From: a virus
Reading direction: 5' to 3' (one strand)
Length of the DNA stretch: 35,845 nt
Virus record (IMG/VR): IMGVR_UViG_3300039309_000013
Coordinates: 1-35,845 of that record
Shown here: piece by piece, positions 1 through 35,845 of the stretch
How the letters are laid out: each line of letters starts with the position of its first letter
Position numbering within the stretch: the first letter of the stretch is position 1
Notes under the pieces: generated by a model
What the model saw: only the letters and a program-made list of their open reading frames with translations
Databases searched by the model: none
What the model was told of the DNA's origin: nothing
Position numbers and translations under genes: made by a program

Positions 1-145
1 AAGCTGAGTCCACCCTTTGCAACTGAAACGCTGTGCTTAACGATCCTTGCGCCGCATTTACAGGGACAGTCTCTCCCTGCCAAAAGATTCCTTGCTTCGT
101 GTACGCTAAGGGTGCTGCTAAACCGTTTCCCGGATATGCTGGCAT
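1..145 (-). CDS. Partial phage structural-region protein (N-terminus only)
   Basis: An open frame runs off the left edge of the window, so only the first 48 residues are seen. The start ATG at 145 is preceded by a very strong ribosome binding site (TAGGAGGAATCTAGT), which is why I call it a real gene. The protein begins MPAYPGNGLAAPLAYTKQG and has no recognisable domain. It is the next gene downstream of the head-tail adaptor in the leftward morphogenesis operon (19-nt gap), so a tail or virion role is likely by position only. Confidence 0.65.
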   Translation of the reverse strand, partial: MPAYPGNGLAAPLAYTKQGIFWQGETVPVNAAQGSLSTAFQLQRVDSA

Positions 146-164
146 ACTAGATTCCTCCTATCGG

Positions 165-1397
165 CTACCAGCCGACATTTGCTTGGTTCCCTGTGTACGA
201 AGATGGGTCTCCATCACACGATGGGACGCTCATTCTTGCTTTCGTAAAGTAAATGTCTCCAAGGTGCCGGTCCATAATCCTGATTTTTTTGAGCCGGTCA
301 TCGTATTCCTTACGCGCTGCCTGGGCGAGAAATTGCCAGTTTGCACCTGAACCTCTTTCCATCTCATCACCCTTCTGTGATTCCTTCCACAAAAAGGCTA
401 CTTCCTGTGCTCTCCACTTTACTAACTCCTCTGTGAGCGGCGCTGGAATTGTGTCTGTCGGATTAACAAGAGGCGGAAGATTGCACTGACACATAAATGT
501 GTAGGGTAAGATTTCTAGGGGGTGGGGATAAAGTTCGTACAACATTTGCCCATAAGTAGAGCTACCATTTCTGGTATCAAAACCATAGGGAACGACATTG
601 GTTGGTTGGGCAAAATCTGTGCGCTGAGGGTCGTCTTGCGACAAATTTTCCTGTGTTAAGCTCCACCAATCCATAGGAGAATTATTAGTCGTATCGACTA
701 TGGTTTCCCAGCGTTTGAACCCGGCAGGAGCAGGATAATAGCACTGGTAAATTAAATATCCCCCGCGATTCTGTATCGGGTCTGTCCAAGGGCGGTCAAT
801 CGTCAGTGTAGCAATCAACGTAATTGAGAAAGTGGCAGCCGTTCCACCTTCCGCAAAAGTGATGTATGGAGTCGTGTAGTTGTTTCCTGCATTCAACACA
901 ATAGGTGGTAGCGTCACCGTTCCATTCGCGTTAACGGTAATAGAAAGCGTTGCTCCAGCGCCTATTGAGGGGTCAAGAACGGGTACAGTATAAACGCCGG
1001 GAGTTTGGCCTGATCCTGGAGTCAACACCGTCGCATAGGCAACCGTACCGTTGTTTCCTAGCGCGATAATGTTGTAGATTGAGTATTCTGGAATACGGAT
1101 TTGCTGCTGTGTAAGCAATGGGGGGTAGGGAACAGTTGCCGTCCATGCCGCCGTCGCAACTGCATCCCCTGTAATTGTGGTAGTGAATGGCGTGACGGTG
1201 ATTGTGCCTGGACTTAAGAAATTAGAGTTGGGACCACCTAGCATTCCTGGGGTCAACCATCCTCCAGTTTGTATCTGGAAATTCCAAGCGTTCTCATCTT
1301 GGATAGCGACGTATGCTTCATTGATGAGCGTCGCCGCAAGGCCACGGTTCATGCCTGCAATGCCTAATAGCTGTTGAACCATGTTTTGAAAGGCCAC
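165..1397 (-). CDS. Head-tail adaptor-like protein (P22 gp4-like) with inserted beta-rich module
   Basis: 410 residues. The first 45 residues (LINEAYVAIQDENAWNFQI) resemble the helical start of phage adaptor/connector proteins that attach under the portal. The C-terminal third contains a YELYPHPLEILPY stretch followed by a helical LTEELVKWRAQEVAFLWKE segment, also typical of adaptors. Between them, residues about 119-198 form a Gly/Thr-rich beta module (VLTPGSGQTPGVYTV ... NNYTTPYITFAEGGT) that is also found in the protein at 2790-3653. The start is a GTG with GGTGAG just upstream; an ATG five codons later has no binding site. Function is inferred from fold-like pattern and position after the head genes. 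It could instead be another neck protein. Confidence 0.55.
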   Translation of the reverse strand: MAFQNMVQQLLGIAGMNRGLAATLINEAYVAIQDENAWNFQIQTGGWLTPGMLGGPNSNFLSPGTITVTPFTTTITGDAVATAAWTATVPYPPLLTQQQIRIPEYSIYNIIALGNNGTVAYATVLTPGSGQTPGVYTVPVLDPSIGAGATLSITVNANGTVTLPPIVLNAGNNYTTPYITFAEGGTAATFSITLIATLTIDRPWTDPIQNRGGYLIYQCYYPAPAGFKRWETIVDTTNNSPMDWWSLTQENLSQDDPQRTDFAQPTNVVPYGFDTRNGSSTYGQMLYELYPHPLEILPYTFMCQCNLPPLVNPTDTIPAPLTEELVKWRAQEVAFLWKESQKGDEMERGSGANWQFLAQAARKEYDDRLKKIRIMDRHLGDIYFTKARMSVPSCDGDPSSYTGNQANVGW

Positions 1398-1407
1398 GTC
1401 TCACCAC

Positions 1408-1746
1408 TCACTTCCCCGCAACTCTCTTTTTCACTGTCCGCTTCTTGCCGCCAACCGTGCTCATACCCTGCTTGTGGACGCCGCCTGTTTTCTTTCCTGC
1501 TACGCGCTTTTTCTCGTAACCAGTTTGGTAATCGTCAGCCTCTGCTTTCATATTTTCTTGTTGGCGCTTGATACCTTCCTTGCCTACTTCTTTCATATAG
1601 TAAGCATCGTCAGGTACACCACCGACAGCCCTGCGATGTAAAACTTCAGACACCCTGGCGTTTTCAGCAGATTTGTCACGCGCTCTGTCCCTATCAAACG
1701 TAGACAGAAGATCACCAGCATTAACCCATCTGTCAGACTTCGCCAT
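1408..1746 (-). CDS. Lys/Arg-rich phage protein, 112 aa, repeated KKRVAGK motif
   Basis: Hydrophilic protein with an N-terminal acidic/basic part (MAKSDRWVNAGDLLSTFDRDR) and a strongly basic C-terminus carrying two copies of KRVAGK (EKKRVAGKKTGG and VKKRVAGK at the very end). The ATG at 1746 follows GGAAGTAGGTTCCT. It lies six bases downstream of another basic gene and eleven bases upstream of the adaptor. No family is recognised. The composition suits nucleic-acid binding, for example DNA neutralisation or head assembly, but this is inference. Confidence 0.7.
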   Translation of the reverse strand: MAKSDRWVNAGDLLSTFDRDRARDKSAENARVSEVLHRRAVGGVPDDAYYMKEVGKEGIKRQQENMKAEADDYQTGYEKKRVAGKKTGGVHKQGMSTVGGKKRTVKKRVAGK

Positions 1747-1752
1747 AGGAAC

Positions 1753-1914
1753 CTACTTCCCCGCACGTTTCCGCGCCACTCGCTTGCCGCCAGTCCGTCC
1801 GCTCCCGCTGACTTTCGTCAAGTGGCCCATAGGGTATACCACATCCGGTCTGCCGTTGCTTTTGCTTCCCGCTCCGACTAGGTGTTTCCTAGAGCCTGCC
1901 TTTGGCTTTGCCAT
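1753..1914 (-). CDS. Small basic phage protein, 53 aa
   Basis: Begins MAKPKAGSRKHLVGAGSKSN and ends GGKRVARKRAGK, so it shares the basic GGKRVA/RAGK tail with its neighbours. The ATG at 1914 has an AAAGAGGTAG binding site formed by the last codons of the preceding gene, whose stop lies three bases away. It belongs to a run of four basic mini-genes (1408-2241). Function unknown; a DNA-condensing or virion-associated role is only a guess from charge and location. Confidence 0.65.
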   Translation of the reverse strand: MAKPKAGSRKHLVGAGSKSNGRPDVVYPMGHLTKVSGSGRTGGKRVARKRAGK

Positions 1915-1917
1915 CAG

Positions 1918-2022
1918 CTACCTCTTTCCAGCTACGCGCTTCCTACCGCCCTTTTTCTTGTTGGACGGTATCTTTTCCGATAACAACGGATTTGTTTTCG
2001 ATGCGACCTTCTTTTTAGCCAT
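1918..2022 (-). CDS. Small basic phage protein, 34 aa
   Basis: Starts MAKKKVASKTNPLLSEK and ends KKKGGRKRVAGKR. The tail is nearly the same as that of the two genes downstream (KRVA, AGK). The ATG at 2022 has GGAAGGGAA about nine bases upstream. Short, but supported by the binding site, the shared motif and its packed position between two similar genes. Confidence 0.6.
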   Translation of the reverse strand: MAKKKVASKTNPLLSEKIPSNKKKGGRKRVAGKR

Positions 2023-2067
2023 GACTGTTCCCTTCCGTCTGTTGAAATTTCGATTCGACATACCTCA

Positions 2068-2241
2068 TTACTTGAGGATCGTCTTGTGCGATGCTTTCTT
2101 CCCGCGTCCCTTGCCCTTGCCACCTTTGTGAACATGAATCGTGCTGTGGCCTTTGACATGATGGTTTGCTGCTACCGTGTGCTTAGCGTTCCTTGGTGCG
2201 GAAGCCTTGTGAATTTTTGCTTTTCCTAAACCTCTGTGCAT
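2068..2241 (-). CDS. His/Lys/Gly-rich small phage protein, 57 aa
   Basis: Begins MHRGLGKAKIHKASAPRN. The middle is His-rich (ANHHVKGHSTIHVHKGG) and the end is KGKGRGKKASHKTILK. The ATG at 2241 has a clear AAAGGAG site eight bases upstream. It is the first gene after the terminator-like hairpin at 2286-2328. The charge pattern suggests nucleic-acid or metal binding; no family is recognised. Confidence 0.65.
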   Translation of the reverse strand: MHRGLGKAKIHKASAPRNAKHTVAANHHVKGHSTIHVHKGGKGKGRGKKASHKTILK

Positions 2242-2285
2242 TTCAGTTCTCCTTTGTTTCTGATTTTTCTACCGCTCCTGTTAAA

Positions 2286-2328
2286 ACGCCCTCCGTAGGT
2301 TTTACCCTTCCGGGCCTACAGAGGGCGT
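2286..2328 (-). terminator. Hairpin terminator, leftward
   Basis: Two 14-bp arms (2286-2299 and 2315-2328, 13 of 14 pairs, ACGCCC core) enclose a 15-base loop. Read on the minus strand the stem is followed directly by TTTTAAC. It sits between the 2382-2729 gene and the basic-protein cluster, so it should reduce or end transcription coming from the capsid genes. Confidence 0.65.
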
Positions 2329-2381
2329 CAATTGTCTGCAATCACCGGGAGAGGGAAAGACAGACCTTGTGTTGAAACTCG

Positions 2382-2729
2382 TTAAGCCCCACCAATCACT
2401 GTCAACTGCACCGACTTCGTTGCGATACTGGCTCCGCTTCCTAATGGAACCCATCCTGGAGTGCTTGTGAGAGAGAACGTGTACCAGAAAATCGCCCATG
2501 TTGCCGCAGTTGCAACACCACCAACCGGAACAGGAACGCCAATATAAGTTCCGTCTGTCGTCACGGCAAGTCCAAGCACAGCATCAATATTAAACGGAAT
2601 AAAACTTACCGAAATAATATCGCCTGTGGTCTGGTTATAAGAAGCAGTAGGATTACCGTATCCCACAAAAACCTGACGGTTTCCAGTATGGATCGGGTAC
2701 TTCACCGGGGTTAGCGTGTTGAGAATCAT
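2382..2729 (-). CDS. Beta-rich head-region protein, 115 aa, unknown
   Basis: Begins MILNTLTPVKYPIHTGNRQV and is rich in Val, Thr, Gly and aromatic residues (VSFIPFNIDAVLGLAVTTDG, WAIFWYTFSLTSTPGW), the look of a small all-beta virion protein. The ATG at 2729 has AAGGAGCGGAA upstream. It lies downstream of the capsid gene and is followed by a terminator hairpin. Possibly a head-decoration or head-completion protein; no family recognised. Confidence 0.65.
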   Translation of the reverse strand: MILNTLTPVKYPIHTGNRQVFVGYGNPTASYNQTTGDIISVSFIPFNIDAVLGLAVTTDGTYIGVPVPVGGVATAATWAIFWYTFSLTSTPGWVPLGSGASIATKSVQLTVIGGA

Positions 2730-2754
2730 TTCCGCTCCTTATTTCCGAGAACTG

Positions 2755-2780
2755 CGGGGTGGATATTCCTACCCACCCCG
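2755..2780 (-). other. GC-rich intergenic hairpin
   Basis: Eight-base arms CGGGGTGG and CCACCCCG around a 10-base loop, between the stop of the 2790-3653 gene and the start of the 2382-2729 gene. There is no T-run after it on either strand. It may be an mRNA-stabilising or weakly terminating stem. Confidence 0.4.
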
Positions 2781-2789
2781 AATGCGCGA

Positions 2790-3653
2790 TTAGTCTTGGT
2801 AGATTGGCGAGTCCATTTGAATCTTAAACGGAGTTCCAGCAGGCGGCGTAGTTGGCAGTGGATCGAGAACGTTGCCGATTGCGAACGGTCCATAAGTTGC
2901 GCTCGATGGAGCCATCGTTCCGTTTGGCGATGAACTCTGCACGATAGCAAACTGCTGTGCCGTTTGAGTGGCGCTTGTGCTTTGTACTATCACAGTCGCC
3001 ACACCAGATTCCTGAACAAAGCCATAGTTTCCAGGAGTGATAGAATTCAAGAACACTACCGGATGGACTGGTCCTACTGCCGCTGCCGTGGCAGAACTGC
3101 TCAAGGCAACGTCTGCGCTGGTAACAATATTCTGGCTGATTCCCAACTGCGCCACAACCGTGCCTGGAGTTCCGCCAGTTGCTAATGTGAATGTTGGAGG
3201 CGAAACGTATCCCTGCCCACCATTGACCACAGTAGCTGTTATCGCGTTCGCAGCCGTTACGATAACCTGAATGATTGCACCCGATCCTCCGCCGCTGCCT
3301 ACATTTGCCGCAACAGTATAGGTGCCGATAGTCTGACCGCTACCCTGGGTCAAAACCACCACACTCTTTACCGATGATCCTGAGCGGATAAAGCCAACGG
3401 TTCCCGTCTTCACGTTCGCCGCCGTCGCGCCTGAATCAACCTGCACATAACGGTAACGACCGCTATACAGAAGGCCGTTGGTCGGATAGGACGCACCAGC
3501 AGCTTCGTCATTTGTCAAGTCGAAGTAGTCGCCCTGATTCAACCCGCCAGCGTTGTACGGGAAGCCGGTATTGCTATCCCCCTGCCCCGACTGGTACGGG
3601 GAGTTTACGTTGTTGATGCAAAGCCATGTAGGAAGTGCAGGCTGAAATGGCAT
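2790..3653 (-). CDS. Beta-rich virion protein downstream of capsid (possible decoration protein)
   Basis: 287 residues, rich in Gly, Thr, Ser and Val. Residues about 95-171 form a module (VVLTQGSGQTIGTYTV ... NGGQGYVSPPTFTLATGGT) that closely matches the inserted module in the adaptor at 165-1397. Such GxGY...PP repeats are common in phage surface proteins. The ATG at 3653 has AAGGAGATTAAG. Position directly after the major capsid gene suggests a capsid-decoration or fibre-like role, which is inference. Confidence 0.65.
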   Translation of the reverse strand: MPFQPALPTWLCINNVNSPYQSGQGDSNTGFPYNAGGLNQGDYFDLTNDEAAGASYPTNGLLYSGRYRYVQVDSGATAANVKTGTVGFIRSGSSVKSVVVLTQGSGQTIGTYTVAANVGSGGGSGAIIQVIVTAANAITATVVNGGQGYVSPPTFTLATGGTPGTVVAQLGISQNIVTSADVALSSSATAAAVGPVHPVVFLNSITPGNYGFVQESGVATVIVQSTSATQTAQQFAIVQSSSPNGTMAPSSATYGPFAIGNVLDPLPTTPPAGTPFKIQMDSPIYQD

Positions 3654-3706
3654 CTTAATCTCCTTAAACTACTTCGTTTTTTCCTGTTCCGTCACCTTAC
3701 AACGGA

Positions 3707-4984
3707 TTAACCGATTGACGTAAAGCCGAAAGCGTATGCATTCTGTCTCGGTTGTACGCAATACAGGTTCGTCGCCAACCGCATAAAGATCGTGTCCACG
3801 CTAACGTTGTTCCACTGGCTCGTCCTGCGCACTCCGAAGTTCCATGCAGGCCTGTCCGTTGTACGCAACTTGAACGTCTCAGGCGTCAGGAAGTAAATCG
3901 CTTCCGAAGGCTGAATGTTCGCGTTCGATGGCAAACCGGAGTTCGTTGGCGAAGTCGTAACCGATGCGCCTGACGAGTTGACAAACTGAGGAGTCGTATA
4001 GGTAATGGTTGTCGTGTTCGATCCAACGCCGTCCACCAAACTCGTGTTTCCAGATGCTCCACCTGTTGCAAGCGGAATGTAATACTGCGCAACAGCCGAA
4101 GGAGCCAGAGGATCGGAATAAATCTGCGTACCGTTGAAGTCCAGAGCATCCCACATGATGTCGTGCTTCGTGTTCGAGATGTCTCTGCGATAAGCGTCAA
4201 GAGCAATCGCAATTGCCTTGAATCCGAACACGTTTGTGATGCCCAGCTTCGGTTTTCCACCCACCGCCTTGCACTGCGACCAGAGTTGCATCAATGAACC
4301 GAAGTTGATTTGTCCCGGTCCTGACGTTGCAGGTGCGGCCACAGTTCCGGTTGTTACCTGTTGTCCAAGGTAAAGCGGTGTCACGTTGATTGCAGCACCT
4401 ACCGCGCCGTTTCTGGCTTGCTGTCCGTAGCTCTTGTAGATATTGCCATAGAGCGAAGGATCAATGCCGTTATTCAATGCTTCGTCCAAACCGTTCGATA
4501 CTTTGTAACGGTTATCCGAAACAGTTGGAGACGATTGCTGTCCGTGACGGAATGCATCCATCTCCAGCATTGTGTTGATCTGCATCACCAACGATTCCAT
4601 AAAGATCGCGTAGATGTCACAAATCCGCGCAGGACCAGAGTTAATCACACCGCCCTGTCCTGAGCCGTCGTCCATCTCCCAGTCGTCCATCGGGAACCAT
4701 GAAGCGTAGCCCTTCTCATAGAACTTCAGCTTGTCGGTAATTTGCTGACGGGTCACAGTGATCGTCTGACCTGGATTCACGCCAGCGCCCTGCGGACGAC
4801 CGTACAGGAAGACTTCCGTCATACCTGCGCCGCCAAGATACGGGTCAGCTACACCGGCACGGCGTAACTCTTCCAAGAAAGGAGTCCCGACGAAGAAGTT
4901 ATTCCAGATCACCTCTTTGCGAACGCTCTCTAGGTTTGTGGAATCAATTTCGCCGAAGGTTGGATCGGTCGGTGTAATTGGCAT
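3707..4984 (-). CDS. Major capsid protein (HK97-fold type)
   Basis: 425 residues, a usual length for a capsid subunit. The N-terminus (SVRKEVIWNNFFVGTPFLEELRR) and the middle (ITVTRQQITDKLKFYEKGYASWFPMDDWEMDDG, then ICDIYAIFMESLVMQINTMLEMD) look like the N-arm and spine helix of phage capsid proteins. The C-terminal part (EAIYFLTPETFKLRTTDRP ... FGVRRTSQWNNVSVDTIFMR) fits the A/P domains. AAAGGAAAC precedes the ATG at 4984. It follows a scaffold-like gene, the standard order. It is the most likely main head protein. Confidence 0.82.
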   Translation of the reverse strand: MPITPTDPTFGEIDSTNLESVRKEVIWNNFFVGTPFLEELRRAGVADPYLGGAGMTEVFLYGRPQGAGVNPGQTITVTRQQITDKLKFYEKGYASWFPMDDWEMDDGSGQGGVINSGPARICDIYAIFMESLVMQINTMLEMDAFRHGQQSSPTVSDNRYKVSNGLDEALNNGIDPSLYGNIYKSYGQQARNGAVGAAINVTPLYLGQQVTTGTVAAPATSGPGQINFGSLMQLWSQCKAVGGKPKLGITNVFGFKAIAIALDAYRRDISNTKHDIMWDALDFNGTQIYSDPLAPSAVAQYYIPLATGGASGNTSLVDGVGSNTTTITYTTPQFVNSSGASVTTSPTNSGLPSNANIQPSEAIYFLTPETFKLRTTDRPAWNFGVRRTSQWNNVSVDTIFMRLATNLYCVQPRQNAYAFGFTSIG

Positions 4985-5030
4985 TTTCGTTTCCTTTCAG
5001 CGATTTACGCTGTTTTTCTGAATCTTCCGC

Positions 5031-6023
5031 TTACGCTACAACTGCTTGTCTTTCTTCCAAAGCCTTGTGAATGTTGTCCAAAGATGTTTGTCTACGCTCG
5101 GCTTGAGTCATCTTGGTCGGGTCTTTGCGCTCACCCGCCTTAGTTGCTCTTTGCAAATCGGAGAACTTCGATGATCCTGGAGGCAACTTCGTATCAGGAT
5201 TGCTACCGGCCTGCTCCGCTCTCAATCTTTCCTTGGCCGCAAATTCAGCCTTGAGTTTGTCGGTCTCTTCCTTGTACTTTGCTTCCCTCTCAGCTACAGC
5301 GGCGGCGGCTACGGCATCGTCATGGGCCTTCGCTGCTGCTAGACGCATCTCTTCTTTCTTCTCCGCAAACTTGAAAATCTGAGAGGCGTAGGTTGCAGGG
5401 TCTTTGAACTTGTTGGCCTCAGCCTGCCGTAGGAGTTCGGTAGGCGAGATCGGCATTGGCTTGCCGTAAAGCGTTTGGTACTCCCACTGAATATTCGCCA
5501 CTGTTCCAAGAGAAGTTCCTAGTTCGTTGCGAACCTCATCAATTGTGAATGTGGGAGTTCCGGGAGTCTTTGGAGCGGGAGGAACTACGGCTGCTGCGGG
5601 AGGAATGAATACTGGAGCGTCTTCCGGCTTGATGTTGAGCGTACTTAAATAACTTTCTCTCTGTGCCTTGTAGAACGCTGCTTCCGCTGCTGCATCCGAT
5701 GCGGCTTTGGCTAATTTTGCCTTTTCCGCTTCCCATGACGCGATGCCGGGATTATAAACATTATCCCGAAAATCCGCCCAACCTCTTTCAGATGCCTCTG
5801 CTGCCTCTCTTGCTACTCTGGCAGCTTCGGCGGCGGCTTCCTGTGCCTTCCTATCCGCTTCCGCCTTTGCTGCTAAATCTTTTGCGGCCTGTTCCTTTTG
5901 TGCGGCAGTCTGCTCGATATTGGAAACGTAGTCGCCCAGACCCTTCATAGCCTGAGCATCAAGCGCGTCTATTTGCGCCTGCGACCAGCCCGAATTTTTT
6001 AGCACTTCGGCTAAAGTTGGCAT
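5031..6023 (-). CDS. Scaffold-like protein, Ala/Glu/Lys-rich coiled coil
   Basis: 330 residues dominated by Ala, Glu and Lys, with two long predicted coiled-coil stretches (about 38-125 and 210-275) and a Pro-rich linker (PPAAAVVPPAPKTPGTP) between them. The C-terminus is basic (RKDPTKMTQAERRQ), as in scaffolds that contact the capsid protein. It lies immediately upstream of the major capsid gene. The start is ATG at 6023 with GGGAG upstream. The role, guiding capsid assembly, is inferred from composition and gene order. Confidence 0.7.
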   Translation of the reverse strand: MPTLAEVLKNSGWSQAQIDALDAQAMKGLGDYVSNIEQTAAQKEQAAKDLAAKAEADRKAQEAAAEAARVAREAAEASERGWADFRDNVYNPGIASWEAEKAKLAKAASDAAAEAAFYKAQRESYLSTLNIKPEDAPVFIPPAAAVVPPAPKTPGTPTFTIDEVRNELGTSLGTVANIQWEYQTLYGKPMPISPTELLRQAEANKFKDPATYASQIFKFAEKKEEMRLAAAKAHDDAVAAAAVAEREAKYKEETDKLKAEFAAKERLRAEQAGSNPDTKLPPGSSKFSDLQRATKAGERKDPTKMTQAERRQTSLDNIHKALEERQAVVA

Positions 6024-6054
6024 GATTGTCTATTCTCCCGGATTTTCTTTTTCG

Positions 6055-6369
6055 TTAACCTACTTGTGGTTGCTGCGAAATCGGAGTCGGCTGAGAAGGC
6101 GTAACCATTGCCGTCTGTGCCTCTCCTATCGCCTGTACGACCTTGTTCATCTGTGAAGCAATCTGAGGGTACGCAGATGCGATTTGCTGCGCAACTTGGC
6201 TCCATTGGCCGAGCAATTGTTGGATTTGATTGGCTGGACCTTGAGATGGAGGACCACCTTGAGGGCCACCCTGCGGCCCGCCTGATGGTGGAGGAGGGGG
6301 AGGACCACCTGCTCCCGAAGGGGGCGATCCTCCTTGATCTGGCGTTGGTGGCATTGCTGGCGTAGCCAT
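6055..6369 (-). CDS. Pro/Gly-rich small head-region protein, 104 aa
   Basis: The first half is almost only Pro, Gly and Ser (SGAGGPPPPPPSGGPQGG). The second half is a helical Gln-rich segment (IQQLLGQWSQVAQQIASAYPQIASQMNKVV). ACGGAGACGAA precedes the ATG at 6369. Such disordered-plus-helix proteins are often found between portal and scaffold genes in phages; the exact role is unknown. Confidence 0.65.
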   Translation of the reverse strand: MATPAMPPTPDQGGSPPSGAGGPPPPPPSGGPQGGPQGGPPSQGPANQIQQLLGQWSQVAQQIASAYPQIASQMNKVVQAIGEAQTAMVTPSQPTPISQQPQVG

Positions 6370-6400
6370 TTCGTCTCCGTTAGGGGTTAGTGGCTACCAA

Positions 6401-6505
6401 CTACGCCTTGATTGCGCTCTTCTTGCTGTGACGCTTGCCGCCTCTGCGCTTCCGACCGGAAACCTTCTTCACGTGCTTTTTGCCTGCTACCTTGTGACGG
6501 GCCAT
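6401..6505 (-). CDS. Arg/Lys-rich mini-protein, 34 aa
   Basis: MARHKVAGKKHVKKVSGR then KRRGGKRHSKKSAIKA. About half the residues are Lys, Arg or His. An AAAGGAG site lies eight bases before the ATG at 6505. It shares VAGKK and GGKR motifs with the basic proteins at 1408-2022, so it is probably a member of the same family placed at the other side of the capsid genes. Function unknown. Confidence 0.7.
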   Translation of the reverse strand: MARHKVAGKKHVKKVSGRKRRGGKRHSKKSAIKA

Positions 6506-6553
6506 GATGTTTCTCCTTTGTGTGGGTTACGTTTGTTTGGAGCAAACGAAAAT

Positions 6554-6582
6554 GGCGGCTAGGCCATAATCGCCTAGTCGCC
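6554..6582 (-). terminator. Hairpin, possible leftward terminator or 5' leader stem
   Basis: Eleven-base arms (6554-6564 and 6572-6582; ten Watson-Crick pairs and one mismatch or G-U) with a 7-base loop. On the minus strand it is followed by ATTTTCGTTTG, a short T-rich tract. It lies just downstream of a candidate leftward promoter (6649-6677) and before the mini-gene at 6401, so it could act as an attenuator or as a stabilising leader hairpin. Confidence 0.5.
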
Positions 6583-6648
6583 AGTTGTTCCCAATAAGGG
6601 GGCCGCGTGCTAATGTGTTGACGCTGCTACTTCTCTACGTCTTAAAAA

Positions 6649-6677
6649 GGAATAGAACAAAACAAACGATTTGTCAA
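6649..6677 (-). promoter_or_regulatory. Leftward sigma70-like promoter for the scaffold/capsid genes
   Basis: On the minus strand a perfect TTGACA (6677-6672) is separated by 17 bases from TATTCC (6654-6649). The intergenic position, the exact -35 and the ideal spacing make it credible; the -10 is only partly consensus. Confidence 0.45.
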
Positions 6678-6736
6678 GCACAAAATGAAAGATTCTTAGT
6701 TTTCGCTCTTTATTCTCTGTGTTTGGGGATGAAAAG

Positions 6737-6745
6737 TGGTAGAAT
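6737..6745 (+). promoter_or_regulatory. Rightward extended -10 promoter for the HNH gene
   Basis: TGGTAGAAT is an extended -10 (TG, one base, TAGAAT) about 54 bases before the ATG at 6799. No good -35 is seen. It would give the inserted endonuclease its own transcript, opposite to the surrounding operon. Confidence 0.4.
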
Positions 6746-6798
6746 GGGGTTGTGGACGTTTGCCGCGTCCGCACATCTCAGGCTAGAAGGAGCCGTCA

Positions 6799-6969
6799 AT
6801 GACAACCCCACAAGAACAATTGTACCCTGAAAATCCAGAGACAAAGACGAAGATTTGCACACGTAAAGGATGTCCTTCTAACGGCTCCCCGCAAACCTTG
6901 GATAATTTTTTGTTCGTAAAGATAGAGAAATTGGGTACACGTCTTGGTGTAAAGAATGCTACCGTCTGA
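6799..6969 (+). CDS. HNH endonuclease upstream fragment (first zinc module), frameshifted
   Basis: The ATG at 6799 follows AGAAGGAG and opens a frame coding MTTPQEQLYPENPETK, then a Cys motif (ICTRKGCPSNGSPQTLDNF). At 6906-6912 (T TTT TTG) the natural continuation moves to the -1 frame: reading on gives FVRKDREIGYTSWCKECYR, which completes a CX4C...CX2C zinc module and runs straight into the frame of the 7023-7760 gene. In the zero frame it stops at 6967-6969. So 6799-7760 was, or is, one protein of about 320 residues. It is either a -1 programmed frameshift, a one-base loss in a T-run, or a base-calling error. Confidence 0.6.
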   Translation: MTTPQEQLYPENPETKTKICTRKGCPSNGSPQTLDNFLFVKIEKLGTRLGVKNATV

Positions 6970-7022
6970 ACCGCAAAAACCCTATTACACATCCTCGTAG
7001 CCCACATCTTGCCAAAGATGGA

Positions 7023-7760
7023 TTGAAAACTTGCAATAGGCCGACATGCTCTCATGCAGGAGCTATCCAGACTGTCTCTAATTTCTGCAAGGACCGAGTT
7101 AAAGCCGATGGTTTTAATGGGACATGTAAAGACTGCACCAAAGAGGATGCGCAGCGAAGAAAACAGGTTAATAAATCATCTCCTAGCCCTTATGTAGAAG
7201 GTAAGATGAAAGTGTGCTCAAAGAAAAATTGTATTCATAACGGAGTCCAGCAGCCCGTAACTAATTTTTATCGTCATACCAATCAGAAAGGTGGGTTAGC
7301 CTGTGAGTGCAAGGATTGCAGTGATAAGTCAGCGAAGGAGTATAGAAAAGATAATCCTGAAAAAGTAAAGAAATGTTTTCAGAAATGGAAAGAAAACAAT
7401 TTTTCTCATATGAAAGAATACCAAGTTAACTATTACAAAGAGGAGAGAAAGTTCCGTTCCGATCATTGGGCTGAAACAAAAATTAAAGAGGCAAAAAAAC
7501 GCTCTGATAAAAAGAATATACCATTTAATATAGATGTTTCAGACTTGTCTCCATTACCTAAATTCTGCTCTGTCTTTGGCATTGCCTTGGATTATTCTAG
7601 CGGACCAGACAGACGAGTATGGGCTAGTGTTGATCGAATAATACCAAAGATGGGATATGTAAAAGGAAACATTAGAATCATTTCAAATGCTGCTAATTAT
7701 GCCAAACTAGATGGCGACGATTCGATATTCGCCGCCATAAAGTTATATCACTCTCTTTGA
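7023..7760 (+). CDS. HNH-family homing-type endonuclease, main frame
   Basis: The frame holds two more copies of a Cys module (TCNRPTCSHAG...CKDC and VCSKKNCIHNG...CKDC). These are followed by a Lys-rich helical linker and a C-terminal HNH/endonuclease VII-like domain: FCSVFGIALDYS, then ASVDRIIPKMGYVKGNIRII and SNAANYAKLD. The D-R-I...G-Y-V-x-G-N pattern is characteristic of phage free-standing HNH enzymes. The listed TTG start is only formal, since the coding sequence begins at 6799 and shifts frame at 6906-6912. It lies on the opposite strand to all neighbours, is visibly richer in A+T, and ends five bases from the convergent 7765-7998 gene. All of this fits a mobile insertion. Confidence 0.78.
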   Translation: MKTCNRPTCSHAGAIQTVSNFCKDRVKADGFNGTCKDCTKEDAQRRKQVNKSSPSPYVEGKMKVCSKKNCIHNGVQQPVTNFYRHTNQKGGLACECKDCSDKSAKEYRKDNPEKVKKCFQKWKENNFSHMKEYQVNYYKEERKFRSDHWAETKIKEAKKRSDKKNIPFNIDVSDLSPLPKFCSVFGIALDYSSGPDRRVWASVDRIIPKMGYVKGNIRIISNAANYAKLDGDDSIFAAIKLYHSL

Positions 7761-7764
7761 CGAA

Positions 7765-7998
7765 CTATAGAATCTTGTCTCCGATGTTAATGAGTTCGCG
7801 GATTTGAACAGACTGAGCCTCTGTCAACTTCGTCTTTTGCTCCACATTTATCCCCTGCACCGCTCCATTGTTGTAAAGCGTGATTGATTTTCCGCTAGTC
7901 TTTATCGACTTCAAAACATCGTCCAGTTCTGATGCGCTCGCCTCTACGGAAAATTCTGTCAAGAGATAATCTCTCTGCACCTTAACTTTTATTGCCAT
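7765..7998 (-). CDS. Unknown phage protein, 77 aa
   Basis: Begins MAIKVKVQRDYLLTEFSVEA. Mixed alpha/beta composition with a helical C-terminus (QSVQIRELINIGDKIL). AAGGAGAGGG precedes the ATG at 7998. It sits between portal and the HNH insertion. No family recognised; the protein may be a small head accessory. Confidence 0.65.
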   Translation of the reverse strand: MAIKVKVQRDYLLTEFSVEASASELDDVLKSIKTSGKSITLYNNGAVQGINVEQKTKLTEAQSVQIRELINIGDKIL

Positions 7999-8033
7999 TC
8001 CCTCTCCTTATGTTGTTTGTTTTCTTACAGTTA

Positions 8034-10214
8034 TCAGGATTCCTTCACCACGGTCCTGGGCGTTCCACCTGCCGCACCTTTTTGCGCCAGACGAGGTGGC
8101 TTCTGTCCGCTGCTGGGGCGTCCACCTGCGTGTAATCCTCCCGGAGCTTTCCCTCCGCCACCTCCACCGCCGCCTTTTCCTTTATCCTGACCGCCTTCAA
8201 GAACCGAAGGATCAATGCCCATTTCTTTCAACTTCATCATTGCCTTGGCTTTGGCAACAATCTCCATAACCTGCAAATCAACCTGCTCACTAAAGAACTT
8301 GTCTTTGAGTGTATTGCCTTCGTTCTTACCCCAATTATCAATCTCAAGATTCTCCATGATAAAGCTCCACGGAAGCGGCGCTCCGCCTCTCTTGAGTTGC
8401 AACAATAGCATTTGCCTCTGCATCTGTGTGATCTTCAACAGCGTACTCGGCACCGAAATCAGCCGCAGTTTCCTAACGAAATACTTTGCCCTCGTCAGCC
8501 TGTCATACATTGACGGCGTGGTGGGATACATATTTCCGTTTATGAACTCGTCAGGCAAATGGCTTGGAACCATGTCGTCAGGATTGAGATCGAACATCTC
8601 CTTGGCTATGCCGTCCGGTCCAACGTACTCTATCAGTCTAGCAGCGTCAAACCACTGAGGAATAAGGTACTTCATCCTCTCGCCCAGCTTTTTGTTCGCC
8701 TTCTCAATCCTCATCGCAATTCCTCTGGCGATAGGACCGATAGCCCCTACTTCCTTGTCCGCTGTGTCGTTGGCGATATTCAACTTCATGTTCGCCAAGT
8801 TGCCAACATCGTTTAATCCTAATTGCGCTAGGAGTTTTTCTGAAAGGTATTTCAGCCAAGTGAAGTCTATATTATCTACCGTGACCGTATCAGGAAGCAG
8901 GGATTGAAATGCCTTTGTTGGCTCCTGACCGCCTGCTAGTCCTAGACGAACATCTTCCTCAAATATATCGAAGTGTTCAATCTTTGCTCCCCCGTTGGTA
9001 TCCAAATCGTATCCCATTGGAGGATTCTTTTTGGCCGTCATGGTCTGATCGACCTTGCGCTCATGCTTCCTAATCGTTGTCTGGATTGACGCTACATCCC
9101 CTACTAACGATCTTCCTGACGGCTCCCACGCCACATCGTCTACTGTGTATTGGATTATTGGAATTTCCGGGTCCCAGTCGAAAGAAGTACCGTCGTACAT
9201 AACTTGGTCGAGTCCTGAAGACGTAATGATGAGCCGAAGGTTAGGGTAGATGCGGCAATCCTCCACCATTGCAGGGCGATAGTAAGGTTGGCCATTCTTC
9301 ATCCCTCCAAAGATTTCCTGTCCTAGCGCCGGTACTTTATAAAACCAGGACGTTCCCTCGTCCCCCATCTTCATTTCCAAGCCAGTTGTATTTATCCGTA
9401 TGTCCCTAACGAATGTGTACCTTATCTCTGTGTAGAGGTTTCCAAAACTCCTGCTCTGCGTCTCGCCCACTTGCCCATAACGCCATGTTGCAGCAAAATC
9501 CTGCCGCTGCGCCTGAATCAGAGATTTGTAGTTTGAACGTCCTACTGTTTGAAGTTTTCCTTGGAATAGAGGAAACCTTGCACACGCCTCGGCAATAGGC
9601 ATGTAATCGTAAACCGTTACGGAATAGGCATCTTGAACATCATTAGTCTTTGACGGAACCTGCGTAGGCATTACATCTAGGAGTCCTAGCGCATCAAAGA
9701 TCATCTCCCGTGGGCCGAAATTATATTGAGAGCCGCGAACCTTTGCCCACAAGTAGCCGACGCCCATGACCGTCGCGTATTGCAGAGCTTTGAGAATTTG
9801 AAGGGGAAAGTCAGACTCTAAATAAACAGCCTTCGATACTCCAGTGAGCATCTCAGCCATCTTTTTGTAATTAGGTACATCAGAGCTAAATCCAGCAATT
9901 TCACGGACTTCCGCCATCGTCGTGCAAAATTTATTGACGGAATACCGAAGCTCGTTTGTGACGAGACTTGACCGAGTTTTGTCTTTGAAAATTCCGTCAA
10001 AGACACGTAGATTTTGATTTAGATTTTTATAACTTGGCTGTCCGCTTAACCAACCTTCACTTTCTTCTACCTGCGAGTCAACCCAAGCGATCTTCTCAGA
10101 ATCGGATGCTTCCCAGTCGGGAACGCGCCAGCGCACGGTTTCTGTCTGATTTTTAACGGGAGTCTCTACACTAAGGTACACACCGCATCGCTTTCCTCCC
10201 GGTACGAGCCGCAT
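8034..10214 (-). CDS. Portal protein (P22-like)
   Basis: 726 residues, matching large podovirus-type portals. The body contains the expected mixed wing/stem pattern (RYSVNKFCTTMAEVREIAGF, PREMIFDALGLLDVMPTQ) and the long helical region near residues 480-560 (GNLANMKLNIANDTADKEVGAI and following). The C-terminal tail is very Gly/Pro-rich (GKGGGGGGGGKAPGG) and probably disordered. The portal forms the ring at the capsid vertex through which DNA is packaged. The start is uncertain: the ATG at 10214 has GAGG touching it, whereas GGGAGG lies just inside the frame. Gene order, between terminase and scaffold, supports the call. Confidence 0.8.
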   Translation of the reverse strand: MRLVPGGKRCGVYLSVETPVKNQTETVRWRVPDWEASDSEKIAWVDSQVEESEGWLSGQPSYKNLNQNLRVFDGIFKDKTRSSLVTNELRYSVNKFCTTMAEVREIAGFSSDVPNYKKMAEMLTGVSKAVYLESDFPLQILKALQYATVMGVGYLWAKVRGSQYNFGPREMIFDALGLLDVMPTQVPSKTNDVQDAYSVTVYDYMPIAEACARFPLFQGKLQTVGRSNYKSLIQAQRQDFAATWRYGQVGETQSRSFGNLYTEIRYTFVRDIRINTTGLEMKMGDEGTSWFYKVPALGQEIFGGMKNGQPYYRPAMVEDCRIYPNLRLIITSSGLDQVMYDGTSFDWDPEIPIIQYTVDDVAWEPSGRSLVGDVASIQTTIRKHERKVDQTMTAKKNPPMGYDLDTNGGAKIEHFDIFEEDVRLGLAGGQEPTKAFQSLLPDTVTVDNIDFTWLKYLSEKLLAQLGLNDVGNLANMKLNIANDTADKEVGAIGPIARGIAMRIEKANKKLGERMKYLIPQWFDAARLIEYVGPDGIAKEMFDLNPDDMVPSHLPDEFINGNMYPTTPSMYDRLTRAKYFVRKLRLISVPSTLLKITQMQRQMLLLQLKRGGAPLPWSFIMENLEIDNWGKNEGNTLKDKFFSEQVDLQVMEIVAKAKAMMKLKEMGIDPSVLEGGQDKGKGGGGGGGGKAPGGLHAGGRPSSGQKPPRLAQKGAAGGTPRTVVKES

Positions 10215-10216
10215 CC

Positions 10217-10285
10217 TCAGACGTGGCTAAACGCATCATAAAGCAAATCGTTCCAATCGTCTACAACTTTTTCTTTTTGCTTCAT
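10217..10285 (-). CDS. Micropeptide upstream of portal, 22 aa
   Basis: MKQKEKVVDDWNDLLYDAFS then HV. GGAAAGAT precedes the ATG at 10285, and the stop lies two bases before the portal ATG. It fills an otherwise empty 80-base gap. It could be a genuine tiny gene or a leader whose translation controls the portal, which has a poorly spaced binding site of its own. Confidence 0.35.
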   Translation of the reverse strand: MKQKEKVVDDWNDLLYDAFSHV

Positions 10286-10294
10286 ATCTTTCCG

Positions 10295-11083
10295 TTAACG
10301 CCGACTTTCGTAGGCTTCGGCATGTAAATAGCTTTCTCGTTCGTAAGCTGTTGGATCGTAACGGTTTGCGCTCATTTCCTCAGCCCTGCGCAGAAAATCT
10401 CGGTTTTTGTTGTCACGAGCGTTTGCCATCAAAGTCCTACGGTCGCTCCTGATCTGGCCGATGAACTCGGCTTCAATCGCCCCTCTTTGTTCCTGCTGGC
10501 GTCGATGCTCAACCCTTTCCTGTCGCCTTTGAAGTTCCGACAACCTCTCCGCTTCATGTGCGGAATTGCAAATAATCTTTTCGTATCCTCGCGGCGCAGG
10601 AAGATTCTCAGGCATACCGCTCATGATCTTTCCTGATGCGTCCTTGTAAAACGTAACCTTTTTGCTCAACTGTGCCGTCTTCGTCCACCCTTTAGGCCGA
10701 AGATCGTGGGCTACGTCAGAGGCTTTATCGGTCAGGTTGTACCAATGGTAAAGAAGAAAGTTTTTGATTCCTGGTCCGTAAGGAGGACAATATCTGGAGG
10801 TCAGCCAGTCGGTTCCTTGCCAATGGGAAACGCCGTCTATTACGTCCTTGTCTTGGAGGAAATAGGTTCCGTTGTAGACAAACCATTTTGATTTTGAGAA
10901 CCAACAAAGTTCAATATGGTCCTCGCGCCATACGATAACGCGCTGATCTTCTTTTTCAGGAAAACGCTTCTTGACGCTTACCCAAGTCTTCTCTTTCTTG
11001 GCGGCAATAACCTGTTCTTTGCGCTCTTTCTTGAGCGCGGCAAGTTCGGCTTGTAATGTGGATATTCTATCGACGGGAGACAT
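10295..11083 (-). CDS. Unknown phage protein, DUF551-like N-terminus and charged helical C-terminus
   Basis: 262 residues from the ATG at 11083, chosen because AAAGGATGG lies six bases upstream; a longer frame has no such site. After a coiled-coil start (ISTLQAELAALKKERKE), residues about 33-75 (TWVSVKKRFPEKEDQRVIVW ... CWFSKSKWFVYN) resemble the small DUF551 pattern. The last 100 residues are a charged helix (RLSELQRRQERVEHRRQQEQ) of a kind often present in phage proteins near the portal. It overlaps its upstream neighbour by 17 bases. No function assigned. Confidence 0.65.
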   Translation of the reverse strand: MSPVDRISTLQAELAALKKERKEQVIAAKKEKTWVSVKKRFPEKEDQRVIVWREDHIELCWFSKSKWFVYNGTYFLQDKDVIDGVSHWQGTDWLTSRYCPPYGPGIKNFLLYHWYNLTDKASDVAHDLRPKGWTKTAQLSKKVTFYKDASGKIMSGMPENLPAPRGYEKIICNSAHEAERLSELQRRQERVEHRRQQEQRGAIEAEFIGQIRSDRRTLMANARDNKNRDFLRRAEEMSANRYDPTAYERESYLHAEAYESRR

Positions 11084-11303
11084 GTAGTTCCATCCTTTTC
11101 CTGATCTGATCGGAAATCTTGTCCATTGAGTCCGTATGTTCCGCGCAAGCACCCGATGCTGTCTTTGCTCTTGGATTGAGAATTTTTATATCCGCAAGTC
11201 CCAACTGCGTAACGCTTAATTTGTTGATGTAGTCAAGGAAGTCAAATGCTTCCTGCGGAATAGCCATATCGGGATAGATGATTATTTCGTCCTGTGCGCT
11301 CAT
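11067..11303 (-). CDS. Unknown phage protein, 78 aa
   Basis: Begins MSAQDEIIIYPDMAIPQEAF, acidic and soluble-looking. The ATG at 11303 overlaps the stop of the gene upstream (ATGA), so translation is likely coupled; AGAAAGG lies 11 bases upstream. No domain recognised. Confidence 0.6.
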   Translation of the reverse strand: MSAQDEIIIYPDMAIPQEAFDFLDYINKLSVTQLGLADIKILNPRAKTASGACAEHTDSMDKISDQIRKRMELHVSRR

Positions 11304-11731
11304 TGAATTAAAGCCTTTCTTGTCGGCTCCCATTCCCAATCTTGTATTGTATACGAACAGTCTCGTGCGGATATTTGAATGAATCCGTAGTACCCCGGAG
11401 TAAGAGTACCAATCCCATAGCCCATCGGCTGCGATAATGTAAGTTTTTTGCGCCTATACGCCAGAGTTCCCCAACGCTTATCCTGTTTGTAGTATACGAT
11501 GTCTCCCGCTGATACTGGGAGACTGGTAGGGGCAAGGCGAACATACATATATTGTGCTTTTGGAAAATTAAGGAGTGTCTGTCCATACGCATCCTGAAGC
11601 ATCTTGAGGGTTATTTGCCCACCATTTGACTCTGGATACACTTCATGCGTTTTCTCAGCCAACATCTTCGGAGCTACCACAGCCGTAGCAGCACCGATTC
11701 CTAAGAACTTAAAGAATGACCTTCTGTTCAT
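11300..11731 (-). CDS. Protein with twin-arginine (Tat-type) leader, 143 aa
   Basis: The first 26 residues (NRRSFFKFLGIGAATAVVAP then KMLAE) form a textbook Tat signal: RRSFFK, a moderately hydrophobic stretch, and an MLA cleavage-like site. The mature part is beta-rich with many Tyr and Gly (AGDIVYYKQDKRWG, GYGIGTLTPGYYGFIQ) and ends near a Trp-rich segment. Start ATGA-overlaps the gene upstream. Export of a folded phage protein through Tat would be unusual; the leader may alternatively act as a membrane anchor. A second such gene lies at 30901-31251. Confidence 0.65.
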   Translation of the reverse strand: MNRRSFFKFLGIGAATAVVAPKMLAEKTHEVYPESNGGQITLKMLQDAYGQTLLNFPKAQYMYVRLAPTSLPVSAGDIVYYKQDKRWGTLAYRRKKLTLSQPMGYGIGTLTPGYYGFIQISARDCSYTIQDWEWEPTRKALIQ

Positions 11732-12420
11732 TGTCCCTCTCCCAACTGTGGCCTGTCCACTTGACCGCTTTCGACCTTCCTCAACTCCGCACCAGGTACG
11801 CTAATCGGTGCGTATCCTTCGCCTGTCTCCGACCGCTTAAAGCCCAATATACCACCATTCGGAAGGCCGACAGGAACGTATTCCTTTTTGTCCTTATCAA
11901 ACCACTCCTGCGTTAAAAACTTCCCCGTATGTGTCCCGTCGAAGTCAATATCCTCGACTACTTCCCCACGCTCCAATGCCAGTTTAGCAACAGGGGTGGT
12001 CATTAAATGCATGAAGTTGTCTGAGAATTTCATCTTCCTGACGGCTTCCATCGTTGCCTCATGGCGCTCAGGATATGTCATGTCCGCAGGATTCTTCCGC
12101 TTTCCTAGCCTTACATCCTGTTCCTTGCGCTCATAATAATCTCTCTCATCTATCCTGCGCTTCCTGAGTTCGGCGTAACGAGGTTGAATCTTTGTCCACT
12201 GGAATTTGTCGAACTTGGATCGTTCTCCTAGTTTTTCAATGTCCCGATTGCCCCAGTAGAAGATCGGTCCCCAAGCGCGATACTTGATGACTAGTTCAAA
12301 TTCATCCGTTCCCCTGCACTGCACACTTCCAAAGTCCCACACGACCGTTACCCACGGCGTCCAGAGAGCTAGGCAGCGTTCGTACTCGTTCTCGCGCTTT
12401 GTGAGTTTAAGGAACTTCAT
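11728..12420 (-). CDS. Unknown phage protein, 230 aa
   Basis: I start it at the ATG at 12420, which overlaps the upstream stop (ATGA) and has GGAGAG four bases before; a TTG four codons earlier is the alternative. Begins MKFLKLTKRENEYERCLAL, is rich in charged and aromatic residues (WTPWVTVVWDFGSVQC, YRAWGPIFYWGNRD), and has a central helical Arg/Glu segment (RYAELRKRRIDERDYYERKE). Part of a chain of four coupled genes downstream of the terminase. No function recognised. Confidence 0.65.
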   Translation of the reverse strand: MKFLKLTKRENEYERCLALWTPWVTVVWDFGSVQCRGTDEFELVIKYRAWGPIFYWGNRDIEKLGERSKFDKFQWTKIQPRYAELRKRRIDERDYYERKEQDVRLGKRKNPADMTYPERHEATMEAVRKMKFSDNFMHLMTTPVAKLALERGEVVEDIDFDGTHTGKFLTQEWFDKDKKEYVPVGLPNGGILGFKRSETGEGYAPISVPGAELRKVESGQVDRPQLGEGQ

Positions 12421-12650
12421 CTTACTCTCCAAACTCTATAACTATCCTCACCGTCAACCTTACAAACTTCATGCATTTGTTTGTTGTTTATGCCGAATAA
12501 AGCCACAGAAATATGAAATCCACCACACGGTTCCTTCGCCACAAACGAGTCACCAACCTCAAGCAAAAGAATTTCTGGATATTCCATTTCAATTGTTTTT
12601 CTCTTCGACTCTGGTATAGGTAGACCTCGCTCGATTACGCTGTCGCTCAT
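12417..12650 (-). CDS. Small phage protein, DUF7303-like, 77 aa
   Basis: Pattern IERGLPIPESKRKTIEMEYP then LLLEVGDSFVAKEP, ending YRVWRV, resembles a widespread small phage family (GVPIP...VGDSF...RVWR) that I believe is DUF7303; the family name is from memory. GGGAGGAAGAG precedes the ATG at 12650, which overlaps the upstream stop (ATGA). Function of the family is not known to me. Confidence 0.65.
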   Translation of the reverse strand: MSDSVIERGLPIPESKRKTIEMEYPEILLLEVGDSFVAKEPCGGFHISVALFGINNKQMHEVCKVDGEDSYRVWRVR

Positions 12651-13009
12651 CTCTTCCTCCCCACCATACTAGCCAATCCAGCCTTCGTCCCAAGATGCGC
12701 TTCATTAAATGGGGTCATAAGTTCCCGATCTGGGGGAAAACCATCGTTCTCAAGACGAGGCTTGTTGGACAGGTCTACGATTTCTCCGCCGCTGGCTTTG
12801 TAATGCTCAACACGATCTGTATCATTGTCAAACACTTTGACTTCAACTTTTTCCCATCCGGCAGGAAGTACAAGCTCTCCCTTCGCTTGCTTGTTTGGAT
12901 TTAGTTTCCTGATTTCTTCTGCAAGTTGATTGTATTCTACCGAGCAAGGCATGACTTCCTCAACCGCAGACTTGTTCCTGCGGTCATTCCACCACTTTAT
13001 GATTCCCAT
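12647..13009 (-). CDS. Unknown phage protein, 120 aa
   Basis: Begins MGIIKWWNDRRNKSAVEEVM and ends GTKAGLASMVGRKR. The middle is mixed (LVLPAGWEKVEVKVFDND). GGGAGGGGATA precedes the ATG at 13009, which lies 13 bases after the terminase stop. No family recognised. Confidence 0.65.
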   Translation of the reverse strand: MGIIKWWNDRRNKSAVEEVMPCSVEYNQLAEEIRKLNPNKQAKGELVLPAGWEKVEVKVFDNDTDRVEHYKASGGEIVDLSNKPRLENDGFPPDRELMTPFNEAHLGTKAGLASMVGRKR

Positions 13010-13022
13010 TATCCCCTCCCGT

Positions 13023-14963
13023 TTACCACTCTCCCACTGAAAATGCGTTGCTCATGCAGCGACCTTTGTTTGGGTCTGTTTTCTTCTTGCTTGGCGTATT
13101 ATAACGCTTTTGCGAACGTGCGGATAGATCATCGTAGGTATGCATATTTAGGTAACTCTGTGCTGCCGCTCGTATCCTGTCGTCATGCTTGTTCTTTTGG
13201 TGCGTCATAACGTCTCTTCCACCATCTTTCGTATGCCGCTCAAGAGTCTTCAACTCCTCTATCAGCCACTTAGAGTAAGGAACGTACCAACCACCGTTTA
13301 TTGCCTCAACAAAACGGTCCATTAGGATAGGAACAGTTACCTTGTTAGAATACCATCCTTCTCGATGCTTGTTTTCGTCCTTGACCTTCTTTCCGTCAAG
13401 CCTTCCGGGGGTATGATGCCAGTTGAAACCCATAATCTTTAATTGGTTCTGGCAGGTATCTCCCGGTCCTTCCACCTGTTCGATTGAGAACTTCACTCCC
13501 CTATAATGACCTGAAACCTGTCCGTACCACGTCGCCATAGCTGCTAGGAATGGAACCGCTTGCGCGGGGCTAAACCTGAGAGATGTAAGCTCCGCCGATT
13601 GAAAGTCGCATCCTGATCCGCTTGAAACCCTTGTCATGGATGCGCAGAATCTATCCTCATCCTCGTGACCCAAACCGTGCGCCGTGTCCACTCCGCAACT
13701 GTATTGTGCTCCTCTTTGCGGAGGCTCATAAACAAGAAGCCTGTCGAACGTATAACTTTCAGTTTCCTCGTCTATTGGAAGCAAAGGCACGAGTTCCCAA
13801 TCGTATCGCTCATCTCGATTTGATTTATGAGTTAAGTGAATGACTTCTTTGCTGTAGTCTATTTGAGATTCACTTGGCTCGAACTCTTCAAGAATGGAGT
13901 GTCCTGTAATCGCGTAGGCTTGGAATGGTTCTTTGCGAACCTTTTTCCCATCGGTACTAATCTCGTAAATATCATCTTCTAACTCCATAATCGTCTCTTG
14001 GTCGAAAACGCTATCGTGGACTCCTGTCAGAGCTTCAAAGTCGTCGGCAGGTAGACGTGCGGCGTGCTGCTGGAGAGAATGTCTTTCCTTTGCTTGAGCG
14101 TACTCAATTTCCCACCAATACTGCTGTTCGATTGGAACACGATAATCGGAACCTACAACTTTGGAAAGATATGGAGTATTCCTAATGTACGATTCGCATC
14201 GTGTTATATGAGCCTTCGTTGCGTCTAGGCGTCTCTCATAGAATCCTGCCGGGACAGGGTGCTGCCTCATCCAATCAGCTTCAGGATAAAGATCGGTTGC
14301 TAGAGGCCACGATAGGAATATAGGGCACATTCTTCCTGTATTTAGAGGCCACTTTTCTTTCTGCGATCTCCAGAAATCAGCAAACCATCCAACGTTTCCC
14401 GATCCTGTACTTTCAAATACCATAAACAAGTTTTTCGTCGGGTGAGTAGCTGGTAACAATCCTTCCTCAATAGTGTTGTGAGGATTAGGGATAAGAGAAA
14501 GCTCCGAGATGTGGATTAAGGTAGGACTCTTTCCTTGTGCAATACCTTTAGGCTGCATACCGGATTCAATGTTAAGACGTGATCCGTTTGCAAATCCTCT
14601 CTTTGGAGTCCTTGGCGGAATCAACCAAAACGGACACATATCGTAGGCTGTATTTAACTTTACCTCAATCTCCTCTGACTTTTCCTTTTGCACGGACGCC
14701 ATGACAGCCAAGACGTTAGGTACAAAAAGCATCCTATGCATAAAGTACAAAGCAACTAAGCTAGTAATGCCAATTTGACGGGCCTTCAGGCAGAGCACCT
14801 GTATACCTGCCTGTTTCTCTTCTAGTTCGGCCACAATTGAGTCGAATACATCTTGCGATCTACGATTCTTGAACTTCTTAATCTGTCCACCTTCGTCAAC
14901 ACAATAAGCATAATTATCACGCCAGTATCCATAATCGAGGCTGCAAAGAACTTGCTCATTCAA
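13023..14963 (-). CDS. terL: Terminase large subunit (ATPase/nuclease), start unclear
   Basis: Motor and nuclease that packages DNA into the head through the portal. From the formal TTG start at 14963: Walker A-like KARQIGITS at residues 60-68, Walker B LIHISE at 149-154, the coupling motif FESTGSG near 183-189, and a RuvC-like nuclease beginning YSCGVDTAHG (Asp 426) with further acidic residues near KHDDRIRAA. The segment before the TTG, back to 15182, is also clearly coding in the same frame (SEVLEFTAYIKSITTLASN, then LTDKRRAEIRRWI before NEQVLCSLDYGYW) and matches the N-terminal part expected in this terminase type. It contains no ATG, GTG or TTG. The real start is therefore a rare codon near 15173 or a +1 frameshift from the upstream gene. 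Confidence 0.9.
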   Translation of the reverse strand: MNEQVLCSLDYGYWRDNYAYCVDEGGQIKKFKNRRSQDVFDSIVAELEEKQAGIQVLCLKARQIGITSLVALYFMHRMLFVPNVLAVMASVQKEKSEEIEVKLNTAYDMCPFWLIPPRTPKRGFANGSRLNIESGMQPKGIAQGKSPTLIHISELSLIPNPHNTIEEGLLPATHPTKNLFMVFESTGSGNVGWFADFWRSQKEKWPLNTGRMCPIFLSWPLATDLYPEADWMRQHPVPAGFYERRLDATKAHITRCESYIRNTPYLSKVVGSDYRVPIEQQYWWEIEYAQAKERHSLQQHAARLPADDFEALTGVHDSVFDQETIMELEDDIYEISTDGKKVRKEPFQAYAITGHSILEEFEPSESQIDYSKEVIHLTHKSNRDERYDWELVPLLPIDEETESYTFDRLLVYEPPQRGAQYSCGVDTAHGLGHEDEDRFCASMTRVSSGSGCDFQSAELTSLRFSPAQAVPFLAAMATWYGQVSGHYRGVKFSIEQVEGPGDTCQNQLKIMGFNWHHTPGRLDGKKVKDENKHREGWYSNKVTVPILMDRFVEAINGGWYVPYSKWLIEELKTLERHTKDGGRDVMTHQKNKHDDRIRAAAQSYLNMHTYDDLSARSQKRYNTPSKKKTDPNKGRCMSNAFSVGEW

Positions 14964-15177
14964 TATCCAACGCCGTATCTCCGCCCGCCTTTTGTCGGTG
15001 AGGGGAGCTACTTTGTCAATCCATGCTCCTTTGGAGTTGCTTGCCAGGGTGGTTATAGACTTTATGTAAGCAGTAAATTCTAAGACTTCTGAAAATGAAT
15101 GCCTTACAGGTTCCCAGCCGTTTTGCGCGGCAAAGAAGTTTATATTAGATTCGATAATGCGCGTCGAGTAGATGGTT

Positions 15178-15423
15178 TTACCTCATCATGGTTTGCTTGG
15201 ATCGTGGAACCCATTCCGGTATTACACTCAATATCTTTTTCATGTAAGCATGGTTTTCTTCGTCTAAGCATTCAATCAGATCATCTCTCGAATCAAATAC
15301 CTGCCTGCCATCGAACGAAAGAAAAGATGCTTGTAATGTGTCGTAGAATGAAAACTCTCGCGGCCAATCAGGATCATTTTCATCCTGAGCAATTTGTTTT
15401 CCTAAATCAATAAAGCGAATCAA
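15178..15423 (-). CDS. Small protein upstream of terminase, 81 aa
   Basis: The start is a TTG at 15423 with GGAGGGCTAG immediately before it; the previous gene's TAG touches the TTG. Sequence MIRFIDLGKQIAQDENDPDW, then FSFYDTLQASFLSFDGRQVF, resembles a short acidic protein often placed next to terL. It ends QTMMR with ATGATGAGGTAA, where GATGAGGT forms the only good binding site for the terminase frame. A +1 shift on AGG-TAA would fuse it to the terminase. Confidence 0.65.
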   Translation of the reverse strand: MIRFIDLGKQIAQDENDPDWPREFSFYDTLQASFLSFDGRQVFDSRDDLIECLDEENHAYMKKILSVIPEWVPRSKQTMMR

Positions 15424-16071
15424 CTAGCCCTCCAATAGTCTTTGTCGTATTGGTACGAGTTTATCTTGAATCTCGTTAGGAGGAGGGAAAAGATCATCGA
15501 AATCGTTATTGGTTGTATATTCCGCATCGACTGTCTTCCCGTCGTCCTCATCCTTAGCCTTACCCTGCCCACCACCACGGAATACCGCTACCTGCTGCGT
15601 TCCAATGAATGTCGGTCCCTTCGGAGATTGCATGACTCCTAGCGCAATATCTAATGCGGTCCTGTCCTTCTCCCCTCCAGCCATCTTCGCATATTTTACT
15701 CTTGATTTCGTTACGTCGGGATGGTTGGATACGGCAATAAACCTGCTCCTATTCCAGCAGTGGGTCTGCACAGCCAACTGGATTGCTCCTAGAAGATGCT
15801 TTATATTCACCTTTGCGGCTATGGACATCGCTTCCCATGATAAACATTCCCTGTCGCCTATAGGAACCTTATCGTAAACCTTCAAGAATGCCCTAATCTC
15901 TGTATCATCCGTCGCAAAACGCATCGCGTCAAGAGCAGCCTTTAAGCCACCCTTGACGGTCGTTTTCAACATCGGAGTGAGTGGGGGAGCCGCTATGAGA
16001 GATTCAGGCTTTACTTTTAGTCTTTTTAGGGCTTGCAGTGTCCGGCTTTCCAATGGCTTCGGAACCGGCAT
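15424..16071 (-). CDS. Probable terminase small subunit / DNA-binding protein
   Basis: 215 residues from the ATG at 16071 (AAGGAAG about 12 bases upstream; weak). A longer frame exists, but its first 80 codons lie over the 16004-16387 gene and have the low-complexity look of a shadow frame. Residues in the middle (LSWEAMSIAAKVNIKHLLGA) look like a helix-turn-helix, followed by SRVKYAKMAGGEKDRTALDI and an acidic C-terminus (DEDDGKTVDAEYTTNNDFDD). A DNA-binding protein just upstream of terL fits the small subunit that recognises the packaging site. Inference from position and HTH only. Confidence 0.6.
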   Translation of the reverse strand: MPVPKPLESRTLQALKRLKVKPESLIAAPPLTPMLKTTVKGGLKAALDAMRFATDDTEIRAFLKVYDKVPIGDRECLSWEAMSIAAKVNIKHLLGAIQLAVQTHCWNRSRFIAVSNHPDVTKSRVKYAKMAGGEKDRTALDIALGVMQSPKGPTFIGTQQVAVFRGGGQGKAKDEDDGKTVDAEYTTNNDFDDLFPPPNEIQDKLVPIRQRLLEG

Positions 16072-16387
16072 CAGGCTTTTTGGCTTCCTTGTTTTCTTTG
16101 GGATGATCTCGCAACCATTGGGCTGTTCGTTCTCCAATATAGGATTCGGATTCGGGGTCTCCAATATCGAGCCATTCGTTGATTGAGATTGACTCGTCTG
16201 CGAGTCCAAGGTTTTTCTTTGCTCTATCCTCTTCGGTTTCGACTCTCGTGAGGACGGACTCTCTTTGCTGTCCTGGTTCCGGCCAATACCGTTTTCCTGC
16301 TCGCTTTGCCTCTTCATGCAGACCCTCTAAAGACTTTGCAATCAACTCCCATGCTACCACAAGACGGTCGTTTTGCTCTTTGGTCAT
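16004..16387 (-). CDS. Unknown phage protein, 127 aa
   Basis: Begins MTKEQNDRLVVAWELIAKSL, then RAGKRYWPEPGQQRESVLTR and SINEWLDIGDPESESYIGER; ends in a Lys/Pro-rich tail. The ATG at 16387 overlaps the upstream stop (ATGA) and has AAGGG seven bases before. It overlaps the next gene by 68 bases. The protein looks genuinely coding with a helical, acidic body; function unknown. Confidence 0.65.
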   Translation of the reverse strand: MTKEQNDRLVVAWELIAKSLEGLHEEAKRAGKRYWPEPGQQRESVLTRVETEEDRAKKNLGLADESISINEWLDIGDPESESYIGERTAQWLRDHPKENKEAKKPDAGSEAIGKPDTASPKKTKSKA

Positions 16388-16554
16388 ACATAGACCCTTT
16401 TCTTCGTTAGCCACAAATCTCTCAGAATCGGACAGGTATCGGTAGCGTCCAAGTCAAGCGATTTTGTCTCATGGAGTCCCTCTTTGCGTGATTTCTCGCT
16501 AAAATAAGGTCCGCAGATGCGATCACATTCTTTTTTCTTGTCCTCTGGCGTCAT
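16384..16554 (-). CDS. Small Cys-containing phage protein, 56 aa
   Basis: MTPEDKKKECDRICGPYFSE, then DATDTCPILRDLW. Three Cys (ECDRIC, TC) could bind a metal. GAGGAGAGGGAAC precedes the ATG at 16554, the first gene after an intergenic hairpin and promoter candidate. Function unknown. Confidence 0.6.
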   Translation of the reverse strand: MTPEDKKKECDRICGPYFSEKSRKEGLHETKSLDLDATDTCPILRDLWLTKKRVYV

Positions 16555-16571
16555 GTTCCCTCTCCTCAACA

Positions 16572-16599
16572 GATATACCACAAACACACCCGCCCTCAA
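16572..16599 (-). promoter_or_regulatory. Candidate leftward promoter before the terminase genes
   Basis: On the minus strand TTGAGG (16599-16594), 16 bases, then TATATC (16577-16572), in the gap upstream of the 16384-16554 gene. Both boxes are four of six to consensus, so this is moderate evidence. Confidence 0.35.
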
Positions 16600-16620
16600 C
16601 AGGTAAATTGTCAAGGGCGG
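16590..16620 (-). other. Intergenic hairpin before the terminase block
   Basis: Arms CCGCCCT and AGGGCGG (7 bp) with a 17-base loop, between the Ig-like gene and the 16384-16554 gene. No T-run on the minus strand. It may end upstream transcription weakly or protect the mRNA end. Confidence 0.4.
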
Positions 16621-16639
16621 TCGTCATGCGAGAAACAGG

Positions 16640-17167
16640 TTATGGGGTTGGAGTTGTGAACTGGACAGCGATGCTCTGCGTCAACTGCGCTGGAGGCGGA
16701 GGCGTCACCGCAAGCGTGGTCACTGTGAAAGCCTGAGAGAACGTGAAGACTGCCTGATCGGTATCCGTCACCGTGGCAGTCGCCGTGCCGGTCACTGCGC
16801 CCACGGATGGAGCTACGCCGGTCACGGTAGCGGTCAAGCCATCCGCGTTTAGAACTACCGTTGCCGAAGGATCGGCAAACACATACGAGACAGCAGAGAG
16901 TGTGCCGCCCGAAGGAGTAACGCCATCGGCCAAAAGCGGCAAGATGGACGCCTGAGAAGTTTGTCCTACGTTCAAAGTCAATGCATTGTTCGGCATGGAA
17001 GATTCTCCTGAGAATTGGACTGCGATGGAAGCGGTGAGGGGTTGAGGGTGTGGGCGCACTTCGCGCTCAATCTTTCTAATGATTTCGAGAATACGGGCAA
17101 TCTCCTCAGAGTTCTCTTTGGACTCCCGCAACAGGCGTTTCAAAATCTCTTTTTCTTCGTGGCTCAT
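16640..17167 (-). CDS. Coiled-coil plus Ig-like domain protein
   Basis: 175 residues. Residues 1-40 are a charged coiled coil (KEILKRLLRESKENSEEIAR then ILEIIRKIE). Residues about 55-155 form an Ig-like (BIG-type) beta domain (ALTLNVGQTSQASILPLLAD, GLTATVTGVAPSVGAVTGTA). A Pro stretch leads to a second copy of the motif SIAVQF (SIAVQFSGES near 47-56, SIAVQFTTPTP at the end). Ig-like domains in phages usually decorate heads or tails and bind surface sugars. GAGGCGCTC precedes the ATG. Location away from the virion genes is unusual. Confidence 0.7.
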   Translation of the reverse strand: MSHEEKEILKRLLRESKENSEEIARILEIIRKIEREVRPHPQPLTASIAVQFSGESSMPNNALTLNVGQTSQASILPLLADGVTPSGGTLSAVSYVFADPSATVVLNADGLTATVTGVAPSVGAVTGTATATVTDTDQAVFTFSQAFTVTTLAVTPPPPAQLTQSIAVQFTTPTP

Positions 17168-17238
17168 GAGCGCCTCGATTCAAAGTCTACATCAGTTCTG
17201 TGAATCTGTGGTGAGCAAAAAGAAACAATATTTATTCC

Positions 17239-18072
17239 TTACGCCCAGCCGCCACCCATGTTCGGCAAACCTGGACCTGCTTCCTCATCTACAGGGGTAT
17301 ATCCAAGGTCTATCGCCCCTCCTAGAGGCTTGTTGAGAACTACAGGGGCATTCGCTATTGCAGGGGATAGTCCAGGTACTGGGTTAGCATTCGTCGCGTA
17401 GAGTGCGGGGTCAATAGGGTTAACGTCTTGAATTGGAGCCGTTTGAGGCTGCTGATATTGAGGAGGTTGGTAAAAATTCATGTTCTGTGCAGGGGATGCA
17501 CTGTCGAGAGACCTTATATCAACCGCTCTCATAGCTTGTGGGTCTACCGTACCGCCAAGAGACTTGATTACATTCACATACATTGGAATGTCTTCATTGC
17601 AGGCAATGATTATCTTGACGGCCTCTGAGCGTTTCTTGAGAGCCTCTTCCAGTAGTTTTTCAGCGCGGGAATACGCCTTACCGAACTCCTTTACCATAGG
17701 CTTCCTGCGCTTCTGGACGGCCTTGGGAGGCTCTGGAGGGGTAGGCTTAGGCTCTTCTCTATAGATAAACGGAACGGTCATAGTCGGTCCAGATATTAAA
17801 AGAGGAGCGTTGCTAGGTGGTTTTGCAACCAAGATTTCGTCATCGGTGCGAAGTCCGTTTTCATGCAAAATGTCAACAATTGATTTCTTGATTCCAGCCG
17901 CTAAGTAATCAACCTCTTTTGTAATCTCCGGGTCAATCAGTGGCTTAGGTTCGTCCTTTTTGGCCCACCGCTTCGCCGCCGCTTGCTTGGCAATTTCACG
18001 ACGACGTTCAGGAGATAATTTTGCCTTACGTGCGGCCCCGCCGTTGCTCCCTCTTTTATTCTGTTCCGTCAT
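17239..18072 (-). CDS. Unknown phage protein with Arg/Lys-rich N-terminus, 277 aa
   Basis: I start at the ATG at 18072 (GGAGAGG nine bases before); a TTG at 18096 touching the upstream stop is the alternative. The N-terminus carries ARKAKLSPERRREIAKQAAA then KRWAKK, a motif common in small phage/plasmid proteins. A central Pro-rich linker (EEPKPTPPEPPKAVQKRRKP) is followed by a helix (AEKLLEEALKKRSEAVKIII) and a Gln/Pro-rich tail (FYQPPQYQQPQTAP). Likely partly disordered. Function unknown. Confidence 0.65.
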   Translation of the reverse strand: MTEQNKRGSNGGAARKAKLSPERRREIAKQAAAKRWAKKDEPKPLIDPEITKEVDYLAAGIKKSIVDILHENGLRTDDEILVAKPPSNAPLLISGPTMTVPFIYREEPKPTPPEPPKAVQKRRKPMVKEFGKAYSRAEKLLEEALKKRSEAVKIIIACNEDIPMYVNVIKSLGGTVDPQAMRAVDIRSLDSASPAQNMNFYQPPQYQQPQTAPIQDVNPIDPALYATNANPVPGLSPAIANAPVVLNKPLGGAIDLGYTPVDEEAGPGLPNMGGGWA

Positions 18073-18096
18073 GCTCTGCTTGCCTCTCCATGTCAA

Positions 18097-18720
18097 TTAC
18101 CATTTCAACCATTCAACGATTCGTCTTTTCGATCTTGTTATCGGGTTATCAACGTGTCTGTGCAAATGCTTCAGCATCTCTTGGCGTCGTTGTGTTTGGG
18201 TGCATTTCACAGGGTCAAGACGGTATCCTGCTTTTACCTCGCACCTGCACATCTTAAAGAATTCGCCGTTTCGAGTCATAGTTTTCCTGTCAATAGGAAC
18301 CCATGAAGGAGTCGTGTAATAGTAGTAACGTGACTTTATGTATCTCCATACTTCTAATATAAACAGAGGAACTTTATGAACTATGAACGCTAAAATGCCC
18401 CATTTTAGATACCACTTTGGCTGCACAGGCCCACTCTGCGTGTCGGAAACTGGCGTTGTCATAGCCCTTACATATTCATCTCGCCAATCTTCCTTTGGTT
18501 TATCCTCTTCTTTGGCGGTGGGGTCAAAGTTTCCTCTAGCGAGTTCTTGTGCGCCGGTAGAAGAATCATCGTTGGAGTCTGCCTGTTCGTTGGTTACCAA
18601 AGGTATCGGAGATGGTTCTTGAACCACGTCGGGTACGCCGACATATTGACCTTTTGTTTCGTCTTCGTTTGGAATTGGGCCTAATGTAGACCCATACATT
18701 TCATCGCCCATGATCGCCAT
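18097..18720 (-). CDS. Single-pass membrane protein, unknown, 207 aa
   Basis: An acidic, disordered first half (residues 1-100) precedes one membrane-spanning helix at about 103-126 (WYLKWGILAFIVHKVPLFIL). The C-terminal part is basic (KSRYYYYTTPSW, TQTQRRQEMLKHLHRHVD, RSKRRIVEWLKW). The ATG at 18720 has GGAGAGTGAAAG. The long soluble N-terminus is not typical of a holin, so I do not assign lysis. Unknown role at the host membrane. Confidence 0.65.
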   Translation of the reverse strand: MAIMGDEMYGSTLGPIPNEDETKGQYVGVPDVVQEPSPIPLVTNEQADSNDDSSTGAQELARGNFDPTAKEEDKPKEDWRDEYVRAMTTPVSDTQSGPVQPKWYLKWGILAFIVHKVPLFILEVWRYIKSRYYYYTTPSWVPIDRKTMTRNGEFFKMCRCEVKAGYRLDPVKCTQTQRRQEMLKHLHRHVDNPITRSKRRIVEWLKW

Positions 18721-18761
18721 CTTTCACTCTCCTGGTTCCACTTATCCCGCCGCTTGACTGG

Positions 18762-18902
18762 TTACTTGGGCAAGGAGCCAAATCCGCTAACCAAGCCAGC
18801 CTTCACACCTTGACGGAGCGGCGGGGTTTTCTGACGGTCCGAAGACCAGAAAGACGTTTGAACTTCCACTGGTCGTATCCGTCCATCAGAATTGCGCGTC
18901 AA
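18762..18902 (-). CDS. Possible small gene, 46 aa
   Basis: A TTG at 18902 with GGAG nine bases before opens MTRNSDGRIRPVEVQTSFWS, ending RQGVKAGLVSGFGSLPK; KAGLxS is also seen at the end of the 12647-13009 protein. It overlaps the upstream gene by 17 bases. A rival frame starts at an ATG overlapping the upstream stop (18886, 27 residues, ending at 18803). One of the two is probably real; I favour this one weakly. Confidence 0.4.
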   Translation of the reverse strand: MTRNSDGRIRPVEVQTSFWSSDRQKTPPLRQGVKAGLVSGFGSLPK

Positions 18903-19347
18903 TATCGACTGCTCCGCCGCTTGCCGTCTGCTCCAAACTTGGGACGCCACGTCTCGTATATTTTCTTTTCAAACGTGTTGGCATCCGGCTTTCCTCGGCT
19001 TCGTCAATCGGAGGCAGAGGCGCAGGTTCATGGAGGCGCTCACGAACAGCCTCAAGGTCAAGTTCCTGCTCGATTGTGATGTTTTCTTGGATTTCCAGCG
19101 GCGTCACGATGGTCGTCTCAGTCGAGACTGGCGGCAACTCCTTCGGCTTAATATCGACCGTAAATTCGGCAGGAAGCGCGTCCATTCCGTACAGTTTCAG
19201 GCTGATTTTTATCTCGCCTGAGTATCCTTGACCATACGAATCAGAATCTCGCAAGTCACATGAGGTCATCAATTTGCGCTTGATTTGAGCCAAAATGTCT
19301 TCGATCACTTCGCTGCCGCTCAAACCCTCAATCATGGTGTCTGCCAT
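18886..19347 (-). CDS. Unknown phage protein, 153 aa
   Basis: The ATG at 19347 overlaps the stop of the XRE gene (TGATG) and has GGAGAG five bases before. The sequence has an N-terminal helix (GSEVIEDILAQIKRKLMTSC), a beta region (YSGEIKISLKLYGMDALPAE) and a C-terminal basic patch (RMPTRLKRKYTRRG). No family recognised. Coupled to the regulator gene, so it may be co-regulated with it. Confidence 0.65.
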   Translation of the reverse strand: MADTMIEGLSGSEVIEDILAQIKRKLMTSCDLRDSDSYGQGYSGEIKISLKLYGMDALPAEFTVDIKPKELPPVSTETTIVTPLEIQENITIEQELDLEAVRERLHEPAPLPPIDEAEESRMPTRLKRKYTRRGVPSLEQTASGGAVDIDAQF

Positions 19348-19631
19348 CAAAACTCTCCTTCGTCATGGTGATTTTTCTTCGTTTTACGTTTGCCGGTTTT
19401 CTTTCCTTCGCGCTCATACCGTGCTTGCAACGCCGCAAAAGCATCCAAAACTCTCTGATGCGGTGAGCACTCCATAGCCGCCTCAATGTTCTGAATTGTT
19501 CGGCGGCTGATTCCTGTTATTTCTCCTAACATCTTTTGGCTCAATAGGTTGGCCTTGCGAAACCGCTGCCACTCAGCCGCCCTCTGCTTCATCTCTACTG
19601 TAATCGTGGCATCTTTTTTCCGTCTTCCCAT
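19347..19631 (-). CDS. XRE-type helix-turn-helix regulator, 94 aa
   Basis: The ATG at 19631 has a perfect AAGGAGG eight bases upstream. Residues about 20-60 form a Cro/CI-type HTH: WQRFRKANLLSQKMLGEITG then SRRTIQNIEAAMEC, with the classic Q-K-M-L-G...S-R-R-T-I-Q recognition pattern. The C-terminus is Lys-rich. It would bind an operator DNA as a dimer. A strong promoter (19648-19676) sits directly before it. It could control the switch from the accessory block to the structural block; this is inference. Confidence 0.8.
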   Translation of the reverse strand: MGRRKKDATITVEMKQRAAEWQRFRKANLLSQKMLGEITGISRRTIQNIEAAMECSPHQRVLDAFAALQARYEREGKKTGKRKTKKNHHDEGEF

Positions 19632-19647
19632 GCAAGCATCCTCCTTA

Positions 19648-19676
19648 CTAATATGCTTTCTTCGATGCGATGTCAA
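19648..19676 (-). promoter_or_regulatory. Leftward promoter for the XRE regulator
   Basis: On the minus strand TTGACA (19676-19671), 17 bases, TATTAG (19653-19648). The -10 contains the stop codon of the upstream gene, and the binding site of the XRE gene begins two bases later, so the transcript would have a leader of about 10 bases. Perfect -35 and ideal spacing make this one of the best promoters in the window. Confidence 0.6.
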
Positions 19677-19866
19677 GTGCTTTTTCGTGCGCTCTTCGGT
19701 CGCTCTCCCGCTTCCTGCGGTTCTCTAAACACGCCACACAGAGCGTTTTATCCTCAAATGGAGGCCGATTGCCGCAGTCTTGGCATAGATGGATGCTCTT
19801 GAGTCGCACCTTCCTGCGGCGCAAACAGTCGGCTACCTTTTCTCGGATTTCCTCTGGAGTCTTCAT
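19648..19866 (-). CDS. Zinc-ribbon mini-protein, 72 aa
   Basis: MKTPEEIREKVADCLRRRKV, then LCQDCGNRPPFED and LCVACLENRRKRES: two CX2C pairs 14 residues apart make a classic zinc ribbon, followed by a basic helix. The ATG at 19866 overlaps the upstream stop (ATGA). Probably a nucleic-acid or protein-binding adaptor; target unknown. Confidence 0.65.
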   Translation of the reverse strand: MKTPEEIREKVADCLRRRKVRLKSIHLCQDCGNRPPFEDKTLCVACLENRRKRESDRRAHEKALDIASKKAY

Positions 19867-20174
19867 ATTATTGCCGCTCTCTCAGCTTCAATCTCCAACC
19901 GCTGCATCGCTTCCCATTCCTTTTCCGCTTCCTGAGCCTTCTGGTTAAATTCCTCTGCGCTCAGAGCGCCAGGAAACTTAGGATCGAAATGCTGCCACAC
20001 TTCCCATCCTCCTTGTCCGTGATCCAAAAACGGATTACACTGGCAGGTTTCGCTCATTTCATGGGAATCTGTATGAACCCATTCGCCTTTGCTTAAAATG
20101 ACAGGCATAATGTGGTAGGCAATGAACCTTCCGTCTTCGTCACGAACGTCTATCACTCCCCACTTCGTTTCCAT
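19863..20174 (-). CDS. Unknown phage protein, 103 aa
   Basis: Begins METKWGVIDVRDEDGRFIAY, contains His/Cys residues (HTDSHEMSETCQCNPFLDHG) that might bind metal, and ends in a charged helix (EEFNQKAQEAEKEWEAMQRL). Starts inside the end of the upstream gene (22-base overlap) with AGAGG upstream. Function unknown. Confidence 0.65.
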   Translation of the reverse strand: METKWGVIDVRDEDGRFIAYHIMPVILSKGEWVHTDSHEMSETCQCNPFLDHGQGGWEVWQHFDPKFPGALSAEEFNQKAQEAEKEWEAMQRLEIEAERAAII

Positions 20175-20464
20175 CCTAGCGCCTCTCTCGCTGAATATAC
20201 ATCTGTAAGTGAAGTACGACCTGAAGTAATTATTCGTGGGGACACGAGGATCGCGTTCTTAATACTTCTTTTCCCGACATATCCTTCTTTGATTTTCCAC
20301 TTGCGCTGCTTGAGTATTTCTGCCGCCATCCAACGAATATGGCGACTTGAAGGGATGGACCATACTTCGTTGAGCAGCAAAGCCTCCAAGAGTTGCTTGT
20401 CTGTTGGACCATTGTACCGCACTGCATCCCGCGCTTCATCGGTCATTGCAATCAAGTTCTTCAT
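20153..20464 (-). CDS. Unknown phage protein, 103 aa
   Basis: Begins MKNLIAMTDEARDAVRYNGP; helical and basic (IRWMAAEILKQRKWKIKEGY). The ATG at 20464 overlaps the upstream stop (ATGA), with GAGGAG supplied by that gene's last codons. No domain recognised. Confidence 0.6.
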   Translation of the reverse strand: MKNLIAMTDEARDAVRYNGPTDKQLLEALLLNEVWSIPSSRHIRWMAAEILKQRKWKIKEGYVGKRSIKNAILVSPRIITSGRTSLTDVYSAREALGWKRSGE

Positions 20465-20712
20465 TGTTTCTCCTCATCCTTCGCCTTAAGCAAACCCAAC
20501 GCCGAAGCCTGTAGCCAGAACTCAAACGCTTTTACTAACCACAAAGAATCCCTCAATTCAAGATCGTTGTCGAGAGAGCCATGCGTTGCATCCTCTTCGT
20601 CCTTTACGCCTTCCTTAAGCCGATAGATGACTAGAACCTGATCTATATCATCTGCTTTGGATGCTAAAGTTGCCGCTAGGTCTACGATCTTTTCGATTTT
20701 TTCGCTCTGCAT
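20461..20712 (-). CDS. Unknown phage protein, 83 aa
   Basis: An acidic helical protein (MQSEKIEKIVDLAATLASKA, then LWLVKAFEFWLQASALGLLK). The ATG overlaps the upstream stop as TAATG. No strong binding site, so translation probably depends on coupling. No family recognised. Confidence 0.6.
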   Translation of the reverse strand: MQSEKIEKIVDLAATLASKADDIDQVLVIYRLKEGVKDEEDATHGSLDNDLELRDSLWLVKAFEFWLQASALGLLKAKDEEKQ

Positions 20713-20975
20713 TATCGTTTCCCATCCTTTTTGGTTCCTATCGGCGGTCCAGATGACGGCGTTATGTACGTCACGCTCTTTGGAAGCCGTATCCCGCGTA
20801 ATCCGTTCTTTGCTTCCTGTTGAATGTTATCATAGGCGTACTCAAGAAACTCGTGTGGACTCAAGCCCAGTCTTGCCGCGTTGCGATCTACTTGACCCGT
20901 GGAAACATATCCTTTGGCTATGCGGCGTAAGGCGAGATACATTTGCTCAAATTTGGCTTCTTCTTTCTTTGTCAT
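20712..20975 (-). CDS. Unknown phage protein, 87 aa
   Basis: MTKKEEAKFEQMYLALRRIA, then YVSTGQVDRNAARLGLSPHE and a helix LEYAYDNIQQEAKNGLRG. The first 60 residues are helical and might be an HTH-like bundle, but no clear recognition motif is visible. ATGA overlap with the gene upstream. Confidence 0.6.
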   Translation of the reverse strand: MTKKEEAKFEQMYLALRRIAKGYVSTGQVDRNAARLGLSPHEFLEYAYDNIQQEAKNGLRGIRLPKSVTYITPSSGPPIGTKKDGKR

Positions 20976-21601
20976 CGCAGTCCTTCCGCCTTCTCTTTTT
21001 CCAAGTCCGCCTTCAACTCAGCCCATAGTGGCTCCATATTGATTCTTTGCTTGCCGGGATACCAGCACGATGGTCCCTGCGCCTTGAGGACAGCGTTAAG
21101 AGCGTCTACGGCGGCTCCTACTTCGTCTGAGAGTTCGCCTTCATCGGCTAGATCGTCTGACCATATTTCGCAATCAATAGGATGCAGGTAACGAGGTTCG
21201 CAGAGAACCAGTCTTGATTCAGGTTCGTAACCGTTTTTCTGTGCGTCCTCAAGAACATCAAATAGATGTTCAAGAACGTCCTCACGATCCCAAAAGTAAT
21301 TGTCGCTCTTGTAGTCACATACTGGAGTTGTTTCGTCCCATTCGACCATAGGAAGCGCGTAATATTTGTCGCAGTCTATCTTGGCCTCACACGCTCGACA
21401 AATTGTTCGCCCCTTATCATGAACTCTGCCGCAAGCGCACGTCATGTGCGTGCATCCTGACCACCGTGCGCCATGCTCACTGCTCGCGTTTTCTCCGGGG
21501 TAGAAGTGTCCCAACCGCGATTTCCAACCGGGCATGTCTACGCGAGTAGCAGCTTCAGGACTGTCGTACATAACTACCCTTTCGTCATCTCTGATTGTCA
21601 T
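20972..21601 (-). CDS. Zinc-ribbon-containing phage protein, 209 aa
   Basis: I start at the ATG at 21601 (MTIRDDERVVMYDSPEAATR), which overlaps the upstream stop; the frame extends further but that part lies over the DUF1643 gene. Residues about 50-75 hold a Cys-rich ribbon (SGCTHMTCACGRVHDKGRTI then CRACEAK). The rest is acidic (EDVLEHLFDVLEDAQKNGYE, WSDDLADEGELSDEVGAAVD). Similar YDSPEAA...CACG proteins occur in enterobacterial phages; function unknown. Confidence 0.65.
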   Translation of the reverse strand: MTIRDDERVVMYDSPEAATRVDMPGWKSRLGHFYPGENASSEHGARWSGCTHMTCACGRVHDKGRTICRACEAKIDCDKYYALPMVEWDETTPVCDYKSDNYFWDREDVLEHLFDVLEDAQKNGYEPESRLVLCEPRYLHPIDCEIWSDDLADEGELSDEVGAAVDALNAVLKAQGPSCWYPGKQRINMEPLWAELKADLEKEKAEGLR

Positions 21602-22122
21602 ACATGAAACTCCTCTCTCTCGGTTTCGTATGAAAGCATAAGAGGGTGCCTCGGATGCCTGTCCTTGCGCAATCCAAGGCATTTGACCGGAACTATAGTG
21701 GCTCCGTCTTCGGATAAATCTACTCTCAAGACAAAATCTATCCTCGACTTTATTTCTAGGCTGTACTGAGCGCATCCCCACGCACAGATAAGCTCACCAC
21801 AATCCTTGATCGCCTGAATGATCCAGTAATCATTCATCGGTCCTATTGCATTGGCTCCCATGCGCGTTACGGTTTTCGGGTCGGATGACCTAACGGCGTA
21901 CAGATTGAGGACAACCAGCCGCCCGTAGTTCCATCGCTTAGAGAATCCCACACACTTCCTGATCGTTGCATCATCTTGGCGGGCATCTGCGGTGCTAGGG
22001 TTGAACATAAGCCATGCCACACAGGGACCGTCAGACCATTGCCGAGTAAGCGTATATCGGTAGATGCCATCGCCTGAAATCTCCGCTCCGTAACTGTTTA
22101 CTTCCTCAAATAGATTGTTCAC
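21598..22122 (-). CDS. DUF1643 family protein
   Basis: 174 residues. The family signature is very clear: LTRQWSDGPCVAWLMFNPST then ADARQDDATIRKCVGFSKRW, NYGRLVVLNLYAVRSSDPKT, AWGCAQYS and KCLGLRKDRHPRHPLML. DUF1643 proteins are widespread in phages and mobile elements; their biochemical role is not established. The start is a GTG at 22122 overlapping the upstream stop (GTGA). Confidence 0.88.
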   Translation of the reverse strand: MNNLFEEVNSYGAEISGDGIYRYTLTRQWSDGPCVAWLMFNPSTADARQDDATIRKCVGFSKRWNYGRLVVLNLYAVRSSDPKTVTRMGANAIGPMNDYWIIQAIKDCGELICAWGCAQYSLEIKSRIDFVLRVDLSEDGATIVPVKCLGLRKDRHPRHPLMLSYETEREEFHV

Positions 22123-22508
22123 AGATAGTCTCCAAGCACAGATGCCGGTGAGATACCAGCTTTCATGTTCTTATACCAATCAGTTTTTTCGATCTTCAGG
22201 AAGTCTTTGAATGAGCAGTCGAAGGCATCGGCAAAGTCTCTATAGTCAATCATTCGCCGCTGGCTCCTTGTTATCTTTGGCGGCTTAGGACTTTCTAGGC
22301 TAACTGCAATCTTGCCTTCTTTGGTCACATAAAACCACGGATCGCCACCCGATATTGCGCGTGGCTTGCACTCTTCCATGTATCCTAGCGCAACCAGTGG
22401 ACGGCAATCTTCTACGCCGCCAACGTAGTGATTACGATACATCTCACCAAGGCCATATTTATCCACGCCCAGCGCGTGCTGGAGGATATGGAGTTGTTCT
22501 GAAGTCAT
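22119..22508 (-). CDS. Conserved small phage protein, 129 aa
   Basis: MTSEQLHILQHALGVDKYGL then YRNHYVGGVEDCRPLVALGY, GGDPWFYVTKEGKIAVSLE. This L-H-A-L-G...Y-R-N...Y-V-T-x-x-G pattern is familiar from many phage genomes as a small winged-helix-like hypothetical protein. The second half (RSQRRMIDYRDFADAFDCSF) is helical. ATGA overlap with the preceding gene. Function unknown. Confidence 0.65.
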   Translation of the reverse strand: MTSEQLHILQHALGVDKYGLGEMYRNHYVGGVEDCRPLVALGYMEECKPRAISGGDPWFYVTKEGKIAVSLESPKPPKITRSQRRMIDYRDFADAFDCSFKDFLKIEKTDWYKNMKAGISPASVLGDYL

Positions 22509-22672
22509 GCCGCCCTCACTTTGTCGATGATCGCCTTGGCCTCATCAGCCGTCCTGCACGCCTCGATTTGCCTGATTACCTTCTTGCGCTCTGACTCGTT
22601 GGCGATGAACTGGTAAGCCTCGATGATGCGATAGTCTTTCCAGTAGTCAAGTTCAAGTTCCGCGTTATTCAT
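22505..22672 (-). CDS. Unknown phage protein, 55 aa
   Basis: MNNAELELDYWKDYRIIEAY, then QFIANESERKKVIRQIEACR and a C-terminal helix. Entirely helical and charged. TAGGAGA lies nine bases before the ATG at 22672, and the stop overlaps the next ATG. Too short for a confident family call. Confidence 0.6.
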   Translation of the reverse strand: MNNAELELDYWKDYRIIEAYQFIANESERKKVIRQIEACRTADEAKAIIDKVRAA

Positions 22673-22684
22673 CGGTCGCGTCTC

Positions 22685-22807
22685 CTAAAATGGAACCTCA
22701 ATAACCTGCGGTGGCATAGGCTGACCACAATACACACAGAAGAATGCTTTCTTTTCTTCATCGTACTCGTAGCGATGCAAACACAAACACTTCACTTCGG
22801 TTTTCAT
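22685..22807 (-). CDS. Zinc-ribbon mini-protein, 40 aa
   Basis: MKTEVKCLCLHRYEYDEEKK then AFFCVYCGQPMPPQVIEVPF. The two Cys pairs (CLC and CVYC) resemble a minimal zinc knuckle. AAGGAGAGAG lies before the ATG at 22807, and the stop supplies the binding site of the next gene. Function unknown. Confidence 0.6.
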   Translation of the reverse strand: MKTEVKCLCLHRYEYDEEKKAFFCVYCGQPMPPQVIEVPF

Positions 22808-22829
22808 TTGTCTCTCTCCTTATCCTCGA

Positions 22830-23804
22830 TTACTTGAATCCTACCGGCTCGTTGAAAATTCCGTCTCTCTCCTTTGGCCTATACCTCATACTCTTCAGCC
22901 TCGAAAGTACAGACTCATAAGACTGGCCAAGGCACAGAACCGCCGCTGCCAATTCGCGCAGATGAGCAATGGATAGTTGGTCTGTATCATCCACCCACCG
23001 TTCGATTTCCTCATTATCCATCTCTCCCACCACTTTACGCAGATACACTCTCCTTGCCGCTGCGCTCGGCATCCCAACCATGATTCTTTCATCGAAGCGG
23101 GACGGTCTATTCACGATCCTAGCGCCCAACCTATCAGGATAGTTGGTTGTTGCCACCATAACAATATTCTCAACCTGATTTTCTCCGTCAAGAAGCGCAA
23201 GGAGTTCATGTTCTCCGTGTTTCTGAATGATTTCGTCTATATCTTCCATGATGCAGATAATCCGTCTGGTTGGCTCAATGCGCCTCAAAGCGGAGAGTCC
23301 TTGAGATGTAATTCCGGGATGGTTGCACATCACCACAATGCCGCCACTTTCTATCAAATTCTTACTGAGTAATGTAAGTGTGGCTGTCTTGCCAGAACCG
23401 GGAGGACCCCACAGTAATATGCCGCGCTTATAGAGAAGTCCGTGCTTACGATAGCGGTCTTCCATCTCCCAATACGTTTTCATTCCATCCAATACGCGCT
23501 CACTGGCGTTATCGGGAAGGAGAACGAGAGAATCGGTAATCACTTTGATCGTTCTGACCACGAGGTTTCCGTACTCGTCTTGCTCAAAGGCGTACACTCC
23601 GCCCGGTAATGATTCCCGCGTCAATCCAGCAGGGCGGAACGTATCGTTAGCTCCAATCTGCCATTGCCGGAACTCTACATTATCTCTGCCGCGTCCCATT
23701 GGCGGCGCTTGGGAAGCAGACTTAGCATCTTCACCAAAGATAGCTTTCAACAGCTTTTCTTCGGCTGATTCCAGAATAGAATTCAATTGTTCGTCCTCGT
23801 TCAA
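22830..23804 (-). CDS. AAA+ ATPase
   Basis: 324 residues with a complete AAA+ core: Walker A GPPGSGKT (133-140), Walker B RIICIMEDID (181-190), sensor-1 ATTNYPDRL with Asn 221, and arginine-finger region NRPSRFDERI (232-241), then a helical lid. The core resembles BCS1/FtsH-type classical AAA proteins, not DnaC- or clamp-loader-type ATPases. The first 100 residues are a separate, less clear domain. The start is a TTG overlapping the upstream stop (TTGA) with GAGAGG nine bases before. Such enzymes remodel protein complexes; the target is unknown. It is the largest protein of the accessory block. Confidence 0.85.
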   Translation of the reverse strand: MNEDEQLNSILESAEEKLLKAIFGEDAKSASQAPPMGRGRDNVEFRQWQIGANDTFRPAGLTRESLPGGVYAFEQDEYGNLVVRTIKVITDSLVLLPDNASERVLDGMKTYWEMEDRYRKHGLLYKRGILLWGPPGSGKTATLTLLSKNLIESGGIVVMCNHPGITSQGLSALRRIEPTRRIICIMEDIDEIIQKHGEHELLALLDGENQVENIVMVATTNYPDRLGARIVNRPSRFDERIMVGMPSAAARRVYLRKVVGEMDNEEIERWVDDTDQLSIAHLRELAAAVLCLGQSYESVLSRLKSMRYRPKERDGIFNEPVGFK

Positions 23805-24016
23805 GATTTTATCCTCTCCCTTTCACTCCAGTTTCCTACCAGCGTCTCCGCGCTTAACGGAATATTGGCGAAACTCAGCGTCATGACATGAACGCGGCAG
23901 GATGGGTTACGAAAGATCACCAACTTCCCGTCAAGCATAACCTCTTTTCCCCCTCCAGTGCATGAGCATACCGGAGTCTTGGACCAGCGAGTGCCGCGAA
24001 TCTCTTCGTATTCCAT
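23801..24016 (-). CDS. Unknown phage protein, 71 aa
   Basis: MEYEEIRGTRWSKTPVCSCT then GGGKEVMLDGKLVIFRNPSC, ending NWSERERIKS. A CSC pair and a beta-rich body are visible. It ends overlapping the AAA+ gene's TTG start, so the two are translationally coupled and may work together. Confidence 0.6.
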   Translation of the reverse strand: MEYEEIRGTRWSKTPVCSCTGGGKEVMLDGKLVIFRNPSCRVHVMTLSFANIPLSAETLVGNWSERERIKS

Positions 24017-24019
24017 CGT

Positions 24020-24448
24020 TCAATCCTTTTTCTGTCCGCTATTTTCGTACATCCATACGATGTGTGGATACTTATCGTCCTTAATGTTGATGTGTGGGCA
24101 GACGTAATGCTGGTGGATGTTTTTAGTTACCACTGTTGTTTTCATTTTCACTGGCCACCGCTCAAGAAACCATTTTGGAGCGTATTCCTGTTTCCAAAAC
24201 TCCCACGGCGTTGCAGGAAAGTCGATAGACTCAGGTTCGATCCTGTCTACCTTGTGGCCGTCAAGAACCCATGTATTCACCGTCATCACAAGTTCATCGA
24301 CAGAGTACGATATATTTTGGATGCGTAACTTTGCGTTCTCTCCTATCGGCGGGTAAAGCTGCTTGATTGTGGTCCAGAAAGCCAGTTGCAGTTGCTCAAG
24401 AACTGCTTTGTTAGCATGGACAGGATCATTACTCACAGGGTACGCCAT
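24020..24448 (-). CDS. Unknown phage protein, 142 aa
   Basis: Begins MAYPVSNDPVHANKAVLEQL, rich in aromatic residues (EFWKQEYAPKWFLERWPVK), with a short His/Cys segment (NIHQHYVCPHINI). GGAGGAAGA precedes the ATG at 24448. Overlaps the upstream gene by 16 bases. No family recognised. Confidence 0.65.
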   Translation of the reverse strand: MAYPVSNDPVHANKAVLEQLQLAFWTTIKQLYPPIGENAKLRIQNISYSVDELVMTVNTWVLDGHKVDRIEPESIDFPATPWEFWKQEYAPKWFLERWPVKMKTTVVTKNIHQHYVCPHINIKDDKYPHIVWMYENSGQKKD

Positions 24449-24663
24449 TCTTCCTCCGGTTTCTCCCGAATCTCTTTAGCGATCTCTTCGGGGATCAAAG
24501 CCATCAGTCTTTCTAGTTCTTCTGTGTAGTTGGGACCGCCGTACTTGACGCCGTGGACCGCCGCAGAGTTGAATACAGCACCAAAGTCCTCATGCCTTTC
24601 AACAGCCGTAAGTTTGCGACACATGGCGATTGCGGCGCTCTCTAGTTCCTCTTTGCTTGCCAT
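24433..24663 (-). CDS. Unknown phage protein, 76 aa
   Basis: An acidic helical protein (MASKEELESAAIAMCRKLTA ... EELERLMALIPEEIAKEIRE). The ATG has GGAGGAGTAGA, partly made from the last codons of the zinc-ribbon gene upstream. No domain recognised. Confidence 0.6.
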   Translation of the reverse strand: MASKEELESAAIAMCRKLTAVERHEDFGAVFNSAAVHGVKYGGPNYTEELERLMALIPEEIAKEIREKPEEEWRTL

Positions 24664-24664
24664 T

Positions 24665-24859
24665 CTACTCCTCCGCCACTTTCAACATTATTGTAGGCCA
24701 TTCGTACCGCGTCTCATACTCCGCGCACTGTACATTCGGACAGCGTAGAAAGACCTGCCTATAGCGATAGGAATTGTCGGGTACGAGCCTGTCATTACAC
24801 GATGGACAGTGCAGACGCAATGGCCCGTACTCAATCGGAAACTCGACAGTCTTTGCCAT
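24665..24859 (-). CDS. Zinc-ribbon mini-protein, 64 aa
   Basis: LHCPSCNDRLVPDNSYRYRQ then FLRCPNVQCAEYETRYEW: CX2C plus CX4C, 20 residues apart, is an Ogr/Delta-like or rubredoxin-like ribbon. Ogr-type phage proteins activate late transcription, but this one lacks further family marks, so I give only the fold. AAGGA lies upstream of the ATG at 24859. Confidence 0.65.
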   Translation of the reverse strand: MAKTVEFPIEYGPLRLHCPSCNDRLVPDNSYRYRQVFLRCPNVQCAEYETRYEWPTIMLKVAEE

Positions 24860-24939
24860 CAGAGCAAGTCCTTCATCAGTTTCTTAGTAGTATGGCTTCA
24901 CACTGAGACTCTTTCACAAAGCGCAGGAAAATGTCACGT

Positions 24940-25302
24940 TTATTCTGCGCTTTCCTTTGCGTCCGCCGCGCTGGGCGGCTCCGTCAATGCAGCCCACCTT
25001 TGCAATTTCTGTCTCGCGTCCCCCAGCAAGTCGTTGTATCTGTTGACATCGTTGAGCGCCTTGGCAAGCAGCCACTTCTGTGCTTCTTGGAACGTGGGAA
25101 AGTACGCGATATCGCCGGTCTGCCGATATTTCGTCCTTTCGCGCTTTACATATCCTGTGTGCGTCAGTATCCGTTCATCAAGGATCGTTACAGTGTTGTC
25201 GGTGAATGCGAATACTTCCACTGGAATCAAGGGATCTTCGGCATTGTAGATGCACGCTTCCCACCAAGTTGCGATTGCCGGTCTGCACGGTTTCTGCTTC
25301 AT
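24940..25302 (-). CDS. Unknown phage protein, 120 aa
   Basis: I start at the ATG at 25302 (MKQKPCRPAIATWWEACIYN), with AAAGGAG eight bases upstream and an ATGA overlap. The body (FAFTDNTVTILDERILTHTG, AYFPTFQEAQKWLLAKALND) is mixed alpha/beta. The stop lies within an inverted repeat (24918-24926 and 24945-24953). Function unknown. Confidence 0.6.
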   Translation of the reverse strand: MKQKPCRPAIATWWEACIYNAEDPLIPVEVFAFTDNTVTILDERILTHTGYVKRERTKYRQTGDIAYFPTFQEAQKWLLAKALNDVNRYNDLLGDARQKLQRWAALTEPPSAADAKESAE

Positions 25303-25553
25303 TTGCCCGTCTCCTTTCCCGCGCTGTCCCGGCCCGCGAGCCGCGCCGTGCCGCTGCATTTCCTGTATAAAACCGGGTTGACCCACGACTGTGGAACCTT
25401 CAACTTGTCCGCGCACTCTTTTGCAAGCAGGAGCGCCTGTAGCATCCCTCCGGTTGTGATAGCGATAGCTTCCACAGGCTTTCCCTTGCGCCTCTTGTAC
25501 TCAACCTCGATTACCCATATCAAGCCAGGGTATGCTGTTTTCAGATCGCTCAT
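25299..25553 (-). CDS. Unknown phage protein, 84 aa
   Basis: MSDLKTAYPGLIWVIEVEYK, then AIAITTGGMLQALLLAKECA. A small alpha/beta protein with a basic C-terminal tail (GTARLAGRDSAGKETGK) whose codons form the next gene's binding site. AAAGG repeats precede the ATG. ATGA overlap with the upstream gene. Confidence 0.55.
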   Translation of the reverse strand: MSDLKTAYPGLIWVIEVEYKRRKGKPVEAIAITTGGMLQALLLAKECADKLKVPQSWVNPVLYRKCSGTARLAGRDSAGKETGK

Positions 25554-25732
25554 TGGCCTTTCCTTTCATCCGCGATCCGCCGCCATGCGTACTCCCAGGC
25601 CCAAGATTCGTGACTGAACTGCATTAGACCAGTAAGACGCCCTTTAAGCATACCTGGGCGCTTCTTATAAATGCGCCCTGCATAGTAATACGCATCCGGG
25701 TACACCTGCTTGACCTTCTCCTCAGCCTTCAC
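25550..25732 (-). CDS. Unknown phage protein, 60 aa
   Basis: The start is the GTG at 25732 because AAGGAGG lies eight bases before it; the open frame goes further back but over the Lar-like gene. Sequence KAEEKVKQVYPDAYYYAGRI then YKKRPGMLKGRLTG and a Trp-rich helix (ESWAWEYAWRRIADER). This Y-P-D-A...W-A-W pattern is seen in small phage proteins; function unknown. Confidence 0.6.
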   Translation of the reverse strand: MKAEEKVKQVYPDAYYYAGRIYKKRPGMLKGRLTGLMQFSHESWAWEYAWRRIADERKGQ

Positions 25733-25961
25733 GCTTGGCCTCCTTGTCCACTTCCGCGAGTACGGCGCGGGCTGTATCCAGCCATCTATTCCACGCGGCG
25801 ACGGCTTGCTCTTCTGTATCGAAGGCGTCTGTCGCGGGCGCAACTGGACACGCCTGATTTTCGCAACTAACCATTCGAGGCGGGCGTTTGCGAAAGCCAA
25901 CAGGAATAACAATAACCGATGGAGTCACGCTGCACCATGGACATGCTGTCAGGCTATCCAT
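25722..25961 (-). CDS. Lar-like restriction-alleviation-type protein, 79 aa
   Basis: CPWCSVTPSVIVIPVG then SCENQACPVAPATDAFDTEE and AVAAWNRW match the Lar family layout: CPxC, a short beta part, C...C, T-x-E-E-A and the A-W-N-R motif. Lar proteins of phages and prophages can lessen type I restriction; here this is inferred from the motif only. GGAGGTCGAGA precedes the ATG at 25961. Confidence 0.7.
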   Translation of the reverse strand: MDSLTACPWCSVTPSVIVIPVGFRKRPPRMVSCENQACPVAPATDAFDTEEQAVAAWNRWLDTARAVLAEVDKEAKREG

Positions 25962-26466
25962 TCTCGACCTCCTTCGGCGGCGCGTCGGCTACACGCGCGG
26001 CTTCCTGTTCGGCTTCCTGTTCGGCTTCCTGCTGAATCAACTTCGATTCTTCCTTGCTTGGAATCAGAAAAGAAATGGCTATTGGCTCTTCGCTCACTGG
26101 CGCACTCAGCCGCGCCACATGCTCAAGCTCCCGCTGGAGCAGGGCTAGTGTGCGCTTAAGAGCATCCACGCAGCCGCAATCACTCTCACCGCAATCTCCC
26201 TCTGTGATGACAAGCTTCTGCACCTTGATTTGCTCCTCAAGCTCCGCGATCTGTCGCTCGCGCTCCTGCGTGAAGAGGAAGGCCGCGTGGATAGCGGGAC
26301 CATTACCACACAAAGCCCCGGAATAGATGTGAGCCAACTCTGTACCATCTTGCGTAGTAACCGACCAATAACTGTTCGCCATTCCGCAGTTGTTATACTC
26401 GATGGTCACACCCATCCACTTGCTCTCGACGTACTCCCGCTCCTGCGCTGCTGTCAGTTCACTCAT
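25954..26466 (-). CDS. Unknown phage protein with coiled coil, 170 aa
   Basis: Begins MSELTAAQEREYVESKWMGV. Residues about 65-115 form a coiled coil (QERERQIAELEEQIKVQKLV) broken by a Cys cluster (GDCGESDCGCVD). The tail is a Glu/Gln/Ala repeat (IQQEAEQEAEQEAARVAD) caused by a 12-bp tandem repeat in the DNA. GGAGGCACCCC lies before the ATG. The start region repeats that of the next gene upstream (see findings). Confidence 0.65.
   Translation of the reverse strand: MSELTAAQEREYVESKWMGVTIEYNNCGMANSYWSVTTQDGTELAHIYSGALCGNGPAIHAAFLFTQERERQIAELEEQIKVQKLVITEGDCGESDCGCVDALKRTLALLQRELEHVARLSAPVSEEPIAISFLIPSKEESKLIQQEAEQEAEQEAARVADAPPKEVENG
25999..26034. repeat. 12-bp tandem repeat, three copies
   Basis: GGCTTCCTGTTC is repeated at 25999, 26011 and (with GGCTTCCTGCTG) 26023. 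It encodes the EAEQ repeat in the tail of the 25954-26466 protein. Likely a slippage-prone site that alters tail length. Confidence 0.8.
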
Positions 26467-26668
26467 GGGGTGCCTCCGATTTCATTTCTACATACTGCTC
26501 CGCGTTTGCGATTGCGCTTTCGTAGGATAAGCCTTGCCCAATGACACATCCACGCCAATCCTCAATCACATAGCGGGGAAAGCGGTTCGCCTTTTCGAGC
26601 GCATAGGTTCCCGCACCAAACTTTTCCTGCGCCAATTCGATTGCTTCCTGCGCTGTCAACTCAGGCAT
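26459..26668 (-). CDS. Unknown phage protein, 69 aa
   Basis: MPELTAQEAIELAQEKFGAG, then PRYVIEDWRGCVIGQGLSYE. A small alpha/beta protein. GGAGGCGCCCC precedes the ATG at 26668. It ends SEAPHE, overlapping the next ATG by eight bases; the upstream protein ends PEAPHA, so the gene ends resemble each other. Confidence 0.6.
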   Translation of the reverse strand: MPELTAQEAIELAQEKFGAGTYALEKANRFPRYVIEDWRGCVIGQGLSYESAIANAEQYVEMKSEAPHE

Positions 26669-27098
26669 GGGGCGCCTCCGGTTTCTTTTGCGCGGGAACT
26701 ACTGTTTCAAGCGCAATCCGAAGCGATTCGATCTTGCGGTTGGCGTAACGAATATCTTGTTCCGCGTCTGCCACGCGCTTTAATTCTTTGGTTAAGGATG
26801 CGCGGAGCAGAAGGACGGGATCGGTAATCGCTGTCAGTTCTTTCTCTGACCACCAAAAAGAACCGCCGCCGCCAAGATGAAACGGCTCAGCGCATGGCTC
26901 CATCTTTGTTCCGCCCGTGTAATAGATGTGGTATCGGAAGCAGGTCAATTCCTCTACCCAGATGCCCTCTTCGACACATACCAGCATATCTCCGTGGAAA
27001 CAGAAATCCCCTTTTTTGAAGAGAGGTTCCGCGCTCACCTTCTCTGCTACTTTAGGGATTATTGCCCCATCCTTCGCTTTCGTTTTCTTAACTGCCAT
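26661..27098 (-). CDS. Unknown phage protein, 145 aa
   Basis: I start at the ATG at 27098 (MAVKKTKAKDGAIIPKVAEK), with GGGGGAGTG before it and a TGATG overlap with the previous stop. The body (FKKGDFCFHGDMLVCVEEGI, TCFRYHIYYTGGTKMEPC) is beta-rich with Cys. A coiled coil follows (TKELKRVADAEQDIRYANRK). No family recognised. Confidence 0.6.
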   Translation of the reverse strand: MAVKKTKAKDGAIIPKVAEKVSAEPLFKKGDFCFHGDMLVCVEEGIWVEELTCFRYHIYYTGGTKMEPCAEPFHLGGGGSFWWSEKELTAITDPVLLLRASLTKELKRVADAEQDIRYANRKIESLRIALETVVPAQKKPEAPHA

Positions 27099-27532
27099 CA
27101 CTCCCCCTTTTCTCCTGCCCCTAGCGCCAATTGATTGCTCTTGAAATGCTGGAAAAATGTCTCTCCATTCGGCGCAACCGCATACGGCAGGAACACTTCG
27201 GCGATCTCGGCCTGTTGAGCTTCCACAAGGGCCATCTGCGCCTCTACCCAGTCCTTGACGATGCGCCATGCAATACGTTCGCATTGAGGAATATCCCGCC
27301 AGATTCCGCTTCTCTGACTGCCTTTCTTGAGTGCGGCGCTCACACCCTGCACGTTGCAGGGAAGCCGGAAGTGGACGGTGTTCTTGCCGATATTCAGGCC
27401 GAATGTGACCGCTGTCGCCTTGCCGCTCTGATAATCAACTGAAACATGGCAAGCACCTTTAGCCCCAAGAATCTCTTGAATCTGCGAGACTGTTTTGGCG
27501 CTTGCTACCTTGGTTGTGTAATTAAGAAGCAT
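27098..27532 (-). CDS. Conserved phage protein, 144 aa
   Basis: Starts MLLNYTTKVASAKTVSQIQE at the ATG at 27532 (TGATG overlap). Then VDYQSGKATAVTFGLNIGKN, TVHFRLPCNVQGV, and AWRIVKDWVEAQMALVEAQQ leading into FLPYAVAPNGETFF. The A-W-R-I-x-K-D-W-V-E-A-Q...F-L-P-Y pattern is one I recognise from many unrelated phages as a hypothetical protein. Ends GAGEKGE, whose codons make the next binding site. Confidence 0.65.
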   Translation of the reverse strand: MLLNYTTKVASAKTVSQIQEILGAKGACHVSVDYQSGKATAVTFGLNIGKNTVHFRLPCNVQGVSAALKKGSQRSGIWRDIPQCERIAWRIVKDWVEAQMALVEAQQAEIAEVFLPYAVAPNGETFFQHFKSNQLALGAGEKGE

Positions 27533-27825
27533 CACTCCCCCTTTTCCCCCGGTCCCGGCTGGCACTGCTTGCCATACTCCGGTTTGTCGTACCCATTTAT
27601 CTTGTAGTCCACAATCACCTTTACCTGAGTTCCGATAGGAAGGTAACTAAGATTATATTTCTCACGAATCTCCATCGCCGCTGCATCAGCACCGTCAGTG
27701 CGAGGAATACCGTCTAGTTGCGTCCTAGCCTCATCCCAAGCCATTTCAGTAAGATGATTGCCGATGATCGTGTGTAGATCGTGGAATACCTGTGGACTGA
27801 CACGCCATGTTACTTCGCTTGGCAT
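27532..27825 (-). CDS. Unknown phage protein, 97 aa
   Basis: MPSEVTWRVSPQVFHDLHTI then ADAAAMEIREKYNLSYLPIG and KVIVDYKINGYDK. Start at the ATG at 27825 (GGAGGAATGTA, TAATG overlap). Ends GPGEKGE, nearly the same tail as the next gene. No family recognised. Confidence 0.6.
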   Translation of the reverse strand: MPSEVTWRVSPQVFHDLHTIIGNHLTEMAWDEARTQLDGIPRTDGADAAAMEIREKYNLSYLPIGTQVKVIVDYKINGYDKPEYGKQCQPGPGEKGE

Positions 27826-28082
27826 TACATTCCTCCACCAATCCGCGCATCTGTAACCTTTAGCCAATTCTTTGCTGGCATATTCTGCCCCTCACAACAA
27901 AGCCACGGAATGTATCCTACCGATAGTCCTGTTTGTCTGTCGTAGTAATCCCAACTAATCGTATAGTTCCAGCGGAAAGTAATGAAAACTATTCCAAAGA
28001 GTATCTGAATCGCCCAACCACCATCACTCTTGAACCAATGAATGCGGAACTTGTGCCAGAATGGAACTCTTTTATTCGCCAT
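27825..28082 (-). CDS. Small membrane protein, 85 aa
   Basis: MANKRVPFWHKFRIHWFKSD precedes a hydrophobic helix (GGWAIQILFGIVFITFRW). The rest is aromatic (WDYYDRQTGLSVGYIPWLCC). One membrane span with a basic cytoplasmic N-terminus is predicted. The ATG at 28082 has GAGGGAGAAGTG and a TGATG overlap. A holin role cannot be shown. Confidence 0.6.
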   Translation of the reverse strand: MANKRVPFWHKFRIHWFKSDGGWAIQILFGIVFITFRWNYTISWDYYDRQTGLSVGYIPWLCCEGQNMPAKNWLKVTDARIGGGM

Positions 28083-28300
28083 CACTTCTCCCTCGCCCTT
28101 CGTCTCCGCTCCTGAGCGCAACCCGGACAGCCAGTAATCGGATCGCATAAGCCGTCAGGAGTATTGTGAGCCATCATATAACATCCCTCTTCCAATTCTT
28201 CGCCCGTCTCAGGATTATATCCAGGCTCACGGTACTCCATTATCCCCAACTCATCACCGCGAACCCAACGGTCTTTGGGAGATGCAGTTGCGAACTCCAT
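28082..28300 (-). CDS. Cys-containing small phage protein, 72 aa
   Basis: I choose the ATG at 28300 (MEFATASPKDRWVRGDELGI; GGGGAG eight bases before); a GTG at 28324 overlapping the upstream stop is the alternative. It contains GCYMMAHNTPDGLCDPITGC and PGC, possibly a metal site, and a basic C-terminus (RRRRAREK). Function unknown. Confidence 0.55.
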   Translation of the reverse strand: MEFATASPKDRWVRGDELGIMEYREPGYNPETGEELEEGCYMMAHNTPDGLCDPITGCPGCAQERRRRAREK

Positions 28301-28320
28301 TGGCGTTACTCCCCAGCGAA

Positions 28321-28560
28321 TCACTTCTTAACCAGCCGCTTGACTTTCCCTTCCGAGAACTCCACAACCTCAGTCGGAACAGGACGATTGGTTTGGCCGC
28401 TGATCTGGAGTTGCACCTTCACTGTCCTCAAGATTTCTCTTGCCTGCGCCGCAATAGCGTCTGCATGTCCCGGCAGCATCTTCTTCGCCTTGACTTGGTT
28501 AAGGGTTGTCCACAATGCTTCTCTGAGGCTATTCGCTGTCAATCCTACTTGCCCTTGCAT
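28321..28560 (-). CDS. Conserved small phage protein, 79 aa
   Basis: MQGQVGLTANSLREALWTTL then KMLPGHADAIAAQAREILRT and KVQLQISGQTNRPV. The N-S-L-R-E-A-L-W...A-D-A-I-A-x-Q-A-R-E-I pattern is familiar from small proteins in phage and prophage accessory regions. AAAGGAG precedes the ATG. Function unknown; helical and probably oligomeric. Confidence 0.65.
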   Translation of the reverse strand: MQGQVGLTANSLREALWTTLNQVKAKKMLPGHADAIAAQAREILRTVKVQLQISGQTNRPVPTEVVEFSEGKVKRLVKK

Positions 28561-29077
28561 ACCGTCTCCTTTGTTGGTTAATTGGGTTCCATTGTTGTCG
28601 TCCAGCCTGAGCGTACCGCTCGAATCGGTCTGGCATCTGAAGTTTTACTTCTTTCACGAGTTGCTCTAAAAGCTCATAACACTCTGCGTACTCTCCGTAC
28701 TCCGCAACACGTAACCTACGGTCATATTTCTTTTTCCACTCCTTGTACTCCGGTTGGCGGCAATACTCGATATGTTTGGGCATATTCTTCTTGCGCTTCT
28801 CCCGCTCCAAATCCCTATGTTGCGGACCCCAGATCGCGTATGCCGCCTTCTTTTGTGCTTTCAACTCCTTGGCTTTTTCTGTTCTCCGATTCTTGTCGTA
28901 CTCAGCCTTGAGCCGCTTCTTTTCTTTAACTGGCAACTTGCGGGCAAGCCCACAGCACTTTTGGCTGCAATATAAAGGAGAGTTGATTTTCATGGCGCGA
29001 TTGTATGCACCCATCCCTTTCAGGAAAGACTTCTTGCACTGCGCACACTTGACCTTTATTGTTCTCCCGGTTCCCAC
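28529..29077 (-). CDS. Zinc-finger DNA-binding-type phage protein, 182 aa
   Basis: Residues about 11-43 form a zinc finger (VKCAQCKKSFLKGMGAYNRA then PLYCSQKCCGLAR), the C-x2-C...C-x3-C layout of a phage group often located with HNH enzymes. A long Lys/Arg helix (KEKKRLKAEYDKNRRTEKAK) follows and then an acidic helix. The start is a GTG at 29077 with GAGGTAAG immediately before. It overlaps the 28321-28560 gene by 32 bases. DNA or RNA binding is likely by motif. Confidence 0.65.
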   Translation of the reverse strand: MGTGRTIKVKCAQCKKSFLKGMGAYNRAMKINSPLYCSQKCCGLARKLPVKEKKRLKAEYDKNRRTEKAKELKAQKKAAYAIWGPQHRDLEREKRKKNMPKHIEYCRQPEYKEWKKKYDRRLRVAEYGEYAECYELLEQLVKEVKLQMPDRFERYAQAGRQQWNPINQQRRRYARASRIDSE

Positions 29078-29078
29078 C

Positions 29079-29504
29079 TTACCTCATCCCTTTCTTTAAT
29101 TCCGCCAGCGCCGCCTGTAAACGTACCAGTATCCTGCACCAGCGTATCTTTTGCTGTGCCACAGATACCGATAAGCCGAATTCTTTTCCTATTCGCCCGT
29201 TTATCAAATCATTCCAATCGGGTCCACCTTTGCCGTCATAATCCACAAGCACTATTTCGGCCTCTACTTGCCGAATCTCCTCAAGCCTATTGCGCGTAAA
29301 TTCCGCCGCTAATTTCCATACAACCTTTTCTTTCCCAACATCCATTTGCCATTCCTTGAAAGGATTGTCGCACCACCTCGCATCTTTCTCGTTGAAAAAC
29401 AAGGCGACATTGAATTGGTCAGTCCCGTAGGAATCAAGGTCGCGTACCCACGACCGCACATGCTCCCAATTCGCCCTTACGAACTTCTCATCCGCAGAAA
29501 TCAT
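29079..29504 (-). CDS. Unknown phage protein, 141 aa
   Basis: MISADEKFVRANWEHVRSWV then YGTDQFNVALFFNEKDARWC and WKLAAEFTRNRLEEIRQVEA. Mixed alpha/beta with many Trp. The ATG at 29504 directly follows the previous gene's stop (GGAG from its last codons). Ends KKGMR with ATGAGGTAA, giving the binding site of the next gene. No family recognised. Confidence 0.65.
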   Translation of the reverse strand: MISADEKFVRANWEHVRSWVRDLDSYGTDQFNVALFFNEKDARWCDNPFKEWQMDVGKEKVVWKLAAEFTRNRLEEIRQVEAEIVLVDYDGKGGPDWNDLINGRIGKEFGLSVSVAQQKIRWCRILVRLQAALAELKKGMR

Positions 29505-29714
29505 TTATTCTCCACTCCCACTACGTATTCCGGTAATCTGCACGTTCATACGCGTGGACGCGGCGTGCATATCGAACATCTTCCGCGTCCAGTAAAACGG
29601 ATCAACATCATAAAGCGCATCCTGAAACATCCGCGTCCGCTCATTCGCCTCATTCAACTCCTGGCGCAAACGTGAAATCGTAGACCACGGCCAAATTCTC
29701 GATAACAACATCAT
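29505..29714 (-). CDS. Unknown phage protein, 69 aa
   Basis: MMLLSRIWPWSTISRLRQEL, then an amphipathic coiled-coil helix (NEANERTRMFQDALYDVDPF). GGAGGATGGTAA precedes the ATG at 29714, which overlaps the upstream stop. The hydrophobic N-terminus could be membrane-associated. Function unknown. Confidence 0.6.
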   Translation of the reverse strand: MMLLSRIWPWSTISRLRQELNEANERTRMFQDALYDVDPFYWTRKMFDMHAASTRMNVQITGIRSGSGE

Positions 29715-29989
29715 TTACCATCCTCCTGACGCCCTGTACGCCCTCCTACGCGCCCACAGCCCTCGCATGGATGCGATATGTGACTCAGGCACCCCGAATG
29801 GCTACAAGGCTCCCCATCGCGCAGCGTAGGCCGTCCGTGAATCTTCAAGTTCAACTCAAGCCACCTATTCTCATCGCCCCGCGTTTCCTTGGCGAGTTGC
29901 TTCAGGTAAGCCAAGTCCTCTACTTCATCGGGGTAAAAAGTCCGACCGTAACCCATATTCCCGGAAGCAAGCCTCTTACCTTTACTCAT
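29711..29989 (-). CDS. Small zinc-binding-type phage protein, 92 aa
   Basis: MSKGKRLASGNMGYGRTFYP, then EPCSHSGCLSHISHPCEGCG: C-x4-C-x6-C-x2-C is a plausible zinc site. The C-terminus is GR-rich. ATGA overlap with the upstream gene. Function unknown. Confidence 0.6.
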   Translation of the reverse strand: MSKGKRLASGNMGYGRTFYPDEVEDLAYLKQLAKETRGDENRWLELNLKIHGRPTLRDGEPCSHSGCLSHISHPCEGCGRVGGRTGRQEDGK

Positions 29990-30159
29990 TTATTAGCCGC
30001 CTTCTTTTTAGGCTTTTCATCCTGAAGCGTCACCGTCACCTTGAATTTCGGTTTCTTGATCGCGTACAGTTCTTCCAGAAGAGCATACTCCGCGTCATTC
30101 TCTGGATAATACGCAAGCGCGTTTATCCTACCTCGGCAATACCCTACTTCAACCTTCAT
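29986..30159 (-). CDS. Unknown phage protein, 57 aa
   Basis: MKVEVGYCRGRINALAYYPE then DAEYALLEELYAIKKPKFKV, ending KPKKKAANK. The ATG follows the previous stop directly with GGGAG upstream. A small beta-strand/helix protein with a Lys-rich tail. No family recognised. Confidence 0.6.
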   Translation of the reverse strand: MKVEVGYCRGRINALAYYPENDAEYALLEELYAIKKPKFKVTVTLQDEKPKKKAANK

Positions 30160-30417
30160 TTAGTTTTCTCCCTTATTCTGAGGAACGAAATAATACCCGT
30201 TCTCCCGCAACTCGAAAAGCGCATCGACCGCATCCGTCACGCCCTGATAAATCTCAGACCCCTTAGTCAACACAGAATGGTCCATCGCCGATTCCTCAGT
30301 CTCCCCCAAACCGATCCACACTTCTCCGTGCCGGATTCGCACATACACTATTTCCCCGCTATCCAGCTTCCCGTAATGCTGCGGCCACGAACCCCAGAAC
30401 TTGCGGAATATAATCAT
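30160..30417 (-). CDS. Unknown phage protein, 85 aa
   Basis: MIIFRKFWGSWPQHYGKLDS then VYVRIRHGEVWIGLGETEES and a helix (GVTDAVDALFELRENGYYFV). Beta-rich first half. AGGAG precedes the ATG at 30417. The last codons (NKGEN, GGGAGAA) form the binding site of the next gene. Confidence 0.6.
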   Translation of the reverse strand: MIIFRKFWGSWPQHYGKLDSGEIVYVRIRHGEVWIGLGETEESAMDHSVLTKGSEIYQGVTDAVDALFELRENGYYFVPQNKGEN

Positions 30418-30420
30418 CCC

Positions 30421-30594
30421 TTATTCTCCTAAACACGCCTTGCAATATCGCCGATCACAATACGCCTGAGCGCCGTCCCGCGCAGTGTGAATATGGGGAC
30501 CAGCGAATTCCTTATTTTTCGGGTAGGATATTTGCGCCAGCATACCCCGTTCCGCCTCCTCCATACACCGCTCAAGGAATATTAAATCGGCCAT
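30421..30594 (-). CDS. Cys-containing small phage protein, 57 aa
   Basis: MADLIFLERCMEEAERGMLA, ending GAQAYCDRRYCKACLGE. Three clustered Cys near the end may bind a metal together with His 35/37. The ATG overlaps the upstream stop as TAATG; AGGAG at its end starts the next gene. Function unknown. Confidence 0.6.
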   Translation of the reverse strand: MADLIFLERCMEEAERGMLAQISYPKNKEFAGPHIHTARDGAQAYCDRRYCKACLGE

Positions 30595-30908
30595 TATTTC
30601 GCCGCCTTCTTCTTTTTTTTGTATAGATTCCAGTTTGTGTAAATCGGAAGGTGCTGGCTCCTAGCATCCCTAAAATCTGGATGAACCATAAGAGGCATTC
30701 CTAGATAAACCACATTCACCCAAACTTTGCCGCCTATTTCTGTGAATGTATCGACAACGAGAGGATAGCCTTTCTTTGGGTATCCGTACTTATCGTCTCC
30801 TGTGTGTTCGATCAAATCCCCTTGGCGTAGACCGATCTTTTTTCCTAACCTCATTTGCTCTAGACGCCACTTGAGAATCAATTCCTCATCTTTGGTTATT
30901 TCAGCCAT
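30594..30908 (-). CDS. Unknown phage protein, 104 aa
   Basis: I start at the ATG at 30908 (MAEITKDEELILKWRLEQMR; GGGGGACGA before it); the longer frame lies over the Tat-leader gene. The middle (YGYPKKGYPLVVDTFTEIGG, VWVNVVYLGMPLMVHPDF) is beta-rich, like a small SH3-type barrel. Ends NLYKKKKKAAK. No family recognised. Confidence 0.6.
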   Translation of the reverse strand: MAEITKDEELILKWRLEQMRLGKKIGLRQGDLIEHTGDDKYGYPKKGYPLVVDTFTEIGGKVWVNVVYLGMPLMVHPDFRDARSQHLPIYTNWNLYKKKKKAAK

Positions 30909-31251
30909 TCGTCCCCCACGCTCCAACCGTCTCCCTGTAATCGAAACTCCCATCCCGCATCTGGCGGTAAATATCCACCACGTCCATATCGGGATAAATA
31001 AATGTGTGCGCCAATTTCGCAATATTCGGAGTCGCATCCGAAACGTGGCCCGTCACGATATTCCTGTACGTGTACCGATAATCCCAAATTCCCATCGGCT
31101 CAGGAGGCAAATAAAATAATGCCTCCCCCGGTGAAATAACCCCGCCCGCAAATCTCCATCCACCCAAAGGCGGCAGGACGTAAATCTTCCGCGCAGCCTC
31201 AGCCGCCAATGCGCCGCCCAATAATCCGAAAAATCCGCGCCGTGAAATCAT
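30901..31251 (-). CDS. Second protein with twin-arginine (Tat-type) leader, 116 aa
   Basis: The N-terminus ISRRGFFGLLGGALAAEAAR has the Tat pattern (RRGFF, weakly hydrophobic stretch, AEA cleavage-like site). The mature part is Gly/Pro/Tyr-rich (YVLPPLGGWRFAGGVISPGE, IWDYRYTYRNIVTGHV). AAAGGTGGAAA precedes the ATG and the upstream stop overlaps it (ATGA). Not obviously related to 11300-11731 beyond the leader. A signal or membrane anchor is likely; function unknown. Confidence 0.65.
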   Translation of the reverse strand: MISRRGFFGLLGGALAAEAARKIYVLPPLGGWRFAGGVISPGEALFYLPPEPMGIWDYRYTYRNIVTGHVSDATPNIAKLAHTFIYPDMDVVDIYRQMRDGSFDYRETVGAWGTNG

Positions 31252-31424
31252 TTTCCACCTTTATCGCACTCATCCGCCCTTAATCTGGAAATAATTACCA
31301 AAGCATCTAAATATCCCCGCATTGGCTCCCATATCCAAAATCCGCCCACACAGCAACCCTGCAACTGCGCAAACAAATACGTCTGAATATGGAACAGTTT
31401 TCGAGACGAACTATTGCTTGGCAT
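31248..31424 (-). CDS. Unknown phage protein, 58 aa
   Basis: MPSNSSSRKLFHIQTYLFAQ then QGCCVGGFWIWEPMRGYLDA and LVIISRLRADECDKGGK. Partly hydrophobic but not a clear membrane span. The ATG directly follows the stop of the HNH-like gene, with GGGGGA from its last codons; its own stop overlaps the next ATG. Confidence 0.55.
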   Translation of the reverse strand: MPSNSSSRKLFHIQTYLFAQLQGCCVGGFWIWEPMRGYLDALVIISRLRADECDKGGK

Positions 31425-31943
31425 TTACTTATCCCCCTCCGCCCTCTCAGCCGCTATCCGCTGCCCCTTCAGAACCACGTAAAACCCCTCCGCGCCGAGT
31501 AGCATGTACTCATTCATCGAAACGCCTGCCCGCTCAGCTTCACCTTGTATTAAGTAGAATTGTTCAGCATCCCTAAATCGCAGGTTAAATTGAGGGCGCA
31601 AGCTGGCTTTTGTATCAATCAACGTATTTCCATGAGCATGTCGCCCTTTATGGCATGGCTCGCACAGCCACTCAACCTCAAGCGGATTACCGTAATTTTC
31701 ATGGTGCGCTTGCACACGATCTATACCACCGCATTTTTCGCAAACCGTTTGCCGCACCAAAATGCCTTCTTTTACTGCCCTGCCAACCGCCGCGTGGGCC
31801 TTTTTTGCCTCAGCTAAACTAACGCGCATTTGATCCCAACGCGGACTTTTGCAGTTCGGGCAATTTTTCGGACGCCCCTCAACTCGGCTTTCCCAATCGT
31901 ATTCGCAACGCACACAATGGTTCATATTCCTCATCATATTCAT
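31425..31943 (-). CDS. HNH-like / ribbon-helix-helix protein at the head of the leftward operon
   Basis: Three parts are visible: an N-terminal zinc ribbon (HCVRCEYDWESRVEGRPKNC then PNCKSPRWD), a central HNH-like zinc module (CEKCGGIDRVQAHHENYGNP then WLCEPCHKGRH), and a C-terminal ribbon-helix-helix-like segment (FNLRFRDAEQFYLIQGEAER then AGVSMNEYMLL). Such multi-domain proteins are frequent in phages and probably bind or cut DNA. The first ATG (31943) lies inside the promoter spacer, so the true start on the promoter's own transcript is more likely the ATG at 31925 (MNHCVRCEYDW). First gene of the leftward programme; autoregulation is possible. Confidence 0.72.
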   Translation of the reverse strand: MNMMRNMNHCVRCEYDWESRVEGRPKNCPNCKSPRWDQMRVSLAEAKKAHAAVGRAVKEGILVRQTVCEKCGGIDRVQAHHENYGNPLEVEWLCEPCHKGRHAHGNTLIDTKASLRPQFNLRFRDAEQFYLIQGEAERAGVSMNEYMLLGAEGFYVVLKGQRIAAERAEGDK

Positions 31944-31962
31944 AATCGCTTTCCGTTGTCAA
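31933..31962 (-). promoter_or_regulatory. Strong leftward sigma70-like promoter
   Basis: On the minus strand TTGACA (31962-31957), an 18-base spacer, TATGAT (31938-31933). Seven bases later comes an ATG (31925), so transcription would start at or next to that codon, giving a leaderless or near-leaderless mRNA. The region upstream (31970-32050) has repeated runs of five to seven A, a candidate UP element. Confidence 0.7.
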
Positions 31963-32345
31963 CCCCTAAACCAAATTTATTTTTCTACGCCTTTTTTCCT
32001 GCGCTCCCCTTTTTTCCCCTCCTAAATTTTTCTATTTTTTTATTTCATTTTCCTGCGCCTCACCCCTCCCCTTGCTCAATTAAATGGCGCTGAGGCGTTG
32101 ATGCCTTCGCCGCACCGCGTCAACCCGGACAACTCCGCGCTACCATGGGCAACTATAAAGCTATTATGGACTGCTACCCTGCCCGGTTTACTCCCCTTGC
32201 ATACCTTTTCTTTAGAATAAGCGGAATATGCCTATTATCAGGCATTTATCGGCCATTCTTGCGCGTCTAGCGGTCCCCGTGCGCTCGCCAGTGTACGCCG
32301 ATAACCGTTTACCTGCGCCTTGATTCTTTGATAGCGCTTGAGAGA
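31963..32345. other. Non-coding control region, left part
   Basis: No credible gene. 31970-32060 is strongly strand-asymmetric: the plus strand is pyrimidine-rich with T-runs (31980, 31992, 32010, 32027, 32035), so the leftward strand is purine-rich. There is a short hairpin ATGCCT/AGGCAT at 32228-32245. AGCGGTCCCCG occurs at 32269 and again at 32512. Probably promoter/operator DNA and perhaps an origin. Confidence 0.5.
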
Positions 32346-32510
32346 ATGGCGAGTGAGCTAGAAGGCGTCACTTATCCTGAACTAATGCGAGCGTGCAAGT
32401 GTGTACAAACGTCAAGGCGAGTGAGAATGATTATTGACTGTGCCGATGGTTTGCCAGAGCAAGCGGGGAATAATCGTCTGTTGTGCCGTGCGAGTCCAGC
32501 GGTCAAGTGA
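32346..32510 (+). CDS. Possible small rightward gene, 54 aa
   Basis: MASELEGVTYPELMRACKCV then QTSRRVRMIIDCADGLPEQA. The ATG is preceded by GAGAGA and, ten bases earlier, by TTTGATAGCG, an element that also lies before the other rightward genes at 35117 and 35642. No stronger evidence; the frame could be chance. Confidence 0.3.
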   Translation: MASELEGVTYPELMRACKCVQTSRRVRMIIDCADGLPEQAGNNRLLCRASPAVK

Positions 32511-32528
32511 GAGCGGTCCCCGCTACGC

Positions 32529-32545
32529 GCAGGGGTATCCCCTGC
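32529..32545. repeat. Perfect GC hairpin GCAGGGG-TAT-CCCCTGC
   Basis: A 7-bp perfect stem with a 3-base loop. The GGGGTATCCCC core resembles GGGGGATACtCCCCC at 32997-33011 and GGGGGGATACC at 32867. No T-run follows. Confidence 0.6.
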
Positions 32546-32620
32546 CCCGCTCCGCTCCGAGTAGAGATGTACTCTCTGTGAGAGTCTGTCTTATCCTTGC
32601 GCGATTAGGTATTAGCAGAG

Positions 32621-32807
32621 TAGTCAACATAGAAAAAGCGAAGATTACCATATAGTTAACAGGTAAACAAGCTAAACCGTTTAATTAAAGGGAATCTATC
32701 GTTTACTGTTGACTAGAGATTAACATTCCGTGATTCCATGCAAATATCGTGCAAGTCGCTGTATTTATTGCCTTTACATGGTGGTTTTCAAGTGTCAATG
32801 TTAACTA
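32621..32807. repeat. Four copies of a 10-bp element MTGTTRACTA
   Basis: Minus-strand copies at 32621-32630 (ATGTTGACTA) and 32653-32662 (CTGTTAACTA); plus-strand copies at 32706-32715 (CTGTTGACTA) and 32798-32807 (ATGTTAACTA). The two inner copies are also both preceded by GTTTAC. They are arranged back to back, pointing outward from about 32684. Likely binding sites for a phage regulator or replication initiator. Confidence 0.65.
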
Positions 32808-32994
32808 GAAAGTAATGAGGCGCGCTGCGATTCTTTGCCGTCAAGGTGCGATTGATTTGAAAATATGGGGGGATACCATAGGGAAACGTCTATCGGCGCA
32901 ACCTAGAGGATATTCGCTTTTTAATCCCCCGATTATCTAAGTGGTAAACATTCTCTCTATTCTTGTTGGCTTAATAGTAACGAGTCCCTGCCAT

Positions 32995-33013
32995 GCGGGG
33001 GATACTCCCCCGC
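32995..33013. repeat. Perfect GC hairpin GCGGGGG-ATACT-CCCCCGC
   Basis: A 7-bp perfect stem, 5-base loop, similar in sequence to the hairpin at 32529. Could be a weak terminator for rightward read-through or a protein-binding palindrome. Confidence 0.55.
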
Positions 33014-33163
33014 TGTACTCCACTATCTATATTGATAAGCTGCTCTCAGTGTCTCTTGATTCCTTGCGCGTCAAGGTATCCGCAAGTGTACGATTTGCCG
33101 GTAACGTCTTTCCCATTATGGGAATACGATCTAAAATAATCCAATCTTTTATTGTTTTTCCTC

Positions 33164-33188
33164 TTGACAAGCGTTTTAGTACTATGAA
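33164..33188 (+). promoter_or_regulatory. Weak candidate rightward promoter
   Basis: TTGACA at 33164-33169 with TATGAA at 33183-33188; the spacing is only 13 bases, too short for a normal sigma70 promoter. It is the only consensus -35 upstream of the DUF932 gene, so the true promoter may be of another kind. Confidence 0.25.
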
Positions 33189-33302
33189 AGAGTCGATACA
33201 GCATTAAACGTTCCACCGCGTAGACGGTCCTCTACAGCAGCCGGATTCAATGAATCACCCTATACGGGCAAGATTCCAGTAATCCAGAATGGTAGGATTC
33301 CA

Positions 33303-34436
33303 ATGGCTCATATGATTGAAAACAACATGCTCGCTTACGTTGGCGCGAAACCCTGGCACGGATTAGGGTTTGAAGTTCCCATCGGCGCAACCGGGCAGCA
33401 AATGCTTGAAATTGCCGGACTGAATTGGTTAGTCCAGCGCAGACATATTGCCATGCGTCCGGGCAATGGCGATAAAACCATTATGCTTACAGCGGAACTG
33501 GAAGATTACAGGGCCATTGTCCGGGCCGATACAGACCAAGTGTTCCAAGTCGCATCTGACAGATACCATCCGGTACAAAACGCCGAGATTATCGACTTCT
33601 TCCGCGAATACTGTGAAGCCGGTCACGCGGCCATTGAAACCGTTGGCGGGCTGCGCAATGGGGCAGTCGTTTGGGCATTGGCGAAGTTGAACGGTGGAAG
33701 CACGGCCACACTTGCCGGAGTGGATGAACTGAGAGGATATATGCTCCTTGCGACTTCCCATGACGGCAGTCTCTTGACCATCGGCAAACCCACACAAACC
33801 CGCGTAGTCTGCTGGAATACGCTTTCCGCTTCACTCGGATTGCACGGCGGAAAGCTGGGAAAGATTGCGGATAAGGAATTCCGTATGCGCCACACTCGGA
33901 AGTTTGGCCCGTCCGAGCGTGAAAACGCGCAGCGTACTATGGGCATGGCCATAGAGCAAGTTCAGGCAACCAATGAACTTGCGGCCAAACTGTCAACCGT
34001 CAAGATTGACGGCAAAGGGCGGACTGAATTCGTTAACCGTTTGCTGGGGACCAATGCCGGAGCTACGGTTGAAACTACTATCAAAGTCGCTGAAGTCGAT
34101 CATAGCGCAATGGGAAAGTCTATCCTTGACTCGATTATCCTCAATACGCGGATTGCCAGTGTTCAGGCAAAGTCTACTCCTGCCGACACTGAGGAATTCA
34201 ACCGTGTTGGCAAGGCTATCATTGACGCGATAGTTTCCTCCCCCGGTGCGAACCTTTCCACGGCAAAGGACACACTTTGGGGTGCCGTCAACGGCGTTAC
34301 CTATTACGCCGATCATGCGGCCAAAACGCGCAGCGATGGGAACCGTATGTTTTCCTCATGGTTTGGCCCGAACGAAACACTCAAGCGGGATGCTGTGACC
34401 ATTGCCGCATCTATGGCCGGTATCAGCGCGAACTAG
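33303..34436 (+). CDS. DUF932 (TIGR03299-type phage/plasmid) protein
   Basis: 377 residues. The N-terminal signature WHGLGFEVPIGATGQQMLEI and the core (YHPVQNAEIIDFFREYCEAG, LLATSHDGSLLTIGKPTQTR, VVCWNTL) are characteristic of the DUF932 / TIGR03299 family found on phages and plasmids. The middle and C-terminus (HTRKFGPSERENAQRTMGMA, NGVTYYADHAAKTRSDGNRM) complete the expected length. The biochemical role of the family is not settled. The ATG at 33303 follows GGTAGGATTCC. First large gene of the rightward module. Confidence 0.88.
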   Translation: MAHMIENNMLAYVGAKPWHGLGFEVPIGATGQQMLEIAGLNWLVQRRHIAMRPGNGDKTIMLTAELEDYRAIVRADTDQVFQVASDRYHPVQNAEIIDFFREYCEAGHAAIETVGGLRNGAVVWALAKLNGGSTATLAGVDELRGYMLLATSHDGSLLTIGKPTQTRVVCWNTLSASLGLHGGKLGKIADKEFRMRHTRKFGPSERENAQRTMGMAIEQVQATNELAAKLSTVKIDGKGRTEFVNRLLGTNAGATVETTIKVAEVDHSAMGKSILDSIILNTRIASVQAKSTPADTEEFNRVGKAIIDAIVSSPGANLSTAKDTLWGAVNGVTYYADHAAKTRSDGNRMFSSWFGPNETLKRDAVTIAASMAGISAN

Positions 34437-34441
34437 GGTAC

Positions 34442-34470
34442 AGCGGGGACTGTCTAGCACGGTCCCCGCT
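34442..34470 (+). terminator. Perfect hairpin after the DUF932 gene
   Basis: AGCGGGGAC and GTCCCCGCT (9-bp perfect arms, 11-base loop), starting six bases after the DUF932 stop. No T-run follows (ATTCC), so it is either a weak terminator or a 3'-end stabiliser. The GGTCCCCG half recurs in the control region at 32271 and 32514. Confidence 0.5.
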
Positions 34471-34546
34471 ATTCCATCCAAGGATTCTCTATTCCTTGCC
34501 GATGATGGCCTATAGGCCGAAATGGAATCCAATACCGGGAGATTGT

Positions 34547-35065
34547 ATGTACATTGACGGCAAAGTGTTTCCGCTGAAAACCGTTCGCGGTCGTAATACC
34601 GGAAAATTCGTAGGCCGGTATCGTGACGTTTCCACTCTCGAATTCCCTAGCAAGGAATCCGCTTCAGAGGCATTATCCTTGCTAGTCGCTACGCGCTGTG
34701 ACTATCGGAGTACAGCAGTCAATATCGTTTCCGTTCGCTGTCACGTAGGAGTGTTTTCCTATGGCTTGGATGGCTCTGTAGACTCTCGCCATGTATGGCC
34801 TAACGGCCATGTATCCCTTATGTCTGGCGATAAGGATATGAGGGAAGCGGAGGATTCTTTCCGGTATCACGTTGCGCAGCATACATGGGATGGCACACTC
34901 TCAGAGCCGGATGTAATCCCAGCGGATAAGCAGCGTCAATTCCGTTCATGGGCGGAATTCCAGCTAAGGTATCGCTACGCTACGCGCACACTTGGATTGT
35001 CGGACACTCAAGCGCATTCCTATGCCTGCGACACTGGGAACACGTACCAGAGTGTAGCGGCCTAG
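34547..35065 (+). CDS. Unknown rightward phage protein, 172 aa
   Basis: I start at the ATG at 34547 (MYIDGKVFPLKTVRGRNTGK) because GGGAG lies five bases before; an ATG pair at 34502/34505 in the same frame would add 14-15 residues. The protein has a beta-rich first half (GKFVGRYRDVSTLEFPSKES, VNIVSVRCHVGVFSYGLDGS) and a helical C-terminus. A 12-base palindrome (GGCCTATAGGCC, 34507-34518) sits just before. No family recognised. Confidence 0.65.
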   Translation: MYIDGKVFPLKTVRGRNTGKFVGRYRDVSTLEFPSKESASEALSLLVATRCDYRSTAVNIVSVRCHVGVFSYGLDGSVDSRHVWPNGHVSLMSGDKDMREAEDSFRYHVAQHTWDGTLSEPDVIPADKQRQFRSWAEFQLRYRYATRTLGLSDTQAHSYACDTGNTYQSVAA

Positions 35066-35116
35066 CCGTTTGATAGCGGCCTAACTTTAGTACAGGAATT
35101 CCAGAAAGGGGATTCT

Positions 35117-35566
35117 ATGCCATACCTTTGCACCTATGACAATCGGAGAATAGGCGAGCATGACTGCGGCCATTACCATCATGGCGACCAAACGCTAGTA
35201 CGACCGTGCTGCGTGGAAGATTGCAAACACTGGGCGGAAACGTGTTTACGCGTGGCCATGACGGACGCGCATCCATCCTATCGGCTCTACATTGCCGCAT
35301 GGAACGAACTAACGGACGCTGAGATGGCGCTAGTACCAGATGTGCGATACATGGGCGCAGATCGCGGCCTAGTCGCCTTGACGGAAGAGCAAAGGGAAAC
35401 GAATAGGGCGCGTCAACGTGTACGGGATGAGATCGCGGCACGGGGATACGTCACGGTGGAGTGGAACGATTACGACATGCCTGTCCGTGCCGAACTTCCA
35501 GACGGGACCGTGGAAACCTGGGAGTATGACGAGCAAGGGCGCGAATGTGTCTTTACGCGAGAATAG
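35117..35566 (+). CDS. Unknown rightward phage protein, 149 aa
   Basis: MPYLCTYDNRRIGEHDCGHY then HHGDQTLVRPCCVEDCKHWA shows a Cys/His-rich N-terminus that may bind zinc. The rest is acidic and helical (LTEEQRETNRARQRVRDEIA) with a C-terminal beta part (RAELPDGTVETWEYDEQGRE). AAAGGGG precedes the ATG. No family recognised. Confidence 0.65.
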   Translation: MPYLCTYDNRRIGEHDCGHYHHGDQTLVRPCCVEDCKHWAETCLRVAMTDAHPSYRLYIAAWNELTDAEMALVPDVRYMGADRGLVALTEEQRETNRARQRVRDEIAARGYVTVEWNDYDMPVRAELPDGTVETWEYDEQGRECVFTRE

Positions 35567-35641
35567 TACCAATTTGATAGCGACCTAAATTGATAGGCGC
35601 TCAACTTTAACGCACCATAACCGTTTTAAGGGAGAGGACAC

Positions 35642-35818
35642 ATGAGAATCAAGATCACGATTGACACAGACGAAGTGCTTATTGAGTCATGGCAAGATGT
35701 GGCAGAATCAATCACCCGCAATGTCTCCTATCAGGAACCTTTTTGCCCTGAATCCGAGGGCCGATTGTACGACGGCAACGGAGATCGTTGCGGACGCTGG
35801 GCTATCACAGAGGATTGA
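35642..35818 (+). CDS. Small acidic rightward phage protein, 58 aa
   Basis: MRIKITIDTDEVLIESWQDV then AESITRNVSYQEPFCPESEG, ending GRWAITED. AAGGGAGAGGAC precedes the ATG at 35642. The stop codon lies inside another copy of the intergenic element. Function unknown. Confidence 0.65.
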   Translation: MRIKITIDTDEVLIESWQDVAESITRNVSYQEPFCPESEGRLYDGNGDRCGRWAITED

Positions 35819-35845
35819 TAGCGGCACAAAATAATCCTAGCGCGT

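Follow-up and report, generated by a model that had tools for sequence, protein, structure and literature searches.

Evidence that a family of uncultured phages conserves a rare ATC start codon on the large terminase gene

INTRODUCTION

Start codons of the AUN type other than AUG are already known in bacteria. The infC gene starts with AUU, AUC or AUA and the pcnB gene with AUU (PMC5472188, PMC13009471); in Streptomyces, infC starts with ATC (PMC5472188), and in S. aureus it starts with AUA and has an extended Shine-Dalgarno (SD) sequence (PMC13009471). In Streptomyces, sigR has a GTC start, the replacement of which by a canonical codon causes over-production of the protein, and its repression by IF3 was shown experimentally (PMC5472188). 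All three genes are held at a low level, and several of them are responsive to IF3 (PMC5472188, PMC13009471), which disfavors initiation with a third-position mismatch (PMC10158994, PMC5472188). The closest published phage case that we found is terS of Streptococcus phage TP-J34, for which an AUU start was re-sequenced by its authors (PMC3952083); we checked the DNA of this start and found AUU, in the context AAGGAGGTggatgtATT. In a search of the open-access literature, with most subscription papers falling outside it, we found no large terminase described as starting with AUC. As a start codon, AUC is normally poor, and it mismatches the initiator anticodon at the third position.

In this study, we analyzed the large terminase gene (terL) in a stretch of viral DNA of 35,845 nucleotides (IMG/VR record IMGVR_UViG_3300039309_000013, positions 1 to 35,845; hereafter, the window), together with its relatives. 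On comparative sequence evidence, uncultured phages of one family conserve an ATC start of this gene. The gene resembles infC and pcnB in that it is an essential or dosage-sensitive gene with a non-AUG AUN start and a good SD sequence, although infC and pcnB are cellular, and no counterpart of the autoregulation of infC by IF3 is seen here, as 11 phage records of this group lack an IF3_C match. TP-J34 terS likewise serves phage packaging and combines an AUN start with a strong SD sequence; however, it encodes the small subunit, uses AUU instead of AUC and belongs to an unrelated phage. The non-canonical start of sigR, which sits in a translationally coupled operon, is GTC rather than ATC and precedes a cellular regulator. 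Among isolated phages, Tunturiibacter phage Tunturi_1 has a TerL that is homologous over 97% of its length and starts at the same residue, but its start codon is GTG, the identity is 27% and the phage is ~63 kb long, whereas the longest relatives of the window are contigs of 134–138 kb.

RESULTS

Open reading frame and annotation of terL

The features to which we refer below are as follows (window coordinates).

13023..15173, minus strand: terL, 716 codons counted from ATC, with the stop codon at 13025-13023; assigned by PHROG matches and full-length relatives
14961..14963, minus strand: formal TTG start, the choice of a standard gene caller; an internal Leu codon, rejected as the true start
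14964..15170, minus strand: TerL codons 2–70, left out by a gene call from TTG 14963; every full-length relative conserves this region
15171..15173, minus strand: inferred terL start codon ATC, with which canonical start codons of relatives are aligned
15180..15187, minus strand: SD sequence GATGAGGT, with GAGG separated from ATC by 7 nt; overlaps the last codons of the upstream ORF
15178..15423, minus strand: 81-aa ORF ending in ATGATGAGGTAA; its C-terminal end carries the terL SD sequence
15424..16317, minus strand: conserved protein of 297 aa, next upstream

The terL frame on the minus strand is open from 15182 to the stop codon at 13025-13023, and an in-frame TGA directly precedes it (15185-15183). 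The first ATG, GTG or TTG in this frame is the TTG at 14963-14961; as the original prediction had stated, none is found in the preceding 73 codons. The prediction had also described an upstream ORF ending in ATGATGAGGTAA, a ribosome binding site in GATGAGGT and an ATC seven bases past GAGG, all of which proved exact. This ATC (15173-15171) is in frame with terL and lies 4 nt from the stop codon of the 81-aa ORF.

The protein matched the PHROG profiles for the terminase large subunit (phrog_5989, E = 2e-13; phrog_2, E = 9e-13) and was 73–96% identical to IMG/VR relatives over its full length, while a Pfam search gave no match at E = 0.1. An AlphaFold model built from an 11-row alignment was of low confidence (mean pLDDT 38) and was set aside. 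Neither the 81-aa ORF nor the 297-aa protein matched PHROG or Pfam; that the latter is the small terminase would be a guess from its position.

Start positions in relatives

A scan of IMG/VR with the translated terL frame detected 22 relatives, most of which matched from query residue 1–4, and later scans, besides returning these records, added three at 51% across the N-terminus and another at 31%. When the DNA of about 20 relatives was aligned, homology reached the ATC codon at 15173-15171 (minus strand) and did not extend beyond it. The aligned start codon was ATG in L002, L020, L011 and L104-106, GTG in L009, L012 and Tunturi_1, and TTG in L013, L015 and L016. In the window, L003/L004, L005, L006/L007/L008/L022 and L010, the aligned codon was ATC; this set comprises the window and contigs of eight other metagenomes, amounting to five distinct sequences, and ATT or ATA never appeared at this site. 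The pairwise alignment with TerL of Tunturi_1 began at residue 1 of both proteins. Because homology ends at ATC and the canonical starts are aligned there, this codon appears to occupy the start-codon position.

The original prediction had proposed a plausible terminase N-terminus upstream of the TTG, which homology upholds; the conserved N-terminus opens at ATC with IYSTRIIESN, well ahead of the LTDKRR that had been quoted. Homologues start at the codon equivalent to ATC, and the TTG with its NEQVL is internal to a conserved stretch (RWILNEQVL). We rejected TTG 14963 as the true start, as it encodes an internal Leu of this stretch and has no well-spaced SD sequence.

Among the ATC members (window, L003–L008, L010 and L022), no ATG, GTG or TTG lies between the preceding in-frame stop codon and ATC. 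Downstream of ATC, the next canonical codon is codon 70 in the window, 21 in L003 and L010, 10 in L005 and 22 in L006, with SD sequences that are mostly weak or mis-spaced. Since these codons are found at differing places, there is no alternative start common to all ATC members.

Conservation of the ATC codon and of the sequence following it

We compared the ATC column with 23 other columns in which Ile is present in all five distinct ATC sequences. The codon was uniform in only one of these 23, as ATT, and ATC was the least used Ile codon (55/230). A codon that is ATC in five of five sequences at the start, against a uniform codon in 1/23 elsewhere, does not behave like an internal Ile. From this comparison, ATC is judged to be conserved as DNA, beyond what is ordinary for Ile.

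Between relatives, codons 2–70 showed pN/pS values of 0.21–0.35, with differences concentrated at third positions. These values and the third-position excess argue that the stretch is translated in the terL frame, and by this measure it is under purifying selection, in further agreement with the N-terminus that had been predicted.

Strength of SD sequences

SD strength was computed as the duplex energy with the 16S rRNA tail ACCUCCUUA, and four spacing windows were tried. The pairing energies of the ATC members were –7.0 (window), –7.7 (L006), –10.2 (L005), –11.7 (L010) and –13.6 kcal/mol (L003), whereas those of seven canonical members ranged from –1.1 to –6.4 kcal/mol. The two groups did not overlap in any of the four spacing windows; the one-sided chance of a complete separation of 5 and 7 is 1/792 if kinship is ignored, and the 12 sequences of this contrast are not independent of each other. 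Both sister pairs, window/L002 and L010/L011, displayed the same direction, the ATC member having the stronger SD sequence. Relative to the genes of these phages in general, the SD sequence of the window (–7.0) is average, and those of L003 and L010 rank among the top 2%. The stronger SD sequences of ATC members agree with the pattern in S. aureus, in which non-canonical starts are accompanied by extended SD sequences (PMC13009471). RNA structure and accessibility at the start displayed no shared pattern and nothing that separated ATC from canonical members.

History of the start region

Changes between the ATC and canonical states, counted as a minimum, numbered three on the tree built from residue 101 onward and two on that of the first 100 residues, that is, at least 2–3. 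In the gene body, the window is 98% identical to L002. Over positions 14870-15500 of the window, identity to L002 is about 55–75% from –320 to +100, a patch of about 400 bp spanning the start, and 90–100% further out on both sides, and the start region, consisting of the 81-aa ORF and the TerL N-terminus, was probably exchanged by recombination. Because of recombination around the start, the number of ATC origins is blurred. The 81-aa ORF is present in some relatives, with a conserved C-terminus that overlaps the terL SD sequence, and absent in L015, in which terL follows directly on the next gene upstream.

Phage-wide screens

Across 97 conserved families from the window and 16 related contigs or loci, only TerL had a convincing ATC, ATT, ATA or CTG start; this screen was coarse, since the automatic search misplaced some start columns, including that of TerL. 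The called starts in ATC-bearing contigs were 144 ATG, 20 GTG and 13 TTG.

The IF3_C profile, used to look for a phage-encoded IF3, matched none of 11 related phage records, and no tRNA region was found in the ATC contigs searched. The tRNA-Met and tRNA-Ile(GAU) of G010 and G005 were considered as candidate phage initiator tRNAs and rejected, as they have neither the three anticodon-stem G-C pairs nor the C1xA72 mismatch that mark initiators. With no IF3 in the phage records searched, and with none of the tRNAs examined being initiator-like, AUC is likely read by the ordinary initiator tRNA of the host.

The 134–138 kb relatives (L062/L063, which are G010; L073, which is G005; and L080/L081, which are G006) carry about 26–30 tRNA genes each, and G005 also has a tmRNA. 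ARAGORN reported a UAA-reading anticodon (TTA) in G006 and a UGA-reading one (TCA) in both G006 and G010; these could be stop suppressors or miscalls. No prophage relatives were found in genome contigs, and plasmids gave weak partial matches alone.

In L018 (IMGVR_UViG_3300014501_000174), terL is interrupted in frame at positions 130-972 by ~280 residues beside Walker A (..VLC / CLKGRQVG..). The insert begins with CLDPDTKVLT, ends with VSHN-C and resembles an intein. A further, more remote match, L018:2868-3530, lies immediately downstream of the intact gene; it shows 36% identity to terminase residues 461–698, contains an internal stop and is perhaps a decayed paralogue of the TerL C-terminal part.

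DISCUSSION

Alternative explanations of the ATC codon

The original prediction had offered two explanations, a rare start codon and a programmed +1 frameshift on AGG-TAA that would join the 81-aa protein to TerL. The former is favored by the homologous start position, by ATC in five of five sequences and by the strong SD sequence. The frameshift draws on the window, where a +1 slip at the end of the 81-aa ORF would lead into the terL frame. However, eight sequences have gaps of 4, 4, 12, 11, 3, 15, 3 and 0 nt from the upstream stop to the terL start; the phase is thus not conserved, and a fusion of the two proteins is excluded for the family. Moreover, in L006 and its near-identical contigs L007, L008 and L022 the frame is closed by a TAG two codons ahead of ATC, L002 shares the phase of the window and has an ordinary ATG start, L015 has no 81-aa ORF to be fused, and the fused homologues that the prediction suggested looking for were absent, with a fused frame in none of the full-length relatives. 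We regard the frameshift as refuted. A sequencing or assembly error, in which the true base gives ATG or an insertion or deletion conceals an ordinary start, might be suspected because the window is one metagenomic contig and its nearest relatives, L002 and L020, have ATG. However, ATC recurs in contigs of eight other metagenomes with different flanking sequence, which makes a base-calling error very unlikely, and the many substitutions between the window and L002 over –320 to +100 point to a different allele and not to a single miscalled base.

That the ATC versions start at the next ATG, GTG or TTG downstream and yield a shortened terminase is what standard gene calling returns, and the ATPase Walker A region, which lies further downstream, would survive. 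This seems improbable, if somewhat less so than an error, given that the candidate codons are mostly at different places (10, 21, 22 and 70) and mostly poorly served by SD sequences, while the N-terminal 70 codons are still under purifying selection and a good SD sequence is retained at ATC. A further explanation accepts ATC as the start and rivals only the throttling part of our interpretation: the codon would have no regulatory meaning and would reflect near-neutral drift, buffered by a strong SD sequence and by coupling with the gene upstream. The alternation of ATG, GTG, TTG and ATC within the family, the success of relatives with canonical codons and the swapping of the region by recombination are in keeping with drift, but ATC is fixed as nucleotides across diverged members and is never ATT or ATA, the stronger SD sequences that accompany it suggest compensation or tuning, and drift of this kind was seen in none of the other conserved genes of these contigs. 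We consider drift possible but not probable.

Proposed mode of TerL initiation

The rare ATC start of terL is strongly supported by these comparisons. We therein favor, with considerable confidence, the explanation that TerL translation begins at AUC 15173-15171 (minus strand), positioned by the SD sequence, with a low, IF3-sensitive yield as the most likely consequence. In this mechanism, the SD sequence, located in the last codons of the 81-aa gene at a spacing of 6–8 nt, would position the 30S subunit, and ribosomes finishing the 81-aa gene would also be positioned at AUC by termination-reinitiation. The initiator tRNA would be accepted on AUC despite the third-position mismatch, and a protein of 716 residues starting with fMet-YSTRIIESN... 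would be produced. The outcome would be a low, IF3-sensitive production of an enzyme that carries a nuclease and is needed in few copies per capsid. The comparisons show where the start lies, that it is conserved as ATC and that its SD sequence is stronger, and we infer AUC use in vivo, a lowered yield, and the action of IF3 and coupling on it; low IF3-sensitive initiation aided by a strong SD sequence and upstream ribosomes is the likeliest reading, and the phages may thereby throttle TerL production. It is also conceivable, although unlikely, that AUC acts together with the strengthened SD sequence and the coupling to the 81-aa gene as a conserved translational switch, by which the packaging motor is held at a low level until conditions for initiation in the host shift late in infection. 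If this were true, packaging would be timed by the state of the host translation apparatus, such as IF3 per ribosome and free 30S subunits.

Implications

For an essential phage gene, an ATC start has here been located by comparative data alone. Automatic annotation trims 10–70 residues off TerL, a major marker protein of phages, in such cases. Relatives that alternate between canonical codons and ATC, with SD strengths that vary along with the codon, constitute a natural series for the study of IF3 discrimination and SD compensation. Taken with TP-J34 terS, the terL start raises the question of whether packaging genes are a favored site of such throttles.
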